The translations under genes and the position numbers were made by a program. Below are positions 1 to 64,000 of a stretch of 64,000 nucleotides of DNA, in pieces. This stretch comes from Vespertiliibacter pulmonis (GTDB taxonomy: Bacteria > Pseudomonadota > Gammaproteobacteria > Enterobacterales > Pasteurellaceae): positions 744,001 through 808,000 of the forward strand of contig NZ_CP016615.1 in the NCBI RefSeq assembly GCF_013377275.1, given 5' to 3'. How positions within the stretch are numbered: position 1 is the first letter of the stretch; each line of letters starts with the position of its first letter. The notes under the pieces are model-generated. The model was not told the DNA's origin and made no database searches. It was given only the letters and a program-made list of their open reading frames with translations.

Positions 1-1
1 A

Positions 2-340
2 GAAGTCCTAACGACTATCAGCCAATGGGGTATCTTCACGACCATTATTGAAAAAGAAGGTAGCATTTTTGAAATTAAAGATCGTTTCCCAAGTGGAATG
101 ATCGCACGAGGTTATTACAACCTAAATATGAAAGATGAAGAAGGCACATTACACGGGCATTTAAAAATCGATAACATTGCAAAAATTGCTTTCGTTAGTT
201 TGCCATTCCGTGGTAAAGAAAGCTATAACATCGCTTTCATTGCGCCAAATGGTAAAACTGTGTTCAAAGTATATTTAGGGCGAGATGAACATCGCCAACT
301 GTTCCCTGAACAAGTTGCTCATTTCAATGCATTCAAATAG
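2..340 (+). CDS. hutX: Haem utilisation cytosolic carrier HutX (3' part)
   Basis: The reading frame is open from the left edge, so the true start lies outside the window; about 112 C-terminal residues are visible, roughly two thirds of a usual ~165-residue HutX. Members of the HutX/ChuX family bind haem in the cytoplasm and pass it to the HutZ/HugZ enzyme. The visible part has the compact beta-rich pattern of the family (SQWGIFTTIIEKEGSIFE, FPSGMIARGYYNLN, VSLPFRGKESYNIAF). The assignment is supported by hutZ following after only 18 bases. The ATG at 98 is internal and should not be taken as the start. Confidence 0.85.
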   Translation, partial: EVLTTISQWGIFTTIIEKEGSIFEIKDRFPSGMIARGYYNLNMKDEEGTLHGHLKIDNIAKIAFVSLPFRGKESYNIAFIAPNGKTVFKVYLGRDEHRQLFPEQVAHFNAFK

Positions 341-358
341 TTAAAAAGGAGAAATACT

Positions 359-895
359 ATGTCTAGTGATCGTCAAGAAGTACTACAAAACCGTTTAGGC
401 CCTGAAATTCAAGAATTCAAACAACTATGCAAAACAATTGTATTAGCTACATTGGATAAAGAAGGAAACCCAAATGTAAGTTATGCCCCTTTTGTTATCA
501 ATAACGGTGAATATCAAGTACTTATCTCAACAATTGCTCGCCACGCACGCAATTTACAAGAAGTGCCTAAAGTTTCGTTGATGTTACTTGAAGATGAAAG
601 TAAAAGCCGTGAAATTTACGCACGCCGCCGTTTAACTTTTGATGCTACGGCTCGTATCGCTGAACGTCACAGTGAAGAATGGGAAAATGGTGTAAAAGCA
701 TTAGAAGAACGCCACGGTGAAATCGTAGGGAATTTAGCTAAACTTGAAGATTTCAAGCTCTTCTGTTTTAAACCTGAACAAGGCTTATTTGTAAAAGGCT
801 TCGGTAAAGCATTCCAAGTTACTCCAGATGAATTAGTTAGCTTCGTTCATCTTGATGAGGGTCATATGCAAGAAGGGCATAAAGAAGAAAAATAA
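359..895 (+). CDS. hutZ: Haem utilisation protein HutZ/HugZ
   Basis: A 178-residue protein of the split-barrel, pyridoxamine-phosphate-oxidase-like family. HutZ proteins bind haem and are proposed to release or degrade it after import so iron can be used. The N-terminal barrel is seen at residues 20-60 (TIVLATLDKEGNPNVSYAPF). The C-terminal His-rich tail (HLDEGHMQEGHK, about residues 163-175) fits the haem-ligand histidine region known in Vibrio HutZ. The start has a good AAGGAG Shine-Dalgarno 7 bases upstream. It forms an operon with hutX and is followed by a terminator. An iron-repressed promoter would lie outside the window. Confidence 0.88.
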   Translation: MSSDRQEVLQNRLGPEIQEFKQLCKTIVLATLDKEGNPNVSYAPFVINNGEYQVLISTIARHARNLQEVPKVSLMLLEDESKSREIYARRRLTFDATARIAERHSEEWENGVKALEERHGEIVGNLAKLEDFKLFCFKPEQGLFVKGFGKAFQVTPDELVSFVHLDEGHMQEGHKEEK

Positions 896-913
896 TACTT
901 TTCTTCTAAATTA

Positions 914-936
914 GGGCGTATTTTACGCCCTTTTTT
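914..936 (+). terminator. Rho-independent terminator after hutZ
   Basis: GGGCGT (914-919) pairs with ACGCCC (925-930) across a five-base loop and is followed by six T residues on the plus strand. It sits 18 bases after the hutZ stop codon. Confidence 0.85.
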
Positions 937-951
937 CTTTATAAATATAAT

Positions 952-2130
952 TTACAGCCCTAACGCATATTTCAGCGCCCTTTTCTTCAAAAGGGTAGCT
1001 CGTTCAGCAACAACTAAGGCAACATTTCGTATCACTTTTACAGGCAATAAGTCTGTTTTAAATGCCTTATAAAAAATATCCATCGATGTCTGCATCAATA
1101 AATTATCTGCTTTACGCCGTTTCTCATAACGTTTCAATACAATTTCAGTAGCAAAATCTTCTCCATTTTCAACCGCTTGTTCAATGATATCAAGTAAGGC
1201 AGATACATCTTTAAAGCCCAAATTAACACCTTGCCCAGCCAATGGGTTAATCGTATGAGCAGCATCTCCTACTAATACAATACCTTGGCGAACGTAGCTT
1301 TGTGCGTGTTGTCGAGTGAGCGGAAAACTCCCCTGCGATACTACTTTAACCCGCCCTAAACGTTCAGGGAAAGCCTGATGAATTTCATTCGCTAATTTAT
1401 CTGCAGGTAACTGTTTTAACTGTTTAATACGCTCAGGTGAATCATACCAAACTACACAGCCATTATTTTCAGCTAGGGGTAAAAATGCACGAGGCCCACT
1501 TGGGAAAAACTGTTGCCAAGTTACACGTTGTTGTTCAGCATTCGCTGGATCTGTTTTCACTACCGCCAATAAACAGTGCTGCCGATACTGCCAACTGGTT
1601 ACACCAATACCAGACCACTGGCGTACCAACGAATTTGCACCATCACAGGCAAGCAAAATAGGCGCTGAAAACTGTTGTTGTTCATCAAGTTTAACTGTCC
1701 AAAGCCTATCTTGATAATTTGCAGAAAATTGAGTAAATCCGACCGCTTGCGTACAATTTTCATAATGTTGTAATGTCTGCCATAAACCAAGCTGAATAAC
1801 ATTATTTTCAACCATAAAGCCCAGTTTATCTAATCCTAATTCTGTGGCATTAAATGCCGTGCCTAATCCCTCAACTTCCCAAGTTTCTAACCCGCTATAT
1901 GCCCATACTCGCATCGATTCAATCGCTTGCCACGCACCTAACTTCTCGAGCAAGCGAACAGAAAACGAGCTAATCGCAGAAATTCGAATATCATAGTCAG
2001 AATCAGGAATAAATGTTGGTAGTGGTTTCTTTTCTAATAGTGCAACCTTTAATCCTATTTTAGCTAAACCAAGAGCAGCTGCAGCTCCAACCATTCCACC
2101 GCCAACTACAATAACATCTTGCCGACTCAT
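952..2130 (-). CDS. ubiF: 3-demethoxyubiquinol 3-hydroxylase UbiF
   Basis: A 392-residue FAD-dependent monooxygenase of the UbiH/UbiF/VisC group, which adds a ring hydroxyl in ubiquinone synthesis. Visible FAD motifs are the N-terminal VVGGGMVGAAAALG, the central LACDGANSLVRQ and the C-terminal GDAAHTINPLAGQG. UbiF is favoured over UbiH or UbiI by DIRISAISSFSV, LETWEVEG, GFMVENNV, VVWYDSPERI and the ending ALKYALGL, which match the E. coli UbiF pattern as I remember it. I chose the ATG at 2130, which has GGAGA upstream, over the TTG five codons earlier. It converges on hutZ and runs divergently from comM. Assignment within the subfamily is by recalled similarity, not a search. Confidence 0.85.
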   Translation of the reverse strand: MSRQDVIVVGGGMVGAAAALGLAKIGLKVALLEKKPLPTFIPDSDYDIRISAISSFSVRLLEKLGAWQAIESMRVWAYSGLETWEVEGLGTAFNATELGLDKLGFMVENNVIQLGLWQTLQHYENCTQAVGFTQFSANYQDRLWTVKLDEQQQFSAPILLACDGANSLVRQWSGIGVTSWQYRQHCLLAVVKTDPANAEQQRVTWQQFFPSGPRAFLPLAENNGCVVWYDSPERIKQLKQLPADKLANEIHQAFPERLGRVKVVSQGSFPLTRQHAQSYVRQGIVLVGDAAHTINPLAGQGVNLGFKDVSALLDIIEQAVENGEDFATEIVLKRYEKRRKADNLLMQTSMDIFYKAFKTDLLPVKVIRNVALVVAERATLLKKRALKYALGL

Positions 2131-2199
2131 TCTCTTTCTCCACAAAAAATTTTGATGAGTTTACTACAAGCGGTTAATTCTGCATTGATTTTTGTAAAA

Positions 2200-2221
2200 T
2201 TTTACGACAAAGATCGAAAAA
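2200..2221 (+). promoter_or_regulatory. Candidate CRP-S (Sxy-dependent) site upstream of comM
   Basis: The core is TACGA-CAAAGA-TCGAA (2203-2218), flanked by T-rich bases on the left and A-rich bases on the right. The known Sxy-dependent CRP-S motif of Pasteurellaceae is TGCGA-N6-TCGCA with the same T/A flanks. The centre lies about 75 bp before the comM start codon. comM is a member of the H. influenzae competence regulon, so position and gene both fit. Two similar elements precede dprA and sxy in this window. Confidence 0.65.
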
Positions 2222-2285
2222 ATAATTTTTCGTTACTGCACTTTTTATAAATTCCGTTAGGCTAGCCATAAAAAGAGAAAAAATT

Positions 2286-3812
2286 ATGTCCTTAGCCATT
2301 ATTTATAGCCGAGCGTCTATTGGTGTTGATGCCCCATTAGTAACCATTGAAGTTCACATCAGTGTGGGAAGTCCTGGGCTTTTTTTGGTTGGCTTACCTG
2401 AAAAAAGTGTGAAAGAAGCCCAAGATCGGGTTCGTAGTGCTTTACTTAATGCCAATTTTGATTACCCTGCAAGACGAATTACTATCAATCTTGCTCCTGC
2501 TGATTTACCCAAAGAAGGGGGACGATTTGATCTACCTATTGCTATCGGCATTCTAGCGGCTTCAGGGCAGATTGACTCTGATAAGCTCCGCCAATTTGAA
2601 TTTTTAGGAGAATTATCCCTAACAGGGAAAATTCGGCATATTCACGGTGTAATCCCTGCGATTATTTCTGCCGAGAAAGATAAACGGCAGTTAATTATTC
2701 CACAGCAAAACCGCAATGAAGCGGCACTGGTTTCTAGTACTCAAACTTACTGGGCAACGTCCCTATTACAAGTAGTCAATTTTTTAAATGCACGGGACTC
2801 ACTTCCCATCGCTCAACAGCCTACCGATAATAAAGAATTGCCACCTTTACCACTTTCTCGAGATTTAACAGATATTATCGGACAACAACACGCCAAACGA
2901 GCCTTAACTATTGCCGCTGCCGGGCAACATAATTTGCTTTTTCTAGGGCCTCCTGGCACGGGTAAAACAATGCTTGCTACCCGTTTAGCTGATTTATTAC
3001 CTGAAATTAGTGATGCCGAAGCTATTGAAACTGCATCAATCACAAGCTTGGTACATAATGAATTGAATATTCAAAATTGGAAACAACGCCCCTTTAGAGC
3101 ACCTCATCACAGTGCATCAATGGTCGCTTTAGTCGGTGGCGGATCAATTCCTAAACCTGGAGAAATCAGTTTAGCCACGAACGGAATTCTTTTTTTAGAT
3201 GAACTACCGGAATTTGAACGTAAAGTACTTGATGCTTTGCGCCAGCCTCTTGAATCAGGCGAAATCATCATCTCTCGGGCGAATGCGAAGGTAAAATTCC
3301 CTGCTCGCTTTCAACTTGTAGCCGCAATGAATCCTAGCCCCACAGGTCATTATCAAGGTACACATAACCGGGCATCACCCCAACAAGTTATGCGGTATCT
3401 TAACCGCTTATCAGGTCCTTTTCTCGATCGCTTTGATCTCTCTATCGAAGTACCACTACTACCAAAAGGTACATTACAAAATAATACAGATCAACGAGGT
3501 GAAACCACAGCGCAAGTACGCAAGCGGGTACTTCAAGCAAGAAATTTGCAGTGGGAACGGCAAGGTAAAATCAATGCACATTTAACGACTAGAGAAATTG
3601 AGCAACACTGTCATTTATCAAGTAATGATGCTCAATTTCTGGAAAATGCGTTACTCACACTCGGGCTTTCTGTGCGAGCCTATCATCGCATTCTTAAAGT
3701 TTCTCGTACCATTGCAGATTTAGCCAATGAAACAAATATTCAACAATCTCATTTAGCTGAAGCCCTAGGCTATCGAGCAATGGATCGACTATTACAACGG
3801 TTACAGGGGTAA
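2286..3812 (+). CDS. comM: Competence-associated AAA+ ATPase ComM (YifB family)
   Basis: A 508-residue protein with the ComM/YifB layout: an N-terminal Lon-protease-like (ChlI) domain at about 1-170, a Mg-chelatase-type AAA+ domain with Walker A GPPGTGKT at 221-228 and Walker B ILFLDELPEF near 301-310, and a C-terminal Mg_chelatase_C region. ComM is a hexameric helicase that drives branch migration so imported single-stranded DNA can recombine into the chromosome, including across heterologous stretches. A CRP-S-like element lies upstream. The downstream neighbour holB converges with it. Confidence 0.95.
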   Translation: MSLAIIYSRASIGVDAPLVTIEVHISVGSPGLFLVGLPEKSVKEAQDRVRSALLNANFDYPARRITINLAPADLPKEGGRFDLPIAIGILAASGQIDSDKLRQFEFLGELSLTGKIRHIHGVIPAIISAEKDKRQLIIPQQNRNEAALVSSTQTYWATSLLQVVNFLNARDSLPIAQQPTDNKELPPLPLSRDLTDIIGQQHAKRALTIAAAGQHNLLFLGPPGTGKTMLATRLADLLPEISDAEAIETASITSLVHNELNIQNWKQRPFRAPHHSASMVALVGGGSIPKPGEISLATNGILFLDELPEFERKVLDALRQPLESGEIIISRANAKVKFPARFQLVAAMNPSPTGHYQGTHNRASPQQVMRYLNRLSGPFLDRFDLSIEVPLLPKGTLQNNTDQRGETTAQVRKRVLQARNLQWERQGKINAHLTTREIEQHCHLSSNDAQFLENALLTLGLSVRAYHRILKVSRTIADLANETNIQQSHLAEALGYRAMDRLLQRLQG

Positions 3813-3833
3813 TCTCTGCTTGAACAATAATAC

Positions 3834-4817
3834 TTAAAAAAGATCTACCAATTTTGTTACACAGTCTGCCAACATTAGCTGTTGATTCACCGCATTGACT
3901 TCTCGCAAATCCTGTGCTGTTTGCTGAATAATATGATGACCATTGAGCAATGCAGTAGTAGATAACCCCTCACTAAAAGGAAAAATACCTGCTTGCAAAT
4001 CAGGGTTCACCCAACCTGTTGTGATCTCCATTTTAGCTTTCAATGCATCACTAAAAAACGAATCTAACCATTCAAGCTGTTCCAATGCAGGTTCTTTTTC
4101 TTTATCAAAGGCAGTAAGCAATAGCCAAACATCACGGCTTTTGTAAAACCGCCAAAAAGTTTGTAAGAAAGCTCGTCTGCTTGGCAAGCGGTTAGTTTCA
4201 AGAAGTTTTTTACTAATCAATGGACGATTATGACAAATCCGCAAAGCCGTCTCTATATTATTTATATCAAGATTTGGAAGCTGTGAATGTAGCCACTGAA
4301 TCCCTTGCTCAAATTCTGCTGAATGGATAACCCACGTTTGGCAACGGCTCTGAATTGTTGCTAACATTGCCGTTTGTAAAGGCGCTTGTAACAAGAAATA
4401 GGTATTTTCAGGTGGCTCTTCCAGCGTTTTTAGTAACGCATTTGCCGCTGACTCCGTAAGTTTTTCTGCTTGGGCGATATAGACAACAGAATTACCCCCT
4501 TGTTGGGAAAACTGTTGCAATTTCGTGGTTATTTCACGCACTTGCTCAACCCCAATCGCTCTCCCCTCAAGGGATTCCAACTGATGAAAATCAGGGTGAT
4601 TGCCACTTTCCCAAAGTAAACAACTTTTACACTGTCGACAGGGCTGATTATAGTTAGGATTTTGGCAAAATAGCCATTGAACTAACTGCAAAATAAGCTG
4701 TTCTGTGCCTAATCCGCTGTCTGTTTTAAATAGCAAAGCGTGATGCCCACGCCCATTTAGAAAGGATTCCGTGATTTTTTGATAAGTTTCAATATGCCAA
4801 GGGTATAAGTTCATCAT
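3834..4817 (-). CDS. holB: DNA polymerase III subunit delta'
   Basis: A 327-residue clamp-loader subunit. It has the delta' zinc-binding cysteines (51, 60, 63, 66; CRQCKSC), the EKLTESAANALLKTLEEPP box and the TIQSRCQTW motif supplying the conserved SRC arginine finger. The P-loop position (TDSGLGTEQ) is degenerate, as expected for delta', which does not hydrolyse ATP. The start overlaps the tmk stop as ATGA, indicating translational coupling. The order mltG-tmk-holB is the same as in E. coli. Confidence 0.95.
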   Translation of the reverse strand: MMNLYPWHIETYQKITESFLNGRGHHALLFKTDSGLGTEQLILQLVQWLFCQNPNYNQPCRQCKSCLLWESGNHPDFHQLESLEGRAIGVEQVREITTKLQQFSQQGGNSVVYIAQAEKLTESAANALLKTLEEPPENTYFLLQAPLQTAMLATIQSRCQTWVIHSAEFEQGIQWLHSQLPNLDINNIETALRICHNRPLISKKLLETNRLPSRRAFLQTFWRFYKSRDVWLLLTAFDKEKEPALEQLEWLDSFFSDALKAKMEITTGWVNPDLQAGIFPFSEGLSTTALLNGHHIIQQTAQDLREVNAVNQQLMLADCVTKLVDLF

Positions 4818-5440
4818 TTTGCTATTTTTAGAAAATTTTCAACCGCTTGCTGAATATCAACGGACACTCTTTTAATTGAGCGTTCTGCATCAATAATTAC
4901 CGCCTTAGAGTTCTTCGTTGTTAGTTCAAGGTAACGCTTACGAGTGCGGTGGAAGAAATCAATATGTTGTTGTTCAATACGATCTAATGCCCCTCGCCCT
5001 TTTGCACGAGCCAAGCCAACTGCTGGGTCAAGATCGAGGTAAATGGTGAAATCAGGTTCAAACCCATCTAAAATCACTGAGCCAATTTGATCCACTAACT
5101 CCTGCAAATTACGCCCAGCCCCTTGATAAGCTTGGCTAGACATATTATGACGATCACCGACTACCCATTTACCACTTGCTAAAGTGGGTTTAATTACCGT
5201 TTCCACCAACTGTGTACGAGCTGCAAAAATCATCAACACTTCGGCCTTATCCGTAGTATGTTCTGTGCCAATTCCTTGTTTCCACAAATCTCTCAGCGCT
5301 TCTGCAATAGGCGTTCCGCCCGGCTCTCGTGTCGTAATACACTCAATGCCGTGTTCACGCAAAGTACGAACAACTACTCGCTGTGCATTACTTTTTCCTG
5401 CACCTTCTAATCCTTCAACTACAATAAATTTTCCGCCCAT
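4814..5440 (-). CDS. tmk: Thymidylate kinase
   Basis: A 208-residue P-loop kinase converting dTMP to dTDP for DNA synthesis. The N-terminal P-loop is GLEGAGKS. Further family motifs are TTREPGGTPIAEALR, the DRHNMSSQAYQG substrate-binding stretch and a Gly/Arg lid region (LARAKGRGALDRIE) of the E. coli type. Length is normal. It overlaps mltG upstream by one base (TAATG) and holB downstream by ATGA, so the three genes form one tight operon. Confidence 0.96.
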   Translation of the reverse strand: MGGKFIVVEGLEGAGKSNAQRVVVRTLREHGIECITTREPGGTPIAEALRDLWKQGIGTEHTTDKAEVLMIFAARTQLVETVIKPTLASGKWVVGDRHNMSSQAYQGAGRNLQELVDQIGSVILDGFEPDFTIYLDLDPAVGLARAKGRGALDRIEQQHIDFFHRTRKRYLELTTKNSKAVIIDAERSIKRVSVDIQQAVENFLKIAK

Positions 5441-6474
5441 TACTTTTTCTCACTTTTTCTATTCTTTTCAATTTGAATCCACGTCCGCACCGCTCGATTA
5501 TGTTCTTCGTTCGTTCGGCTAAAAGTATGCCCTCCAGTCCCATCTGCCACAAAATAAAAATAAGGGGTGTTGTCAGGCTGAGCAACGGCTTGTAAAGAGG
5601 CTTTACTCGGCATAGCAATTGGGGTTGGCGGTAAACCGTCTATTACATAAGTATTATAAGGTGTCGCTTCAAGAAGATCTTTTTTACTGATATTGCCTTT
5701 GTAGCGATCGCCCATTCCATAAATAACGGTAGGATCAGTTTGTAATTTCCATTTATCTCGCAAGCGGTTGATAAATACTGACGCTACTTTAGGGCGCTCA
5801 CTGGCAACAGCAGTCTCTTTTTCTACAATAGAGGCCAAAATCAACATTTCATACGGACTTGCAAGCGGTAAGTTTTCAGCACGATTTTGCCACGCTTGCT
5901 CAAGCTCTTTTTGCTGTTTACGCACCGCTCGTTTGAGTAAATCTAAATCCGTTGAATAAGGTACATAATTATAGGTATCCGGTGCAAGCCAACCTTCCAA
6001 TTTAGTTTGTTGTAAGCCCAGTAATTGAGCTATTTCTGCTTCTGATTTATCTGCTAACGTTTGAGTTAAAAATTTTGCATTCTCTAACTGAGCTCTCCAC
6101 GTTTTTACTGTTTTACCCTCAATAAATTGTACGCTAAGCTGTACTTCTTTACCGCTATTAAAATGTGAGAGTAATTCACCTAATGTTTTATTGCCATTTA
6201 AGGCGTATACCCCTGCTTTAAATTTACTAAATTCAGGATAAAAACGGATTAAATAGGGTAAAAGCTTCCCATCAGATTGAGTAATAATACCTTGTCCTAC
6301 AAGCTGTTCTGATAATTTTTGGCTTGAACTGCCTTTTTCAATGATAAAGAGCTGTTCAGGTTTTATTTGAATCGGTTTTTCTACTAATTGATTGAAATAA
6401 TGATAAACAAAAAATCCACCACCGAAAGCAATAGCAGACAAAAATAGAATAATTACTAGTAATTTTTTAAACAT
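5440..6474 (-). CDS. mltG: Endolytic murein transglycosylase MltG (YceG-like)
   Basis: A 344-residue inner-membrane protein with one N-terminal membrane segment (LLVIILFLSAIAFGGGFFVY) and a periplasmic YceG domain. The catalytic glutamate lies in LASIVEKETAV; TDPTVIYGMG, TPYNTYVIDGLPP and PIAMPSKASLQA are family signatures. MltG cleaves nascent glycan strands internally and is thought to set their length. I chose the ATG at 6474 (MFKKLLV); the longer frame from 6510 depends on a TTG codon. No strong Shine-Dalgarno is visible at either. It is the first gene of the mltG-tmk-holB operon. Confidence 0.92.
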   Translation of the reverse strand: MFKKLLVIILFLSAIAFGGGFFVYHYFNQLVEKPIQIKPEQLFIIEKGSSSQKLSEQLVGQGIITQSDGKLLPYLIRFYPEFSKFKAGVYALNGNKTLGELLSHFNSGKEVQLSVQFIEGKTVKTWRAQLENAKFLTQTLADKSEAEIAQLLGLQQTKLEGWLAPDTYNYVPYSTDLDLLKRAVRKQQKELEQAWQNRAENLPLASPYEMLILASIVEKETAVASERPKVASVFINRLRDKWKLQTDPTVIYGMGDRYKGNISKKDLLEATPYNTYVIDGLPPTPIAMPSKASLQAVAQPDNTPYFYFVADGTGGHTFSRTNEEHNRAVRTWIQIEKNRKSEKK

Positions 6475-6605
6475 TGTAAAGATATTATTATTTTGAAAAA
6501 AGGCGGGCAAACATTACTATACCAACAGCAAAAAAGCCATTATAAGCGATGAAAAAATTTAAATATTTTGCAATTTCGTGTAGATATTCTAAGAAAAATA
6601 ATGAA

Positions 6606-6681
6606 TGGTGGGTCGTGAAGGATTCGAACCTTCGACCAACGGATTAAAAGTCCGCTGCTCTACCGACTGAGCTAACGACCC
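6606..6681 (-). tRNA. tRNA-Lys (TTT), copy 1
   Basis: A 76-nt cloverleaf on the minus strand with encoded CCA. The acceptor stem is GGGTCGT/ACGACCC and the anticodon loop CTTTTAA gives anticodon TTT. It is identical to the two copies upstream. It is the promoter-distal member of a three-gene tRNA-Lys cluster. Confidence 0.97.
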
Positions 6682-6699
6682 AAAAGGGAAATTCTAAAG

Positions 6700-6775
6700 T
6701 GGTGGGTCGTGAAGGATTCGAACCTTCGACCAACGGATTAAAAGTCCGCTGCTCTACCGACTGAGCTAACGACCC
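6700..6775 (-). tRNA. tRNA-Lys (TTT), copy 2
   Basis: Identical in sequence to copies 1 and 3, with CCA encoded. Its immediate flanks are complementary (ATTCTAAA at 6691-6698 and TTTAGAAT at 6776-6783), so the precursor can form an extension beyond the acceptor stem. Confidence 0.97.
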
Positions 6776-6797
6776 TTTAGAATATACGCTGATTTAA

Positions 6798-6873
6798 TGG
6801 TGGGTCGTGAAGGATTCGAACCTTCGACCAACGGATTAAAAGTCCGCTGCTCTACCGACTGAGCTAACGACCC
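6798..6873 (-). tRNA. tRNA-Lys (TTT), copy 3
   Basis: Third identical 76-nt copy with encoded CCA and anticodon TTT; it is the first one transcribed. A promoter-like sequence lies about 25-50 bases upstream. Confidence 0.97.
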
Positions 6874-6895
6874 TTAAATTACGTAACGGAAGCGG

Positions 6896-6923
6896 ATTTT
6901 ACGGATTTTACGTTTGAGATCAA
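6896..6923 (-). promoter_or_regulatory. Putative promoter of the tRNA-Lys cluster
   Basis: On the minus strand there is a -35-like TTGATC (6918-6923), a 16-base spacer and a -10-like TAAAAT (6896-6901), followed by a GC-richer stretch before the first tRNA. The motif match is moderate. Confidence 0.45.
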
Positions 6924-6980
6924 CCTTTTTTTTAAAATTTTATATCATTTGCATAGTTTACAAGCGATTTAACTGAAATA

Positions 6981-7020
6981 GCGGTGAGTTGCTAACAAAA
7001 TTTTGCTAACAACTCACCGC
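6981..7020 (-). terminator. Hairpin / probable terminator after tpiA
   Basis: GCGGTGAGTTG (6981-6991) and CAACTCACCGC (7010-7020) form an 11-bp stem just after the tpiA stop codon, with a second small dyad in the loop. The T-tract on the minus strand is weak (TATTTC). The stem end resembles an uptake-sequence core. Confidence 0.6.
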
Positions 7021-7027
7021 TTATCTA

Positions 7028-7798
7028 TTATGCCTTCGCTTTTTCTGCTGCTTTCACAATCACTGCGAATGCAGGAGCTTTAAGTGATGCCCCACCCACT
7101 AAGGCACCATCAATATCAGGTTGAGTAAATAATTCTGCTGCATTTGCATCATTAACTGAACCGCCATATTGAATAATAACTTGATCCGCTACTGCTTGAG
7201 AATGTTTAGCAATATGCCCACGAATGAAAGCGTGAACAGCTTGTGCTTGTGCTGGAGTTGCAGACTTCCCTGTGCCAATTGCCCAAACAGGTTCATAAGC
7301 AATTACTGCTCCATTAAAAGCATCAGCACCCAATGTTGTTAATACTGCATCTAATTGACGAGCACAAACCGCTTCTGTTTGCCCTGCTTCATTCTCAGCT
7401 TCCGTTTCACCGATACATAATACTGGAACTAAACCTGCTTCTTTTAATACCGCAAATTTTTTCGCAATAAATTCATCGCTCTCTTTATGGTAAGTACGGC
7501 GTTCCGAATGACCGATAATGATGTACTTCGCACCAAAATCTTTTAACATTTCTGCTGACGTTTCCCCTGTAAATGCACCACTGAGATTAACATCTACATT
7601 TTGTGCCCCTAAAGCGATAATAGTGCTATCACCTAATGCTAATTCTGCTTCAGCAAGGTACATTGCAGGCGGTGCAATTGCAACATCACAACCTGTTACC
7701 TCAGCAAGTTCACGTTTTAAGTCTTCAATTAATGCTTTTGTGAAGGCTTTACTGCCATTTAATTTCCAGTTACCCATCACTAAAGGACGACGTGCCAT
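7028..7798 (-). CDS. tpiA: Triosephosphate isomerase
   Basis: A 256-residue TIM-barrel enzyme interconverting dihydroxyacetone phosphate and glyceraldehyde 3-phosphate in glycolysis. The active-site residues are all present: Lys in GNWKLNGS, His in IIGHSERR and Glu in [12 protein letters not shown]. The phosphate-binding loop ([15 protein letters not shown]) is intact. It is transcribed as a single gene, divergently from truD, and followed by a strong hairpin. Confidence 0.97.
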
Positions 7799-7947
7799 TT
7801 TGTTCTCCTAGTCAGATTTAAAATAAAATTCATTTTGACAACTATACCAAATTTTCAAAAAATTTGTGTTTTTTCGGTACAAATTCAACTTCAGATCACT
7901 AAATTACTGATAAACTAGCGCTCATATTTCAAGTAAATAGGACAACA

Positions 7948-8967
7948 ATGAATACGCTCCACTACCTATTCGGTGAACCACAACAAACAGGCAAATTAAA
8001 AGCAGAGTTTGCCGATTTTATTGTAACAGAAGAGCTTGGCTACCCTCTTACAGGTGAAGGGGAATTTGTTGCAGTAAAAATCCGTAAAACGAATGCAAAT
8101 AGCTTATTTGTAGGAGAAAAACTAGCCGATTTTGCAGGTATTTCAGCAAAAAATATGAGCTATGCGGGGCTAAAAGATCGCCACGCAGTAACTACACAGT
8201 GGTTTTCCCTACATTTGCCTGGCAAAGAAACACCCGATTTCAGCCAATTTCAATTAGAAGGTGTAGAAATTTTGGACGTTACCCGCCATAATCGTAAAAT
8301 TAGAGTAGGTAGCTTAGATGGCAACCATTTTGAAATACTCTTGAGAGATCTCAAACCTACAGACGATCTACAAACACGTTTAACCCAGTTACAAGCGGTC
8401 GGATTTCCCAACTATTTTACGGAACAACGCTTTGGACGAGATGGGCATAATCTAACCCAAGCCCAACGCTGGGCAAACGGTGAGATCAAAGTAAAAGATC
8501 GCAAAAAACGCAGTTTTTATCTCTCTGCTGCACGCAGTGAAATTTTTAATTTGATTGTCTCTGATCGTATTCAATCTGGACTATTCAACCAAATTTTAGA
8601 ACAGGATATTTTACAACTTGCGGGAACGAAAAGCTGGTTTGTTGCACAACGTGATGAACTCAGTAGTCTAAACAAGCGGTTAGTTGAACAAGATATTTTG
8701 CTAACGGCGGCCTTAATTGGTGAAAATTCATTGGAACAGCCCGCTTGTGAGCTTGAACAAAAAATTGTTGCTGAACAGACGCTTCTTCTCCAGCTGATGC
8801 GTCAAGAACGGCTAGAAGCCACACGCCGTGCAATGTTTTGTATTCCACAACATTTCCAATGGCAATTTGAAGAAGAGGGGCTACGTTTAACATTTTTCCT
8901 ACCAGCAGGTAGCTATGCCACTGCGTTAGTTAGAGAATTGATGCAAACCGCACCAGAAAACCTATAA
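7948..8967 (+). CDS. truD: tRNA pseudouridine(13) synthase TruD
   Basis: A 339-residue pseudouridine synthase that modifies U13 of tRNA-Glu. The catalytic aspartate is in the family motif [14 protein letters not shown] near residue 80, and [14 protein letters not shown] marks the TruD insertion. In E. coli and relatives truD is directly upstream of surE, as here (31-bp gap). Length is normal. Confidence 0.95.
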
Positions 8968-8998
8968 AAAGTAAATAAAATCAAGGAAATAATCTGAA

Positions 8999-9763
8999 AT
9001 GAATATTTTATTAAGCAATGATGATGGCATCTATGCCCAAGGTATCCAAACCTTAGCAACAGTATTACGCCAAGCAGGACACCAAGTAACTATAGTTGCC
9101 CCTGATCGTAATCGCAGTGCAGCTTCAAGCTGTTTGACCTTAGTTGATCCACTACGAGTTCACCGTTTTGATAATGGCGATTATACAATCATTGCAGGCA
9201 CTCCTGCCGATTGTGTTCACCTCGCTTTAAATGGTTTATTAGATACACCGTTTGATTTAGTCATCTCAGGAATTAACCACGGGGCAAATTTAGGTGATGA
9301 TGTGATCTATTCAGGCACCGTTGCAGCAGCATTGGAAGGTCGCCATTTACCCCTCCCCTCTATTGCTGTTTCACTCGTTGGTAAAAAAGAGACGAACTAC
9401 CTACAAGGCGAATGTCATTTTGAAACGGCAGCCCAAGTCGTCTTGGATCTCATTCCCCGTGTACAGCACAAAGAAATTCAGACCAATTTAGTCTTTAATG
9501 TGAATGTACCTAATCTTCCTTATGAACAATTAAAGGGAATAATGGCAACTCGCTTGGGTGATCGCTCTCCTGCCGCACAAATTATTCAACAGCAAGACCC
9601 AAGAGGAGCTGATATTTACTGGATTGGTGCAACAGGTAAGCCTATTGATGAAAGTGAAGGAACGGATTTCTATGCTATCGCTAATGGCTACGTTTCTATC
9701 ACGCCAGTTCAAGCCGATATGACTGCCCATCATTCCATTCAAGCATTAGCAGGATTACTGTAA
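8999..9763 (+). CDS. surE: 5'/3'-nucleotidase SurE
   Basis: A 254-residue metal-dependent phosphatase acting on nucleoside monophosphates. The N-terminal metal site is [15 protein letters not shown], followed by PDRNRSAAS and [23 protein letters not shown], all diagnostic of SurE. Its stop codon abuts the start of the next gene. The truD-surE-membrane protein-nlpD order resembles the E. coli surE-pcm-nlpD region, but without a protein-isoaspartate methyltransferase. Confidence 0.96.
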
Positions 9764-10348
9764 ATGAAATTATTTGGTAAAATCTACGATAAAACAATAG
9801 CGTGGTCAAAACATAAATTTGCCATAGGCTGGCTATGCTTTGTTAGTTTTATTGAAGCCATTTTTTTTCCTATTCCGCCTGATGTAATGTTAATTCCAAT
9901 GGCAGTAAGTAAACCCACAAATGCTACTCGTTATGCAATTTTTACCACTCTTGCCTCTGTTATTGGTGGAATGATTGGTTATGCCATTGGTTATTTTGCT
10001 TTTGATTGGGTAAAAGGAGTGATTTATGATTGGGGAATGCAACAGGCTTTTGAACAAATAATGACGTGGTTTGAAACTTGGGGCATTGCTATCGTTTTTT
10101 TAGCTGGATTTTCGCCTATTCCCTACAAACTATTTACAATTGGCGCAGGCGTACTGCAAATGGCGTTTTTCCCTTTTATCCTCACTTCGGCAATTTCTCG
10201 CTTTGCTCGCTTTTTTCTTGTCGCAAAATTATCTGCTTGGGGTGGTGAAAAATATGCGGATAAAGTCCGCCAATCTATTGAATTTATCGGGTGGGGAACT
10301 GTCGTACTAGCCGTTATTTCCTATACTATTTATCAATTATTCAAATAA
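9764..10348 (+). CDS. DedA/YqaA-family inner-membrane protein
   Basis: A 194-residue protein with four to five hydrophobic segments and the SNARE-associated (DedA/VTT) motif pattern: FIEAIFFPIPPDVMLIP near 30-46 and FLAGFSPIPYKLFTIGAG near 118-135, which resemble the paired re-entrant glycine/proline motifs of the family. Members are linked to membrane lipid flipping or envelope homeostasis. The closest named relative I recognise is YqaA. It begins immediately after the surE stop codon and is followed after six bases by a lipoprotein, so it is part of the same operon. Confidence 0.8.
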   Translation: MKLFGKIYDKTIAWSKHKFAIGWLCFVSFIEAIFFPIPPDVMLIPMAVSKPTNATRYAIFTTLASVIGGMIGYAIGYFAFDWVKGVIYDWGMQQAFEQIMTWFETWGIAIVFLAGFSPIPYKLFTIGAGVLQMAFFPFILTSAISRFARFFLVAKLSAWGGEKYADKVRQSIEFIGWGTVVLAVISYTIYQLFK

Positions 10349-10354
10349 GGAACG

Positions 10355-10855
10355 ATGATGAAAAAATCTCTTTTAATGCTTTCATTGCTTGCTTTCGGAT
10401 TAGCAGGCTGTAATTCGGGTTCATCAGATACAACAGCCGCAGAAATTACCAGTGTTGGTACACCTGATTGGCAAAATCCTGAAATACAACAAGCTCCTAT
10501 GCCAAGCACAATGGCACAACCAAGCTATCAAGCACCACAAGCGGTTCAAAATATCCCACAACCACTCGGGCAAGGTGCTCAGCCAAACTATGGAATGCCG
10601 CAAGCAGTACAAAGTGGAATGAAACAAAGTGAGACCGTAGGTAACTGCCAAGTTATTCGCGATGGCGCAAACAGCCCAATTTATGCTCAAATTCAAAAAG
10701 GGTGCTATACCGATACGTCCTATACTGTCGGCAAACAAGATACTGTCTTCTTAATCGCTTATCTGTCAGGTACATCTGTATCAGATATTGCTCGTCTAAA
10801 TCATTTAGTTCCACCCTACCAATTAAAAATGGGTCAGGTACTTCGTTTAAAATAA
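10355..10855 (+). CDS. Short LysM lipoprotein, NlpD-like but lacking the peptidase domain
   Basis: A 166-residue predicted lipoprotein with a signal peptide and lipobox LAGC (Cys about residue 19), a Pro/Gln-rich linker and one C-terminal LysM domain (about 122-166; YTVGKQDTVFLIAYLSG, ARLNHLVPPYQLKMGQ). LysM binds peptidoglycan. The domain and its lead-in (NSPIYAQIQKGCY) closely parallel the next gene, nlpD (NAPIYSQIDKGFY), which suggests tandem duplication with loss, or never gain, of the M23 domain. It probably sits in the outer membrane facing the wall. Specific function is unknown. Confidence 0.75.
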   Translation: MMKKSLLMLSLLAFGLAGCNSGSSDTTAAEITSVGTPDWQNPEIQQAPMPSTMAQPSYQAPQAVQNIPQPLGQGAQPNYGMPQAVQSGMKQSETVGNCQVIRDGANSPIYAQIQKGCYTDTSYTVGKQDTVFLIAYLSGTSVSDIARLNHLVPPYQLKMGQVLRLK

Positions 10856-10868
10856 TTTGAGGTTGCCA

Positions 10869-12107
10869 ATGCAAAAATCATTTCTTTTATTACCGCTTGC
10901 AGCAATCATTTTGAGTGCGTGTAGCTCAAATCCACCTGCGCCTATTGTAAATGCTCAAGGTAGCGAAATGGCACAAAACAGCCAAGTTGGTGTTTATCAA
11001 GGATCAACTCGCCCTATTGAAACGATCAATAATAGCGGTTGGCAAGCTGAGCCACCAATAGCCACATTGCCTACGCCAAGCTATTCTCAGCCGACTTATG
11101 CACCACAACCAAGCTATCAACCTGCTTACCAGCCCTCTCCGCAGCCTGTGGCTACAAAACCCGTAGCGGTCGCTCCTAAGCCAACACTAAAACCTACGGT
11201 AAAACCGAAAAAACCTGTACCGCAAGATTTTACCATCCCCCGTGATGAAAAAAATGCCCCGATTTATAGCCAAATCGATAAAGGGTTCTACAATGGTGAT
11301 ACCTATACGGTACGTAAAGGCGACACAATGTTTTTAATTGCCTATATTGCAGGGAAAGATGTTAAAGAAATCGCTAAACTCAATAATATGAGCGAACCTT
11401 ATCAACTCAATGTGGGGCAACAAATTAAACTCGGTAAAGAAGAAAAGCAAAAAGAGCAACAACAGGTAGTAACAACAGCTCCAGCACCTCAACCGATCAA
11501 ACCAGTTGAACCTGAAGTAACTTATACCCAAGCAGCCAACGGCACAGCTTATGGCTCAGATGGTACAGTAACAGGTCCAATTAAAGCTAAAACAGGGGCA
11601 GAAGCACCAATCACCCCTCGTCCTGTTATCACAGCGACCACGGGTACTGCTCCAGCAGTTAGCAAAATTACTGCAACCACTGGTACACCAAGCTCAGTAC
11701 GATCAACAAGTTATAATCAAGCCCCAGCACTCTCTTCAGTAAAATGGCAATGGCCTACTCAAGGGCGAGTAATTACAGGATTTTCTTCCGCAGAAGGGGG
11801 AAATAAAGGGCTAGATATCGCAGGTAACAAAGGTCAACCAGTAAAAGCAGCCGCAGCAGGTAAAGTTGTTTACGCAGGTAATTCACTACAAGGCTATGGT
11901 AACTTAATCATCATTAAACATAACGATGATTTCCTCAGTGCCTATGCACATAATGATAGTATGAAAGTTGATGAACAAGATACTGTTAAAGCCGGTGAAA
12001 CCATTGCTACATTAGGTAGTACAGGGACGAACAGCAATAAATTGCATTTTGAGATCCGTTATCAAGGGAAATCAGTCGATCCTGCCCGTTATTTACCAAG
12101 ACGTTAA
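10869..12107 (+). CDS. nlpD: Murein hydrolase activator NlpD (LysM-LytM lipoprotein)
   Basis: A 412-residue lipoprotein: lipobox ILSAC, a long Pro/Gln/Lys-rich linker, a LysM domain near residues 145-190 and a C-terminal LytM/M23 domain near 300-410. The LytM domain looks catalytically dead: the first zinc-ligand His is replaced (GNKGLDIAG instead of H-x-G-x-D) and the second HxH motif is NKLHFEI. This is typical of NlpD, which activates amidase AmiC at the septum. I chose the ATG at 10869 with GAGG six bases upstream, not the TTG at 10857. Confidence 0.88.
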   Translation: MQKSFLLLPLAAIILSACSSNPPAPIVNAQGSEMAQNSQVGVYQGSTRPIETINNSGWQAEPPIATLPTPSYSQPTYAPQPSYQPAYQPSPQPVATKPVAVAPKPTLKPTVKPKKPVPQDFTIPRDEKNAPIYSQIDKGFYNGDTYTVRKGDTMFLIAYIAGKDVKEIAKLNNMSEPYQLNVGQQIKLGKEEKQKEQQQVVTTAPAPQPIKPVEPEVTYTQAANGTAYGSDGTVTGPIKAKTGAEAPITPRPVITATTGTAPAVSKITATTGTPSSVRSTSYNQAPALSSVKWQWPTQGRVITGFSSAEGGNKGLDIAGNKGQPVKAAAAGKVVYAGNSLQGYGNLIIIKHNDDFLSAYAHNDSMKVDEQDTVKAGETIATLGSTGTNSNKLHFEIRYQGKSVDPARYLPRR

Positions 12108-12128
12108 TCTATTTGCAAAAAAATAGCT

Positions 12129-12160
12129 AAACTGACCGCTTATCGGTGGTCAGTTTCTAT
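12129..12160 (+). terminator. Hairpin between nlpD and tag
   Basis: AAACTGACC (12129-12137) pairs with GGTCAGTTT (12148-12156), followed by TCTAT. It is a probable weak terminator for nlpD. The left arm runs into an uptake-sequence core (ACCGCTT). Confidence 0.55.
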
Positions 12161-12173
12161 AAGGAATTTACTA

Positions 12174-12731
12174 ATGACTCGTTGTAATTGGGCTGGTGAT
12201 AGCCAAATTTATATAGACTATCACGACAATGAATGGGGTAAGCCTCAATTTGATAGTCAAGTACTGTTTGAAAAGATTTGCCTAGAAGGACAACAAGCAG
12301 GGCTTTCATGGATTACTGTGCTCAAAAAACGAGAAGCATATCGCCGTGCATTTTACCAATTTGATCCTGTAAAAATTGCTGAAATGGGTGATCACGATCT
12401 TGATCAACTCGTACAAAACCCAGAGCTAATTCGCCACCGTGCTAAATTAGCCGCCATTATTAGCAACGCCAAAGCTTATCTTAAAATGCAAGCTAATGGT
12501 GAAGAATTTAGCCAATTTATTTGGGCATTTGTTAATCATCAGCCCCAAATTAACGATGCTCCAACTGCTGATACTATTCCAGCCTCAACGCCCACCTCGA
12601 CCTTGCTCTCTAAAGCTTTGAAAAAACGAGGATTTACATTTGTTGGTCCAACAACTTGCTATGCCTTTATGCAATCTATGGGGTTAGTTGATGATCACCT
12701 CAATCACTGTTTCTGTAAAACAAAACGATAA
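12174..12731 (+). CDS. tag: DNA-3-methyladenine glycosylase I
   Basis: A 185-residue HhH-GPD-superfamily glycosylase that removes 3-methyladenine from alkylated DNA. Zinc ligands of the Tag family are visible: Cys4 (MTRCNWAG), His17 (YHDNEWG), and the C-terminal His and Cys in DDHLNHCFC. EKICLEGQQAGLSWITVLKKR is split here as EKICLEG and QQAGLSWITVLKKR, both diagnostic. Its stop overlaps the next start by one base (TAATG), so it leads a four-gene operon. Confidence 0.95.
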   Translation: MTRCNWAGDSQIYIDYHDNEWGKPQFDSQVLFEKICLEGQQAGLSWITVLKKREAYRRAFYQFDPVKIAEMGDHDLDQLVQNPELIRHRAKLAAIISNAKAYLKMQANGEEFSQFIWAFVNHQPQINDAPTADTIPASTPTSTLLSKALKKRGFTFVGPTTCYAFMQSMGLVDDHLNHCFCKTKR

Positions 12732-13504
12732 TGGATATACCAATAGCCTCCCATTCAGGGCAATCAGCTATCTTTGAGATTGTATTTGCTCATAATGATG
12801 AGCCAATCCCCACTGAATTTTTGCAATTTTTTCCGCCAATCTCACCGCTTGCATTACGTTCTGAGCGCTTAATCCGTAAGCAAAAAAGCCGTAAAATGGC
12901 TTATTTTCTGCTACATCAGCTCGCTCAAAAATACGGCCTTGATCCCCATCTGTTTACTCAAATACAACGCACAGAAAGTGGTCGCCCTTATATTAGTGAT
13001 CAACGTGTTGATTTTAATATTAGTCACTCTGGCGATTGGGTTGCCGTAATTTTTTCCTTTTCTGAGAAGGGGCAAAAACGAGTTGGCATTGATATAGAAC
13101 ACCCACAAAAAACTCGGCAATATACCAATTTATTACGTTACTATGCGACCGCACAGGAAATCAGTGAAATTGAAGATTTTTCCGTTCTACCACAACTGGC
13201 GACTTTACCAGACCGTTTCTACCTAAGTTGGTGCTTACGAGAAGCCATTTTGAAATCACAAGGGATAGGCATTATTAAGCTATCAGAAGTTTATCATCAA
13301 TTAGAAAAACAGCACATCACTTCTATCCACGCCCCAAAAGGTCAGCTCTGCTTTCATTTTCAACTGCCTTTTTATTTGGCTTATTTTTTTGAACAACCAC
13401 TGTCTATGTTATCATTACCTTCCCTTTTTCAATGGAAAAAGGGTAAATTCAATCCTATAATTTCATCACCTTTTATCCATTATCAGGTCAATCAATATGC
13501 CTAA
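12731..13504 (+). CDS. 4'-phosphopantetheinyl transferase (Sfp/AcpT type)
   Basis: A 257-residue member of the Sfp-type phosphopantetheinyl transferases, which attach the CoA-derived arm to acyl or peptidyl carrier proteins. The three core motifs are seen: FNISHSGDWVAV, GIDIEHP with the metal-binding acidic residues, and WCLREAILKSQGIGI, which corresponds to the family's W-x-x-K-E-A-x-x-K with Arg in place of the first Lys. No carrier protein or polyketide/NRPS gene is nearby, so the target is unknown. It overlaps tag and psiE at its two ends. Confidence 0.85.
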   Translation: MDIPIASHSGQSAIFEIVFAHNDEPIPTEFLQFFPPISPLALRSERLIRKQKSRKMAYFLLHQLAQKYGLDPHLFTQIQRTESGRPYISDQRVDFNISHSGDWVAVIFSFSEKGQKRVGIDIEHPQKTRQYTNLLRYYATAQEISEIEDFSVLPQLATLPDRFYLSWCLREAILKSQGIGIIKLSEVYHQLEKQHITSIHAPKGQLCFHFQLPFYLAYFFEQPLSMLSLPSLFQWKKGKFNPIISSPFIHYQVNQYA

Positions 13505-13916
13505 ATTAAACCTTGAAGGACAACATTCTAAATTTGCCAAAATAATTTCTGAAACTTTTCAATGGCTCTTAAACTTTTCATTATTAGTCGCAGGCATTCT
13601 GTTATCGTACGCTCTCTTTTCGGAAGCCTATTCACTGGCAGAATTATTACTCGGCACGAGTGAAAAATTTCAAATTGTAGAAAAAATAGTGATTTTCTTT
13701 CTCTATTTTGAATTTCTTGCCTTGATCGTGCAGTATTTCAAATACAACTACCACTTTCCACTCCGCTATTTTTTATATATCGGTATTACTGCAATGGTTC
13801 GGCTCATTATTGTTGATCATTCCAATGCTGTTCATACCCTACTATTCGCTCTTTCAATTTTAATTATGATACTGGCACTTTATGTCGTACATAGTAACAG
13901 ACTGCGTAAAAGCTAA
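13497..13916 (+). CDS. psiE: PsiE-like membrane protein
   Basis: A 139-residue protein with four predicted membrane segments (about 20-42, 60-82, 88-105, 112-132). The layout and motifs (FLYFEFLALIVQYFKYNYHFPLRY split as FLYFEFLALI and YNYHFPLRYF; HTLLFALSILIMILAL) fit PsiE, named in E. coli as phosphate-starvation inducible; its role is unknown. It overlaps the upstream transferase by eight bases, so it is translated from the same transcript. Confidence 0.78.
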   Translation: MPKLNLEGQHSKFAKIISETFQWLLNFSLLVAGILLSYALFSEAYSLAELLLGTSEKFQIVEKIVIFFLYFEFLALIVQYFKYNYHFPLRYFLYIGITAMVRLIIVDHSNAVHTLLFALSILIMILALYVVHSNRLRKS

Positions 13917-13931
13917 ATAAGAGAACAAACA

Positions 13932-14555
13932 ATGAATAACATTCCCCAATTTTCCCACCAAGACCTCGAAATTCTACGAGAAGAAACCGTTTATCAAGGG
14001 CATTTTCAACTTAAAAAAATAGCTTTCCGCCATAAACTTTTTTCAGGTGAAATGAGCGGTGAAGTTGTACGAGAATTATTGATTAAAGGGGCAGCATCTG
14101 CCGTTATTGCTTACGATCCATGGCAAGATAATGTTGTGTTAATTGAGCAAGTTCGTATTGGGGCTTATGATCCGAGTACATCTCAATCACCTTGGCAACT
14201 CGAACTAATTGCTGGAATGATCGATACGGATGAATCCCCTGAAGAAGTCGCTATTCGAGAAAGCCAAGAGGAAGCAGGTATTACGCTTAGACATTTAGAA
14301 CATATCTTAAGTATATGGGATAGTCCCGGTGGAATGGTTGAGCGATTACATCTATTTTTAGGATTAGTTGATAGTACCAAAGTTGGTGGAATTTATGGTT
14401 TAGCTGAAGAAAATGAAGATATTTTCGTACACGTTGTCAACCGCACACAAGCCTATCAATGGGTAGAGCAAGGTAAAATTGATAATGTCATTGCCGTAAT
14501 CGGCTTACAATGGCTACAACTTAATTACCACAACTATGTAGCAATTTCTGACTAA
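13932..14555 (+). CDS. nudF: ADP-ribose pyrophosphatase (Nudix)
   Basis: A 207-residue Nudix hydrolase cleaving ADP-ribose to AMP and ribose 5-phosphate. The Nudix box is complete (GMIDTDESPEEVAIRESQEEAGI region, residues about 96-118, with Glu of RESQEEAG as catalytic metal ligands). PWQLELIAG upstream and WDSPGGMVERLHLF downstream match the NudF/ADPRase subgroup. It is last in the tag operon. Confidence 0.93.
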   Translation: MNNIPQFSHQDLEILREETVYQGHFQLKKIAFRHKLFSGEMSGEVVRELLIKGAASAVIAYDPWQDNVVLIEQVRIGAYDPSTSQSPWQLELIAGMIDTDESPEEVAIRESQEEAGITLRHLEHILSIWDSPGGMVERLHLFLGLVDSTKVGGIYGLAEENEDIFVHVVNRTQAYQWVEQGKIDNVIAVIGLQWLQLNYHNYVAISD

Positions 14556-14570
14556 ACTCACCGCTTGTAA

Positions 14571-14594
14571 GTTCCCCGCTAACATCTGGGGAAC
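14571..14594 (+). terminator. Weak hairpin after nudF
   Basis: GTTCCCC (14571-14577) pairs with GGGGAAC (14588-14594) over a 10-base loop, followed by a pyrimidine-rich tail (CTTCTCCTTTTCC). It is plausible as a terminator but lacks a clean T-run. Confidence 0.4.
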
Positions 14595-14650
14595 GCTTCT
14601 CCTTTTCCAATAAAAATAGACAAGTTTTCCCTATTTTGCTAGACTTAATT

Positions 14651-14669
14651 GAAAATAATTCTCATTTTA
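14651..14669. promoter_or_regulatory. Candidate Fur box upstream of lldD
   Basis: GAAAATAATTCTCATTTTA, read on the other strand, matches about 14 of 19 positions of the classical Fur consensus (GATAATGATAATCATTATC). It lies about 70-90 bp before the lldD start and is followed by an AT-rich CATATAAAAT that could hold a -10. This suggests iron control of lactate oxidation; the match is visual only. Confidence 0.45.
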
Positions 14670-14738
14670 ACCATATAAAATCCACACCGTAAAACTTAAA
14701 CTTTACGTACATATACACATTACAAGAGGTTATCGACT

Positions 14739-15884
14739 ATGATTATTTCATCTGGCAATGATTATCGAAAAGCAGCACGCCGCCGAGTTCCCCCTTTTAT
14801 GTTTCATTATGCCGATGGTGGCTCTTATGCCGAGCAGACGCTGGCCCGTAATGTTAGCGATTTAGCCAATATCGCCCTTAGACAACGTGTTTTAAAAGAT
14901 ATGTCCGAGCTAAATACCGAAATTGAATTATTCGGCGAAAAGCTATCAATGCCATTAGCACTTGCCCCTGTTGGTGCATTAGGAATGTACGCACGCCGTG
15001 GTGAAGTACAAGCCGCCAAAGCAGCGGATAATAAAGGTATTCCATTTACATTGTCTACGGTTTCTATCTGCCCGATTGAAGAAGTTACCCCTGCAATCAA
15101 ACGCCCAATGTGGTTCCAACTTTATGTCTTGCGTGATCGAGGCTTTATGAAAAATGCATTAGAACGAGCCAAAGCAGCAGGCTGTTCTACCTTAGTATTT
15201 ACCGTTGATATGCCAACTCCCGGGGCTCGCTACCGTGATATGCATTCTGGAATGAGTGGTCCATATAAAGAAATTCGCCGTATTATTCAAGGTGCAACCC
15301 ACCCATTTTGGGCGTGGGACGTTGGAATTAAAGGTAAACCACATACATTAGGTAATGTATCCAAATACCTTGGTAAAGATGTTGGCTTGGATGACTACAT
15401 CGGCTGGCTAACTGAAAATTTTGATCCGTCTATTTCGTGGAAAGATTTAGAGTGGATCCGTGAATTTTGGGACGGCCCGATGGTGATTAAAGGTATTCTT
15501 GATCCGCAAGATGCTAAAGATGCAGTAAGTTTCGGTGCTGATGGGATCATTGTCTCTAACCACGGCGGCCGCCAATTAGACGGCGTATTATCAAGTGCTA
15601 AGGCTTTACCAGCTATTGCTGATGCGGTAAAAGGGGATATTAAAATTCTTGCCGATTCTGGAATACGCAATGGTTTAGATGTCGTACGAATGATTGCCCT
15701 TGGTGCCGATGCGTGTATGCTTGGACGAGCTTATATTTATGCGTTAAGTACTTCAGGTCAAGCAGGCGTCGAAAACCTACTTGATATTTTCAACAAAGAA
15801 ATGCGAGTGGCAATGACATTAACAAGTAACCAGAAAATCAGTGATATTACCCGTGATGCATTGGTTAATTTAGCTAAAATCTAG
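14739..15884 (+). CDS. lldD: FMN-dependent L-lactate dehydrogenase LldD
   Basis: A 381-residue membrane-associated flavoenzyme oxidising L-lactate to pyruvate and passing electrons to the quinone pool. Motifs of the alpha-hydroxy-acid oxidase family are complete: [32 protein letters not shown] and [13 protein letters not shown], which holds the catalytic His and Arg. [21 protein letters not shown] completes the FMN phosphate site (given here as two adjoining parts [10 protein letters not shown] and [11 protein letters not shown]). It has its own upstream region with a Fur-like box and a strong terminator, so it is probably monocistronic. Confidence 0.96.
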
Positions 15885-15897
15885 CCGAAAAATAAAA

Positions 15898-15930
15898 AAA
15901 CGGTGAGCTATTTTCTCACCGTTTTTTTAT
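15898..15930 (+). terminator. Terminator after lldD
   Basis: CGGTGAG (15901-15907) and CTCACCG (15915-15921) with flanking A and T tracts form an A-rich/T-rich bordered stem with seven T residues following. Confidence 0.85.
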
Positions 15931-16114
15931 TTCTAATAATTTATATATTCCCTTCACAAACCCTTCTACTATTTATACTTGATTCTAATGTAAGTTTAAT
16001 TCTCTTTAAAAAGCATTAAAACTGCACAATTAAATATCTAATAAGAAGAAACAAAGAAAATAAAAAGATTTGCCCTATTAACATATTTATTTTAATACGG
16101 CAAACTGAGACTTA

Positions 16115-16143
16115 AAACTAACGTAGATCAACTACGTTAGTTT
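16115..16143 (-). terminator. Terminator after hfq
   Basis: AAACTAACGTAG (16115-16126) pairs perfectly with CTACGTTAGTTT (16132-16143) over a five-base loop, 18 bases beyond the hfq stop codon. It may act in both directions. The 170 bases between this and the lldD terminator contain no gene that I can see. Confidence 0.75.
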
Positions 16144-16161
16144 ATTCATACAGATAGAAAA

Positions 16162-16434
16162 TTACTCTGCTTTTTCTATAACATCTGTAGCTGCAAGTGG
16201 TGCAGATTGATGGGCTGTATTATTGTGGTTAATAGAACGAGCAGGCACAATTGTTGAAATGGCGTGTTTATACACCATTTGGCTTACGGTATTTTTTAGC
16301 AAAATAACGAACTGATCGAATGATTCAATTTGCCCTTGTAATTTAATACCATTTACTAAATAAATGGAAACAGGGATACGCTCACGACGCAGTGCATTTA
16401 AGTATGGATCTTGTAAAGATTGACCTTTTGCCAT
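16162..16434 (-). CDS. hfq: RNA chaperone Hfq
   Basis: A 90-residue Sm-like hexameric protein that pairs small RNAs with mRNAs. The Sm1 motif ([20 protein letters not shown], residues 4-23) and Sm2 motif ([14 protein letters not shown], 53-66) are fully conserved. The C-terminal tail (67-90) is shorter than the E. coli tail, as usual in Pasteurellaceae. It follows miaA by 58 bases in the standard miaA-hfq order; hflX is not adjacent. Confidence 0.97.
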
Positions 16435-16492
16435 TTTTGGATTCCTTCTAGTTATTTTTATCTACTTATTTGCCAAAGACGATAGAATATTA

Positions 16493-17434
16493 TCATAAAT
16501 TAGGGTGATATTGGTTCAATTTTTCAATCATTTTTACATAAGCCCCTTCAGGATCTAAGCTATCTAGCCAGTGGATCTCACTTGTCCAACCTCTTAACCA
16601 AGTAATTTGGCGTTTAGCAAGCTGGCGAGTTGCACAAATGCCCTTAAAAATAGCTTCATCTAAACTAATCTCCCCAGCCAAATATTCCCACATTTGGCGA
16701 TAGCCCACACAACGAATGGACGGTAAATCAGGGTGTAAATCTCCACGCTCAACTAACCGCTTAACTTCTTGTTCAAAACCAAGCTCGACCATTTTATGAA
16801 AACGTTGTTCAATCCGTTGATGTAGTACGGCTCGATCTTCTGGAGCAATCGCAAACTGCATAATATCATAAGGAATACTCTCGCCTTGCAAAGCGGTCAG
16901 TTCCGTCATTGTTTTTCCAGATACGTAAAAAACTTCTAATGCACGGTTAATCCGCTGGCTATCATTAGGATTAATCCTTGCTGCTGAAATAGGATCAACA
17001 GCTTCCAACTCTTGATGTAATGCCTGCCAACCCAATTTCTTTGCTTTTTCCTCAATTTCTAACCGTACTTCAGGCACCGCTGATGGTAAAGGCGAAAGCC
17101 CTTCTAACAAGCCTTTATAATACAACATTGTGCCACCGACTAGCAGGGGTATTTTCCCTTTTGCAGTAATGTCTGCCATTTCTCGCAAAGCATCTTCACG
17201 AAAATTTGCCACAGAATAGCTTTCCACAGGATCGATAATATCAATCAAACGGTGAGGAGCAAGCGCTAATTCTGCTTGGTTTGGTTTTGCTGTGCCAATA
17301 TCCATTCCTTTATAAATCAAGGCAGAATCGACACTAATAACTTCTACTGGTAGCGTTTGGCATAGTTTTATCGCTAAATCTGTTTTACCCGAGGCAGTAG
17401 GCCCCATTAAAAAAATCGCAGGTGGTTTATGCAT
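16493..17434 (-). CDS. miaA: tRNA dimethylallyltransferase MiaA
   Basis: A 313-residue enzyme that isopentenylates A37 of tRNAs reading UNN codons. The P-loop is [46 protein letters not shown] and [14 protein letters not shown] are signature stretches, and [14 protein letters not shown] marks the C-terminal part. It is normal in length and runs into hfq on the minus strand. Confidence 0.96.
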
Positions 17435-17506
17435 TGTTTTTACTCAATAAAATAAAGCGGCTAGATTGTAACGAAATATTGCAAAATATTCATCAAATCT
17501 TACCGC

Positions 17507-17540
17507 TTATAAAACAAAAGGCTTGGGTTTCCCCAAGCCT
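17507..17540 (-). terminator. Terminator after rplS
   Basis: AGGCTTGGG (17519-17527) pairs with CCCAAGCCT (17532-17540). On the minus strand the stem is followed by TTTTGTTTTAT. It ends the rpsP-rimM-trmD-rplS operon. Confidence 0.85.
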
Positions 17541-17563
17541 CTGTGCAAATTGCAACCTTGCGA

Positions 17564-17914
17564 TTAGTCGCCAAGACGCTCTTTGATACGTGCAGATTTA
17601 CCTGAACGCTCACGTAAGTAGTAAAGTTTCGCTTTACGTACCGCACCTTTACGTTTAACAGCAATGCTGTCAATCACTGGTGAGTGAGTTTGGAATACAC
17701 GCTCAACGCCTACGCCGTTAGAGATTTTACGTAAGGTAAATGCTGAATGCAAGCCACGGTTACGAATTGCAATAACCACGCCTTCGAACGCTTGCAAACG
17801 TCTTTTACTACCTTCTACTACCCATACTTTAACTTCTAATGTATCACCTGGACGGAAGCTAGGTACGTTCTGTTTTAACTGTTCTTGTTCGATTTGTTTG
17901 ATGATGTTACTCAT
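17564..17914 (-). CDS. rplS: 50S ribosomal protein L19
   Basis: A 116-residue protein located at the 30S-50S interface. It begins with the typical [20 protein letters not shown] and contains [19 protein letters not shown] and the basic end [17 protein letters not shown]. It is the last gene of the four-gene operon, 24 bases after trmD. Confidence 0.97.
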
Positions 17915-17938
17915 TTTTAAACCTTCTAAATCCTAGAA

Positions 17939-18691
17939 TTAACTGATTTTGTGTTGCTGTTTAATTTTTCTCAACAACACCCGTTGTTCGTCAGTCAGAG
18001 CTAGGCTATCCAATAGCTCAGGGCGTCGTTCCCACGTTCGTTTCAGGGATTGTTCTAATCGCCATTTCCGAATTTGTTCGTGGTGTCCCGACATCAGCAC
18101 GTCAGGTACAGACATTCCATCTAACATTTCAGGACGGGTATAATGTGGACAATCTAATAGTCCTTCAGCAAAAGAATCTTCTAATGCAGAGGCCTGTTTG
18201 CCTAACACTCCTGGAATAAAACGAGCAACAGCATCAATTAATGTCATTGCGGGTAATTCCCCCCCAGTAAGTACATAATCCCCAATCGACCACTCTTCGT
18301 CCACTTCTGCTTGAATTAAGCGCTCATCAATACCTTCATACCGACCGCAGACTAAAATCATTTTCTGATTTTCAGCCAACTCTTGTACGCCAGTTTGATC
18401 AAGTTTACGTCCCTGTGGCGAAAGATAAATTACTTTAACCTCACTCCCCTCACTACAAGCGGTTGCTTTAGCTGCGTGAATTGCATCTCGCAACGGTTGC
18501 ACCATCATTAACATTCCCGGCCCACCGCCGTAAGGGCGATCATCGACCGTTTTATGTTTATCAAGGGTGAAATCTCTCGGATTCCAACACTCAACTTGTA
18601 ATAAATTTTGTTTAACGGCTCTGCCTGTTACCCCGTATTCAGTGATTGCTTTAAACATTTCGGGAAACAACGAGATAATTCCAATCCACAT
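17939..18691 (-). CDS. trmD: tRNA (guanine37-N1)-methyltransferase TrmD
   Basis: A 250-residue SPOUT-class methyltransferase that makes m1G37 and so prevents +1 frameshifting. The knotted SAM-binding site is visible in [13 protein letters not shown] and [29 protein letters not shown] is the other signature. The order rimM-trmD-rplS is conserved among bacteria. Confidence 0.97.
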
Positions 18692-18736
18692 AATTCCTCG
18701 AATGTTACATCTTAAAAGCGAACTGCATACCTGAGG

Positions 18737-19264
18737 TTAGAAACCAGCGTCCCAATCCACCTCAATAGTTTTGGTGGCGAGATCTACTCTTTTAACTACT
18801 TGTTCATATAAGAACGGAATAAGCCGTTCCTGTTTACCGAAAGCATCTTTACTACTCGCTCGTACCACTAACACATCATTTGAACCTGTTTCCATTAACT
18901 CGGTAACAACGCCCATTACATAACCATCGAGATTTACTACTTGGCAACCCATTAAGTCGTGCCAATAATAATCCCCATCAACTAACTCTGGAAAACAGTT
19001 TAAATCGACACCGATTTCTACATTTGCCAACAGTTGTGCGGCTTCACGGTCATCAACGCCAGTTAATTTTACAAGTAAATCATTACTGTGATAACGCCAG
19101 CTTTCTAGTTCAATTTGTTGCCATTGATCTTTAATTTTTAAAAACCACGGCTGATAATCAAAAATACTTTCTGATTGTTCTGTTGATGAATAAAGACGCA
19201 ACCAGCCACGGATTCCATAGGTTGAACCCAATTTTCCGACAACTTCAATTTTTTGTTCGCTCAT
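18737..19264 (-). CDS. rimM: Ribosome maturation factor RimM
   Basis: A 175-residue protein needed for maturation of the 30S head; it binds S19. The N-terminal RimM domain starts [19 protein letters not shown] and the C-terminal PRC barrel carries [12 protein letters not shown] and [15 protein letters not shown] prefer the ATG at 19264, preceded by AGGTG, over a GTG two codons upstream at 19270, but the two cannot be separated firmly. Confidence 0.93.
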
Positions 19265-19286
19265 ATTCACCTACATAAAATAAAAA

Positions 19287-19535
19287 TTAAGCTGCTTTAC
19301 GAGCTTCTTTAACTAATGTTGCAACACGATCTGAAAGTGAAGCACCTTTAGCAATCCACTCATCAACTTTAGCCACATCTAAGCGTAAACGCTCTGCTTG
19401 ACCTGCTGCAATTGGATTGAAGAAACCGATACGCTCAATAAAGCGACCATCACGTGGTGAACGACTGTCCGCAACCACGATTTGATAAAATGGGCGTTTT
19501 TTAGCTCCGCCACGAGATAAACGAATGGTTACCAT
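19287..19535 (-). CDS. rpsP: 30S ribosomal protein S16
   Basis: An 82-residue primary assembly protein of the 30S subunit with the usual start [19 protein letters not shown] and [19 protein letters not shown]. It is the first gene of the rpsP operon and has AGGAAGG just before the start codon. Confidence 0.98.
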
Positions 19536-19568
19536 AACCTTCCTCTAAATTTTTGATAGTAAAAAGAA

Positions 19569-19589
19569 ACCCTCGTTCGAGGTGAGGGT
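19569..19589 (-). other. Hairpin in the rpsP 5' leader
   Basis: ACCCTC (19569-19574) pairs with GAGGGT (19584-19589), and an alternative inner pairing CCTCG/CGAGG overlaps it. It lies 34-54 bases before the rpsP start. It could be a leader regulatory hairpin; no known family is claimed. Confidence 0.35.
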
Positions 19590-19771
19590 ACGAAACTTGC
19601 TCTCATTCCAAGAAAAAAGAGAAAACAAGCGGTCAAATTATACCGATTTTTTGTGAAAAAACAAGGGAAGAAAGCCCCCTTGATAATCGTTGAAAGACAT
19701 ACAAACGGCTAGTTCTGATAGAAATCTGCAAATAACAAAATTTTACTCAAACTAACCGCTTATTAGACTGA

Positions 19772-20359
19772 TTAGAGAGCTAAAGCAATACGATCTAATT
19801 CTGCTTTAGCAGACTCTTGAGCTAAAATGACCGCTTGTTTACCCATTCCTAATCCTTCTGCATAAACAAAATCCACATCAGTAATGCCAATAAAAGCTAA
19901 AAAGGTTTGTACATAGGCTTTAACTAAATCATGTTCAGTTTCTTTATGTAACCCGCCTGTGCTAAGAATAACAACTGCTTTTTTATCTTTGATTAGCCCT
20001 TCAGGGCCTTGTGATGAATATTGGAAAGTAATGCCTGAACGAGCAATAAAATCAAAATAGCTCTTTAATTGTGCCGGTACACTAAAATTATACATTGGTG
20101 CATTAATAACAATTACATCACTATTTTTCAATTCTACAACTAACTCATCAGATAATGCTAATAGAGCCTTCTGTTCATCAGTGTGTGGTTGGCCTCGAGT
20201 TGCAATTGCCGCATCACCTGTAAAATAAGGTAATGGCTGTTCAACTAAATCACGAATATTCACATTTCCAGCTAACTTGTTAACTAAATAATCGCTTAGT
20301 GCGTTAGATTGCGAATCGCAGCCTAAAATACTTGATTTTAATACTAATACGTTTTTCAT
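19772..20359 (-). CDS. azoR: FMN-dependent NADH-azoreductase AzoR
   Basis: A 195-residue flavodoxin-fold quinone/azo reductase. FMN contacts are seen in the N-terminal LKSSILGCDSQSNALSDYL and the INAPMYNFSVPAQLKSYFD loop; VVILSTGGLHKETEHD is a further family stretch. Members mainly protect against quinone stress. It appears monocistronic, with about 127 bases separating it from the transporter upstream. Confidence 0.9.
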   Translation of the reverse strand: MKNVLVLKSSILGCDSQSNALSDYLVNKLAGNVNIRDLVEQPLPYFTGDAAIATRGQPHTDEQKALLALSDELVVELKNSDVIVINAPMYNFSVPAQLKSYFDFIARSGITFQYSSQGPEGLIKDKKAVVILSTGGLHKETEHDLVKAYVQTFLAFIGITDVDFVYAEGLGMGKQAVILAQESAKAELDRIALAL

Positions 20360-20486
20360 TTAAATCCTATAAGAGAAGTAATATGTATTTATTCTATGAC
20401 TTAATTCGCTTTAGATAAAGTATAGATAAATAAAAAGAGAATTTATCCTAACTAAATAATCCTCTTTAAAATCCAAATAAAGTTAA

Positions 20487-21821
20487 TTACATACGCTCAA
20501 TATTTTTCAACCCAAGATGAGAAAGTAAACAAAAAATAGAACAGAGTATTGCACCACACATAATAGTATAAAACCCACTATTCCAGCCAAAATGATCTAC
20601 AACAAAACCAAATAACGTTGTACCTAAAGTAGAGCCCACAATATAACTCATAAAACCACGTAATCCTACGGCAGATCCAAGAGCAAAACTTGGAATTACC
20701 TCCATCGCTTGAACAGCAACCATTGCCTGTGGAATATAAACTAAACAACCAACAATTGCAGAAAAGAAAATAATAGCAAAAATAGAATCTGAGCTCATAT
20801 AGCCAAAGACGCAGAAAAATACCACAGCCATACATATCATTGGTAAATACATAATACGCCCACGGAAAAACTTATCAATTAGCCAGCCAGCAACTAATGT
20901 TGATGGAATCGCAGCCCATTCAAAAAACATAAATGCTGCACCCATATCCGTTTTCGTTAGCCCCTTTTCTTTTAAAAGGTAAAGCGGAATCCACGTTAAC
21001 ATTCCAAAGCGAACCATATAAGTGAAAATATCAATGCCCACTAAAAACCACGAATTGGGATTTTTAAATACAAATTGATAAAAAATTTGCAAAGCTGTCA
21101 TATCTTCTGGTTTTTTAGTTAAGTGAGCTTTTATCTTAGTATTAACTGTTTCTTCGTGATACATTTCCTCAACAGTTGGTAATCCTTCTTCGACAGGACG
21201 GCGTTTAGTAAAATATAACACTAAAAATACGCCCATTAAGGCAATTAATGCAGGAACAATATAAGTTGAAAGTTCCCAATTCTGATTACCGAAATACGCT
21301 AAACTTGTACCAACAATTGGTGCAACTAAACCACCACCTAAATTATGAGATACATTCCACGTCGTACTTGCCCGCCCTCTTTGTCCTCTTGAATACCAAT
21401 GCCCAACAGTAATAATTGACGGCCCAACGCCCATTCCTTGAAAAACGCCAAGTAAAATCACTAAAGCAACGAATAGATAAAAACTGGTAGAAAAACCCAT
21501 ACAAATATTTACTAAAATGCAAAGAAATAACCCCAATGCCATAAAATAACGAGGGTTTGCTTTATCTGCAAGTACGCTCATAAATCCTTTACTACAGCCA
21601 TAAGTAATTAGCATAGCAGAAGTAAGCATTCCAATTTGAGTTTTTGACAGCTCTAATTTTTCCATCAAATACGGAGTAGAAAGAACAAAATTATTACGCA
21701 CAATGTAATAACACATATAGCCAATAAAAACACCAATAAGAGAGTGCAATTGAAATTTACGGTATTTCTGACGTACTTCGTCAGAGATTAGTTGATTCAT
21801 ATTAGAAGTAGCTGAACTCAT
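20487..21821 (-). CDS. Organophosphate:phosphate antiporter (MFS, OPA family)
   Basis: A 444-residue protein with 12 predicted membrane segments. The OPA-family signature GYMCYYIVRNNFVLSTPYL (residues 34-52) is shared by GlpT and UhpT/UhpC. Other features are DKANPRYFMALG after segment 3 and GVFQGMGVGPS in segment 4, where the R-rich loop RGQRGRAS and WNVSHNLGGG follow. Substrate could be hexose phosphate, glycerol phosphate or a phosphoglycerate; the sequence does not decide, so no symbol is given. No two-component uhpAB regulator is beside it. It is separated from rplQ by a terminator. Confidence 0.82.
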   Translation of the reverse strand: MSSATSNMNQLISDEVRQKYRKFQLHSLIGVFIGYMCYYIVRNNFVLSTPYLMEKLELSKTQIGMLTSAMLITYGCSKGFMSVLADKANPRYFMALGLFLCILVNICMGFSTSFYLFVALVILLGVFQGMGVGPSIITVGHWYSRGQRGRASTTWNVSHNLGGGLVAPIVGTSLAYFGNQNWELSTYIVPALIALMGVFLVLYFTKRRPVEEGLPTVEEMYHEETVNTKIKAHLTKKPEDMTALQIFYQFVFKNPNSWFLVGIDIFTYMVRFGMLTWIPLYLLKEKGLTKTDMGAAFMFFEWAAIPSTLVAGWLIDKFFRGRIMYLPMICMAVVFFCVFGYMSSDSIFAIIFFSAIVGCLVYIPQAMVAVQAMEVIPSFALGSAVGLRGFMSYIVGSTLGTTLFGFVVDHFGWNSGFYTIMCGAILCSIFCLLSHLGLKNIERM

Positions 21822-21913
21822 TGTTGATCCTTAGTAATAGGGATTATATAAGACAAATTAACGTATCATTATAGGTGATAGGTAACGCATACAATTTACA
21901 ATATTACAAATAT

Positions 21914-21950
21914 AAAAAAAGCCCAACATTATAAGAATGTTGGGCTTTTT
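21914..21950 (-). terminator. Terminator after rplQ (bidirectional)
   Basis: GCCCAACAT (21921-21929) pairs with ATGTTGGGC (21937-21945), with seven A residues on one side and five T residues on the other. It ends the alpha operon just after rplQ. Confidence 0.9.
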
Positions 21951-21962
21951 CATTTTAGATAA

Positions 21963-22349
21963 TTATTCCGCTGCTGCTTCTACTGCAACATCTGGACGTT
22001 CAACTAACTCAATGTATGCCATTGGAGCGTTGTCGCCTGCACGGAAACCACATTTTAAAATACGAGTATAACCACCCGCACGATTTACAAAACGTGGGCC
22101 TAATTCATTAAACAATTTAGCAACTGTTTCAATGTTACGTGTACGAGCAAAAGCTAAACGGCGATTTGCAACGCTATCAACTTTTGCTAAAGTAATTAAC
22201 GGCTCAACTACACGGCGTAACTCTTTCGCTTTAGGTAAAGTCGTTTTAATAATTTCGTGACTAATTAAAGCGCTAGCCATATTACGGAACATCGCTTGAC
22301 GATGGCTGCTGTTACGGTTTAATTGACGTCCACTCTTACGATGGCGCAT
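21963..22349 (-). CDS. rplQ: 50S ribosomal protein L17
   Basis: A 128-residue protein with the standard start [20 protein letters not shown] and [20 protein letters not shown]. It is the last gene of the alpha operon (rpsM-rpsK-rpsD-rpoA-rplQ). Confidence 0.98.
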
Positions 22350-22384
22350 AACCTTATTCCTTCTTAGAAAATCTATACCTAGAA

Positions 22385-23374
22385 TTAATCTTCAGCAATA
22401 CTTGCTGGAGGCCAATTCTCAAGGCGCATACCCAGTGATAAGCCACGAGAAGCGAGAACATCTTTAATCTCTGTAAGTGATTTCTTACCAAGATTTGGTG
22501 TTTTTAATAACTCAACTTCAGTACGTTGTACTAAATCACCGATATAGTGAATTGTCTCTGCTTTCAAACAGTTAGCAGAACGAACTGTCAGCTCTAAATC
22601 GTCTACTGGACGTAGAAGAATTGGATCAAATTCCGGTTTTTCTTCTTTTACTTCTGGCTGACGAACATCACGCAAATCAACGAATGCAGCTAACTGTTCA
22701 GCTAAAATCGTTGCAGCTCGACGGATTGCTTCCTCTGGATCTAATGTTCCATTGGTTTCCATCTCAATAACCAACTTATCTAAGTCTGTACGTTGTTCAA
22801 CACGAGCAGCTTCAACATTATAAGCAATGCGATCTACTGGGCTAAAACGTGCATCTACCAATAAGCGACCAATTGGACGATCATCATCTTGTAAATGTAC
22901 ACGAGCAGAAGCAGGTACATAACCACGACCACGTTGAATACGAATACGCATCGTAATAGATGCATTTTTATCCGTTAAGTGGCAAATAACATGGTTAGGA
23001 TTTACAATTTCAACATCGCCATCATGTGTAATGTCGGCTGCAGTTACAGGGCCAATTCCAGATTTAGTGAGCGTCAAAATAATATCATCTTTATTTTGTA
23101 CTTTCACCGCTAGACCTTTAAGGTTTAACAATACTTCAAGAATGTCTTCTTGTACGCCTTCTTTGCTGCTGTATTCATGTAATACACCATCAATTTCTAC
23201 TTCTGTAACTGCACAACCAGGCATAGACGAAAGTAAAATGCGACGAAGTGCGTTACCTAATGTATGGCCGAAACCACGCTCTAACGGCTCTAAGGTCACT
23301 TTGGCGTGAGTTGAGCTAATTTGCTCAATATTCACTAAATGTGGCTTTAAAAATTCTGTCACAGAACCCTGCAT
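22385..23374 (-). CDS. rpoA: RNA polymerase alpha subunit
   Basis: A 329-residue subunit. The N-terminal dimerisation domain includes [19 protein letters not shown]; the C-terminal domain (about 245-329), which contacts UP elements and activators such as CRP, carries [14 protein letters not shown] and [20 protein letters not shown]. Length equals that of E. coli. It lies within the alpha operon. Confidence 0.99.
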
Positions 23375-23437
23375 CTTATCCTCTCTTTGCTTTTGAACTA
23401 ATGAAACTAAACAATAAATAAAATAACGCTTTAATTA

Positions 23438-24058
23438 TTATTTAGAGTATAGCTCAACGATCAGATGTTCATTAATATCTGCTGATAGATCAGAACGCTC
23501 TGGAGTACGTTTAAATACGCCTTCCATTTTAGTTACGTCAACATCTAACCAAGTTGGTTTTTCACGTTGAGTTGCTAATTCTAATGATGCCTTAATACGT
23601 GCTTGTTTTTTAGATTTCTCACGTACTGCAATAACATCATCAACAGAAACTTGATAAGAAGGAATGTTTACAACTTGACCATTTACCACAATAGATTTAT
23701 GACTAACAAGCTGACGAGCTTCTGCACGTGTTGCAGCAAAACCCATACGATAAACAACGTTATCTAAACGACCTTCTAACAATACTAATAAGTTCTCACC
23801 GGTATTGCCTTTTAAGCGGTTAGCTTCTTTATAGTAATTACGGAATTGACGTTCCAAAATACCATACATACGGCGAACTTTTTGTTTCTCACGAAGCTGA
23901 CTACCATAGTCAGATAAGCGAGGTTTGCGAGCACCATGTTGACCAGGTGCTGTATCAATTTTACATTTTGACTCGATCGCTCGAACACCTGATTTAAGGA
24001 ATAAATCGGTACCTTCACGACGGCTTAGCTTGAGCTTTGGACCCAAATATCTTGCCAT
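23438..24058 (-). CDS. rpsD: 30S ribosomal protein S4
   Basis: A 206-residue primary 16S-binding protein starting [19 protein letters not shown], with an S4 RNA-binding domain around 97-160 ([20 protein letters not shown]). In enterobacteria S4 represses its own operon by binding the leader before rpsM; a matching leader is seen here. Confidence 0.98.
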
Positions 24059-24086
24059 TTTCTTTCTCCAATTATTCTAACGTCAA

Positions 24087-24485
<399 letters not shown>

Positions 24486-24494
24486 CTACTCCGA

Positions 24495-24851
24495 TTATTT
24501 TTTGATCGGTTTGCGTGGACCCTTACGAGTACGCGCATTAGTCTTAGTACGTTGACCACGTACAGGTAAACTACGACGATGACGTAAACCACGATAGCAA
24601 CCTAAGTCTAAAAGACGTTTGATGCTCAAAGTTACTTCACGACGTAAATCACCTTCGACAGTAAATTTACCAACTTCTTCACGCAGTTTTTCAATCTGCT
24701 CTTCAGACAATTCTCTGATCTTCACATCTTCAGCAATACCCGTTGCAACACAAATAGCTTTTGCACGAGTTTTACCAATGCCATAAATTGCAGTAAGTGC
24801 GATTACGGTGTGTTTTTGATCAGGAATGTTAATGCCTGCAATACGGGCCAC
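24495..24851 (-). CDS. rpsM: 30S ribosomal protein S13 (GTG start)
   Basis: A 118-residue head protein contacting tRNA and the subunit bridge, with [19 protein letters not shown] and the end [18 protein letters not shown]. The start codon is GTG in AGGAGTGCATAGTGGCCCG, the same context as E. coli rpsM. It is the first gene of the alpha operon. Confidence 0.97.
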
Positions 24852-24903
24852 TATGCACTCCTATTAACTTAATTGATTGATATACTGATCTTGAAAAGCC
24901 CGT
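24841..24903 (-). promoter_or_regulatory. Alpha-operon mRNA leader with candidate S4-binding pseudoknot
   Basis: On the minus strand ACGGGC (24898-24903) upstream can pair with GCCCGT (24843-24848) directly after the rpsM GTG start, and AGGAGTGCATAGTG lies between. This is the pairing expected for the alpha-operon ribosome-binding-site pseudoknot, to which S4 binds to block translation. The pairing is visible; the function is inferred from E. coli. Confidence 0.6.
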
Positions 24904-24935
24904 TTCAGGATACTCAAACAGTATATCAGGACAAA

Positions 24936-24966
24936 ATGAGCTGAGTAGTATAACTACTCAGCTGGT
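24936..24966 (-). terminator. Hairpin between rpmJ and rpsM
   Basis: AGCTGAGTAGT (24939-24949) pairs with ACTACTCAGCT (24953-24963), an 11-bp stem in the 137-bp gap after rpmJ. The minus-strand tail is CATTTTG, so it may be an attenuator or weak terminator between the spc and alpha units. Confidence 0.5.
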
Positions 24967-24988
24967 TCTTTGCAAGAAAGAATGTCAA

Positions 24989-25102
24989 TTAACCTTGACG
25001 TTGTTTATGTTTAGCATCGCTACAAATTACTCGAACAACACCTTCACGTTTAACAATTTTACAGTTACGACATAATTTCTTAACTGAAGCACGAACTTTC
25101 AT
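24989..25102 (-). CDS. rpmJ: 50S ribosomal protein L36
   Basis: A 37-residue protein translated as [18 protein letters not shown] and onward to KHKQRQG. It keeps the zinc ribbon (Cys11, Cys14, Cys27, His32), so this is the zinc-binding (C+) form. It lies 23 bases after secY, the conserved end of the spc operon. Confidence 0.96.
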
Positions 25103-25125
25103 TGCTTATCCTTTTTTGATTAGGA

Positions 25126-26448
25126 CTATTGCCCTAAGCCTTTCAAATTGGCTTTCTTCAACACAGAATCATATTGTAAAGACATTAAATGACTTTGGAC
25201 CTGTGCGATGAAATCCATAATAACTACCACAACAATCAATAATGAAGTTCCACCTAATTGAAAAGAAACCTTCCATAATGATGTAATGATATATGGAACC
25301 AAACAAACAAAGGTAATATATAACGCACCAATTAAGGTTAAACGTGTCATTACTTTATCAATATAACGCGATGTTTGTTCGCCTGGTCGATAACCTGGTA
25401 CAAACGCACCTGATTTCTTTAAATTATCCGCTGTATCACGTGGATTATACTGCATACCAGTATAAAAGAATGCAAAGAAAATAACAGCTATTGTAAAAAG
25501 TACAATATACAGTGGTTGCCCTGGCTGTAATAACTGAGATAAATCAAATAGCCATTCAAAACCTTCACTTTGTCCAAACCACTGAGTAATACTCGTAGGA
25601 AATAAAATGATGCTTGATGCAAATATTGCAGGAATAACGCCTGCCATATTTACTTTTAATGGTAAATGAGATGATCTTGCTGGTGCCATCATCTTTCCTT
25701 GCTGACGGCTAGCATAATTTACAACAATTCTTCTTTGACCACGTTCTACAAAGACAACAAAATATGTTACTGCAAATGCAATTACAGCTATTAGCAATAG
25801 AACAAGTATTGAGATCTCTCCCAAACGAGCTTGTTCAATTGTTCGCCCAATCGCTGATGGAAGACCAGCGACAATACCTGCAAAGATAATTAATGAAATG
25901 CCATTACCAATGCCACGCTCAGTGATTTGTTCACCTAACCACATTAGAAACATTGTACCAGTTACTAAACTAATAACAGATGTAATATAGAATAGAACAG
26001 TAGGATTAGGAACTAATCCATTAATCATATTCGGGAGAGCGAAAGAAATACCAACAGACTGAATGGTTGCTAATAACAGCGTAGCCCATCGAGTATATTT
26101 GCTAATTTTACGTCTGCCTGCTTCACCTTCTTTTTTTAATTCCATTAAAGCAGGATGAATTGCAGTTAATAACTGAATAATAATAGACGCAGAAATATAA
26201 GGCATAATGCCTAAAGCAAAAATCGATGCTCTACTTAAGGCACCACCAGAGAACATGTTAAACATGTCAATGATGGTACCTTGCTGTTGTCGAACTAACT
26301 CGGATAATACAGAAGCATCAATACCAGGAACAGGAATAAAAGAACCGATACGAAAGACGATTAATGCTCCCAATACGAACAGTAATCTAGATTTTAACTC
26401 ACCAGTTCCTTTTTGAGTATTACCTTGATATCCTGGTTGTTTAGCCAT
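25126..26448 (-). CDS. secY: Protein translocase subunit SecY
   Basis: A 440-residue channel subunit of SecYEG with ten membrane segments, including the pore signature [16 protein letters not shown] near 31-46 and [15 protein letters not shown]-type stretch ([18 protein letters not shown], about 170-187). IRQ-like basic cytoplasmic loops are present ([12 protein letters not shown]). Length is normal. Confidence 0.98.
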
Positions 26449-26451
26449 TTA

Positions 26452-26886
26452 TTATTCCTCGATAGTACCACCAGCAGCTTCAATAGCAACTTTTGCACCT
26501 TTAGTTACACGTAATCCTTTAATAGTAACTGCTTTTTCAATCTTACCTGAAAAAATTACTTTTGCAGATAAAATATCTTTAGTAATCACATTTGCAGCTT
26601 TAAGTGTATCCAAAGTAACTAAGTTACCATCTACTTTTGCTAAGTCATTTAAACGAACTTCGGCTACGTGTAAAGCCTTTAATGAAGTAAAACCAAATTT
26701 TGGTAAACGGCGATATAAAGGCATCTGACCACCTTCGAACCCGCGGCGAACTCCACCACCAGTACGAGATTTTTGACCTTTATGACCACGTCCACTTGTT
26801 TTACCTAAACCAGAACCAATACCACGACCAAGACGTTTTCCGCTGTGTTTAGCACCTTCAGCTGGGGATAGAGAATTTAAACGCAT
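26452..26886 (-). CDS. rplO: 50S ribosomal protein L15
   Basis: A 144-residue protein starting [20 protein letters not shown] with the Gly-rich [19 protein letters not shown] use the ATG at 26886, which has GGAG eight bases upstream; the longer frame needs a TTG and overlaps rpmD. Confidence 0.97.
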
Positions 26887-26890
26887 TCTA

Positions 26891-27070
26891 TTACTCCTCA
26901 ACCTTAACCATATAAGAAACTTGATTAATCATACCACGTACTGATGGAGTATCAATCAATTCTACTGTATGTCGAATATGACGTAAACCTAAGCCTTTTA
27001 ATGTTGCTTTATGCTTTGGTAAGCGAGCAATCGAGCTACGGGTTTGAGTCACTTTAATAGTTTTTGCCAT
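26891..27070 (-). CDS. rpmD: 50S ribosomal protein L30
   Basis: A 59-residue protein beginning [18 protein letters not shown]. The ATG at 27070 gives the family length; a TTG two codons upstream is the alternative. It lies between rpsE and rplO as in other spc operons. Confidence 0.96.
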
Positions 27071-27076
27071 ATCCAA

Positions 27077-27577
<501 letters not shown>

Positions 27578-27591
27578 CTAAAATTCCTCTA

Positions 27592-27945
27592 TTAGAACTG
27601 AAGACCAGCTTCACGAGCAGCATCTGCTAATACTTGCACTCGACCATGGTATTTAAAACCTGAACGATCAAATGCAACCACTTTAATACCTTTTTCTAAA
27701 GCACGTTCTGCAACTAATTTTCCAACTACTGCAGCGGCGTCTTTATTACCAGTATATTTAACTTGCTCTTTAATTACTTTTTCAACAGTTGAAGCTGCTA
27801 CTAGTACTTCTGAGCCATTAGGTGCAATAACCTGCGCATAAATATGACGAGGTGTGCGATGCACAACCAAACGGGTTGCACCTTGCTCTCTCATTAAATG
27901 ACGTGCACGGCTTGCACGACGGATACGAGCTACTTTCTTATCCAT
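27592..27945 (-). CDS. rplR: 50S ribosomal protein L18
   Basis: A 117-residue 5S-rRNA-binding protein with [16 protein letters not shown] and the C-terminal [20 protein letters not shown]. Length equals that of E. coli. Confidence 0.98.
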
Positions 27946-27959
27946 AGTGTTACCTTACT

Positions 27960-28493
27960 TTACTTTTTCTTCGCTTCTTTTGTACGTACTACTTCATCAG
28001 AGTAACGTACACCTTTACCTTTATAAGGCTCTGGACGGCGATATGCACGAATATCTGCTGCTACTTGGCCAATTAACTGTTTGTCTGCACTCTTTAGAAC
28101 AATTTCTGTTTGAGATGGACATTCACCAGTTACGCCAGTTGGCAACGCATGTTCAATTGGATGTGAGAACCCTAAACTTAAAGCAACTACGTTACCTTTC
28201 ATTTGTGCTCTATAACCAACACCAACTAATTGCAATTTCTTAGTAAAGCCTTCAGTAACACCAATAACCATAGCATTAACAAGTGCACGAGCAGTACCTG
28301 CTTGTGCATCTGCATTTACCACACCTGCTTTAGGTGCGAAAGTTAATGCGTTAGCCTCGTAATTTACTTCAACTGCATTATGAATTTCACGAGATAACTC
28401 GCCGTTTTTACCTTTTACTGTTAATAGCTGACCGTTAAGTTTTACCTCAACACCGGCAGGAACATTAACAGGTGCCTTTGCAACACGAGACAT
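27960..28493 (-). CDS. rplF: 50S ribosomal protein L6
   Basis: A 177-residue protein near the factor-binding centre, with the two L6 repeats and the C-terminal signature [18 protein letters not shown]. It runs directly before rplR in the spc operon. Confidence 0.98.
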
Positions 28494-28509
28494 TCTTCCT
28501 ACCCCTCTA

Positions 28510-28902
28510 TTATGCTACGTAACAGATGATTTCACCACCTAAGCCCGCTTGACGCGCTGCTCGGTCGGTCATAACACCTTTAGATGTAGAAATAACCGCA
28601 ATACCTAAACCACCCATTACTTTTGGTAATTCGCCTTTACGTTTGTAAATACGAAGACCTGGACGGCTCACGCGTTGAATACTTTCTACAACTGGTTTAT
28701 TTTGGAAATACTTTAACGTAATTTCCAACTCAGGTTTTGAACCTTCAACAATTTTAAAGCTCTCAACATAACCTTCTTCAGCTAAAACATTTGCAATAGC
28801 AACTTTTAACTTAGATGAAGGCATACTGATTGCAACTTTATTCGCAGCTTGACCGTTACGAATACGGGTCAGCATATCTGCGATTGGATCTTGCATACTC
28901 AT
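28510..28902 (-). CDS. rpsH: 30S ribosomal protein S8
   Basis: A 130-residue primary 16S-binding protein starting [17 protein letters not shown]. The first ATG (28902) is best placed, with GGGAG seven bases upstream. In E. coli S8 represses the spc operon by binding near rplE; I did not resolve a target structure here. Confidence 0.98.
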
Positions 28903-28938
28903 GTATTTACTCCCATGATTCCAAATTAAATAAGGCTA

Positions 28939-29244
28939 TTACCAGCTTGCTTTTTTAAGGCCCGGAATCTCACCACGCATGGCAGCTTCACGAACTTTAA
29001 TACGGCTTAAACCAAACTTACGAAGTACACCATGTGGACGACCAGTTTGACGACAACGGTTACGCTGACGGCTAGGACTTGAGTCACGTGGAAGAGTTTG
29101 TAATTTTAATACAGCATCCCAACGAGCTTCATCTGAAGAATTTACATCCGCAATAATACGTTTTAATTCTTCACGCTTAGCATAAAATTTATCAGCTAAT
29201 TTTACACGTTTTACATCACGTGCAATCATTGATTGTTTTGCCAC
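28939..29244 (-). CDS. rpsN: 30S ribosomal protein S14
   Basis: A 101-residue zinc-independent (C-) form: it has the long insertion and lacks the CxxC pairs of the short form, ending [37 protein letters not shown] is the conserved centre. Confidence 0.98.
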
Positions 29245-29255
29245 GATAACCTACC

Positions 29256-29795
29256 TTATTTACGGAATGGGAAATTGAAAGCCGCTAATAAAGCTTGACC
29301 TTCTTCATCAGTTTTCGCAGAAGTAGTGATTGTGATATCTAAACCACGAACACGATCAACTTTATCATAGTCGATTTCTGGGAAAATGATTTGTTCACGA
29401 ACACCCATACTGTAATTACCACGACCATCGAAAGACTTCGCATTTAAACCACGGAAGTCACGAGTACGTGGAACAGCGATAGTAATCAATCTTTCAAAGA
29501 ATTCCCACATACGTTCACCACGTAGTGTTACTTTGCATCCGATTGGATATCCCTGACGGATTTTAAAGCCTGCAACAGATTTGCGTGCTTTTGTAATTAA
29601 AGGTTTCTGACCGCTAATTGCTGTTAGATCCGCTACTGCGTTATCTAATAACTTTTTATCGGTCAATGCTTCACCCACACCCATATTTAGGGTTATCTTT
29701 TCGATTCGTGGGACTTGCATGACAGATGAGTAGTTGAATTTAGTTTTCAATTCATTAACTACTGTATCTCTGTAGTAATCATGCAGTTTCGCCAT
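29256..29795 (-). CDS. rplE: 50S ribosomal protein L5
   Basis: A 179-residue 5S-rRNA-binding protein with [15 protein letters not shown] and [20 protein letters not shown]. Length equals that of E. coli. Confidence 0.98.
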
Positions 29796-29812
29796 CGCAT
29801 TACTCCAGTTAA

Positions 29813-30124
29813 TTAAATTGTTTTCTCGTTAGATTTGAAGAAACGTACTTTTTTACCTTCTTCGAATCTAAATCCTACACGGTCAGCTTTATTAGTTTCA
29901 GGATTGAAAATCGCAACATTAGAAGCTTGAATTGGCGCTTCTTTTTTCACTAAACCACCCGCTTTACCTAAAGCTGGAACTGGTTTTTCGTGTTTAGTTA
30001 CAATATTGATACCTTCAACAAAAACTTTACCATTTGGTAACACTTTAGTTACCTTACCACGCTTACCTTTATCTTTACCGGTAAGTACGATTACTTCATC
30101 GTTTTGACGGATTTTTGCAGCCAT
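29813..30124 (-). CDS. rplX: 50S ribosomal protein L24
   Basis: A 103-residue assembly-initiator protein with the KOW motif [18 protein letters not shown] near the N-terminus. It is located between rplN and rplE. Confidence 0.98.
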
Positions 30125-30134
30125 TACATTCTCC

Positions 30135-30518
<384 letters not shown>

Positions 30519-30563
30519 TTAAAATAAAAAACCACCCTTTCGGGACGAACTTACTTAAAATAT

Positions 30564-30611
30564 AGTATAAGTAAGGTAAGCAGTATACCTCAAGCCTACC
30601 CTCTTATTCAA
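30564..30611 (-). promoter_or_regulatory. Tandem promoters of the spc operon
   Basis: On the minus strand two sigma-70-like promoters overlap: TTGAAT (30606-30611), 18 bases, TATACT (30582-30587), and TTGAGG (30588-30593), 18 bases, TATACT (30564-30569). They lie 58-105 bases before rplN. The leader also has CCC-GAAA-GGG followed by TGGTTTTTT (about 30525-30543), a small hairpin that may attenuate. Confidence 0.6.
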
Positions 30612-30713
30612 CTATATTTTAAACAAAATACAATATTACAAATTTTTCTGATAATTAACCGCTTGATAAAGACAATGATTATCTAAAAACAGCTCCAGTA
30701 AACACTATATCAA

Positions 30714-30750
30714 TAAAAAAGCCAACAAACATAAAGATGTTGGCTTTTAT
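30714..30750 (-). terminator. Terminator after rpsQ (end of S10 operon)
   Basis: GCCAACA (30721-30727) pairs with TGTTGGC (30738-30744), with a run of six A residues on the left that becomes six T residues on the minus strand. It separates the S10 and spc units. Confidence 0.8.
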
Positions 30751-30767
30751 TTAATCTATAATCTAAA

Positions 30768-31022
30768 TTAGATTACTGCTTTTTCAACAACACGCACTAA
30801 AGTGTGTGATTTAGTTTTAGAAAGTGGACGACACTCTCTAACTTCTACTACATCGCCTAATTTAGCTTCGTTATTTTCATCGTGTACATGAAGCTTAGTA
30901 GTACGACGGATAAACTTACCATAAATTGGATGTTTAACTGTACGTTCAATAGCAATTACAAATGATTTTTCCATTTTATCGCTAACTACTTTACCTTGAA
31001 TTGTACGAATTTTATCAGTCAT
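30768..31022 (-). CDS. rpsQ: 30S ribosomal protein S17
   Basis: An 84-residue primary 16S-binding protein with [20 protein letters not shown] and [20 protein letters not shown]. Its start overlaps the rpmC stop by one base. It is the last gene of the S10 operon. Confidence 0.98.
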
Positions 31023-31212
31023 TACTCACCCGCCTTTTCGGTTAATACAGTTTTTAATTGTGCGATACTACGACGCACTTGTTTTAACTGATGGGTTTGT
31101 TGAAGCTGACCGGTGGCTGCTTGCATACGCAATTTGAATTGCTCACCTAAAAGGTTTACTAACTCAGCATTCAGCTCTTCAACATTTTTGTTACGTAGTT
31201 CTTGAGCTTTCA

Positions 31213-31213
<1 letters not shown>
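31022..31213 (-). CDS. rpmC: 50S ribosomal protein L29
   Basis: A 63-residue two-helix protein near the exit tunnel, with [19 protein letters not shown] and [16 protein letters not shown]. It overlaps both neighbours by one base (TAATG), indicating translational coupling. Confidence 0.97.
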
Positions 31214-31623
<410 letters not shown>

Positions 31624-31636
31624 TCAGTGATTCTCC

Positions 31637-32694
<1,058 letters not shown>

Positions 32695-32701
32695 TTACCT
32701 C

Positions 32702-32977
32702 TTATCTCTTAGCTTTCTTATCTGCGGCATGACCGCGGTATGTACGAGTCGGTGCAAATTCACCTAATTTATGTCCGATCATTTCATCAGAAACATAAAC
32801 AGGAACATGCTGACGACCATTATGGACTGCGATGGTCAATCCAATCATTGATGGAATGATCATTGAACGACGGGACCAAGTTTTGATTGGTTTTTTATCC
32901 CCGCTTTCCACCGCCTTCTCTACCTTCTTCAACAAGTGTAGGTCAAGGAAAGGACCCTTCTTGAGAGAACGTGGCAT
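32702..32977 (-). CDS. rpsS: 30S ribosomal protein S19
   Basis: A 91-residue head protein starting [20 protein letters not shown] with [17 protein letters not shown]. Confidence 0.98.
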
Positions 32978-33003
32978 GGCTTACCTCTTAAATTATTAAA
33001 AAA

Positions 33004-33825
33004 TTATTTTCCACGACGACGTACGATAAATTTATCAGTACGTTTGTTGTGACGAGTTTTCTTACCTTTGGTTTGAACGCCCCAAGGTGTAACAGGGTGT
33101 TTACCGAAGTTACGACCTTCACCACCACCATGAGGGTGATCTACTGGGTTCATTGCAGTACCACGAACAGTTGGACGAATACCTCTCCAACGATTTGCAC
33201 CTGCTTTACCAAGAACACGAAGCATATGTTCTGAGTTACCTACTTCACCAATAGTTGCAGAACACTCAGCTAAAACTTTACGCATTTCGCCTGAACGAAG
33301 ACGCAATGTAACATAATTACCTTCACGGGCAATAATTTGTACATAGGCACCAGCAGAACGTGCGATTTGACCACCTTTGCCTGGTTTTAATTCAACATTG
33401 TGAATAGTAGAACCAACAGGGATATTACGCATTGGTAATGAGTTACCTACTTTAATTGGTGCAGTAGCACCCGCTTGAATTTTATCACCAGCAGATAAAC
33501 CTTTTGGTGCTAAGATATAGCGACGCTCACCATCTTTATAAAGTACTAATGCAATGTTAGCAGAACGGTTTGGATCGTATTCTAAACGCTCAACAACAGC
33601 AGGAATATCTAATTTATTACGTTTAAAATCAATTAAACGATAGTGCTGTTTATGACCACCACCGATATGACGGGTGGTAATACGACCTAAATTGTTACGA
33701 CCACCAGTTCTAGTTTTAGTATCTAGTAATGGCGCATAAGGTTTACCCTTATGTAATTCTGCATTAACAATTTTAACTACATGACGACGACCAGCGGAGG
33801 TCGGCTTACATTTAACGATAGCCAT
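33004..33825 (-). CDS. rplB: 50S ribosomal protein L2
   Basis: A 273-residue protein essential for the peptidyl-transferase centre. The family signature [20 protein letters not shown] near the C-terminus includes the critical histidine. Length equals that of E. coli. Confidence 0.99.
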
Positions 33826-33844
33826 AGTTTTCTAGTCCTCCAAA

Positions 33845-34150
33845 TTACTCTGTTGCGCCTTCAACGAAGTCAAGTGATTGACCTTCTTGAAGAGTAACAT
33901 AAGCCTTTTTCCAGTCGCTACGACGACCTGATTTAGCACCATGACGTTTAGTTTTACCTTTAACAACCACAGTACGAACAGAATCAACTTTAACTTCGAA
34001 AAGTTGTTCAACCGCTTTAGTAATTTCTGCTTTATTTGAATCTAAAGCGACTTTGAAAACGATTGTATTTGCTTTTTCTGCGTTATTTGTTGCTTTCTCA
34101 GAGATATGAGGTGCTTTTAGCACTTTTAGCAAACGTTCTTGTTGAATCAT
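33845..34150 (-). CDS. rplW: 50S ribosomal protein L23
   Basis: A 101-residue exit-site protein that docks trigger factor and SRP, with [19 protein letters not shown]. Its ATG overlaps the rplD stop (ATGA). Confidence 0.98.
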
Positions 34151-34749
34151 GCTAACATCTCCTCAATTTGTTTCACTGCATCGACAGTCATAACAACTTT
34201 ATCAAAAGCAATTAAACTTACTGGATCAATACCTTGCACATCACGCACATCTACTTTATAAAGATTACGTGCAGCTAAAAATAGGTTTTCATCTAAGCTT
34301 GCAGTGATAATAAGTGCGTCAGTCAACGCCATATCTTTTAATTTTTGCACTAAAACTTTTGTTTTTGGCGCTTCAATTTCAAATTTATCAACGACAACTA
34401 AACGATCTTGACGAACAAGTTCAGAAAGAATGCTTTTGATCGCACCACGATACATTTTTTTGTTCACTTTTTGGCTATGATCTTGTGGTTTTGCTGCAAA
34501 AGTAACACCACCAGAACGCCAAATTGGTGATTTAATATCACCAGCACGAGCACGACCCGTACCTTTTTGACGCCAAGGTTTTTTACCTGAACCAGACACT
34601 TCAGCACGAGTTTTTTGTGCACGTGTACCCTGACGAGCACCTGCTGCATATGCAACAACTACTTGGTGGATTAACGCTTCATTAAACTCACGTCCGAAGG
34701 TAGTTTCAGAAACTGCTAGTGCATTTGCACCTACAACTTGTAATTCCAT
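34147..34749 (-). CDS. rplD: 50S ribosomal protein L4
   Basis: A 200-residue exit-tunnel protein. The extended loop is [20 protein letters not shown] and continues into [12 protein letters not shown]. In E. coli and Haemophilus L4 also represses its own operon by binding the S10 leader; a structured leader is present here. Confidence 0.98.
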
Positions 34750-34764
34750 CTCTATCTCCTAGAC

Positions 34765-35391
34765 TTATGCTTTAACTGCTGGTTTAACGATAACATTACT
34801 ATTAGTTGCACCAGGTACAGACCCTTTAACTAATAATAACTTACGTTCAGCATCTACACGAACAACTTCAAGCGATTGAACGGTTACACGTTCTGCACCT
34901 AAGTGTCCAGCCATTTTTTTACCTTTAAACACGCGACCTGGAGTTTGGTTTTGACCAATAGAACCAAGAACACGATGTGATAAAGAGTTACCATGAGTAG
35001 CATCTTGAGTACGGAAATTCCAACGTTTAACACCGCCAGCAAAACCTTTACCTTTAGACGTACCAGTAACATCGACTTTTTTAACATCTGCGAAGATGTC
35101 TACGTTAATTTCCTGACCTAAAGTGAATTCTTCACCCTCAGTACGAAATTCCCATAAACCGCGACCAGCTTCAACACCTGCTTTAACGAAATGACCTGCT
35201 TCAGGCTTAGTTACACGACTTGCTTTTTTAGCACCCGTAGTAACTTGAACTGCAGTATAGCCATCGTTTTCAAGAGTTTTAACTTGAGTCACACGGTTGG
35301 CTTCGATTTCGATTACGGTAACTGGAACTGACACACCATCTTCATTGAAGATGCGAGTCATACCAACTTTACGACCGACTAAACCAATCAT
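34765..35391 (-). CDS. rplC: 50S ribosomal protein L3
   Basis: A 208-residue assembly-initiator protein starting [19 protein letters not shown]. The central [20 protein letters not shown] carries the glutamine that PrmB methylates in enterics. Confidence 0.98.
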
Positions 35392-35407
35392 TGTAATAAC
35401 CTCTTAA

Positions 35408-35903
<496 letters not shown>

Positions 35904-35909
35904 GGTAGG

Positions 35910-35938
35910 ATTATATACAATTTACTGCCAACGCTCAA
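35910..35938 (-). promoter_or_regulatory. S10 operon promoter
   Basis: On the minus strand TTGAGC (35933-35938), a 17-base spacer and a perfect TATAAT (35910-35915). Transcription would begin near 35903. Confidence 0.8.
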
Positions 35939-36068
35939 GCAAAAATTTATATTTTCTCTAGTAAATTTCAAAATCACCTCCAATATAGAATATCTTTAAT
36001 AATTTATTTGCATTCTTATTAAGCCAATACAAGTATAAAAAACAAACTATTTCTATATTATTTTCTAA

Positions 36069-36090
36069 TTTCTCGACAAAGCTCACAAAA
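36069..36090 (+). promoter_or_regulatory. Candidate CRP/CRP-S site upstream of sxy
   Basis: The core is CTCGA-CAAAGC-TCACA (36072-36087) with T-rich left and A-rich right flanks. Its left half is CRP-S-like and its right half is canonical CRP-like. It lies about 118 bp before the sxy start. Assuming a -35 at 36108-36113 (TTGCAA) and a -10 near 36131-36136 (AATTAT), the centre falls close to -62, a class I activator position. sxy is known to respond to cAMP-CRP in relatives. Confidence 0.6.
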
Positions 36091-36096
36091 AAATCA

Positions 36097-36128
36097 ATTG
36101 CAAACGATTGCAAAGCAACAAATTGCAA
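36097..36128 (+). repeat. Three direct copies of ATTGCAA before sxy
   Basis: ATTGCAA occurs at 36097-36103, 36107-36113 and 36122-36128. The inner TTGCAA is self-complementary, so the copies can act as tandem operators in DNA or pair with each other in RNA. Spacing is 10 and 15 bp. Confidence 0.7.
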
Positions 36129-36197
36129 GTAATTATTCAAAAGAGAACTGTTTTCTCACTGTAATTTATTATTAATCATAAAAAACGGAGAATACAT

Positions 36198-36839
36198 ATG
36201 AACCATCTCGAAAAAGAAACACTACAGATTAGAGAGCTACTACGCCCAATTATTGGTGAAACAAATGTCATTACTTATTTTTCTTACTACGGTATTCAGA
36301 AAAATGAATTGATGTTTGCCTTATATAAAAATAAAAAATTTTATCTCAAACTATCTCCTCACGATATCCCCTATGCATTAATGCAACAAGGAGTTGAATC
36401 CCTTGTCGACCCAAATATCGCAGCCTCACATAAATATTATCTTTTACCAGACTCCCTTTTATCTCATCTCACCCACTACGCTTTCTGGTTTACCAATAGT
36501 CTCGCTTATATCCAACAAAATAAACACGCTTCCTATTCTTATAAAAAGAAACAAATCCGCTCACTTCCTAATATGAATTATCAATTAGAAAGAAAATTAA
36601 GAAAAATCCATATTTATTCAATTGAAGAACTTATTGCTAAAGGTGAGATCGATACTTTTGTTGATCTCATAAGAATTGGCGAAGAAGCCAATCATATGAC
36701 ACTATTCAAACTTTACGGGGCAATTCACCATAAATTTATCTATACATTATCACCAACTATACAGCAGAACTTACTTAACGAAGTTGATGATGCTCTATAT
36801 TTAGCAGGATTCCGCCGCCGTTTTTCTGTAAAAACATAG
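36198..36839 (+). CDS. sxy: Competence regulator Sxy/TfoX
   Basis: A 213-residue protein with the two TfoX domains. The N-terminal domain shows YFSYYGIQKNELMFALYKNK, which parallels H. influenzae Sxy (YGLF...ETMFAIWQNKKLYL). The C-terminal domain shows LPNMNYQLERKLRKIHIYSI and the ending FRRRF. Sxy makes CRP able to act at CRP-S promoters and so switches on DNA uptake. The gene is alone between the S10 operon and dcuB, with GGAG six bases before the start and a terminator after it. A GAGAA/TTCTC hairpin lies in the leader (36142-36156), where H. influenzae sxy mRNA also has regulatory pairing. Confidence 0.85.
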   Translation: MNHLEKETLQIRELLRPIIGETNVITYFSYYGIQKNELMFALYKNKKFYLKLSPHDIPYALMQQGVESLVDPNIAASHKYYLLPDSLLSHLTHYAFWFTNSLAYIQQNKHASYSYKKKQIRSLPNMNYQLERKLRKIHIYSIEELIAKGEIDTFVDLIRIGEEANHMTLFKLYGAIHHKFIYTLSPTIQQNLLNEVDDALYLAGFRRRFSVKT

Positions 36840-36872
36840 ACCAAGCGGTGATTTATACTATTTTCTTACGTT

Positions 36873-36917
36873 AGTAGCAGTTTCACAGAACTATTTGTGG
36901 TGATTCTGCTACTTTTT
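36873..36917 (+). terminator. Terminator after sxy
   Basis: AGTAGCAG (36873-36880) pairs with CTGCTACT (36906-36913), with an inner CACA/TGTG pairing, followed by five T residues. Confidence 0.8.
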
Positions 36918-36992
36918 CCTATACTGCTTATTTATAAATAATTTCTTAACAAAACTATCAATCACTGTTTTTTTAAATTGATCGCCCTTTTA

Positions 36993-37038
36993 CCAAAATA
37001 AAAAGTCCTCATACTTAAAAAAATAATATAAGGACTTT
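36993..37038 (-). terminator. Terminator after the dicarboxylate transporter
   Basis: AAAGTCCT (37002-37009) pairs with AGGACTTT (37031-37038) over a 21-base A-rich loop; the minus-strand tail is TTATTTTGG. It lies about 60 bases beyond the transporter stop codon. Confidence 0.5.
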
Positions 37039-37097
37039 GCTAAAATTTAAACTAAGATTTTTCTTATCTCACCGCTTGTGAGTAAACTATATTTAGT

Positions 37098-38420
37098 TTA
37101 AAGAAAAAAATGAGCAAATAATAAACCAAAACCAAGACAAAATGCCATACTGATTAAGCCTGGGAGCATAAAACTATGGTTGAAAATAAATTTACCAATA
37201 CGCGTTGTCCCTGTGCTATCAAAATCAATAGAAGCAATAATCGGACCATAATTTGGGATAAAGAAGTAGCCATTAACAGCAACAAATACACCAATCAAAA
37301 TAGGGGCAGGAATACCAAGTGCAATGGCTACGGGGAAGAGCGTTGCAACTGTCGCTCCTTGACTATTTACTAATACAGAAAGCACGAAAAGTGCTAATGC
37401 AAATGCCCACGGTGCGGTTTCCACTAAGCCTTTCACCATCTCTTTTACTTCTACCATATGCGATTGCATCAATGTATCACCCAACCACGCAATACCGAAA
37501 ATAGCAATCACCGCACGCATACCTGCGTGGAATACTGTGCCTTGTGTAATTGCGTTACCATTTGGTTTACAAGTTAGAATAATAAGTGCCCCGACTGAAA
37601 GCATAACAATTTCAATCGTATGTGCCATTCCCATTGGTTTACCATCAAAAACTGGGCGAAGTGAAGGCACTGTCCCCATTAAGACTACAAGTAATGCACC
37701 AAACAAAAAGATACCAACTGATTTTTTAGCTGTTGGACTGACTTGGATTTCATCTGTAGAAACAAAAGATTGGTTATGTTTTACATATTCTGGATCTTGT
37801 AGTAATTGTTGATAACGAGGATCATCTTTTAGCTCTTTCCCCATTTTATTGACAATTAAACACGCAAAAAATAACCCGAAAATTGTTGCAGGAATTGTAA
37901 CAATCAGCACATCACCCATGGTAATCCCTTGTGGCTCAAGGAAAGCAACCACTGATGTAACAGCTGCAGCAATTGGACTTGCGACAATCGCAAATTGTGA
38001 AGCGATAACAGCCATTGAAAGTGGGCGCTCAGGACGAATACCACTATGACGGCTCACTTCTGCGATTACAGGTAATACCGAATAAGCAACGTGACCCGTT
38101 CCAGCAAGAACGGTAAATGTCCAGGTTACCGCTGGGGCGATAAAGGTAATATATTTTGGGTGACGACGGAGAATATTGGTGGCAATTTTGATCATATAGT
38201 CCAAACCGCCTGCCGCTTGCATTGCGGCTGCTGCAGAAACAACTGCCATAATCATTAACATTACATCAATAGGCAGTCCAGCAGGTTTTAAGCCAAAGCC
38301 GAAAGATAAAATCGATAAACCAACGCCTCCCATTACTCCTAAGCCGATACCGCCAATTCTAGCACCGATCAAAATACAGAGTAATACAATAGCAAATTGG
38401 GTAATAAACATTGCAGACAT
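37098..38420 (-). CDS. dcuB: Anaerobic C4-dicarboxylate transporter (Dcu family)
   Basis: A 440-residue membrane protein with the DcuA/DcuB layout: [17 protein letters not shown] at the start, [14 protein letters not shown] and [17 protein letters not shown] in the first half, and [20 protein letters not shown] near the end. These carriers exchange fumarate, aspartate or succinate during anaerobic growth, which fits the fumarate-centred metabolism of Pasteurellaceae (fumC is also in this window). The dcuA/dcuB choice is uncertain; MQAAGGLD is shared and the ending is DcuB-like. It is monocistronic, with a terminator-like hairpin in its leader. Confidence 0.85.
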
Positions 38421-38444
38421 AATTGCTCCATTGTAATTTAAGGC

Positions 38445-38470
38445 AAAAATCCCTATATTTGCATATAGGG
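38445..38470 (-). promoter_or_regulatory. Terminator-like hairpin in the dcuB leader
   Basis: CCCTATAT (38451-38458) pairs with ATATAGGG (38463-38470) over a four-base loop; on the minus strand ATTTTTG follows. It sits 25-50 bases before the dcuB start, between the likely promoter and the ribosome binding site, so premature termination is possible. Confidence 0.4.
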
Positions 38471-38555
38471 TAGATTAAAGGGCAGGAATATAGCATAAAA
38501 AAATATTATCACTATGCGCTTGATCAATAAAATTTTTTAATTACAGGGAAAGGAT

Positions 38556-39380
38556 ATGCAATTTTCAAAAATGCACGGTTTAGGCAATGATTTTATGGTC
38601 ATTGATGGGGTTACTCAGAATGTTTATTTAACGGAAGACATTATCCGCAAACTTGCCGACCGTCATAGAGGGGTTGGATTCGATCAGCTACTGATTGTTG
38701 AACCACCCTATGATCCTGAATTGGATTTCCATTACCGTATTTTTAATGCTGATGGAAGTGAGGTTTCCCAATGTGGCAATGGAGCAAGATGTTTTGCTCA
38801 TTTTGTGACTCTAAAAGGCTTAACTAACAAGCAAAATATTTCTGTGAGTACGACCAAAGGGAAAATGATTTTGAGCTTAAAAGAGAACAATCAAATTCAA
38901 GTGAATATGGGTGAACCTATTTGGGAACCTGCGCAAATTCCTTTTACCGCCAATAAATTTGAAAAAAATTACATCTTACGAACAGATCTACAAACAGTAC
39001 TCTGCGGAGTTGTTTCGATGGGAAATCCCCATTGTGTACTACAAGTTGATAATATTGAACAAGCAAATGTGAATGAACTCGGGGCATTATTAGAACAACA
39101 TGAACGCTTTCCAGAACGGGCAAATATTGGCTTTATGCAAGTGGTCAATCGCAATTATATTAAATTACGAGTTTTTGAACGAGGTGCTGGAGAAACCCAG
39201 GCCTGTGGCAGTGGTGCCTGTGGTGCTGTTGCTGTTGGTATTATGCAAGGGCTATTAGATAGCAAAGTTCGGGTTGATCTTCCTGGAGGAACATTACAAA
39301 TTGAATGGCAAGGAATAGGTAATCCACTCTATATGACAGGTGATGCCGTACATATTTACGATGGATTTATTCGAATTTAA
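38556..39380 (+). CDS. dapF: Diaminopimelate epimerase
   Basis: A 274-residue PLP-independent racemase converting LL- to meso-diaminopimelate for lysine and peptidoglycan. Both catalytic cysteines are present: SQCGNGARC in the first half and [11 protein letters not shown] in the second. The N-terminus [16 protein letters not shown] is diagnostic. It has GGGAAAGG upstream and is followed by a hairpin made of two opposed uptake sequences. Confidence 0.97.
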
Positions 39381-39390
39381 CGTAAAAGCA

Positions 39391-39445
39391 ATACAAGCGG
39401 TTTAATTTGCAAAAAATAAGCAAAACTAACCGCTTGTATTTTATT
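39391..39445. terminator. Inverted uptake-sequence pair acting as a probable terminator
   Basis: ATACAAGCGGTT (39391-39402) pairs with AACCGCTTGTAT (39428-39439), a 12-bp stem followed by TTTATTATTT. It lies between the convergent dapF and DUF4198 genes and could serve both. Confidence 0.75.
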
Positions 39446-39453
39446 ATTTACGA

Positions 39454-40167
39454 CTAATGTTTATGTTCATGTAGCACAAATGAGAAAGTCGCACTTAAGC
39501 TAAGTTTATCTGCTTTGTCTTTATTTGGGTGATCGACACGATGCCCAACTTCAAATACATTCAACCCATCATTACGAATAGTCAACGTAACTTTACCGTC
39601 TTTATCTGTTTTTTTGTAGCCATCTTCACCTAAATTAACATAATCATTTGTTACTTTTGCATCGGCTAAAGGTTTACCATTGAAAAGTACTTTAACAGTT
39701 ACGCTATCGCCTTCACTCATCTCAAGTGGATTTTGCTCTGGCACAATTTCTAATGGATAACCTAATGGCTTAATTTTAGCGTGATGATCGAACAAACTCA
39801 CCGCATATTTAGCCGATTCTGTGCCTAATTCAATATCACCTTTAGCTTCATTACGTGGTTTTTGCTCCCATTTACCATCTTTAAATTTCGTCCAAAAACC
39901 ATTATAGAATTCAACACCAACAAGTTCTGAACCCGCTAAATCAAAACTGACGAAATCATCGTGATCTTTACGCACTAAAATCGTTTTTTCGCCTTTTTTA
40001 TAGCCTTCAATTCGTTTAACTTGCTCAGCTTTATAAGCATTATTTTCTGCACCATGTCCATAAACCACAACATATTTATCCTGTTGTTGAGCAATCCAAG
40101 CTCCGTGAGCGAAAATTGAACCTGAAAATAATGCAGCCAGTAGTGCAATCGCTGTTTTCTTAAACAT
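39454..40167 (-). CDS. Periplasmic DUF4198 protein (NikK-like)
   Basis: A 237-residue secreted protein. The signal peptide MFKKTAIALLAALFSGSIFA is followed by HGAWIAQQQ, so the mature protein would begin with histidine. The fold looks like DUF4198: an N-terminal domain and a C-terminal Ig/carboxypeptidase-regulatory-like region (KPLADAKVTNDYV, KTDKDGKVTLTIRNDGL). The end is His-rich (FVLHEHKH). Relatives are encoded beside nickel or cobalt ECF transporters and are thought to bind the metal in the periplasm. No transporter gene is adjacent here, so metal binding is an inference. Confidence 0.7.
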   Translation of the reverse strand: MFKKTAIALLAALFSGSIFAHGAWIAQQQDKYVVVYGHGAENNAYKAEQVKRIEGYKKGEKTILVRKDHDDFVSFDLAGSELVGVEFYNGFWTKFKDGKWEQKPRNEAKGDIELGTESAKYAVSLFDHHAKIKPLGYPLEIVPEQNPLEMSEGDSVTVKVLFNGKPLADAKVTNDYVNLGEDGYKKTDKDGKVTLTIRNDGLNVFEVGHRVDHPNKDKADKLSLSATFSFVLHEHKH

Positions 40168-40258
40168 AAAATCCTCTTATTTTTTAAGGTAATTAAGTAC
40201 CATTGTAATTAACCTCAAACAAAAAGCAATAATAATTTTATGGGTATTTTATAAGACA

Positions 40259-40285
40259 TAAAAAAAGCCCCAATTTTCTTGGGGC
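40259..40285 (-). terminator. Terminator after hslU
   Basis: GCCCCAA (40267-40273) pairs with TTGGGGC (40279-40285); the A-run on the left becomes TTTTTT on the minus strand. It separates hslU from the DUF4198 gene. Confidence 0.85.
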
Positions 40286-40299
40286 ACATTCACTTTCAA

Positions 40300-41625
40300 T
40301 TAAAGAATAAATCGGCTTAAATCTTCATTTTCAACAACATCATTCAGAGCATCACCAACATAGGTTTTATCAATAACAATTTTTTGTCCTGAACGCTCGC
40401 TTGCATTAAATGAAATATCGTCCATTAAACGCTCTAGCACAGTATGTAAACGTCTTGCGCCAATATTTTCGGCTTTTTCATTTACTCGGAAAGCGGATTC
40501 TGCAATCGCACTAATGCCATCTTCGGTAAATTCTATCTCTACTCCTTCAGTTTTCATCAATTCACGATATTGTAAGGTTAATGAAGCGTTTGGCTCTGTT
40601 AGAATACGTTCAAAATCATTTTTCGTGAGCGATTTTAATTCTACTCGAATCGGTAAGCGTCCTTGTAATTCCGGTAATAAATCCGATGGGCGTGCAACTT
40701 GGAATGCACCTGAACAGATAAATAAGATATGATCGGTTTTCACAATACCGTGTTTAGTACTTACGGAACTACCCTCAATAATTGGCAGTAAGTCACGTTG
40801 AACACCTTCACGGGACACATCGCCCCCACTTCTTTCACCACTTTTGGCAATTTTGTCGATTTCATCAATAAAGACGATTCCGTGTTGTTCAACAGCTTCA
40901 ATCGCTTTCTGTTTTAATTCTTCTTGGTTTACTAATTTTGCGGCTTCTTCTTCAATCAATAACTTAAACGCCTCTTTAATTTTCATTCTGCGTTTTTTAG
41001 TTTTATTCGGAGAAATCCCTTCAAACAGTGATTGTAATTGCGATGTCATCTCCTCCATACCTGGTGGGGTCATAATTTCCACGCTCATTGGGCTTGCAAT
41101 ATCAACTTCAATCTCTTTGTCATTTAGCTGACCTTCTCGTAACTTTTTACGAAAAACTTGGCGAGTTGCACGAGTATTATCCGCACTTTCTTCATTACCC
41201 CATTGATCTTTAGCTCGAGGTAGTAAAATATCTAAAATACGATCTTCGGCCGCTTCTTCTGCAATAAAACGGTTCTTTTCGACCGCTTGTTCACGCACTA
41301 ATTTAACCGCAACTTCAGTAAGATCTCGAATAATAGAATCCACTTCTTTACCGACATAACCCACCTCAGTAAATTTTGTCGCTTCCACTTTAATAAAAGG
41401 CGCATTGGCTAATTTTGCCAAACGGCGAGCAATTTCAGTTTTCCCAACGCCCGTTGGTCCAATCATTAAAATATTTTTAGGAGAAACTTCTTGGCGTAGT
41501 TCTTCGGGTAATTGCATACGACGCCAGCGATTACGCAAGGCGATTGCCACTGCACGTTTAGCATCATTTTGTCCGATAATATGTGCATCAAGCTCTGATA
41601 CAATTTCTCTTGGAGTCATTGACAT
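40300..41625 (-). CDS. hslU: ATP-dependent protease ATPase subunit HslU
   Basis: A 441-residue AAA+ unfoldase of the HslVU protease. Walker A is [11 protein letters not shown], Walker [12 protein letters not shown], and the I-domain insertion lies around 105-230. The C-terminal NEDLSRFIL is the tail that docks on HslV. I use the ATG at 41625 with AGGA upstream, not the TTG six codons earlier. It is co-transcribed with hslV. Confidence 0.96.
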
Positions 41626-41708
41626 AATTCTTTTCCTTTTCAACTGCCTTGTTTAATTAGCGGTATATATCCAACATTTTCACTGGGTAATAAATGGGAT
41701 TTCTTGTA

Positions 41709-42230
41709 TTACACTTCTTCAATAATATGATTATGGTTACTATAAATATCAATATCACCAGCAACTTTTAATGCTTCTGCCACAATCTCTTTTGCTGAAA
41801 GCTGATTATCTGTACGAAGCAGGGCAAGTGATGCGGCTTTAGCGTAGTTTCCGCCTGAGCCGATTGCTAATACATCTTGCTCAGGCTCAATAATATCGCC
41901 AGAACCTGAAATCAATAAAAATTCGCTCTCATTAGCAACAATCATCATCGCTTCTAAACGGCGTAAAGCTCGATCAGAACGCCATTCTTTCGCTAACTCC
42001 ACGGCAGATTTGACTAAATGTCCTTGATGTAATTCTAATTTTTTTTCAAAAAGATCACGCAAAATAAACGCATCAGCGGTTGAGCCAGCAAAGCCAGTCA
42101 CTACACGGTCTTTATACATACGGCGAACTTTACGCACCGTGCCTTTCTCAATGCAATTTCCAAGAGTAGCTTGCCCATCACCGCCAATAGCAACTTTGCC
42201 ATTACGGCGGACACATACGATTGTTGTCAT
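41709..42230 (-). CDS. hslV: ATP-dependent protease peptidase subunit HslV
   Basis: A 173-residue proteasome-type peptidase. The ATG at 42230 gives [20 protein letters not shown], so removal of Met exposes the catalytic N-terminal threonine; the 22 extra codons upstream in the open frame are therefore not coding. The Shine-Dalgarno AGGA lies 6 bases before it. It precedes hslU. Confidence 0.96.
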
Positions 42231-42370
42231 TTTAATTCCTTCCTCTTTTGATAAACGTGTGATATTTGAGGGCAAACTGATAAAGTTCAAGGGCAAGCGG
42301 TCAGATTTACCCCAAGTTTTGCCCTCTCTCGCTTAAGCGACAATTTTCTGTTCTCATCTATAAGCAAACA

Positions 42371-43090
42371 TTACGCTATTTTTTGCCGAAGTTCTAACCC
42401 AATAGGGTGATGATTAGCGTCAAACATCATATTTGCTTTATACGCAAGTGTTACGACACCACGCTTTATCGCCCGTTCAAATAATTCGGCATATTTCGGA
42501 TCAATCTGTTTAGCAACCTCAAAATGTTCAATGCCCATATGCAAAATTGCGAAGAAAATGACCGCTTGTTGGCCATTTTGAACGATCTGAGTCAGCTCTC
42601 TTAAATGTTTTTGTCCTCGTTCGGTTTTTGCATCAGGAAACATTCCAATGTGATTATCTGTCAGTAATGTTGTAGATTTTACCTCCATAAAACAATCAGC
42701 TTCAGCCAAACCATCTCGTTTTAGCAGAAAATCAATACGACTATTTTCTGTACCATACTTCTGCTCGGGTAAAATTTTAGTGTATGTTGAAAGCTCTGTA
42801 ATCCATTGATTACTAAGAGCTTCTGCCACAAGCTGGTTTGCTCGTTGCGTATTAACACAAATAAAATCGCCCTGCTGTGTTTCAGTTAATTCCCAAGTAT
42901 GGGCATATTTTCGTTTTAGATTATCCGATGTCGAAAACCACACACGATCACCTGGGCTAGCACAACCTGTCATTGCGCCCGTATTTGGGCAATGAATTGT
43001 AATCTGCTCACCTGAAGGCAATTGAATATCAGCTAAAAACCGTTTGTACCTTTGAATTAAAATGCCACAAGAAAGTGAAGGAAATTGCAT
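42371..43090 (-). CDS. sfsA: SfsA family protein
   Basis: A 239-residue protein with the SfsA layout: an N-terminal OB-like part ([31 protein letters not shown]) and a C-terminal PD-(D/E)xK-like nuclease part ([17 protein letters not shown]). First described as sugar fermentation stimulation protein; binding to DNA is reported but its role is unclear. It is followed upstream by gloA2 with a nine-base gap, likely in one operon. Confidence 0.92.
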
Positions 43091-43099
43091 TATAACGTC

Positions 43100-43489
43100 C
43101 TATATTTCGTAAAATTCAAGGGGAAGATTATCGGGATCTCGGAAAAATGTAAAACGCTTGCCCGTATTTTGATCAACTCGGATAGGATCACAATCAACCC
43201 CATTAGTAACCAGCCATTTTACCGCTTGCTCAAGGTTCTCTACGGCGAACGCTAAATGGCGTAATCCACAACTTTCAGGGTTACTCAAGCGAGACGGAGG
43301 TTCAGGAAAACTAAATAATTCAAGCTGTATGCCATCAGCTAAACGAAGATCTAATTTATAGCTATGGCGTTCTGCCCGATAGATTTCTTGGATCATCTCT
43401 GCTCCTAAAATTTGAGTATAAAACTGTTTTGATTTTGAGTAATCAGACACAATAATTGCAATATGATGAACGCCTTTAATGAGAGACAT
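43100..43489 (-). CDS. gloA2: VOC family protein (YaeR/GloA2 glyoxalase-like)
   Basis: A 129-residue single-domain vicinal-oxygen-chelate protein. Metal-ligand positions are visible: His in GVHHIAIIVSD, Glu in IQLELFSFP, His in GLRHLAFAVEN and Glu in LPLEFYEI. FSFPEPPSRLSNPESCGLRH is strongly like E. coli YaeR. The open frame extends 56 codons further upstream but that part has no family similarity and overlaps mutY, so the ATG at 43489 is used. Substrate is unknown. Confidence 0.85.
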   Translation of the reverse strand: MSLIKGVHHIAIIVSDYSKSKQFYTQILGAEMIQEIYRAERHSYKLDLRLADGIQLELFSFPEPPSRLSNPESCGLRHLAFAVENLEQAVKWLVTNGVDCDPIRVDQNTGKRFTFFRDPDNLPLEFYEI

Positions 43490-43591
43490 TGTAATATCCG
43501 CCTTTCTTTTTGTTATTTTAACCTGCAAAATTTTTGGTAAAACGAACCGCTTGCAGTAGTATGTTGCCATTTTACCTAGTCTAATAAGTAT

Positions 43592-44728
43592 ATGGCGAAA
43601 AGCAAAACTCAATTTCCCCTCGCCCAAGCAAATGTAAACGATCCGTTTGCAAGCCAAGTCCTAACGTGGTTTGCTCGCTATGGGCGTAAACACCTACCGT
43701 GGCAACAAAATAAAAGCTTATATGGTGTGTGGCTTTCAGAAGTAATGTTGCAACAAACTCAAGTCGCAACGGTTATCCCCTATTTTGAACAATTTATGCA
43801 AAAATTTCCAAGTATTGAAGCGTTGGCAAATACGTCTATTGATGAAGTTTTACACTTATGGACAGGACTAGGCTACTACGCTCGTGCAAGAAATTTACAC
43901 AAAACTGCACAAATTGTACGGGATAAATTCGATAGTCAATTTCCGACAAACTTTGATGATGTTCTTGCATTGCCAGGTATTGGTAGAAGTACCGCAGGTG
44001 CTATTCTTTCATCAGTGTTAGATGCCCCCTACCCCATTTTAGATGGAAACGTCAAACGGGTACTTTCTCGCTATTTTGCCGTGCAAGGCTGGGCTGGAGA
44101 AAAAGCTGTTGAAAATAAATTGTGGGATCTAACCGCTTGTGTTACACCAACGCAACAAGTTACCGATTTTAATCAAGCAATGATGGATTTAGGAGCAATG
44201 GTTTGCGTACGTTCCAAACCGAAATGCACAATCTGCCCATTAGAACCACAATGTGAAACCAACCGCTTGCAAGCGTGGGCGGATATTCCAGCAAAAAAAC
44301 CAAAAAAAATATTGCCCGAACGAAATACCTATTTCTTGGTCTTAAAACGAGGTTCAAGTGTATTGCTTGAAAAACGAGATAGCGTAGGGATTTGGGGCGG
44401 TCTGTTTGCCTTTCCACAATTTGAAGATATTGATCAGCTCAAGCGGTCAATTCCTACAAATATTTGCAAAATTTCCCCGTTAATTGCTTTTCGCCATACA
44501 TTTAGCCATTTTCATTTGGATATTTCCCCGATTTTAGTCGAAATTCCAACAGATACAATCGCAGAAAATCAGGGAAATTATCTGCCGTCAGTATCATCTA
44601 AAACAGAATATTGGTATGATTTACATCAACCTAACGTAATCGGTTTGGCAACACCCGTTAAACGTATTTTAGACGAATTATCTCTCATTGAAAAAGGAAC
44701 GCATAATGGCACGAATAGTCTTTTGTGA
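43592..44728 (+). CDS. mutY: Adenine DNA glycosylase MutY
   Basis: A 378-residue glycosylase that removes adenine opposite 8-oxoguanine. Catalytic Glu lies in [15 protein letters not shown] and Asp in [11 protein letters not shown]; the helix-hairpin-helix is [14 protein letters not shown]. The 4Fe-4S cysteines have spacing C-x6-C-x2-C-x5-C ([17 protein letters not shown]). The C-terminal part is the NUDIX-like 8-oxoG-recognition domain. It overlaps yggX, as in E. coli mutY-yggX-mltC. Confidence 0.97.
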
Positions 44729-44981
44729 ATATTTAAAACAAGAAGCCGAAGGCTTGGATTTTCAACTTTACCCTGGAGAGTTAGGGAAACGTATCTTTGA
44801 TTCAATCAGCAAACAAGCGTGGGCAGAATGGATTAAAAAACAGACAATGCTGTTAAACGAGAAAAAACTCAATATGATGAACCCTGAACATCGTAAACAA
44901 CTTGAAACTGAAATGGTCAATTTCCTATTTGAAGGAAAAGATATTCACATTGATGGCTATGTACCTGTGGTGGATAAATAA
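44706..44981 (+). CDS. yggX: Fe(2+)-trafficking protein YggX
   Basis: A 91-residue protein with [39 protein letters not shown] and [19 protein letters not shown], all close to E. coli YggX. It helps protect or repair iron-sulfur clusters under oxidative stress. The ATG at 44706 has AAGGAA upstream and lies inside the end of mutY; the TTG at 44688 is not the start. Confidence 0.95.
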
Positions 44982-44982
44982 A

Positions 44983-46080
44983 ATGAAAATAACCGCTTCA
45001 ACCAAATATTTGTCGTTACTGGCAATTATTCCTTTTTTGGCTTCCTGTGGCAGTAGCCCAACAAAAACAAAAAAAGGGAAAAGCCGTATTAACTATACTA
45101 AAGATACCAATGGGTTAGATATCTTAGCTGGGCAATTTTCTCGCAATATCGATCAAATTTGGGGTGTTAATGAACTACTTGTTGCTAGCCGCAAAGACTA
45201 CGTAAAATATACGGATAAATACTATACTCGTAGCCATATCAGTTTTGAAGACGGGCAAATTACGATTGAGACATTAAGCGATCAAAATCGTTTGCGTAAT
45301 GCAATTATTCATACATTACTAATGGGAACAGACGCTACCGGAATTGATCTATTTGCTTCTGGCGATACGCCGATTAGTAATAGCCCATTTTTGACAGGGC
45401 AAGTTGTCGATCAATTCGGACGAGAAGTGATCAACATTGCCGTTGCAAATGATTTCGCTACCTATCTTTTACAAAATAAAACCAAAACTCGCCGCTTGAA
45501 GAACGGGCAAACCGTTACTTATGTCAATATTCCAATGATTGCTAACCACATTGAAGTGCGCGCAAGACGTTATCTGCCAATGGTTCGCCAAGCTTCTCGT
45601 CAATATGGTATCGATCCAAGCCTTATTTTAGGTATTATGGAAGTAGAATCCGCATTTAACCCCTACGCAGTGAGCTACGCTAATGCTATTGGTTTAATGC
45701 AAATCGTCCCTCGTACAGCAGGGCGTGATATTTTTGCCCGTAAAGGCTATGGCGGACAGCCAAATCGTGAATATCTTTATAATCCAAGCCAAAATATTGA
45801 TGCTGGCACACATTATTTAACTATTTTACGAGATGAATATCTGGAGGGTATCACCAACCCAACCGCTAAACGCTACGCAATGATTTCCGCTTACAACAGT
45901 GGTGCAGGTTCTGTATTACGTGTTTTTGACAGCGATAAATGGGAAGCGATAGAAAGAATAAATAATTTATCTCCTGATGTTATTTTCCGTATTTTGACAA
46001 CGGCACACCCTTCTGCACAAGCCAGAAATTACTTACTTAAAGTAAATAAAGCCCAACAAAAATACCGTAACGTTAGATAA
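44983..46080 (+). CDS. mltC: Membrane-bound lytic murein transglycosylase C
   Basis: A 365-residue lipoprotein with lipobox FLASC. The N-terminal MltC domain is followed by an SLT domain; the catalytic Glu is in [15 protein letters not shown], and [16 protein letters not shown] and [15 protein letters not shown] are signatures. It cuts glycan strands as a lytic transglycosylase. It starts one base after the yggX stop and closes the mutY-yggX-mltC operon. Confidence 0.95.
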
Positions 46081-46155
46081 CCAGTTGATTTTTAATTCAT
46101 TTTGGGCAGAAATTGGACACTCAAACAAAATTTTTAAATTTTTTAAAAAAAATGT

Positions 46156-46184
46156 TTGACGAGATCAGCAGAAATTAGCATAAT
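46156..46184 (+). promoter_or_regulatory. Promoter of the tRNA-Phe/tRNA-Asn unit
   Basis: TTGACG (46156-46161), a 17-base spacer and CATAAT (46179-46184), followed by a GC-rich discriminator (GCACCCCGC). GC-rich discriminators are typical of stringently controlled stable-RNA promoters. Confidence 0.75.
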
Positions 46185-46205
46185 GCACCCCGCAAACGAC
46201 GAGAT

Positions 46206-46281
46206 GCCTCGATAGCTCAGTCGGTAGAGCAGGGGATTGAAAATCCCCGTGTCGGTGGTTCGATTCCGCCTCGAGGCACCA
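46206..46281 (+). tRNA. tRNA-Phe (GAA)
   Basis: A 76-nt cloverleaf with acceptor GCCTCGA/TCGAGGC, anticodon loop TTGAAAA (anticodon GAA) and encoded ACCA end. It is co-transcribed with tRNA-Asn 18 bases downstream. Confidence 0.97.
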
Positions 46282-46299
46282 TTAAGTCGTAATTTCTGC

Positions 46300-46375
46300 T
46301 CCTCCTTAGTTCAGTCGGTAGAACGGTGGACTGTTAATCCATATGTCGCTGGTTCAAGTCCAGCAGGAGGAGCCA
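46300..46375 (+). tRNA. tRNA-Asn (GTT)
   Basis: A 76-nt cloverleaf with acceptor TCCTCCT/AGGAGGA, anticodon loop CTGTTAA (anticodon GTT) and encoded GCCA end. It borders an AT-rich accessory stretch. Confidence 0.97.
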
Positions 46376-46712
46376 ACTTTAATTCTAAAGTTGATCAATA
46401 AATCTTATCTAAAGAAACACAATTTCACCTAATTTATAGTCGATACTTAATCACTTAATTTTCTGTTAAGAGAGTATCTAAACGAAAAAATCACCCTTAT
46501 CTAAAAAAATTTTTTATTACTTTTTTCAACCAAATGCAGTTCAGTAAAGAGTATCAAATATCTTTACTCTCTGCTATTACCTCAATTTACTGATAAATTT
46601 ACAAAAAATTTAGGAAGGAATTATGACGAAAACAATAGAGCCCTTTTCCTGAATTATGTTAGCTTAATACATAAATTAATTTTTATCTGCTTTTAAGGTT
46701 TTGTCCTTTTCT
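46376..46712 (+). other. AT-rich gap after tRNA-Asn
   Basis: No full gene is seen in these 337 bases. They hold an imperfect dyad (AGTAAAGA at 46543-46550, TCTTTACT at 46561-46568) and a nine-codon ORF at 46623-46652 (MTKTIEPFS) with a strong AGGAAGG at 46612-46618. The good ribosome site without a gene suggests decay of a former coding sequence. No repeat of the tRNA 3' end was found that would mark an integrated element. Confidence 0.5.
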
Positions 46713-47177
46713 ATGAAAAAATTCAGCCTATTATTTTGCATTTTTCTAATTACTGCTTGTATCAATCTGTATGATATAAAAAATCCTTATCGGAAAGAGG
46801 AAATGTTAGAAAATCTCATTAGTTCAGAGATTTATCTTATAAAAACAAAAGATAAAAGTTTTGATTTAAGAAAAAATGAAGAGAATATATTTAGTTATAT
46901 TGACTATGATCTTTCTGGGTGTGGGAATAATACGGTTACCTATTCTAGAAAAGCACTTTCTATAGAAGAATTTAGAAAATATGTGCCTAGAATTGTACAA
47001 AATATGAAAGAGACATTAGTTTACTCATATTTTATAAATCATAAGGAGAAGGAATATGATGTATACCCTTTTAACTTTAGCCCCTCTAGCCTAGCTGAAT
47101 TTGCAAATAAAGAGCAAAAAAATGTTCAGCTAGTAAAAATAAATAACAATTATATCTGTGTTTCTATAAAATATTAG
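46713..47177 (+). CDS. Hypothetical lipoprotein
   Basis: A 154-residue protein that I do not recognise. It has a lipoprotein signal (MKKFSLLFCIFLITAC, Cys16), then a Lys/Glu/Asn-rich, very AT-rich body with several short aromatic beta-like stretches (SYIDYDL, YSYFINH, YICVSIKY) and one further cysteine (SGCGNN). Size and position would fit a small envelope or immunity-type protein, but nothing proves this. The ATG at 46713 is preferred over a TTG four codons upstream. Its stop codon overlaps the ribosome binding site of the following short ORF. Confidence 0.6.
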   Translation: MKKFSLLFCIFLITACINLYDIKNPYRKEEMLENLISSEIYLIKTKDKSFDLRKNEENIFSYIDYDLSGCGNNTVTYSRKALSIEEFRKYVPRIVQNMKETLVYSYFINHKEKEYDVYPFNFSPSSLAEFANKEQKNVQLVKINNNYICVSIKY

Positions 47178-47185
47178 GAGAAATT

Positions 47186-47242
47186 ATGGAACCATTTAAA
47201 GAAAAGCCCGATGAGGTTCATTTTCAGGAATCGCAAAAATAG
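47186..47242 (+). pseudogene. Short ORF with strong ribosome site, probably a broken gene
   Basis: MEPFKEKPDEVHFQESQK, 18 codons, begins six bases after TAGGAG, which itself overlaps the stop of the lipoprotein gene, so it looks translationally coupled. The +1 frame after the TTTT at 47221-47224 continues as FRNRKNREVERDNKS, and the +2 frame continues for about 28 further codons. This is what a frameshift in a short tract would leave. It may instead be a genuine small peptide. Confidence 0.35.
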
Positions 47243-47554
47243 AGAAGTTGAAAGGGATAATAAATCTTAAATTTAGTATTTTGATAAATTTCTTTAACTC
47301 ATCTCTATAGAATATACTAACAAAACTTCTAATCTATTTCCTTCCTAAACTTAATAGATTATTTTCACAAAAAAATACTGAAATTCTTCTTATTACTATT
47401 TTTAGCCTGCTAAATTCATAATGATTTTGGTATCTATAATTAAGCTCGTTCTATCCTAGTCAAGGTTCTCACCAGCAATTCAGCCATAGTAAGTTTTAAC
47501 CCAATTTTGTGATTTTAAAAACTGGGTTCAGGAGATATATTAGTAAAGTCAAAA
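47243..47554. other. Gene-free AT-rich gap
   Basis: About 310 bases with no convincing ORF. Near the end AACCCA (47498-47503) and TGGGTT (47523-47528) with adjoining AT tracts form a dyad between the convergent lipoprotein and outer-membrane genes; it could be a weak terminator. Confidence 0.4.
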
Positions 47555-48514
47555 TTAAAAAACTGCTTCTAAGCGTAAGAATGTTCCAACATGATGCTTT
47601 CTATGTAATTTTTTACTGTTATAGAACCATATTTCAGGTTGAATAAATAACCATTCACGCAAAATTGGCTGACGCCAGTTAATAAATGGGCCATAATGAG
47701 TTAGCTCAAATTTTTTACTATCAAACTCTCCCCCAAAAAATAATCCATAATTAAGCTGCTTTAGCCCTACAAAATTATGTTGGCGATAAATACTATTTCC
47801 CCAACGAGTATCCTCATCAATATCGTGAGTATATTCCAAATAAGTATGATTATTGATAAAACTATATTCCGTTTCGTTAAATTTATTCTCTAAATTTGTT
47901 CGTAAATAGTGTTTGCTATTTATACCGTAACGATAGATTTGCTCAAGACGTGTTGAAAATTTTTCGGTATGTTGCCAAGTTTTATCTGCTTTCACCCGCA
48001 AGAAAATATCCGCCCCAGAACGAATACCAAGATCAATATCTGTATTTATCCCCCATTTTTTTATGTCATCAGACCAACGCAATGCCAAAGAATGATTTGT
48101 ATTCCGCACCTGACGACGGTCATAATGTTTATTTTTACCCATCGGTTCACGGTAATTAGGGCTAGTTTGATGCTTATCCTGAGCTTGATTATCAATATCC
48201 TCATCTCCAAGCACCACACTAAAATGCTTTTTCAACGCAGGCAATCTAATTTTGGCTCGGATTCGAGGCTTAATTGAATAACCATCATACCGATTCCACT
48301 GGTTGTCTAGCATAATCCGTAAATTAGCACTTGCAGGATTACTCAGATCTGGAGTTCCAAACCAATCGTCCAATGTATTAGACCAGTTATACAATAAGTT
48401 TTGTACATTAGTGTGATGTCTATCCACCGCAGTAGGATTTCCTATCTGCGTTGCCCATAAAGGTGCTGAGCAGAATATCGCTAGCAAAGAAATAGGGAAT
48501 TTATTCAATATCAT
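47555..48514 (-). CDS. Putative outer-membrane beta-barrel protein
   Basis: A 319-residue protein with a signal peptide (MILNKFPISLLAIFCSAPLWA) and a body rich in alternating hydrophobic and aromatic strands (YSFINNHTYLEYTHDID, NYGLFFGGEFD, EWLFIQPEIWFYN). It ends in phenylalanine (RLEAVF), the usual last residue of outer-membrane barrels. I do not recognise the family; it resembles conserved uncharacterised proteins. I chose the ATG at 48514 with GAGGA six bases upstream over one five codons earlier. It appears monocistronic. Function unknown. Confidence 0.6.
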   Translation of the reverse strand: MILNKFPISLLAIFCSAPLWATQIGNPTAVDRHHTNVQNLLYNWSNTLDDWFGTPDLSNPASANLRIMLDNQWNRYDGYSIKPRIRAKIRLPALKKHFSVVLGDEDIDNQAQDKHQTSPNYREPMGKNKHYDRRQVRNTNHSLALRWSDDIKKWGINTDIDLGIRSGADIFLRVKADKTWQHTEKFSTRLEQIYRYGINSKHYLRTNLENKFNETEYSFINNHTYLEYTHDIDEDTRWGNSIYRQHNFVGLKQLNYGLFFGGEFDSKKFELTHYGPFINWRQPILREWLFIQPEIWFYNSKKLHRKHHVGTFLRLEAVF

Positions 48515-48640
48515 AATGTCCTCTTCCATCTTATTGATTAAATACTACGACAAAACTGATAAAAGTTGAACAACAAGCGGCTATATTAGTGATTTTTTTA
48601 CAAAAGTAATCTATAAAAAGCAGAAGAACTAAAATGAGAT

Positions 48641-48671
48641 GAAAAAATCCCAGTCCGTAAGAACTGGGATT
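48641..48671 (-). terminator. Terminator after tRNA-Val
   Basis: AATCCCAGT (48646-48654) pairs with ACTGGGATT (48663-48671); the six A residues on the left become TTTTTT on the minus strand. Confidence 0.88.
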
Positions 48672-48677
48672 AGGAAT

Positions 48678-48754
48678 TGGTGCGACTAGCTGGACTCGAA
48701 CCAGTGACCCCCACCATGTCAAGGTGGTGCTCTAACCAACTGAGCTATAGTCGC
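48678..48754 (-). tRNA. tRNA-Val (GAC)
   Basis: A 77-nt cloverleaf with acceptor GCGACTA/TAGTCGC, anticodon loop TTGACAT (anticodon GAC) and encoded ACCA. It is a single-gene unit with its own promoter and terminator. Confidence 0.96.
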
Positions 48755-48766
48755 AATATTTTTAAT

Positions 48767-48795
48767 ATTCTAATAAAAAACCATAGACTATTCAA
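48767..48795 (-). promoter_or_regulatory. Promoter of tRNA-Val
   Basis: On the minus strand TTGAAT (48790-48795), a 17-base spacer and TAGAAT (48767-48772), with the tRNA beginning 12 bases later. Confidence 0.65.
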
Positions 48796-48836
48796 GAATT
48801 TCCCATAGTTTAATAAATAGTTGATGATTTTTACAC

Positions 48837-49658
48837 CTAATTTTTACAATTTAATGCTGATTGTGTGAAAATCATTTTGTCTTCCCAGCGGATCATCGTC
48901 AAATAATTACCCCAAACACACCCTGTATCTAAGGCATAAATATTAGGCGGTGTGGGATAGCCAATTAAACTTGCCCAATGCCCAAACAGAATATCTTGAC
49001 CTACAAGATTAGGGTTTTCTAATTCAAACCAAGGCCTCAGCATATTGGAAGCTTCATTGGGTGGCAATTTACAATCAAAATCTAACCGCTTGTCAGGATA
49101 ACAAAAACGCATTCGAGTAAAAGCATTTATTGTATAGCGTAAACGCTCAATCCCCCACAATTTAGGCAACCAGAAATCTGGTTCATTGCTATACATTTGC
49201 TCAAGCAATTCAACATAATTATCAGATTGAAGAACTAACTCTACTTCTTTTGCACATTTTTTAGCAGTATCCAAATCCCACATAGGACTAATTCCTGCAT
49301 GAGCAATAACGAATTTATGAACTGGGTGCTGAATTAACAACGGCTGACAGCGTAACCAATCAATCAATTCATCTCGATCAGGAGCGGTGAGAATAGCATC
49401 AACATTATCTTTGGGTTTAACCTTTTTAATACCGAGCGCAGTGGATAAAAAATGTAAATCATGATTACCCAATACCGTTTGCCCACTCTTACCTAAATTT
49501 TTCACAAAACGTAAGCAGGCAAGGGAATCTGCCCCGCGAGCAATTAAATCCCCCGTGAAAAAAATTTCATCGCTTTGCGGATTAAATTGTGCTTTTTCAA
49601 GTAAGCATTGGAGCTCTGAAAAACAACCGTGTAAATCACCAACGATATAAGTTGCCAT
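48837..49658 (-). CDS. apaH: Diadenosine tetraphosphatase ApaH
   Basis: A 273-residue metallophosphatase that splits Ap4A symmetrically to ADP and also removes Np4 caps from RNA. The phosphoesterase motifs are complete: [24 protein letters not shown] and [11 protein letters not shown], with the later histidines in IAHAGISP and FGHWASL. It is transcribed alone here rather than with ksgA. Confidence 0.96.
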
Positions 49659-50012
49659 ATTTTATGCCCTGTATGCGGTTAGATTAACAATCTTTTGTAG
49701 TATACAAAACTTATATTAAGTTCAATATAAAGAGAATTTATTTTATCTTATTTTCTCTATTCTTTTCAGTCAATGAGTAACTATTTAGGAAATAGCGTAT
49801 TTTCTATAAGATTTTGAATAAGATCTCTTAGTAATTAAAAATAAGCATATAAATTATGCTCTTGTATCATAATTATCTAACCACTTGTAAAACTATGATC
49901 AACCTCACAAAATTAACAAAAAGTCTTTAGGACACAGCGATTAACATTCCTTTCTCTCTTAGCCGATGATACTATCTTTAGGTTATTTATTTATCACTTT
50001 CTAGGAGAAATT
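49659..50012. other. Intergenic region between apaH and fumC
   Basis: A 354-base AT-rich divergent region with no ORF that looks real. It must hold the promoters of apaH and fumC, but no strong -35/-10 pair stands out. AGGAG lies seven bases before fumC. Confidence 0.5.
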
Positions 50013-51407
50013 ATGGAATTCCGTATTGAAAAAGATACCATGGGCGAAGTACAAGTACCCGCTGATCGTTATTGGGCTGCACAAACGGAACGCTCTCGCA
50101 ACAACTTTAAAATTGGACCAGAAGGCTCAATGCCAGTAGAAATTATTGAAGCCTTTGGTTATCTAAAAAAAGCTGCCGCTTACGCCAATTATGATTTAGG
50201 GGTTCTCTCTTTAGAAAAACGTGATTTAATCGCTCAAGCCTGTGATGAAATTTTAGCAAATAAATTAGCTGACGAATTTCCATTAGTTATTTGGCAAACC
50301 GGCTCTGGCACACAATCTAATATGAATGTGAATGAGGTTATTTCTAACCGAGCTCACGTGCTAAATGGCGGTGTTCTTGGTGAAAAATCTGTTATTCACC
50401 CTAACGATGATGTCAATAAATCTCAATCTTCTAACGATACTTACCCAACCGCAATGCACATTGCAGCATATAAAAAAGTTGTAGAGCATACTCTACCTAG
50501 TGTTAGACGTTTACAAAAAACGTTAGCTGATAAAGCAACTGCTTTTGCTGATGTCGTCAAAATTGGTCGTACACATTTAATGGACGCTACCCCACTCACG
50601 CTGGGTCAAGAGTTCTCAGCCTATGCTGCTCAACTCGCCTTTGGGATTAAAGCATTAGAAAATACACTGCCTCACTTGGCAGAGCTTGCTTTAGGTGGAA
50701 CTGCCGTTGGTACAGGTCTAAACACACCAAAAGGTTATGACGTGAAAGTTGCGGATTACATTGCTAAATTCACAGGGTTGCCTTTTATTACAGCACAAAA
50801 TAAATTTGAAGCATTAGCTACTCACGATGCAATTGTGGAAACTCACGGTGCATTAAAACAGTTAGCAGTATCTCTCTATAAGATCGCTAATGATGTCCGT
50901 TTATTAGCCTCAGGCCCACGTTCTGGCATTGGTGAAATTCTGATCCCAGAAAACGAACCAGGCTCATCTATTATGCCGGGAAAAGTAAACCCAACCCAAT
51001 GTGAAGCAATGACAATGGTTTGTGCACAAGTATTAGGCAACGACACAACCATTTCATTTGCTGGCACACAAGGGCATTTCCAGCTAAACGTATTCAAGCC
51101 TGTAATGGCATACAACTTCTTACAATCTGCTCAATTATTAGGTGATGCCTGCATCTCTTTTGATGAACATTGTGCGGTAGGAATTGAGCCAAACTATCCA
51201 CGTATTAAGCAACAGCTTGAACAATCATTGATGCTAGTAACGGCGTTAAATACCCATATCGGTTATGAAAATGCCGCTAAAATTGCGAAAACCGCTCATA
51301 AAAATGGCACAACATTAAAAGAAGAAGCAATTAATCTTGGTTTAGTAACTGCAGAACAATTTGATCAGTGGGTTCGCCCAGAAGATATGGTCGGTAGTTT
51401 GAAATAA
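50013..51407 (+). CDS. fumC: Class II fumarate hydratase FumC
   Basis: A 464-residue iron-independent fumarase (fumarate to malate and back). Signature regions are [20 protein letters not shown] split as [11 protein letters not shown] and [26 protein letters not shown] and the mobile loop [16 protein letters not shown] with the catalytic serine. Length is normal. It works in the reductive branch leading to fumarate and succinate, which suits the Dcu transporter in this window. Confidence 0.98.
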
Positions 51408-51428
51408 TACCAATTATTACCATAAAAA

Positions 51429-51454
51429 TAAGGGTGAATTATAATTCACCCTTA
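51429..51454. terminator. Bidirectional terminator between fumC and dprA
   Basis: A perfect palindrome of 26 bp centred on TATA, with arms TAAGGGTGAATTA and TAATTCACCCTTA, lies between the two convergent genes. Confidence 0.8.
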
Positions 51455-51466
51455 CTATTTAGGCAT

Positions 51467-52624
51467 TCATAAACTCCTAACATACCCTCCACTAACTTGC
51501 TTAACCGCTCCTAATAATTCTAACGCTAATAACTCAGCTAAAATATTTTCAACCGCTATTTCTGTAGCTTCTGCCAAATCATCAACACTGATCGGATCAA
51601 ATCCAATTTTTTCAATTAACCGTTGCTGACAAGCGGTAAGATTTACCTCATTTTTTGCATTTTTTTGCCCAAATCCAACCGATTGCTTGCCAATGTTTTC
51701 TCCCTTTTTGACTGAAAATAGAAAAGTCTGTTGTTCTGCTCTTTGAGGTGGTTGCCACTGAAACGAAATTGCCTCTAAAATATCTTCAATAGATTCAACT
51801 AATAGCGCTCCCTGTTTAATCAATTTATGACACCCTTGGCTATACGGATTTTGTACCGCATTCGGCAATGCAAATACTTCCCTCCCCTGCTCCAAAGCAT
51901 AGCGAGCGGTAATCAATGAACCACTATTGATCGTCGCTTCAACCACCAATGTGCCAAGGGATAACCCACTAATAATGCGATTACGGCGAGGGAAATTTTC
52001 CGCCAAAGGAGGTTGATCAGGAAAAAATTCAGAGACTAGCGCCCCATTATTTTTAATAATTCTCTCGGCTAATTTTTTATGACGAGTAGGATAAACTCGA
52101 TTTAGCCCACTGCCTAAGACTGCAACGGTCGTCCCCTTTAGCTCTACTGCTTTTTGATGACAAAATCCATCAATACCAATGGCTAAGCCACTGGTAACCG
52201 CTAATCCATTACGCACAAGCTCCGTTGCAAAATAATTTGCCCAATATTCCCCATAAGGGGAATAATCTCGGCTACCAACTATCGCAATTTGAGGGTACGA
52301 TAAACTTTCAATATTACCTTGTACAAAAAGAATCGGCGGGGCGGTACTAATCTGACGAAGCAAGAAAGGATAATATTCATCAAATAACGTTAAAATAAAC
52401 TGACAAGCGGTCGGATTATGCCATTTTTCTGCATTTTCAATCCACGTCCAATCTGGTTTAAACCAACGTTGGATCTGCTTATCATTCCAACCAATTTGGC
52501 GTAATTGTGTTTTGTCGTACTGACAAAACTCACTAAAATCAACTTCATTCAACAATCTGCCAATACGTTGTGCACCAAGCTGAGGTACTTGTAATAATCG
52601 TAATAATTCATTGGTATATATCAT
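51467..52624 (-). CDS. dprA: DNA-processing protein DprA
   Basis: A 385-residue protein that loads RecA on incoming single strands during transformation. The Rossmann-like core shows AIVGSRDYSPYG, VTSGLAIGIDGFCHQKAV, VLGSGLNRVYPTRHK and INSGSLITARYALEQGREVF. An N-terminal SAM/HhH-like part (1-90) and a C-terminal winged-helix-like part (about 325-380) complete the family layout. It is divergent from def, with a CRP-S-like site between. Confidence 0.96.
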   Translation of the reverse strand: MIYTNELLRLLQVPQLGAQRIGRLLNEVDFSEFCQYDKTQLRQIGWNDKQIQRWFKPDWTWIENAEKWHNPTACQFILTLFDEYYPFLLRQISTAPPILFVQGNIESLSYPQIAIVGSRDYSPYGEYWANYFATELVRNGLAVTSGLAIGIDGFCHQKAVELKGTTVAVLGSGLNRVYPTRHKKLAERIIKNNGALVSEFFPDQPPLAENFPRRNRIISGLSLGTLVVEATINSGSLITARYALEQGREVFALPNAVQNPYSQGCHKLIKQGALLVESIEDILEAISFQWQPPQRAEQQTFLFSVKKGENIGKQSVGFGQKNAKNEVNLTACQQRLIEKIGFDPISVDDLAEATEIAVENILAELLALELLGAVKQVSGGYVRSL

Positions 52625-52689
52625 TTTTCTCCCCTACTGTTTCCCTAATCCTAATAAAACGTCTAAAATAACCTACAAAAATTTTTCTA

Positions 52690-52711
52690 CTTTTCGACAG
52701 AGATCACAAAA
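52690..52711 (-). promoter_or_regulatory. Candidate CRP-S site between dprA and def
   Basis: The core is TTCGA-CAGAGA-TCACA (52693-52708), with T/A-rich flanks. Its centre is about 76 bp from the dprA start, the same distance as the comM element. It ends at the base before the def start codon, so it also occupies the def ribosome-binding region. dprA belongs to the Sxy regulon of H. influenzae. Confidence 0.6.
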
Positions 52712-53227
52712 ATGGCTGTATTAGATGTTTTAATTTACCCCGATGAAAATTTAGCGAAAGTGTGTGAACCTATCACTCACGTTGATGATGAACTTCGTCA
52801 ATTTATTGATAATATGTTTGAAACAATGTATGAACACGAAGGAATTGGTTTAGCCGCTCCCCAAGTGAACGTATTAAAACGTGTGATTACAATAGATATT
52901 GAAGGGGATAAAGCGAACCAAATTGTCCTTATTAACCCTGAAATTATCGAAAGTGCAGGTGAAACAGGAATTGAAGAAGGCTGTTTATCTATCCCTGGTT
53001 GTAGAGCCTTAGTACCACGTAAAGAAACTTTAACTGTTAAAGCCCTTGACCGTAATGGCAATGAATTTACGTTAAACGCTGATGGATTATTATCCATTTG
53101 TATTCAACACGAAATCGACCACCTCAATGGCGTTCTTTTTGTTGATCATATTTCACAACTGAAACGCCAACGTATTAGAGATAAAATGCAAAAACTCAAA
53201 AAACAACTTGCACGGGCAAAATCATGA
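52712..53227 (+). CDS. def: Peptide deformylase
   Basis: A 171-residue metalloenzyme removing the formyl group from nascent proteins. The three motifs are intact: [17 protein letters not shown] (metal Cys) and QHEIDHLNG (HExxH). Its usual partner fmt is not next to it; instead it overlaps a glutathione transferase gene by ATGA. No good Shine-Dalgarno is seen, because the candidate CRP-S site fills that position. Confidence 0.97.
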
Positions 53228-53886
53228 TTACACTCTACGCATTAAAACAATCTCGAGCTTACCGCATTGCGTGGTTACTTGAATTACTTCATTTAGATTA
53301 TAAAATAGATGTCATTGAGCGAGATTCACAAACTTTTCTCGCACCTGACCGCTTGCGTCAAATTCACCCCCTTGGAAAATCACCCTTAATTGTTGATGGT
53401 GATCTTACCTTAGGAGAAAGCGGTGCAATTGTAGAATACTTACTACAACGCTACGGTGATCAATTTTCTTTCAAACCTGCTGTGGATAACGCTGAATATC
53501 CAAACTACCTTTACTGGCTACATTATGCAGAAGGCTCTATCATGCCATTATTGGTGATGTCTTTAGTATTTAATCGGATTGATCAACAAAAAGTACCTTT
53601 CTTTATCAAACCGATTGTTCGCAAAATTACCGAAGGCGTTCGTCATACCTTTCTTACCCCTCAATTAAAATTACATTTAGATCACATTGAGCAAAGCCTG
53701 TCTGGCAAAACATGGTTCTTAGGTGAACAACTTACTGGGGCAGATATTATGATGAGCTTTCCGCTTCAAGCCCTTGTGTTACGAGGAATGAAAGACTATC
53801 CGAATATCCAACGTTTTGTGAAACAGATACAGCAAGACCCAGCGTATCAACAAGCAGAACAGAAGATCGGTAAATTAACAATTTAA
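53224..53886 (+). CDS. Glutathione S-transferase family protein
   Basis: A 220-residue protein with an N-terminal thioredoxin-like domain ([38 protein letters not shown] with the cis-Pro and the Glu-Ser glutathione contact) and an all-helical C-terminal domain ([28 protein letters not shown]). The position of the usual Ser/Tyr/Cys active residue is Ser8-Arg (QSRA). Substrate unknown. Its start overlaps the def stop, so the two genes are coupled. Confidence 0.88.
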
Positions 53887-53994
53887 TCAAGAATCTCACC
53901 GCTTGTTTACTCAAGTGGCTAACTAAATCACTTACACAGCGGATCAAAGACGCTGATAATAATTTTTAATTTTTACTTTAAAAAGGAATAAACA

Positions 53995-54921
53995 ATGATA
54001 ATCGTAACAGGCGGTGCTGGCTTTATTGGTAGCAATATTGTCAAAGCCCTAAACGAACAAGGTCGTACTGATATTTTAGTAGTAGACAATCTCAAAAAAG
54101 GCGAAAAATTTATCAACTTAGTAGATTTAGATATTGCAGACTATTGTGATAAAGATGATTTTATTGCCTCAATTATTGCTGGCGATGATTTCGGTAAAAT
54201 TGATGCGGTATTCCACGAAGGGGCTTGCTCTGCTACAACGGAATGGGACGGCAAATTTATTATGCACAATAACTACGAATACTCTAAAGAGTTATTGCAT
54301 TACTGCCTAGATCGCCAAATTCCATTTTTATACGCCTCAAGTGCTGCCACCTATGGCGGACGTTCCGATAATTTTATTGAAGAACGCCGTTTTGAAAGCC
54401 CTCTAAATGTTTATGGCTATTCAAAATTCCTATTTGATGAATATGTGCGCAAAATAATTCCACAGGCAGATTCACCGATTTGTGGCTTCAAATATTTCAA
54501 TGTTTACGGTCCAAGAGAGCAACACAAAGGCTCAATGGCAAGTGTAGCATTCCACCTAAACACTCAAATTCTCAACGGCGAAAATCCAAAATTATTTGCA
54601 GGTAGTGAAAATTTCTTGCGTGATTTTGTCTATATTGATGATGTTGCACAAGTAAACATTTGGGCGTGGCAAAATGGCATTTCAGGTATTTATAATTTAG
54701 GCTCAGGTAATGCGGAATCTTTCCAAGCCGTTGCTAAAGCAGTGATCGATTTCCACCAAAAAGGGGAAATTGAAACCATTCCATTCCCAGATCATCTAAA
54801 ATCTCGCTACCAAACCTTTACCCAAGCGGATTTAACCAACCTACGCAAAGCAGGCTACGACAAGCCTTTTAAAACTGTGGCTGAAGGCACAAAAGCCTAT
54901 ATGGAATGGTTAAATAGATAA
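53995..54921 (+). CDS. hldD: ADP-L-glycero-D-manno-heptose 6-epimerase
   Basis: A 308-residue short-chain dehydrogenase-type epimerase making the heptose precursor of the lipooligosaccharide inner core (also called rfaD or gmhD). The NAD-binding motif is [13 protein letters not shown], the catalytic region [10 protein letters not shown] and [12 protein letters not shown] (Tyr-x3-Lys). [17 protein letters not shown] is specific to this epimerase. It is a single gene followed by an uptake-sequence hairpin. Confidence 0.96.
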
Positions 54922-54927
54922 AAAAAC

Positions 54928-54971
54928 AAGCGGTTAGTTTAATGCAAAAATTTGCACTCAACCAACCGCTT
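54928..54971. terminator. Inverted uptake-sequence pair after hldD
   Basis: AAGCGGTT (54928-54935) pairs with AACCGCTT (54964-54971), and inside it TGCAAA (54943-54948) pairs with TTTGCA (54951-54956). The inner pair is the downstream part of the extended uptake motif. It lies between the convergent hldD and prmA genes; the outward tails are not strongly T-rich. Confidence 0.55.
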
Positions 54972-54995
54972 ATAAGCTAGCATAGCTAAAATTGA

Positions 54996-55877
54996 TTATT
55001 TCTTAATACCCGTAATCCGACACCACTCTTCTTTTTCTGCCACAGGATCTAGGGCAAATGCCTCTTGATAGGCTTCACACACCGACTGTGCTTGTGTTGA
55101 TAGAATACCTGATAACCCAAGATCCCCTTGCGATTTTACCAACGTAATAATTTGAGGAGCAAGCTCTTTCAGTGGACCTGCCAAAATATTAGCCACCACC
55201 ACATCGGCTTGTAGATCTTTCGGCTGATCTTTCGCTAAAAATAATTGTAATCGATCTAATACACCATTGGCTTCAGCATTATTTTTACTTGCTAAAATCG
55301 CTTGGGGATCAATATCAATCCCAATCGCTGATTTTGCCCCAAGTTTTAATGCCGCAATCGCCAAAATCCCTGATCCACAGCCAAAATCGATCACCGTTTT
55401 TCCTTGCAGATCCAAACTATCTAACCATTGTAAACAGAGTGCTGTTGTCGGGTGAGTGCCTGTGCCAAAAGCAAGCCCTGGGTCAAGCATCACATTTACT
55501 GCATTAGGATCTGGCACATCTCGCCAGCTCGGACAGATCCACAACCGTTTACCAAACTGCATCGGGTGAAAATTATCCATCCACTCCCGTTCCCAATCTT
55601 TATCTTCAATCTGCTCGATTTTATACGCAAAATTTGGCTCGATCACACCGCTTTGTTGTAACAATAACACAATCTGTTGCATATCGGTTTCAGCATCAAA
55701 CAACGCAACCACATCGGTATTTCCCCATAGACGAGTTTCCCCCGGCAACGGCTCAAAAATCGGGGTATCTTGACTGTCCATAAAGGTTACTGATACTGCC
55801 CCAATCTCTTCTAAAAAATCGCTAATTGCTTCTGCTTTTTGATCTGTACTGTTTAAACGAATTTGTACCCATGCCAT
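54996..55877 (-). CDS. prmA: Ribosomal protein L11 methyltransferase
   Basis: A 293-residue SAM-dependent enzyme trimethylating L11. An N-terminal substrate-binding domain (about 1-60) precedes the methyltransferase fold, with [18 protein letters not shown] and motif [21 protein letters not shown]. Post-motif [15 protein letters not shown] supplies the catalytic region. Length is normal. Confidence 0.96.
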
Positions 55878-55940
55878 CTTATTTTCCTTTTTTACTCTCT
55901 ATAATTTTGGTTTATTACACTTTACATAAACTCAAATAAA

Positions 55941-57386
55941 CTACCCTCTGCCGCCTACGGTGATTTTATCTAGTTTAATACAAGGTTGTCCGACACCAAC
56001 GGGGACGCTTTGCCCTTCTTTTCCACAAGTACCAATACCAAGATCAAGCTCCATTTTTTTACCGACCATTGACACCTGTTGCATTGCCTCAATTCCACTA
56101 CCAATTAAGGTTGCACCAGTTACAGGTTTGGTGATTTTACCTTTCTCAATCAAGTAGGCTTCTGCCGTTGAAAATACAAATTTACCTGACGTAATATCCA
56201 CTTGCCCGCCACTAAAATGCGGAGCATAAAGCCCAAAGTCGATAGAATCGATCATCTCATCAAACTCGTGATTACCTTCCGTCATATAAGTATTTGTCAT
56301 ACGAGGCATTGGTAAATGTGCATAAGATTCACGACGACCATTACCCGTTGGCGCAACGCCCATTAACCGAGCGTTCATTTTATCCTGCATATAACCTTTC
56401 AAAATTCCGTTTTCAATCAATACATTACGTTGCGATGGTACACCTTCATCATCAACCGTAATTGAGCCTCGCATATTTTCTACCGTACCGTCATCAACAA
56501 TAGTACACAACGGTGAGGCTACTAATTCACCAATTCTGCCTGTAAATAATGAAGACTCTTTACGGTTAAAATCACCCTCTAGCCCGTGCCCAACGGCTTC
56601 GTGTAGTAAAATACCGGGCCACCCCGCCCCTAACACCATAGGCATTGCGCCAGCAGGGGCTACTACTGCACCTAAATTAACCACCGCTTGTCGTACTGCT
56701 TCTTTGGCTAAAAATACAGCTCGGCTATCCCCCGTAGAGTGTAAGTCAAAGAACCAATTCAGCCCGAAACGCCCGCCAGCACCCGCACCGCCTCGCTCTC
56801 GTTTACCGTTTTGCTCAACCAATACAGACACAGACAACCGAACAAGCGGTCGAATATCTGCCGCCAACGTGCCATCGGTCGCAGCAACCAACATCTCTTC
56901 ATACACGGCAGATAAATTTGCATTAACCTGAATAACACGGGGGTCTTCCGTCCGAGCTACCCGATCCACCAAATGTAGCAACTCCACTTTTTGCTCACGG
57001 CTTAGGCTCTCAAGAGGATTGATTGCAGGATAACGGCGACAAGCGGTTACATTGGTGAAATTATTTACCAATAACCGACCGCTTGTTTGGCTAATCGAAC
57101 GAGCCGCCATTGCACACTGTTGCAACTGATTTAGCGAAATTTGATCGGCATAAGCGAAACCCGTTTTCTCCCCCGAGACCGCACGCACGCCCACGCCCCG
57201 ATCAATATAAAAACCGCCTTCTTTGATAATACCGTCTTCCAACGACCAGCTTTCATCTTGGCTTAACTGAAAATAGAGGTCGCCATAATCAATTTGACGA
57301 TCCGAAAAAATATCTAGCACGCTGGCTAGATTAGATAATTCAAGCCCACTCGGTGCGAGCAGACTTTTAGAAACAGCATTTAACAT
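55941..57386 (-). CDS. tldD: Metalloprotease TldD
   Basis: A 481-residue subunit of the TldD/TldE (PmbA) protease, which trims unfolded peptides. The zinc site is in [15 protein letters not shown] (HExxxH). [29 protein letters not shown] and [19 protein letters not shown] are family stretches. I use the ATG at 57386; a GTG four codons upstream is possible. The partner tldE is not in the window. Confidence 0.95.
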
Positions 57387-57565
57387 CAGATTTCTCACTC
57401 GAAAAAAATTCGTACGATTTTAACAAAAAAGCACCGCAAGCGGTCAGATTTCGTGAGAAATTTGCAAAATGCTTACCTAATCAAACCGCTTTCTTACAAA
57501 AACCATTTTAAAGCCAACAAAATTTTGGTTAAAATTTAACAAAAAATAACTAAAATAAAGGAAAT

Positions 57566-59662
57566 ATGATGACCGCATCACAACTTCTTAATAAAGGTAT
57601 TAAATTACTTAAACAAGCCGAATATGACCAAGCTATTTCCAAATTAACACAAGCTTTAGAAAGTATTACCGATACAAATACCGATATTCAATTACAACTT
57701 AATATTCAACATTGGCTCGGACGCTGCTATTTTGAACAGGCCATAAAAAGCCCATTAAATGAAGCTAAACCACTCTTTGAACTAGCGATTGAACACTATA
57801 ATAATTGGCTACAACTAGCCGAAAGCCTTACCACTGAAAATAAAGCCCAAGAGCAAATCAATGCTCAACAAGCCCTCGGATATTGCTATTTCAAACAAGC
57901 CATAAAAAACCCAGAAAATGAAGCTAAACCACTCTTTCAACAAGCAATCACACACCACGAACATCAGCTAAAACTAGCCAAAGAACTTACTACTGAAAAT
58001 AACATTCAACAGCAAATCAATGCTCAATATTGGCTCGGGCGTTGCTATATGGAACAAGCCATAAAAAGCTCATTAAATGAAGCTAAACCACTCTTTCAAC
58101 AAGCAATTGAACATCATAAACATCAGCTAGAACTAGCCAAAAGCCTCACCACTGAAAATAACATTCAACAGCAAATCTATGCTCAAGTCTGGCTCGGACG
58201 TTGCTATCTGGCACAAGCCATAAAAAGCCCGTTAAATGAAGCTAAGCCACTCTTTCAACAAGCAATCACACACCATGAACATCAGCTAGAACTAGCCAAA
58301 AGCCTCACCACTGAAAATAACATTCAAGAACAAATTACTGCTCAAACCTGTCTTGGGCATTGCTATTTAAGCCAAACAATAAAAAACCCAGAAAATGAGG
58401 ATAATTCACTATTTAATAAAGCAATTGAACACTATACTAATTGGTTACAACTAGCTGAAGGGCTCTCAGCTGAAAAGAATGCTCAAGCACAAATAAACGC
58501 TCAAGAATTTCTAGATTATTGCCACTTTGAATTCTCTAATAAATCAAAAAAGTTTGACAGTTATTTTAAATATAAAAAAGAGAAGATTAGCAAGCAACTC
58601 TCCACACACCTACAATCTAATCAATTAAAAAAGCAAATTATTACTATCTTAACAGTATTATCTATTGAGCCTGTTGAATTAAAAAATATCCCATTAGCTC
58701 ACTACACAACGCCTTATGTTGCAGAACTTTTATTTGGACTAAACAAAGCAGAAAATAAACAAGATAGCGAAAAAAATAAAGAAAGTTCTCAGGAATATAT
58801 TCTTAGCCCAATGCGAATGAATAGTGCAACATATATGAATGATCCTTCAGAAGGTAAATCATTATTAGAATTTCTTGATAAGCCTGATATTTCCTTAGAA
58901 AACATTACACAATTTCCAAAAAGAAATGCATTTTTTAGCTGTTTTTCTAGCCGTATCAATGATCTTAACCAATTCCGCTTATATGGTAAGGAAAATCAAA
59001 TAGAAGCTTCAGGGTGCTGTTTAATATTTAATAAAAAAAGAAATTGGTTAAAACAGCCCGATATTCGCCAGAGTTTTTCTTTTTCCGAAAGAGATACTGA
59101 ATTACAAACAGAAAGTATATCTGATACTATATCTAAAAATTATCCCAAACTTCCTCTTTATCAAGTTGCTTATCTTACCTATATGGATAGTTATATTGAT
59201 GAACGGAAATGCACAAAATTTAATAATACAAATTTTGCATTCTGTTTACACCAAGTAGGAAATAATTCTAAATGGCATAAAAAAAGAGAAAAAGAACTGA
59301 AAAAAGCTCTTAATAATTTAAAAGAAAAAATAAAAAGTATAGACAAATTTACTCCAGAACAAGAAGCAGATTTAGAATATATTCGCTATCTTTTTAAAGA
59401 TTTTGCTTTTCGAGATGAAGAAGAATTTCGCTTGTTAAAAATGGCAGAAATTGGCTCTGATGAAATAAAAATTTGTGAGAAAACACAATCTATTTATGTA
59501 GAATATACCGATATTCGCCAAATGGTTGATGAAGTTATTCTCGGTACCAACTACGAAAGGACAGATGAAAAACGCAAAGTGGAAGTTTTCCGTCATAAAA
59601 TGAAACAGCATTTACCAGAAATTAGCGTTGTTCACTCATCATTACCTATCAACTTCCAGTAA
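57566..59662 (+). CDS. TPR-repeat protein with C-terminal DUF2971-like domain, function unknown
   Basis: A 698-residue protein. Residues 5-38 look like a classic TPR (GIKLLKQAEYDQAISKLTQA). Residues 45-309 hold five 53-residue repeats with the pattern I-x-AQ-x2-LG-x-CY...NEAKPLFQQAI...LAK-x-LTTENN, plus a partial sixth. The C-terminal part (about 376-690) resembles DUF2971: LAHYTTPYVAEL, MRMNSATYMNDPSEG, FFSCFSSRINDLNQFRLYG, ASGCCLIF and FRDEEEFRLLKM. This suits a helical sensor arm joined to an effector-like domain, but no activity is proven. The start ATGATG has AAGGAAAT before it. It stands alone between tldD and tonB, more AT-rich and asparagine/lysine-rich than its neighbours, suggesting acquired DNA. 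Confidence 0.65.
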   Translation: MMTASQLLNKGIKLLKQAEYDQAISKLTQALESITDTNTDIQLQLNIQHWLGRCYFEQAIKSPLNEAKPLFELAIEHYNNWLQLAESLTTENKAQEQINAQQALGYCYFKQAIKNPENEAKPLFQQAITHHEHQLKLAKELTTENNIQQQINAQYWLGRCYMEQAIKSSLNEAKPLFQQAIEHHKHQLELAKSLTTENNIQQQIYAQVWLGRCYLAQAIKSPLNEAKPLFQQAITHHEHQLELAKSLTTENNIQEQITAQTCLGHCYLSQTIKNPENEDNSLFNKAIEHYTNWLQLAEGLSAEKNAQAQINAQEFLDYCHFEFSNKSKKFDSYFKYKKEKISKQLSTHLQSNQLKKQIITILTVLSIEPVELKNIPLAHYTTPYVAELLFGLNKAENKQDSEKNKESSQEYILSPMRMNSATYMNDPSEGKSLLEFLDKPDISLENITQFPKRNAFFSCFSSRINDLNQFRLYGKENQIEASGCCLIFNKKRNWLKQPDIRQSFSFSERDTELQTESISDTISKNYPKLPLYQVAYLTYMDSYIDERKCTKFNNTNFAFCLHQVGNNSKWHKKREKELKKALNNLKEKIKSIDKFTPEQEADLEYIRYLFKDFAFRDEEEFRLLKMAEIGSDEIKICEKTQSIYVEYTDIRQMVDEVILGTNYERTDEKRKVEVFRHKMKQHLPEISVVHSSLPINFQ
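57698..58492 (+). repeat. Five tandem 159-bp in-frame repeats
   Basis: Units begin at 57698, 57857, 58016, 58175 and 58334, each 159 bp (53 codons). Units three and four are nearly identical over long runs, for example CTAGAACTAGCCAAAAGCC and ACCACTGAAAATAACATTCA. Copy number can change by recombination without breaking the frame. Confidence 0.85.
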
Positions 59663-59673
59663 ACTCATAAAAC

Positions 59674-59706
59674 TAGCCGCTAATTCTAACGGCTATGCGC
59701 TTTTTT
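59674..59706. terminator. Bidirectional terminator between the TPR gene and tonB
   Basis: TAGCCG (59674-59679) pairs with CGGCTA (59690-59695). A T-run follows on the plus strand (59700-59706) and GTTTT follows on the minus strand. It overlaps the tonB stop codon. Confidence 0.55.
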
Positions 59707-60579
59707 AAACTCTTGAGGGTCAAAACGAATTGGGATTGGCAAAACGAGGCTTGCCCGTTCACGCAAATGTGGAGGCGGTATTGGCAAAGGCGAAGACCGT
59801 TTGACAAGGGCGAGCGTTTCATCATCTAACACAGAAACACCTGTGCTTTTCTTGAGTGTTACATTTAGCACATTGCCTTGTCCATCAATAGTAATAGCGG
59901 TAAAAGCCGTTCCGCCAAGACCGTTATCCATTGCAAATTGTGGATAACGTTGGTTACGGCTTAAATGTGCCATCACTTTCGCTTTCCAATTTTGCGTTAA
60001 ATTGCGATCTTCAGAGATGCTGTTACTCGGTGCGGCATTTTTACTTTCATCACCTTTCGGCGGTGCTGATGCCGTTTGTGAAGACGCACGAGAATTAACA
60101 TTACTGGTACTCTCTTTCATTACGCTTTCTTGGTTAGGTATCTGTTTTTTTGAAGGCTTTTCAGGCAATTTTTTCACCACTTTTTGTGGATTTTGTTTCG
60201 GCTCAACCTTTACTTTTTCTTTCGGTTTTTCCTTCGTTTTCGTCTGTTTTTTTACTACGATTTCGGCTTTTTCAACCTTAGGCGATTCTTCCACAACAAT
60301 TTTAGGTGGCTCTTCAGGCGTAGGTGGCTGCGGCTCACTAGCTGCTGCCGTACTATTCACCGCTATTTCTTGCGGTGGCCCAATCGTAACTGGTTCAATT
60401 TTTGTCGCCGATTGGGGTAATTCAGCAAATTCGACCATCACCGCAGAAAGCGTTAGGGGTTGTTCCACTTGTGTAGCTTTATTGGCTAATGCCCATACCA
60501 ATGATATATGAGCAACTAATACTACAACAAAAGCAACTAGCCATTTTGGCTGTTCAAAAGAAGGTGGGCTAACAATCAT
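59686..60579 (-). CDS. tonB: Energy transducer TonB
   Basis: A 297-residue protein with one N-terminal membrane anchor (LVAFVVVLVAHISLVWALA), a Pro/Glu- and Lys-rich periplasmic spacer (EPQPPTPEEPPK; residues about 75-150) and a C-terminal TonB domain (about 205-297: RNQRYPQFAMDNGLGGTAF, LVLPIPIRFDP). It carries proton-motive energy to outer-membrane receptors. Its start overlaps exbD by ATGA. The exbB-exbD-tonB order is the same as in H. influenzae. Confidence 0.93.
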   Translation of the reverse strand: MIVSPPSFEQPKWLVAFVVVLVAHISLVWALANKATQVEQPLTLSAVMVEFAELPQSATKIEPVTIGPPQEIAVNSTAAASEPQPPTPEEPPKIVVEESPKVEKAEIVVKKQTKTKEKPKEKVKVEPKQNPQKVVKKLPEKPSKKQIPNQESVMKESTSNVNSRASSQTASAPPKGDESKNAAPSNSISEDRNLTQNWKAKVMAHLSRNQRYPQFAMDNGLGGTAFTAITIDGQGNVLNVTLKKSTGVSVLDDETLALVKRSSPLPIPPPHLRERASLVLPIPIRFDPQEFKKAHSR

Positions 60580-60998
60580 TTTTCCGCCTGATTACCGTCT
60601 TCCAAACCGACTAAACCAATTTTCAAATAGCCCCCTTGACGTAAACGGCTAATCACTTGCAGTAAACTTTCATAATTAACCTCTTTATCCGCTTGGAAAA
60701 AGATGACGGTCTCTAAATTACGTTCCGTTTTTACATTCAATAATTCGACTAAGTTTTCTTCTGCTATCGATTCATCACCTAAAAAAAGTTGTTTCTCTTT
60801 ATTCAGAGAAAGAATAAGCGGTTTATCCGTTGGTGGTGTTGGCTGTTCCTGAGCAACTGGCAGATCAAGGGGAACGGTTACGGTGGTTAATGGCACGGTA
60901 ACCATAAAAATAATCAGCAAAACTAACATCACATCAATAAACGGGGTAACGTTGATTTCACTTAGCTCTTGATCCTGCTCGGACGGTAAATTCGTCAT
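60576..60998 (-). CDS. exbD: Biopolymer transport protein ExbD
   Basis: A 140-residue single-pass membrane protein. The membrane segment FIDVMLVLLIIFMVTVPL contains the essential aspartate that conducts protons, and PLDLPVAQEQP leads into the periplasmic domain. It overlaps exbB upstream and tonB downstream, each by ATGA, so the three are translationally coupled. Confidence 0.95.
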   Translation of the reverse strand: MTNLPSEQDQELSEINVTPFIDVMLVLLIIFMVTVPLTTVTVPLDLPVAQEQPTPPTDKPLILSLNKEKQLFLGDESIAEENLVELLNVKTERNLETVIFFQADKEVNYESLLQVISRLRQGGYLKIGLVGLEDGNQAEK

Positions 60999-61786
60999 TT
61001 TTCCCCCTTAGTAGATAATCGATTAAGTGAAATATCTCGTTTAACCATTAGTCGTAACATTGCAACTAAATTACCAACTAACGTGCCATAATAGCTCACA
61101 TAACGGGTAAAATAGTTATACATCATTACCGCTGGAATTGCCGCTACCAATCCTAATGCCGTTGCAAATAAAGCCTCTGCAATTCCTGGGGCAACCACCG
61201 CCAAATTGGTGCTTTTCGCATTTACAATGCCGATAAAGCTATTCATTATGCCCCACACCGTTCCAAATAAGCCAATAAAAGGGGCAACCGAGCCAATTGT
61301 AGCTAATACACCAATGCCATAGCGAATACGATATACCCAATGTTGAATTTGACGCTCTAAACGGTAATCAACTCGATCAGTAAACGCCTCATCACATTGC
61401 TGTTGTGAGCGTTCCATCTCATCACGCACTTCGCTAAATAGACTGAGCGTAATACTATTTTTAGCAAAAACAGAAGAAGAATTATTCAATTCAGCTAAAG
61501 ATGATTGTTGCTGTAATTGTTTTTGTTCTTTATTTAATTGATGAATTCCACGGCGAAACTGCACAATTTTAAAGACGAAAATTGTCCAAGTAATAACCGA
61601 ACAAAGCAATAATATAACTAACACCCCTTTCACCACAGGGTGAGCATTTTGATACATTGCTTGAATTGTCATCTCTTGTAACGATTCAACAACCCCACCA
61701 GAAACACTTTCAGGCACTTCTGCATAAAGATTAAGACTAAAAATAGCTAAAACAACAAATATAACCTGTCGAGTAAAAAAAGACAT
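60995..61786 (-). CDS. exbB: Biopolymer transport protein ExbB (with signal-like N-terminus)
   Basis: A 263-residue protein of the MotA/TolQ/ExbB channel family. It has an extra N-terminal signal-like segment (FTRQVIFVVLAIFSLNLYA) ahead of three membrane spans. The channel motif is GVLATIGSVAPFIGLFGTVW and AEALFATALGLVAAIPAVM. The extension is longer than in H. influenzae ExbB (about 150 residues) and resembles the longer ExbB class. It is first in the exbB-exbD-tonB operon. Confidence 0.93.
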   Translation of the reverse strand: MSFFTRQVIFVVLAIFSLNLYAEVPESVSGGVVESLQEMTIQAMYQNAHPVVKGVLVILLLCSVITWTIFVFKIVQFRRGIHQLNKEQKQLQQQSSLAELNNSSSVFAKNSITLSLFSEVRDEMERSQQQCDEAFTDRVDYRLERQIQHWVYRIRYGIGVLATIGSVAPFIGLFGTVWGIMNSFIGIVNAKSTNLAVVAPGIAEALFATALGLVAAIPAVMMYNYFTRYVSYYGTLVGNLVAMLRLMVKRDISLNRLSTKGEK

Positions 61787-61804
61787 TTTGTATCCTTATA
61801 AAAT

Positions 61805-61863
61805 AACAAGCGGTAAGATTCTCATTGAAATTTGCTTATTTCTAAGAAATCTAACCGCTTGTT
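61805..61863. repeat. Inverted uptake-sequence pair between the lipoprotein gene and exbB
   Basis: AACAAGCGGT (61805-61814) pairs with ACCGCTTGTT (61854-61863) over a 39-base loop. It sits in the 90-bp gap and could reduce read-through from the receptor/lipoprotein genes into exbB. A TTCTCATT within the loop weakly resembles part of a Fur box. Confidence 0.7.
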
Positions 61864-61876
61864 TAAACATTAAAAA

Positions 61877-63184
61877 CTACTTCTGTTCGCCTTTAGAAGC
61901 TTCTGTTTTCGGGGCATCAGCTTTTGTTGCACCGAACATAATACGCTCTTCACCGCCACCAATCTGACCAACAATATTTTCAAGATTTGGGCCTGCAAAT
62001 ACACCGCCGTAGTCAGTTACATCACGTAATTTACCACCAGCTATAATCCCAGCATTGCTATCAACGACACCGTTATGACCGAAGCCAACAACACCATTTT
62101 CTACTTTAATATCAGTTTCTTTCAAAATCAGTGAGCGAGTAGGGTCATTGTGCTCTGGATAATAAATAGGATCATCATTTTTATCCCAACCTTTAGTTAA
62201 ACCAAACGCATTTTTAGTCAGTCCGTCAAAACGGTTTGTCATTTCCCCTTTAATTTTTTTCGTATCAAAATTAACTTCAAAATGAACATCAGCAACAGCT
62301 TCTTGTGTTGGTGTTCCACCTTTTACCCCCCCTTGATAACCAATTGCTTTACCATTGTAGTCAAAAGTACCTTTTTGCTGTGCTAGCTGAGATTCTGTTG
62401 ATAATTTTGCTGTATAAAACGCAAGAGGTTCAATTTTATCAATACTACCATACTGATTAGATGGTTTAGCTGATACAAAAGTTGCATAACTTGAATAATC
62501 TTGATTTACAAATTGGAACTTACCTAATACTGTGCCATCAGTATCTGTAATCTCAAGATGTTGAACCTTGTTCGAATCAAGCTCACCATTTTTTAAGAAA
62601 TCTCTATCATATTGCAACTCTGAGTTATCTAATTTTACTGCTTTACCGCCTTTTGATAATACAATAGGGCCTGAAGAGTAATAAACGCCTTCTTTTCCAG
62701 CCAATTTAGTAGGTTCATATTTATAACCACCATCATTTGAACTAATTACCTCATAATGACGCCAAGCTAATTTTTGCTCTTTAACTTTTTGCTCAGCTTC
62801 CAAACGTGCTTTTTCTGCATCTTCTTTTGCTTTGTCCGCTTCTAAACGCACATTTTCTTCTAACTCTTTTGCCCTCTTATCTGTTTCTGCCTTAGTTTTC
62901 TCAGCCTCTACACGAGCTTTTTCTGCTTCTTGTTTTGCCTTTTCAGCTTCTAAATGAGCTTTTTCTGCCTGCTCTTTCACTTGTTTATCCGCTTCTGCTT
63001 TAACTTTTTCTGCCTCTGCACGCTCATGAGCAATTTTTTCTTTTGCTTTTTGCTCTTCTTGTTTAGCTTTATCTGCAACGTGATCTGGTGAATAAGATGA
63101 GCCACTTGAAGAACAACCAACAAGAGCAACAGCTAATACACTTGCCATTAAGGTTGGAACAAAACGATATTGTGTTACTTTCAT
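61877..63184 (-). CDS. Surface lipoprotein with long coiled coil and TbpB-like C-terminal barrel
   Basis: A 435-residue lipoprotein: lipobox VALVGC (Cys24), a short linker, then about 100 residues (38-138) of charged Ala/Glu/Lys heptads (AEKAKQEAEKARVEAEK), predicted coiled coil. Residues about 140-425 are beta-rich and end with GGVFAGPNLENIVG and ERIMFGATK, which resembles the barrel lobes of TbpB/HpuA-type, Slam-exported surface lipoproteins. The upstream gene is a TonB-dependent receptor, so it is probably the co-receptor. The ligand (haem, haemoglobin or transferrin) cannot be decided. A coiled-coil stalk is unusual in this group. Confidence 0.65.
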   Translation of the reverse strand: MKVTQYRFVPTLMASVLAVALVGCSSSGSSYSPDHVADKAKQEEQKAKEKIAHERAEAEKVKAEADKQVKEQAEKAHLEAEKAKQEAEKARVEAEKTKAETDKRAKELEENVRLEADKAKEDAEKARLEAEQKVKEQKLAWRHYEVISSNDGGYKYEPTKLAGKEGVYYSSGPIVLSKGGKAVKLDNSELQYDRDFLKNGELDSNKVQHLEITDTDGTVLGKFQFVNQDYSSYATFVSAKPSNQYGSIDKIEPLAFYTAKLSTESQLAQQKGTFDYNGKAIGYQGGVKGGTPTQEAVADVHFEVNFDTKKIKGEMTNRFDGLTKNAFGLTKGWDKNDDPIYYPEHNDPTRSLILKETDIKVENGVVGFGHNGVVDSNAGIIAGGKLRDVTDYGGVFAGPNLENIVGQIGGGEERIMFGATKADAPKTEASKGEQK

Positions 63185-63207
63185 AATATTTCCTTTAAGT
63201 TAAAAAA

Positions 63208-64000
63208 TTAAAAACGAATCTCTGCACCAACTAAATATGTCCGTCCACGTGCCGCATTACTAAATGAATAAACATAATTATCATTAGAATCAACCCCAGT
63301 TAATTGGGAAGATGTTGAATTTAATGAGTTAAGTGCATCGACATAATTACGGTTCATCAGATTTTGAACCGACATTTTTAACAACACGTTTTTATTAAGT
63401 TGGTATGTTGTGTAAAAATCTATGATGATAGGCATTTTCGGCAGCTCTTGTAATAAATCAGAGTCTTCTACTTGTAGCCCACTAGGTAAATAACGTTTTG
63501 ATCTGCCCGTATATTTAAAGGTAGAACCAAGCTCCAGCTTTTTATCTAATAAACGACCACCAAGCGTTAATGTCGCTGTATGCTTCGGCATTTCTGTTAC
63601 ACTTGTAGTACCAAAACCTGTACTAACCGTTGCAGTAACATCAGGTGGTAATTGTGATTTTTGATAAGAGTAGGCTAAATTCGCAAATACAAAACCCGCA
63701 TCGTAATTGAAGTCTAATTCAACGCCTCGATGGTTTAATTTGTCTAGAGCATTACGATACATTTGTGCATGGAAAGAAGGTAAAACATCATCTGTTAATT
63801 TATTTGTTAAACCAATATTTGGATCCATATAGAATGAATCGCTATAAATTTCATCTTTCATTTGGCGTTGATAGCCGACTAATTTAATACCTAAGAAATC
63901 ATCATTTACCCATACATTTTCTTTTTTAGTATTAAAACCTACTTCAACAGTGCGAGCATATTCTGGTTTTAAGAATGGATTCATTGAACCAGCGCCCTCA
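63208..64000 (-). CDS. TonB-dependent outer-membrane receptor (C-terminal part)
   Basis: The reading frame is open to the right edge; about 263 C-terminal residues are visible. They form the last strands of a 22-strand barrel: EGAGSMNPFLKPEYARTVEV at the start (the family's NPxLKPE...E-x-G motif), GVELDFNYDAGFVFANLAY, and LKMSVQNLMNRNYVDAL with the C-terminal EIRF ending in phenylalanine. The NL-x-N-x-xYVD region is typical of haem, haemoglobin and siderophore receptors. It is followed after 23 bases by the lipoprotein gene and then exbB-exbD-tonB. Plug domain and ligand are outside the window. Confidence 0.88.
   Translation of the reverse strand, partial: EGAGSMNPFLKPEYARTVEVGFNTKKENVWVNDDFLGIKLVGYQRQMKDEIYSDSFYMDPNIGLTNKLTDDVLPSFHAQMYRNALDKLNHRGVELDFNYDAGFVFANLAYSYQKSQLPPDVTATVSTGFGTTSVTEMPKHTATLTLGGRLLDKKLELGSTFKYTGRSKRYLPSGLQVEDSDLLQELPKMPIIIDFYTTYQLNKNVLLKMSVQNLMNRNYVDALNSLNSTSSQLTGVDSNDNYVYSFSNAARGRTYLVGAEIRF

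Follow-up and report, generated by a model that had tools for sequence, protein, structure and literature searches.

Comparative sequence evidence indicates that the 22-bp element between the divergent competence gene dprA and the peptide deformylase gene def is very probably a CRP-S operator of dprA that has fused with the leader of def. As a whole, we propose a two-way element, in which the same bases would serve as the dprA operator, form the end of the def leader and lower def output when dprA is activated, and we place this complete reading at slightly less than an even chance. An earlier note, which had suggested that activation of dprA could change expression of the deformylase gene on the other strand, appears partly right: operator and leader are fused in one branch of the Pasteurellaceae, with a plausible cost to def.

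The two genes lie divergently on either side of an 87-nt gap in the window (the whole stretch of 64,000 nt analysed, to whose coordinates positions refer unless stated otherwise), within a closed genome of 1.83 Mb that groups with the Pasteurellaceae records found by DprA. The letters at 52690–52711 read CTTTTCGACAGAGATCACAAAA, occupy the def-proximal quarter of the gap and end at the base immediately 5′ of the def ATG, so that letters and coordinates both bear out the placement given earlier. The features of the locus and its comparators are as follows.

51467–52624, minus strand: dprA, competence DNA-processing protein (NCBIfam name), with its ATG at 52624.
52712–53227, plus strand: def, peptide deformylase (NCBIfam name), with its ATG at 52712.
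52690–52711, no strand assigned: CRP-S-type operator of dprA, a TTTTCGA-N6-TCACAAAA near-palindrome, assigned by matrix score, position and conservation; its distal half-site is TTTTTCGA.
52700–52703, plus strand: GAGA, the putative def Shine–Dalgarno core within the operator spacer, kept in relatives and common in unlinked def leaders.
52664–52669, plus strand: predicted def −10, TAAAAT, with TA[AG]AAT at a comparable position in relatives.
About 52676, plus strand: predicted def transcription start, giving a leader of about 36 nt.
52648–52653, minus strand: predicted dprA −10, TAGGAT, from TAnnnT spacing in relatives, with a predicted start at about 52641.
52670–52675, minus strand: position of the dprA −35, a weak TAGGTT in the own genome; 28 of 41 relatives have TTGGCT or TTGGTT.
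2200–2221, no strand assigned: CRP-S operator of comM, a comparator (consensus and matrix).
36069–36090, no strand assigned: CRP-S-like site 5′ of sxy/tfoX, of the same hybrid type as at dprA (consensus and matrix).

Searched with the bare consensus at up to three mismatches, the window yielded three matches against 1.35 expected, which is not significant (20 of 100 shuffles reached three); across the whole genome, the consensus pattern occurs at 64 places and the reversed pattern at 23. We constructed a scoring matrix from a further 11 sites at competence genes in this genome (recA, comF, radC, rec2, rlmN, comEA, comM, comN, ligA, comA and pilA; except where named by NCBIfam, these are what we take the open reading frames to be), leaving out the dprA and sxy sites. 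With this matrix, the dprA site scores 18.2 bits, second in the window to the comM site (26.2 bits). Scores of at least 18.2 were reached twice in 3.84 Mb of Markov DNA with the dinucleotide make-up of the window, and the chance expectation of such a score in the 87-nt gap is about 3e-5. The site is weaker than the 11 matrix sites, which score 22.0–28.9 when each is left out in turn, and it ranks second lowest among the 13 scored sites. It is a hybrid, with one half carrying TCGA (CRP-S-like) and the other TCACA (CRP-N-like): the CRP-S bases C at position 6 and G at position 17, as opposed to T and A in CRP-N, are present in one half and absent from the other. It stands 5′ of a known competence gene, as does the site in most of the family, and the genome encodes Sxy (TfoX_N match over the cut-off at 36237–36506). 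From site centre to start codon, dprA has 76.5 nt and comM 75.5 nt (ATG at 2286), in agreement with the earlier figure of about 76 bp, equal to that at comM. Though weaker than the other competence sites, the dprA site is convincing as a predicted CRP-S operator, and the matrix score, together with the conservation described below, upholds its earlier description as a CRP-S-like element of dprA. The site 5′ of sxy is likewise a hybrid (one half TCGA, one TCACA) and lies 107 nt before the ATG at 36198, suggesting possible self-activation of the competence regulator.

Among 140 genomes of the family, a DprA match was obtained in 139 and a Def match in 139; one genome (G104, genus g35), a single contig listed as complete, yielded neither but did yield ComA, and the stretch may be absent from it. 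The region upstream of dprA was examined in 90 of the 139, from which two (L079 and L107) were dropped because tblastn did not find the dprA start, leaving 88. The compact def/dprA layout is present in 41 of these, from 17 genera, and in every one the offset of the best site from the def ATG is −1, 0, 1 or 2 nt, which settles the operator observation as more than chance. As all 41 genomes form one clade, these conservation counts are not independent. They contain 13 distinct site sequences, in which both half-sites are conserved and two spacer bases are free to vary; the TCACA half occurs in 29 of the 41. The distal half TTTTCGA, at least 15 nt before the ATG, is kept in 39; of the other two, L058 has TTTCTCGA, and in L057 (genus g8; the named record of the same sequence, L209, is Bibersteinia trehalosi) this half has decayed and the site scores 12.6. 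The fused layout was also found in named Actinobacillus, Mannheimia, Glaesserella, Ursidibacter, Nicoletella, Muribacter, [Haemophilus] ducreyi and [Haemophilus] sputorum, records that largely repeat the counted genomes and were kept out of the counts. With the exception of [Haemophilus] sputorum and [Haemophilus] ducreyi, none of the Haemophilus records examined was found to have def within 1,200 bases of dprA, and the E. coli smf/def gap contains no such site (best score −2.4).

Five genera (g2, g16, g21, g32 and g38) have a def–dprA gap that has grown to 146–226 nt, and there the site is still at def, 122–204 nt from the dprA start codon. Since the added sequence is located past the dprA −10, towards dprA, the site can still be regarded as the dprA operator in these wide-gap genera. 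In some relatives, the stretch inserted between this −10 and the start of dprA has the look of repeats when inspected by eye: L014 and L050 show inverted repeats, and L011 a tandem repeat of the TTTCCAC type. In four further genomes (L088, L092, L096 and L100), def adjoins dprA across a wide gap of 179–239 nt with no site at def, and three of them have a good def Shine–Dalgarno sequence. In the remaining 43 genomes, the genes are apart or def was not found in the stretch; a CRP-S score above 12 occurs 5′ of dprA in 34, and no such score occurs there in the other nine. The unlinked def leaders, read by eye, have no CRP-S site abutting the ATG and mostly have GAGA. When the two genes are apart, the site thus goes with dprA and def retains its GAGA ribosome-binding site, indicating that the site has fused with the def leader in the compact layout.

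The earlier note held that the element takes the place of a Shine–Dalgarno sequence; instead, the element would contain one, the putative GAGA core sitting inside the spacer. GAGATC or GAGA is kept in the operator spacer of 40 of the 41 compact-layout relatives, and from this conservation the spacer GAGA probably serves as the def Shine–Dalgarno sequence. Across 30 unique leaders, the half-sites hardly vary, the third position of the def-side half excepted; two spacer bases carry 0.48–0.49 bits, and AGATC is preceded by G in 29. This pattern would fit two constraints on one stretch, the operator halves and a Shine–Dalgarno core. AGATCACA is also an ordinary CRP half-site, so that the Shine–Dalgarno reading has a single GAGA base specific to it. 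The own def GAGA pairs weakly with the 16S tail (−2.9 kcal/mol, 48th of 55 open reading frames in the window). Of 20 unlinked def leaders fetched, 19 were used for pairing energies (L156 was left out); one of the 20, L150 (genus g17), has def near dprA in its genome. Their median pairing energy is also −2.9 kcal/mol, and the operator is therefore not the cause of the weak Shine–Dalgarno sequence. These leaders mostly have a −10 resembling TAAAAT, TAGAAT or TACAAT about 40 nt before the ATG, with GAGA a few bases before the ATG. An RNA hairpin formed by the palindrome and hiding the def start was considered and rejected, as native leaders fold weakly (−1.7 to −8.6 kcal/mol) with no common structure.

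In the dprA direction, TAnnnT peaks 47.5 nt from the site centre, where it occurs in 34 of the 41 genomes (about 1.2 expected per position). At the other 11 competence promoters of the own genome, TAnnnT is most frequent at 48.5 and 47.5 nt (five and three cases, 0.3 expected for each), and 35 dprA sites of the second clade show a weak peak at 47.5–49.5 nt (5, 5 and 4, about 1 expected). A dprA −35 (TTGGCT or TTGGTT) lies 25.5 nt from the site centre in 28 of 41, with a spacer of 16, and is poor in the own genome. The predicted dprA promoter has class I geometry, with the site near −59.5 of the predicted start; class I spacing for CRP-S promoters is reported in a passage of PMC6728893. On the other strand, 31 of 41 genomes have a def −10 of the form TA[AG]AAT between −47 and −50 relative to the def start codon; the ten without it comprise nine of genus g2, in which a TATAAT is seen by eye nearer the def ATG, and L056. 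The operator centre falls at about +25 of the predicted def start. A generic promoter scan returned no sigma-70 pair at the proposed def and dprA promoter places.

A second competence operator runs into a growth gene in the same family. Across the 59 Pasteurellaceae loci examined, the comA CRP-S operator invariably overlies the initiation codon of ponA (PBP1A), which is divergent from comA. All 30 loci retrieved through ComA share the site TTTTTCG-ATG-AAG/CGG-ATC-GCA/GTA-AAA, with the start codon at positions 8–10 (in L180 the alignment begins at residue 27 and the automatic offset is one base off, but its letters agree with this register). A further 29 genomes, taken from outside the compact layout, were scored with a matrix that omits the comA site, and in all 29 this register gives the best window (scores 9.0–24.9); five have a changed distal half (GGA; 9.0–15.4), and two start with GTG. 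By eye, the isoleucine codon is ATC in all 59 ponA starts, which favours a constraint at the DNA level, although the protein start MKI/MRI is also conserved. The comA/ponA overlap occurs in both family branches examined, whereas the dprA/def fusion is limited to one. Across the wider order, the same register was best in 6 of 30 mrcA loci with scores of at most 5.3 (4.5 for E. coli K-12 mrcA), values explicable by protein sequence alone, and the overlap is therefore not claimed beyond the family. The own-genome comA/ponA operator lies at genome positions 1254153–1254174 (L043:1501–1522), and the relatives are loci L160–L189 and L272–L300. Elsewhere in this genome, the recA operator (L032:1501–1522) reaches into the 3′ end of the gene before it, and an upstream stop codon immediately precedes the comN operator (L041:1501–1522).

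In the mechanism that we propose, CRP and Sxy bound about 60 bp before the dprA start would recruit RNA polymerase in class I fashion, while the same bases, as RNA, would be the end of the def leader, with the spacer GAGA as its Shine–Dalgarno sequence. With the operator and ribosome-binding functions on the same bases, the site would be held fixed relative to the def ATG. The bound complex, at about +25 of the def transcription unit, might act as a roadblock, and the def and dprA promoters, interdigitated over the same 75 bp or so, could compete for the promoter region. RNA polymerase usually covers −55 to +20. With footprints of this extent, polymerases at the predicted def (52676) and dprA (52641) starts would cover the same DNA; given these overlapping footprints and an operator near +25, lower def transcription would be expected in competent cells. 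From this geometry, we tentatively propose that dprA activation may lower def output in competent cells, a claim with almost an even chance of being right. A broader version, in which CRP–Sxy at the dprA and comA operators also lowers def and ponA, and with them deformylation and cell-wall synthesis, so as to slow growth, with the placement of the sites selected for this effect, seems unlikely.

The strongest alternative is compaction: a shrinking gap would have put the dprA operator on the def leader, where the Shine–Dalgarno sequence locked it, with no measurable change in def. This has a real chance of being correct, somewhat short of even. The recA and comN sites likewise run into their neighbours, and the def Shine–Dalgarno sequence is equally weak in unlinked genomes, so the overlap has not obviously changed def; moreover, just part of a culture turns competent, 10–50 percent in the account given in PMC6957337. 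Set against this, any binding must reach the starts of two growth genes, ponA in 59 of 59 loci and def in 41 of 41, and the predicted def and dprA promoters occupy the same DNA.

Very improbable is a symmetric −10 (TAAAATA) shared by def and dprA, with polymerase facing either way and the operator in a class II position at −42.5. In its favour, 23 of 41 genomes have TAnnnT at 30.5 nt from the centre of the site. The class I position is nevertheless more strongly conserved (34 of 41; mean match 4.12 versus 2.98), ranks first at the other competence promoters of the own genome and is accompanied by a suitably spaced −35. A bidirectional promoter with a shared −10 was accordingly rejected, the better-kept dprA −10 lying 17 nt further from the operator. 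We give an equally slight chance to def being the main target of CRP, through the CRP-N-like half, with dprA incidental: the TCACA half is present in 29 of 41 genomes and the site remains at def when dprA is far, but the spacing to the dprA −10 is held even then, and unlinked def genes show no site. The least probable reading, a conserved def leader with accidental CRP-S likeness, is in keeping with AGATC and AAAA, which occupy the places anticipated for a ribosome site and an A-rich start region, but does not fit a distal half kept in 39 of 41 genomes at least 15 nt before the ATG, nor a site at 34 of 43 unlinked dprA genes and at none of the unlinked def leaders.

Under the favoured two-way reading, the dprA site resembles other Pasteurellaceae CRP-S operators in being a 22-bp near-palindrome at a competence gene with class I spacing, and differs from them in having a CRP-N base in one half and in its location inside the leader of the divergent def, where it takes in the putative ribosome-binding site. 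The comA/ponA site is likewise a competence operator running into the start of a divergent growth gene, but it covers the ponA start codon and first codons, and does so in both branches. CRP bound downstream of a promoter can repress, and an activator at one promoter can block a divergent unit; compared with such repression, the proposed effect on def would depend on Sxy and hence on competence.

The sites themselves have been reported for A. suis: Table 2 of PMC3739930 lists a dprA site, TTTTGTGATCTCAATCGAAAAA, at −181, identical to the site found here in genus g2, and a comABCDE site at −133. The text of that paper is without 'def', 'deformylase', 'ponA' and 'divergent', and no mention of the def/dprA or ponA/comA operator overlaps was found in the open full-text literature searched, where nothing among the entries listed dealt with def or ponA during competence. 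The dprA and comA sites are thus already published for A. suis, and their overlaps with def and ponA are new as far as searched. A weak dprA motif is given for H. parasuis in a passage of PMC5809987; it is absent from three g18 genomes, but so is another site of that strain, so that none of the three can be assigned to that species, and a correction of the motif was dropped.

Collectively, the locus would provide a clean and widely conserved case of an activator operator and the ribosome-binding site of a divergent gene on shared bases, and it offers a direct way to ask whether expression of two growth genes falls during competence in the Pasteurellaceae. Both def and ponA are antibacterial targets. 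In practice, altering the dprA or comA operator would also alter the def leader or the ponA N-terminus.

Follow-up and report, generated by a model that had tools for sequence, protein, structure and literature searches.

Introduction

What does a TonB-dependent receptor bring into the cell, and what does a stalked surface lipoprotein encoded beside it add? The question is raised by an operon at one end of the stretch of DNA that we analyzed (hereafter the window: 64,000 nucleotides, positions 744001-808000 of the complete 1.83-Mb genome of Vespertiliibacter pulmonis, Pasteurellaceae). The genus had no second species among the genomes compared. The original prediction, made from the sequence without database searches, described a TbpB-like, coiled-coil lipoprotein and a receptor served by a private ExbB-ExbD-TonB set, and suggested a new host-iron piracy system, in which the stalk might lift the binding domain beyond capsule or lipooligosaccharide.

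We consider it likely that the operon takes up haem through a receptor of the HasR/TdfH branch, aided by an accessory, stalked, Slam-type lipoprotein co-receptor. Such an operon would be a bipartite haem receptor in a family, the Pasteurellaceae, whose known receptor-lipoprotein pairs serve mainly the uptake of transferrin iron. Fold, conservation, and the linkage of the genes all support the general design put forward in the original prediction: a bipartite system, energized by TonB, in which the partner is a surface lipoprotein of Slam type.

Organization of the operon

Gene names drawn from Pfam and NCBIfam bear out the predicted minus-strand order of receptor, lipoprotein, exbB, exbD, and tonB, with the energizer genes just left of the receptor-lipoprotein segment (Table 1); exbB, exbD, and tonB all pass curated cut-offs (3 of 3). 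The window edge cuts the receptor gene, which when complete encodes 771 aa and runs to window-equivalent position 65523 (genome C1:807208-809523). Outside the window, 18 bp upstream of the receptor, lies a gene for a ChaN-family lipoprotein (276 aa; PF04187, 126 bits). The intergenic gaps are 23 bp (receptor-lipoprotein), 90 bp (lipoprotein-exbB), and -4 bp for both exbB-exbD and exbD-tonB. The 3' end of tonB is convergent with a plus-strand gene at 57566-59662, whose 698-aa product carries highly similar TPR-like repeats with weak Pfam TPR matches.

Table 1. Features of the operon, in window coordinates.
Feature	Position	Strand	Remarks
TonB-dependent receptor, C-terminal third	63208..64000	-	cut by window edge
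Surface lipoprotein, 435 aa: lipobox signal peptide, then helical stalk, then lobe of handle and 8-stranded barrel	61877..63184	-	
Lipoprotein signal peptide LAVALVGCSSSG	63113..63184	-	lipobox VGC, Cys at residue 24
Ala/Glu/Lys helical stalk, residues 44-139	62768..63055	-	AlphaFold2 helix; periodicity and charge analysis
Imperfect tandem repeat building most of the stalk, 108 bp (36 codons), 2.2 copies	62788..63022	-	TRF
Handle and beta-barrel core, Slam-cargo fold, residues 160-422	61919..62707	-	fold comparison
Hairpin between lipoprotein and exbB, inverted ACAAGCGGT pair	61805..61863	-	fold -24.9 kcal/mol, z -4.8
exbB	60995..61786	-	TIGR02797, 241 bits, above cut-off
exbD	60576..60998	-	TIGR02803, 154.6 bits, above cut-off
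tonB	59686..60579	-	TIGR01352 tonB_Cterm, 51.8 bits, above cut-off

The hairpin between the lipoprotein gene and exbB is a possible attenuator, and expression of the energizer genes could be lower than that of both surface proteins. Its repeated element, ACAAGCGGT, which we take to be the uptake-signal type of the Pasteurellaceae branch that includes Actinobacillus pleuropneumoniae, has 26 copies in the 64-kb window; AAGTGCGGT has none there. Upstream of chaN, the match to the Fur box is 12/19, a score that 64% of shuffles also reach. Good Fur-like sites occur elsewhere, at chaN of Spirabiliibacterium falconis (16/19) and at the haem ABC operon of the V. pulmonis genome (15/19).

Fold and family of the lipoprotein

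Beyond its stalk, the lipoprotein is predicted to form a single lobe with the Slam-cargo fold. A Foldseek search with this lobe placed fHbp at the top, followed by the TbpB C-lobe, haemophilin, and LbpB. VIA-align superpositions, which span about 183-200 residues, gave Z-scores of 17.6 for fHbp, 14.8 and 14.7 for haemophilin (6om5 and 8glo), 14.2 for TbpB, and 13.4 for HpuA (5ee4). By sequence, the lipoprotein falls under the cut-offs of Pfam TbpB_B_D (19.7 bits against 26) and NCBIfam slam_lipo (21.6 bits against 80), so its family call rests on fold. Against the PDB, the lobe sequence alone had no credible match, and the lobe profile retrieved TbpB entries only. The label "TbpB-like" proved too specific: the protein has one lobe and is structurally nearer to fHbp, haemophilin, and HpuA than to the two-lobe TbpB. 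A two-lobe TbpB-type lipoprotein was ruled out, the lobe at residues 160-422 being the only one.

Fold likeness does not carry function. A surface-tethered haemophilin would strip haem from the host and hand it to the receptor, like an HphA that is never released; we regard this as an unlikely account of the lipoprotein. The lobe has the handle and 8-stranded barrel of haemophilins, matches two of their structures at the Z-scores given above, and is linked to a haem receptor. The haemophilin systems themselves (Acinetobacter HphA-HphR, Xenorhabdus Hrp, and Haemophilus haemolyticus Hpl) likewise set a Slam-cargo fold beside a TonB-dependent haem receptor, with a tonB at the Xenorhabdus locus as here, and one of the groups in a 2025 survey, named "haemophilin-like 2", is mostly lipidated (PMC12282271). 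The haemophilin cargoes of those systems, however, are soluble, whereas the protein here has a lipobox and a stalk; fHbp is closer in fold, and the profile search of the PDB returned TbpB and no haemophilin. In A. baumannii HphA, the haem ligands are the histidines H43 and H106 (PMC8560813), but the lobe has no conserved His column among 11 intact orthologues. The lipobox Cys24 is invariant in the same 11. Given the lack of a conserved His in the lobe, a haemophilin-like haemophore is the less likely role, and we infer that a protein-binding co-receptor is likelier.

The window receptor is 71% identical to that of the nearest relative, and the lipoprotein core 48%; of the two proteins, the lipoprotein is the faster-evolving. 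Its barrel part contains an in-frame run of 7 G (62326-62332, encoding YQGGVKGG); the window has just one other run of this kind.

Export and energization

The lipoprotein is probably a Slam/T11SS cargo: it has a lipobox signal peptide and, by fold, a C-terminal TbpB_B_D-type barrel, and Slam is encoded in the genome. No slam gene is linked to the locus; the two in the V. pulmonis genome lie elsewhere. At least one Slam was found in each of the 12 carrier genomes searched, and in 4 genomes (two Ursidibacter species and two species of genus g33) slam follows the receptor. The two V. pulmonis Slams do not group with these locus-linked Slams of Ursidibacter and g33.

As for the "private" energizer, the linkage stands, but the genome also encodes a second ExbD-TonB set (343.7-344.9 kb) and three TonB-dependent receptors, the operon receptor and two others. 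A third ExbD-like protein may be TolR. Energization dedicated to the operon receptor is plausible.

The helical stalk

The predicted stretch of about 100 Ala/Glu/Lys residues before the barrel is present, these three residues making up 67% of residues 34-139. AlphaFold2 gives one unbroken helix over residues 44-139 (96 residues), which would be about 14 nm long if straight, at 0.15 nm per residue. Self-similarity at 7 and 14 residues agrees with the heptads of the original prediction, but the dominant period is 3.6 and not 3.5: hydrophobic periodicity is strongest at 3.6 residues (a value reached by 0.0005 of shuffles) and is not significant at 3.5 (21% of shuffles). Self-identity peaks at a lag of 36 residues (50%), above the weaker peaks at lags 7 and 14, and this 36-residue protein repeat derives from a 108-bp DNA unit detected by TRF. 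Local heptads are thus embedded in an overall organization of 36-residue blocks, each of ten helical turns.

Given the period of 3.6, the low share of LIVMF residues (only 11%), and the excess of oppositely charged i/i+3 and i/i+4 pairs (53 observed against ~32 expected), a classical coiled coil accounts for the stalk no better than a single charged helix does.

Relatives, spacers, and probable accessory status

Of 140 Pasteurellaceae genomes searched with the lobe profile, 15, from 9 genera, encode a full-length relative; named carriers include Spirabiliibacterium, Testudinibacter, Nicoletella semolina, Ursidibacter, Bibersteinia trehalosi, and one metagenome-assembled Pasteurellaceae genome. 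In the loci inspected whole, the lipoprotein gene is accompanied by a receptor gene of this type and by one resembling chaN; chaN was confirmed with Pfam in the window locus and in five stand-alone loci, and recognized by eye elsewhere. The exbB-exbD-tonB genes adjoin in most relatives' loci, Spirabiliibacterium and Bibersteinia excepted.

The receptor is more widespread than its partner. At E below 1e-160, the receptor profile matched ~30 of the 140 Pasteurellaceae genomes, and in half of these no relative of the lipoprotein was detected. Five stand-alone loci that we read in other Pasteurellaceae genomes consist of chaN and receptor with no lipoprotein, followed in 1 of the 5 by a haem ABC operon. 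The receptor therefore seems able to work alone in other genera, and the lipoprotein looks like an accessory co-receptor added to it. It is in this respect comparable to HphA of A. baumannii, which enhances uptake and is not strictly required (PMC8560813). A receptor search at E 1e-90 across a thin sample of 369 genomes of the class found it in the V. pulmonis genome only, a weak hint that the receptor subfamily may be confined to the Pasteurellaceae.

The stalk had been presented as unfamiliar, a view that the relatives do not sustain. Helical, proline-rich, and Ser/Asn-rich spacers alternate between lipobox and lobe: the spacer is proline-rich in Testudinibacter (PKSEEP repeats) and Spirabiliibacterium, built of Ser/Asn/Gln repeats in Ursidibacter maritimus, a short linker in the nearest relative (the metagenome-assembled Pasteurellaceae bacterium), and helix-like in Bibersteinia, where it resembles the window stalk. 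In the lobe tree, the window protein pairs with the short-linker protein (98/96) and Bibersteinia falls in the other deep clade, so helical stalks were probably acquired or swapped more than once. Helical-repeat regions before the handle domain have also been described by Grossman et al. 2025 (PMC12282271), who report Slam-dependent surface display of Pls of Haemophilus parahaemolyticus in E. coli co-expressing TepS. Pls, a T11SS/Slam cargo that is lipidated and has helical repeats ahead of its barrel, resembles in this the protein studied here, a putative cargo of the same kind; it differs in being an adhesin-like surface protein with no tie to a haem receptor operon (PMC12282271). With Pls published and the relatives' spacers so varied, the helical stalk as such is neither new nor a hallmark of the system. 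V. pulmonis itself encodes two other TbpB_B_D lipoproteins with repeats: one with KAAAE repeats beside the slam at 560 kb (L010:5144-6820), and one with a long PKVEA repeat array at 1.263 Mb (L009:7000-8319).

In two species of genus g33, the lipoprotein orthologue carries a poly-G tract just after the lipobox, of 7 G (L027:7484, G032) and 10 G (L072:8322, G163). Both lipoprotein genes are off-frame, and the receptor gene is open. Judged from these genome sequences, the tract probably reflects phase variation of the lipoprotein, with sequencing error as a possible alternative; phase variation of hpuAB is on record.

The same genomes bear on a further reading, in which the lipoprotein serves immune evasion in the manner of fHbp and merely shares an operon with a monopartite haem receptor. 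A lobe whose top fold match is fHbp, a sequence that changes faster than the receptor's, and a gene shifted off-frame beside an open receptor gene are what such a protein might display. Yet the lipoprotein sits beside this receptor type in all loci inspected, across 9 genera, and the resemblance to fHbp is one of fold, which does not carry function; we judge immune evasion to be improbable, and retain the co-receptor as the preferred role.

The receptor and its likely cargo

The complete receptor classifies with HasR and TdfH. It matches Pfam TonB_dep_Rec_b-barrel and scores 254 bits against the TIGR01785 haem receptor family, below the cut-off of 316.85. Its best solved relative is TdfH (9oaa; E 2.6e-84), with HasR of Serratia, a haemophore receptor, second (E 1e-31 with the single sequence; 4.6e-51 with a profile, over HasR residues 91-708, plug and barrel). 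The AlphaFold model of the receptor, for which a relative's sequence served as proxy, was poor (pLDDT 53.7), so the assignment rests on sequence; a fold search with the model served only to name 9oaa. A transferrin-type receptor was rejected (TIGR01776, 44.8 bits against a cut-off of 468.8).

In the plug, H139 aligns with HasR residue 189, with modest alignment confidence around the gap that TdfH shows at this His-containing segment. H139 is invariant in 13/13 orthologues with the locus and in 5/5 stand-alone receptors. We take H189 and H603 to be the two haem ligands of HasR, and H139 is a candidate haem ligand of the receptor. HasR differs in two respects. The site aligned with H603, a loop residue flanked in HasR by FRAP- and NPNL-type motifs, is not conserved here, holding Gly or another residue, and the HasA haemophore of HasR is unrelated to the lipoprotein; the operon has no HasA-type partner, the partner gene encoding instead a Slam-cargo-type lipoprotein.

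Haem ABC genes accompany the locus in several relatives. Against an NCBIfam cut-off of 261 bits, the adjoining haem ABC ATPase scores 328 in Ursidibacter, 332 in Bibersteinia, and 263 in Testudinibacter, and 253, just under the cut-off, in Spirabiliibacterium; an HmuV-type ATPase above the cut-off also adjoins the locus in genome G066. The haem-type ABC transporter of V. pulmonis is unlinked, at ~1.29 Mb (ATPase 330 bits). The HasR/TdfH branch, the retained H189 position, the adjacent chaN, and the haem ABC genes beside relatives' loci together make haem very probably the receptor's cargo, which weakens the case for a new host-iron piracy system. Elsewhere in the genome, another receptor scores above the TIGR01786 haemoglobin/transferrin/lactoferrin cut-off.

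Zinc is a highly improbable cargo, and a scheme of import from calprotectin with an added lipoprotein is likewise very unlikely: the closest solved relative, the gonococcal calprotectin-zinc importer TdfH (TdfH/CbpA of Neisseria), has no lipoprotein partner (PMC6965322) and a gap where the receptors studied here keep an invariant plug His segment, the locus has ChaN and haem ABC genes for company, and the V. pulmonis genome has a separate ZnuD-like receptor at 129 kb.

Proposed mechanism and comparison with known systems

In the haem-uptake mechanism that we propose, haem would be taken up by the outer-membrane receptor of the HasR/TdfH branch, with energy supplied by the co-encoded ExbB-ExbD-TonB; the linkage is observed, and exclusivity forms no part of the proposal. 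The product of the gene just before the receptor's, ChaN, probably deals with haem at the membrane, and the haem-type ABC transporter at ~1.29 Mb, matched by family, may import it across the inner membrane. The lipoprotein would be lipidated and then, as its fold suggests, flipped to the surface by a Slam, one of the two encoded away from the locus. There, in the manner of HpuA with HpuB, it may keep a host protein that carries haem close to the receptor, with the helical stalk as a spacer that would set the reach of the binding lobe. More tentatively, a chaN-receptor operon might have recruited a Slam-type lipoprotein, its reach past the cell coat tuned by an exchangeable spacer (helical, proline-rich, Ser/Asn-rich, or short) and its expression switched by poly-G in at least one genus, and come to carry its own energizer.

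For HpuA-HpuB, the haemoglobin receptor of Neisseriaceae, one operon likewise encodes a TonB-dependent haem receptor and a surface lipoprotein with a single lobe of this fold; the long helical stalk and the linked exbB-exbD-tonB and chaN set the present locus apart. The receptor here is nearest HasR/TdfH among solved structures, a comparison that HpuB lies outside. Linkage of energizer genes to a receptor-lipoprotein pair is also seen in tonB1-exbB1-exbD1 with tbpB-tbpA of Actinobacillus pleuropneumoniae, which differs in being a transferrin system with a two-lobe TbpB (PMC1832192).

Nature here offers a comparison set, with the same receptor found with and without the lipoprotein and the same lobe carried on very different spacers. 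What single-lobe co-receptors add to haem receptors, and why their spacers vary, are both now directly testable. Surface lipoproteins of this kind are considered as vaccine antigens in veterinary pathogens, a use on which the phase-off lipoprotein copies in one genus bear.

Some loci among the relatives depart from the common layout. In Spirabiliibacterium mucosae (L030:7208-10681), receptor and lipoprotein are each split over two frames, through decay or assembly error. Between chaN and receptor, a further gene is present in Spirabiliibacterium (L029:5236-7299) and Testudinibacter (L033:5205-7358); that of Spirabiliibacterium falconis encodes a prolyl-oligopeptidase family (S9) protein, a protease that could possibly help to free haem from host protein.
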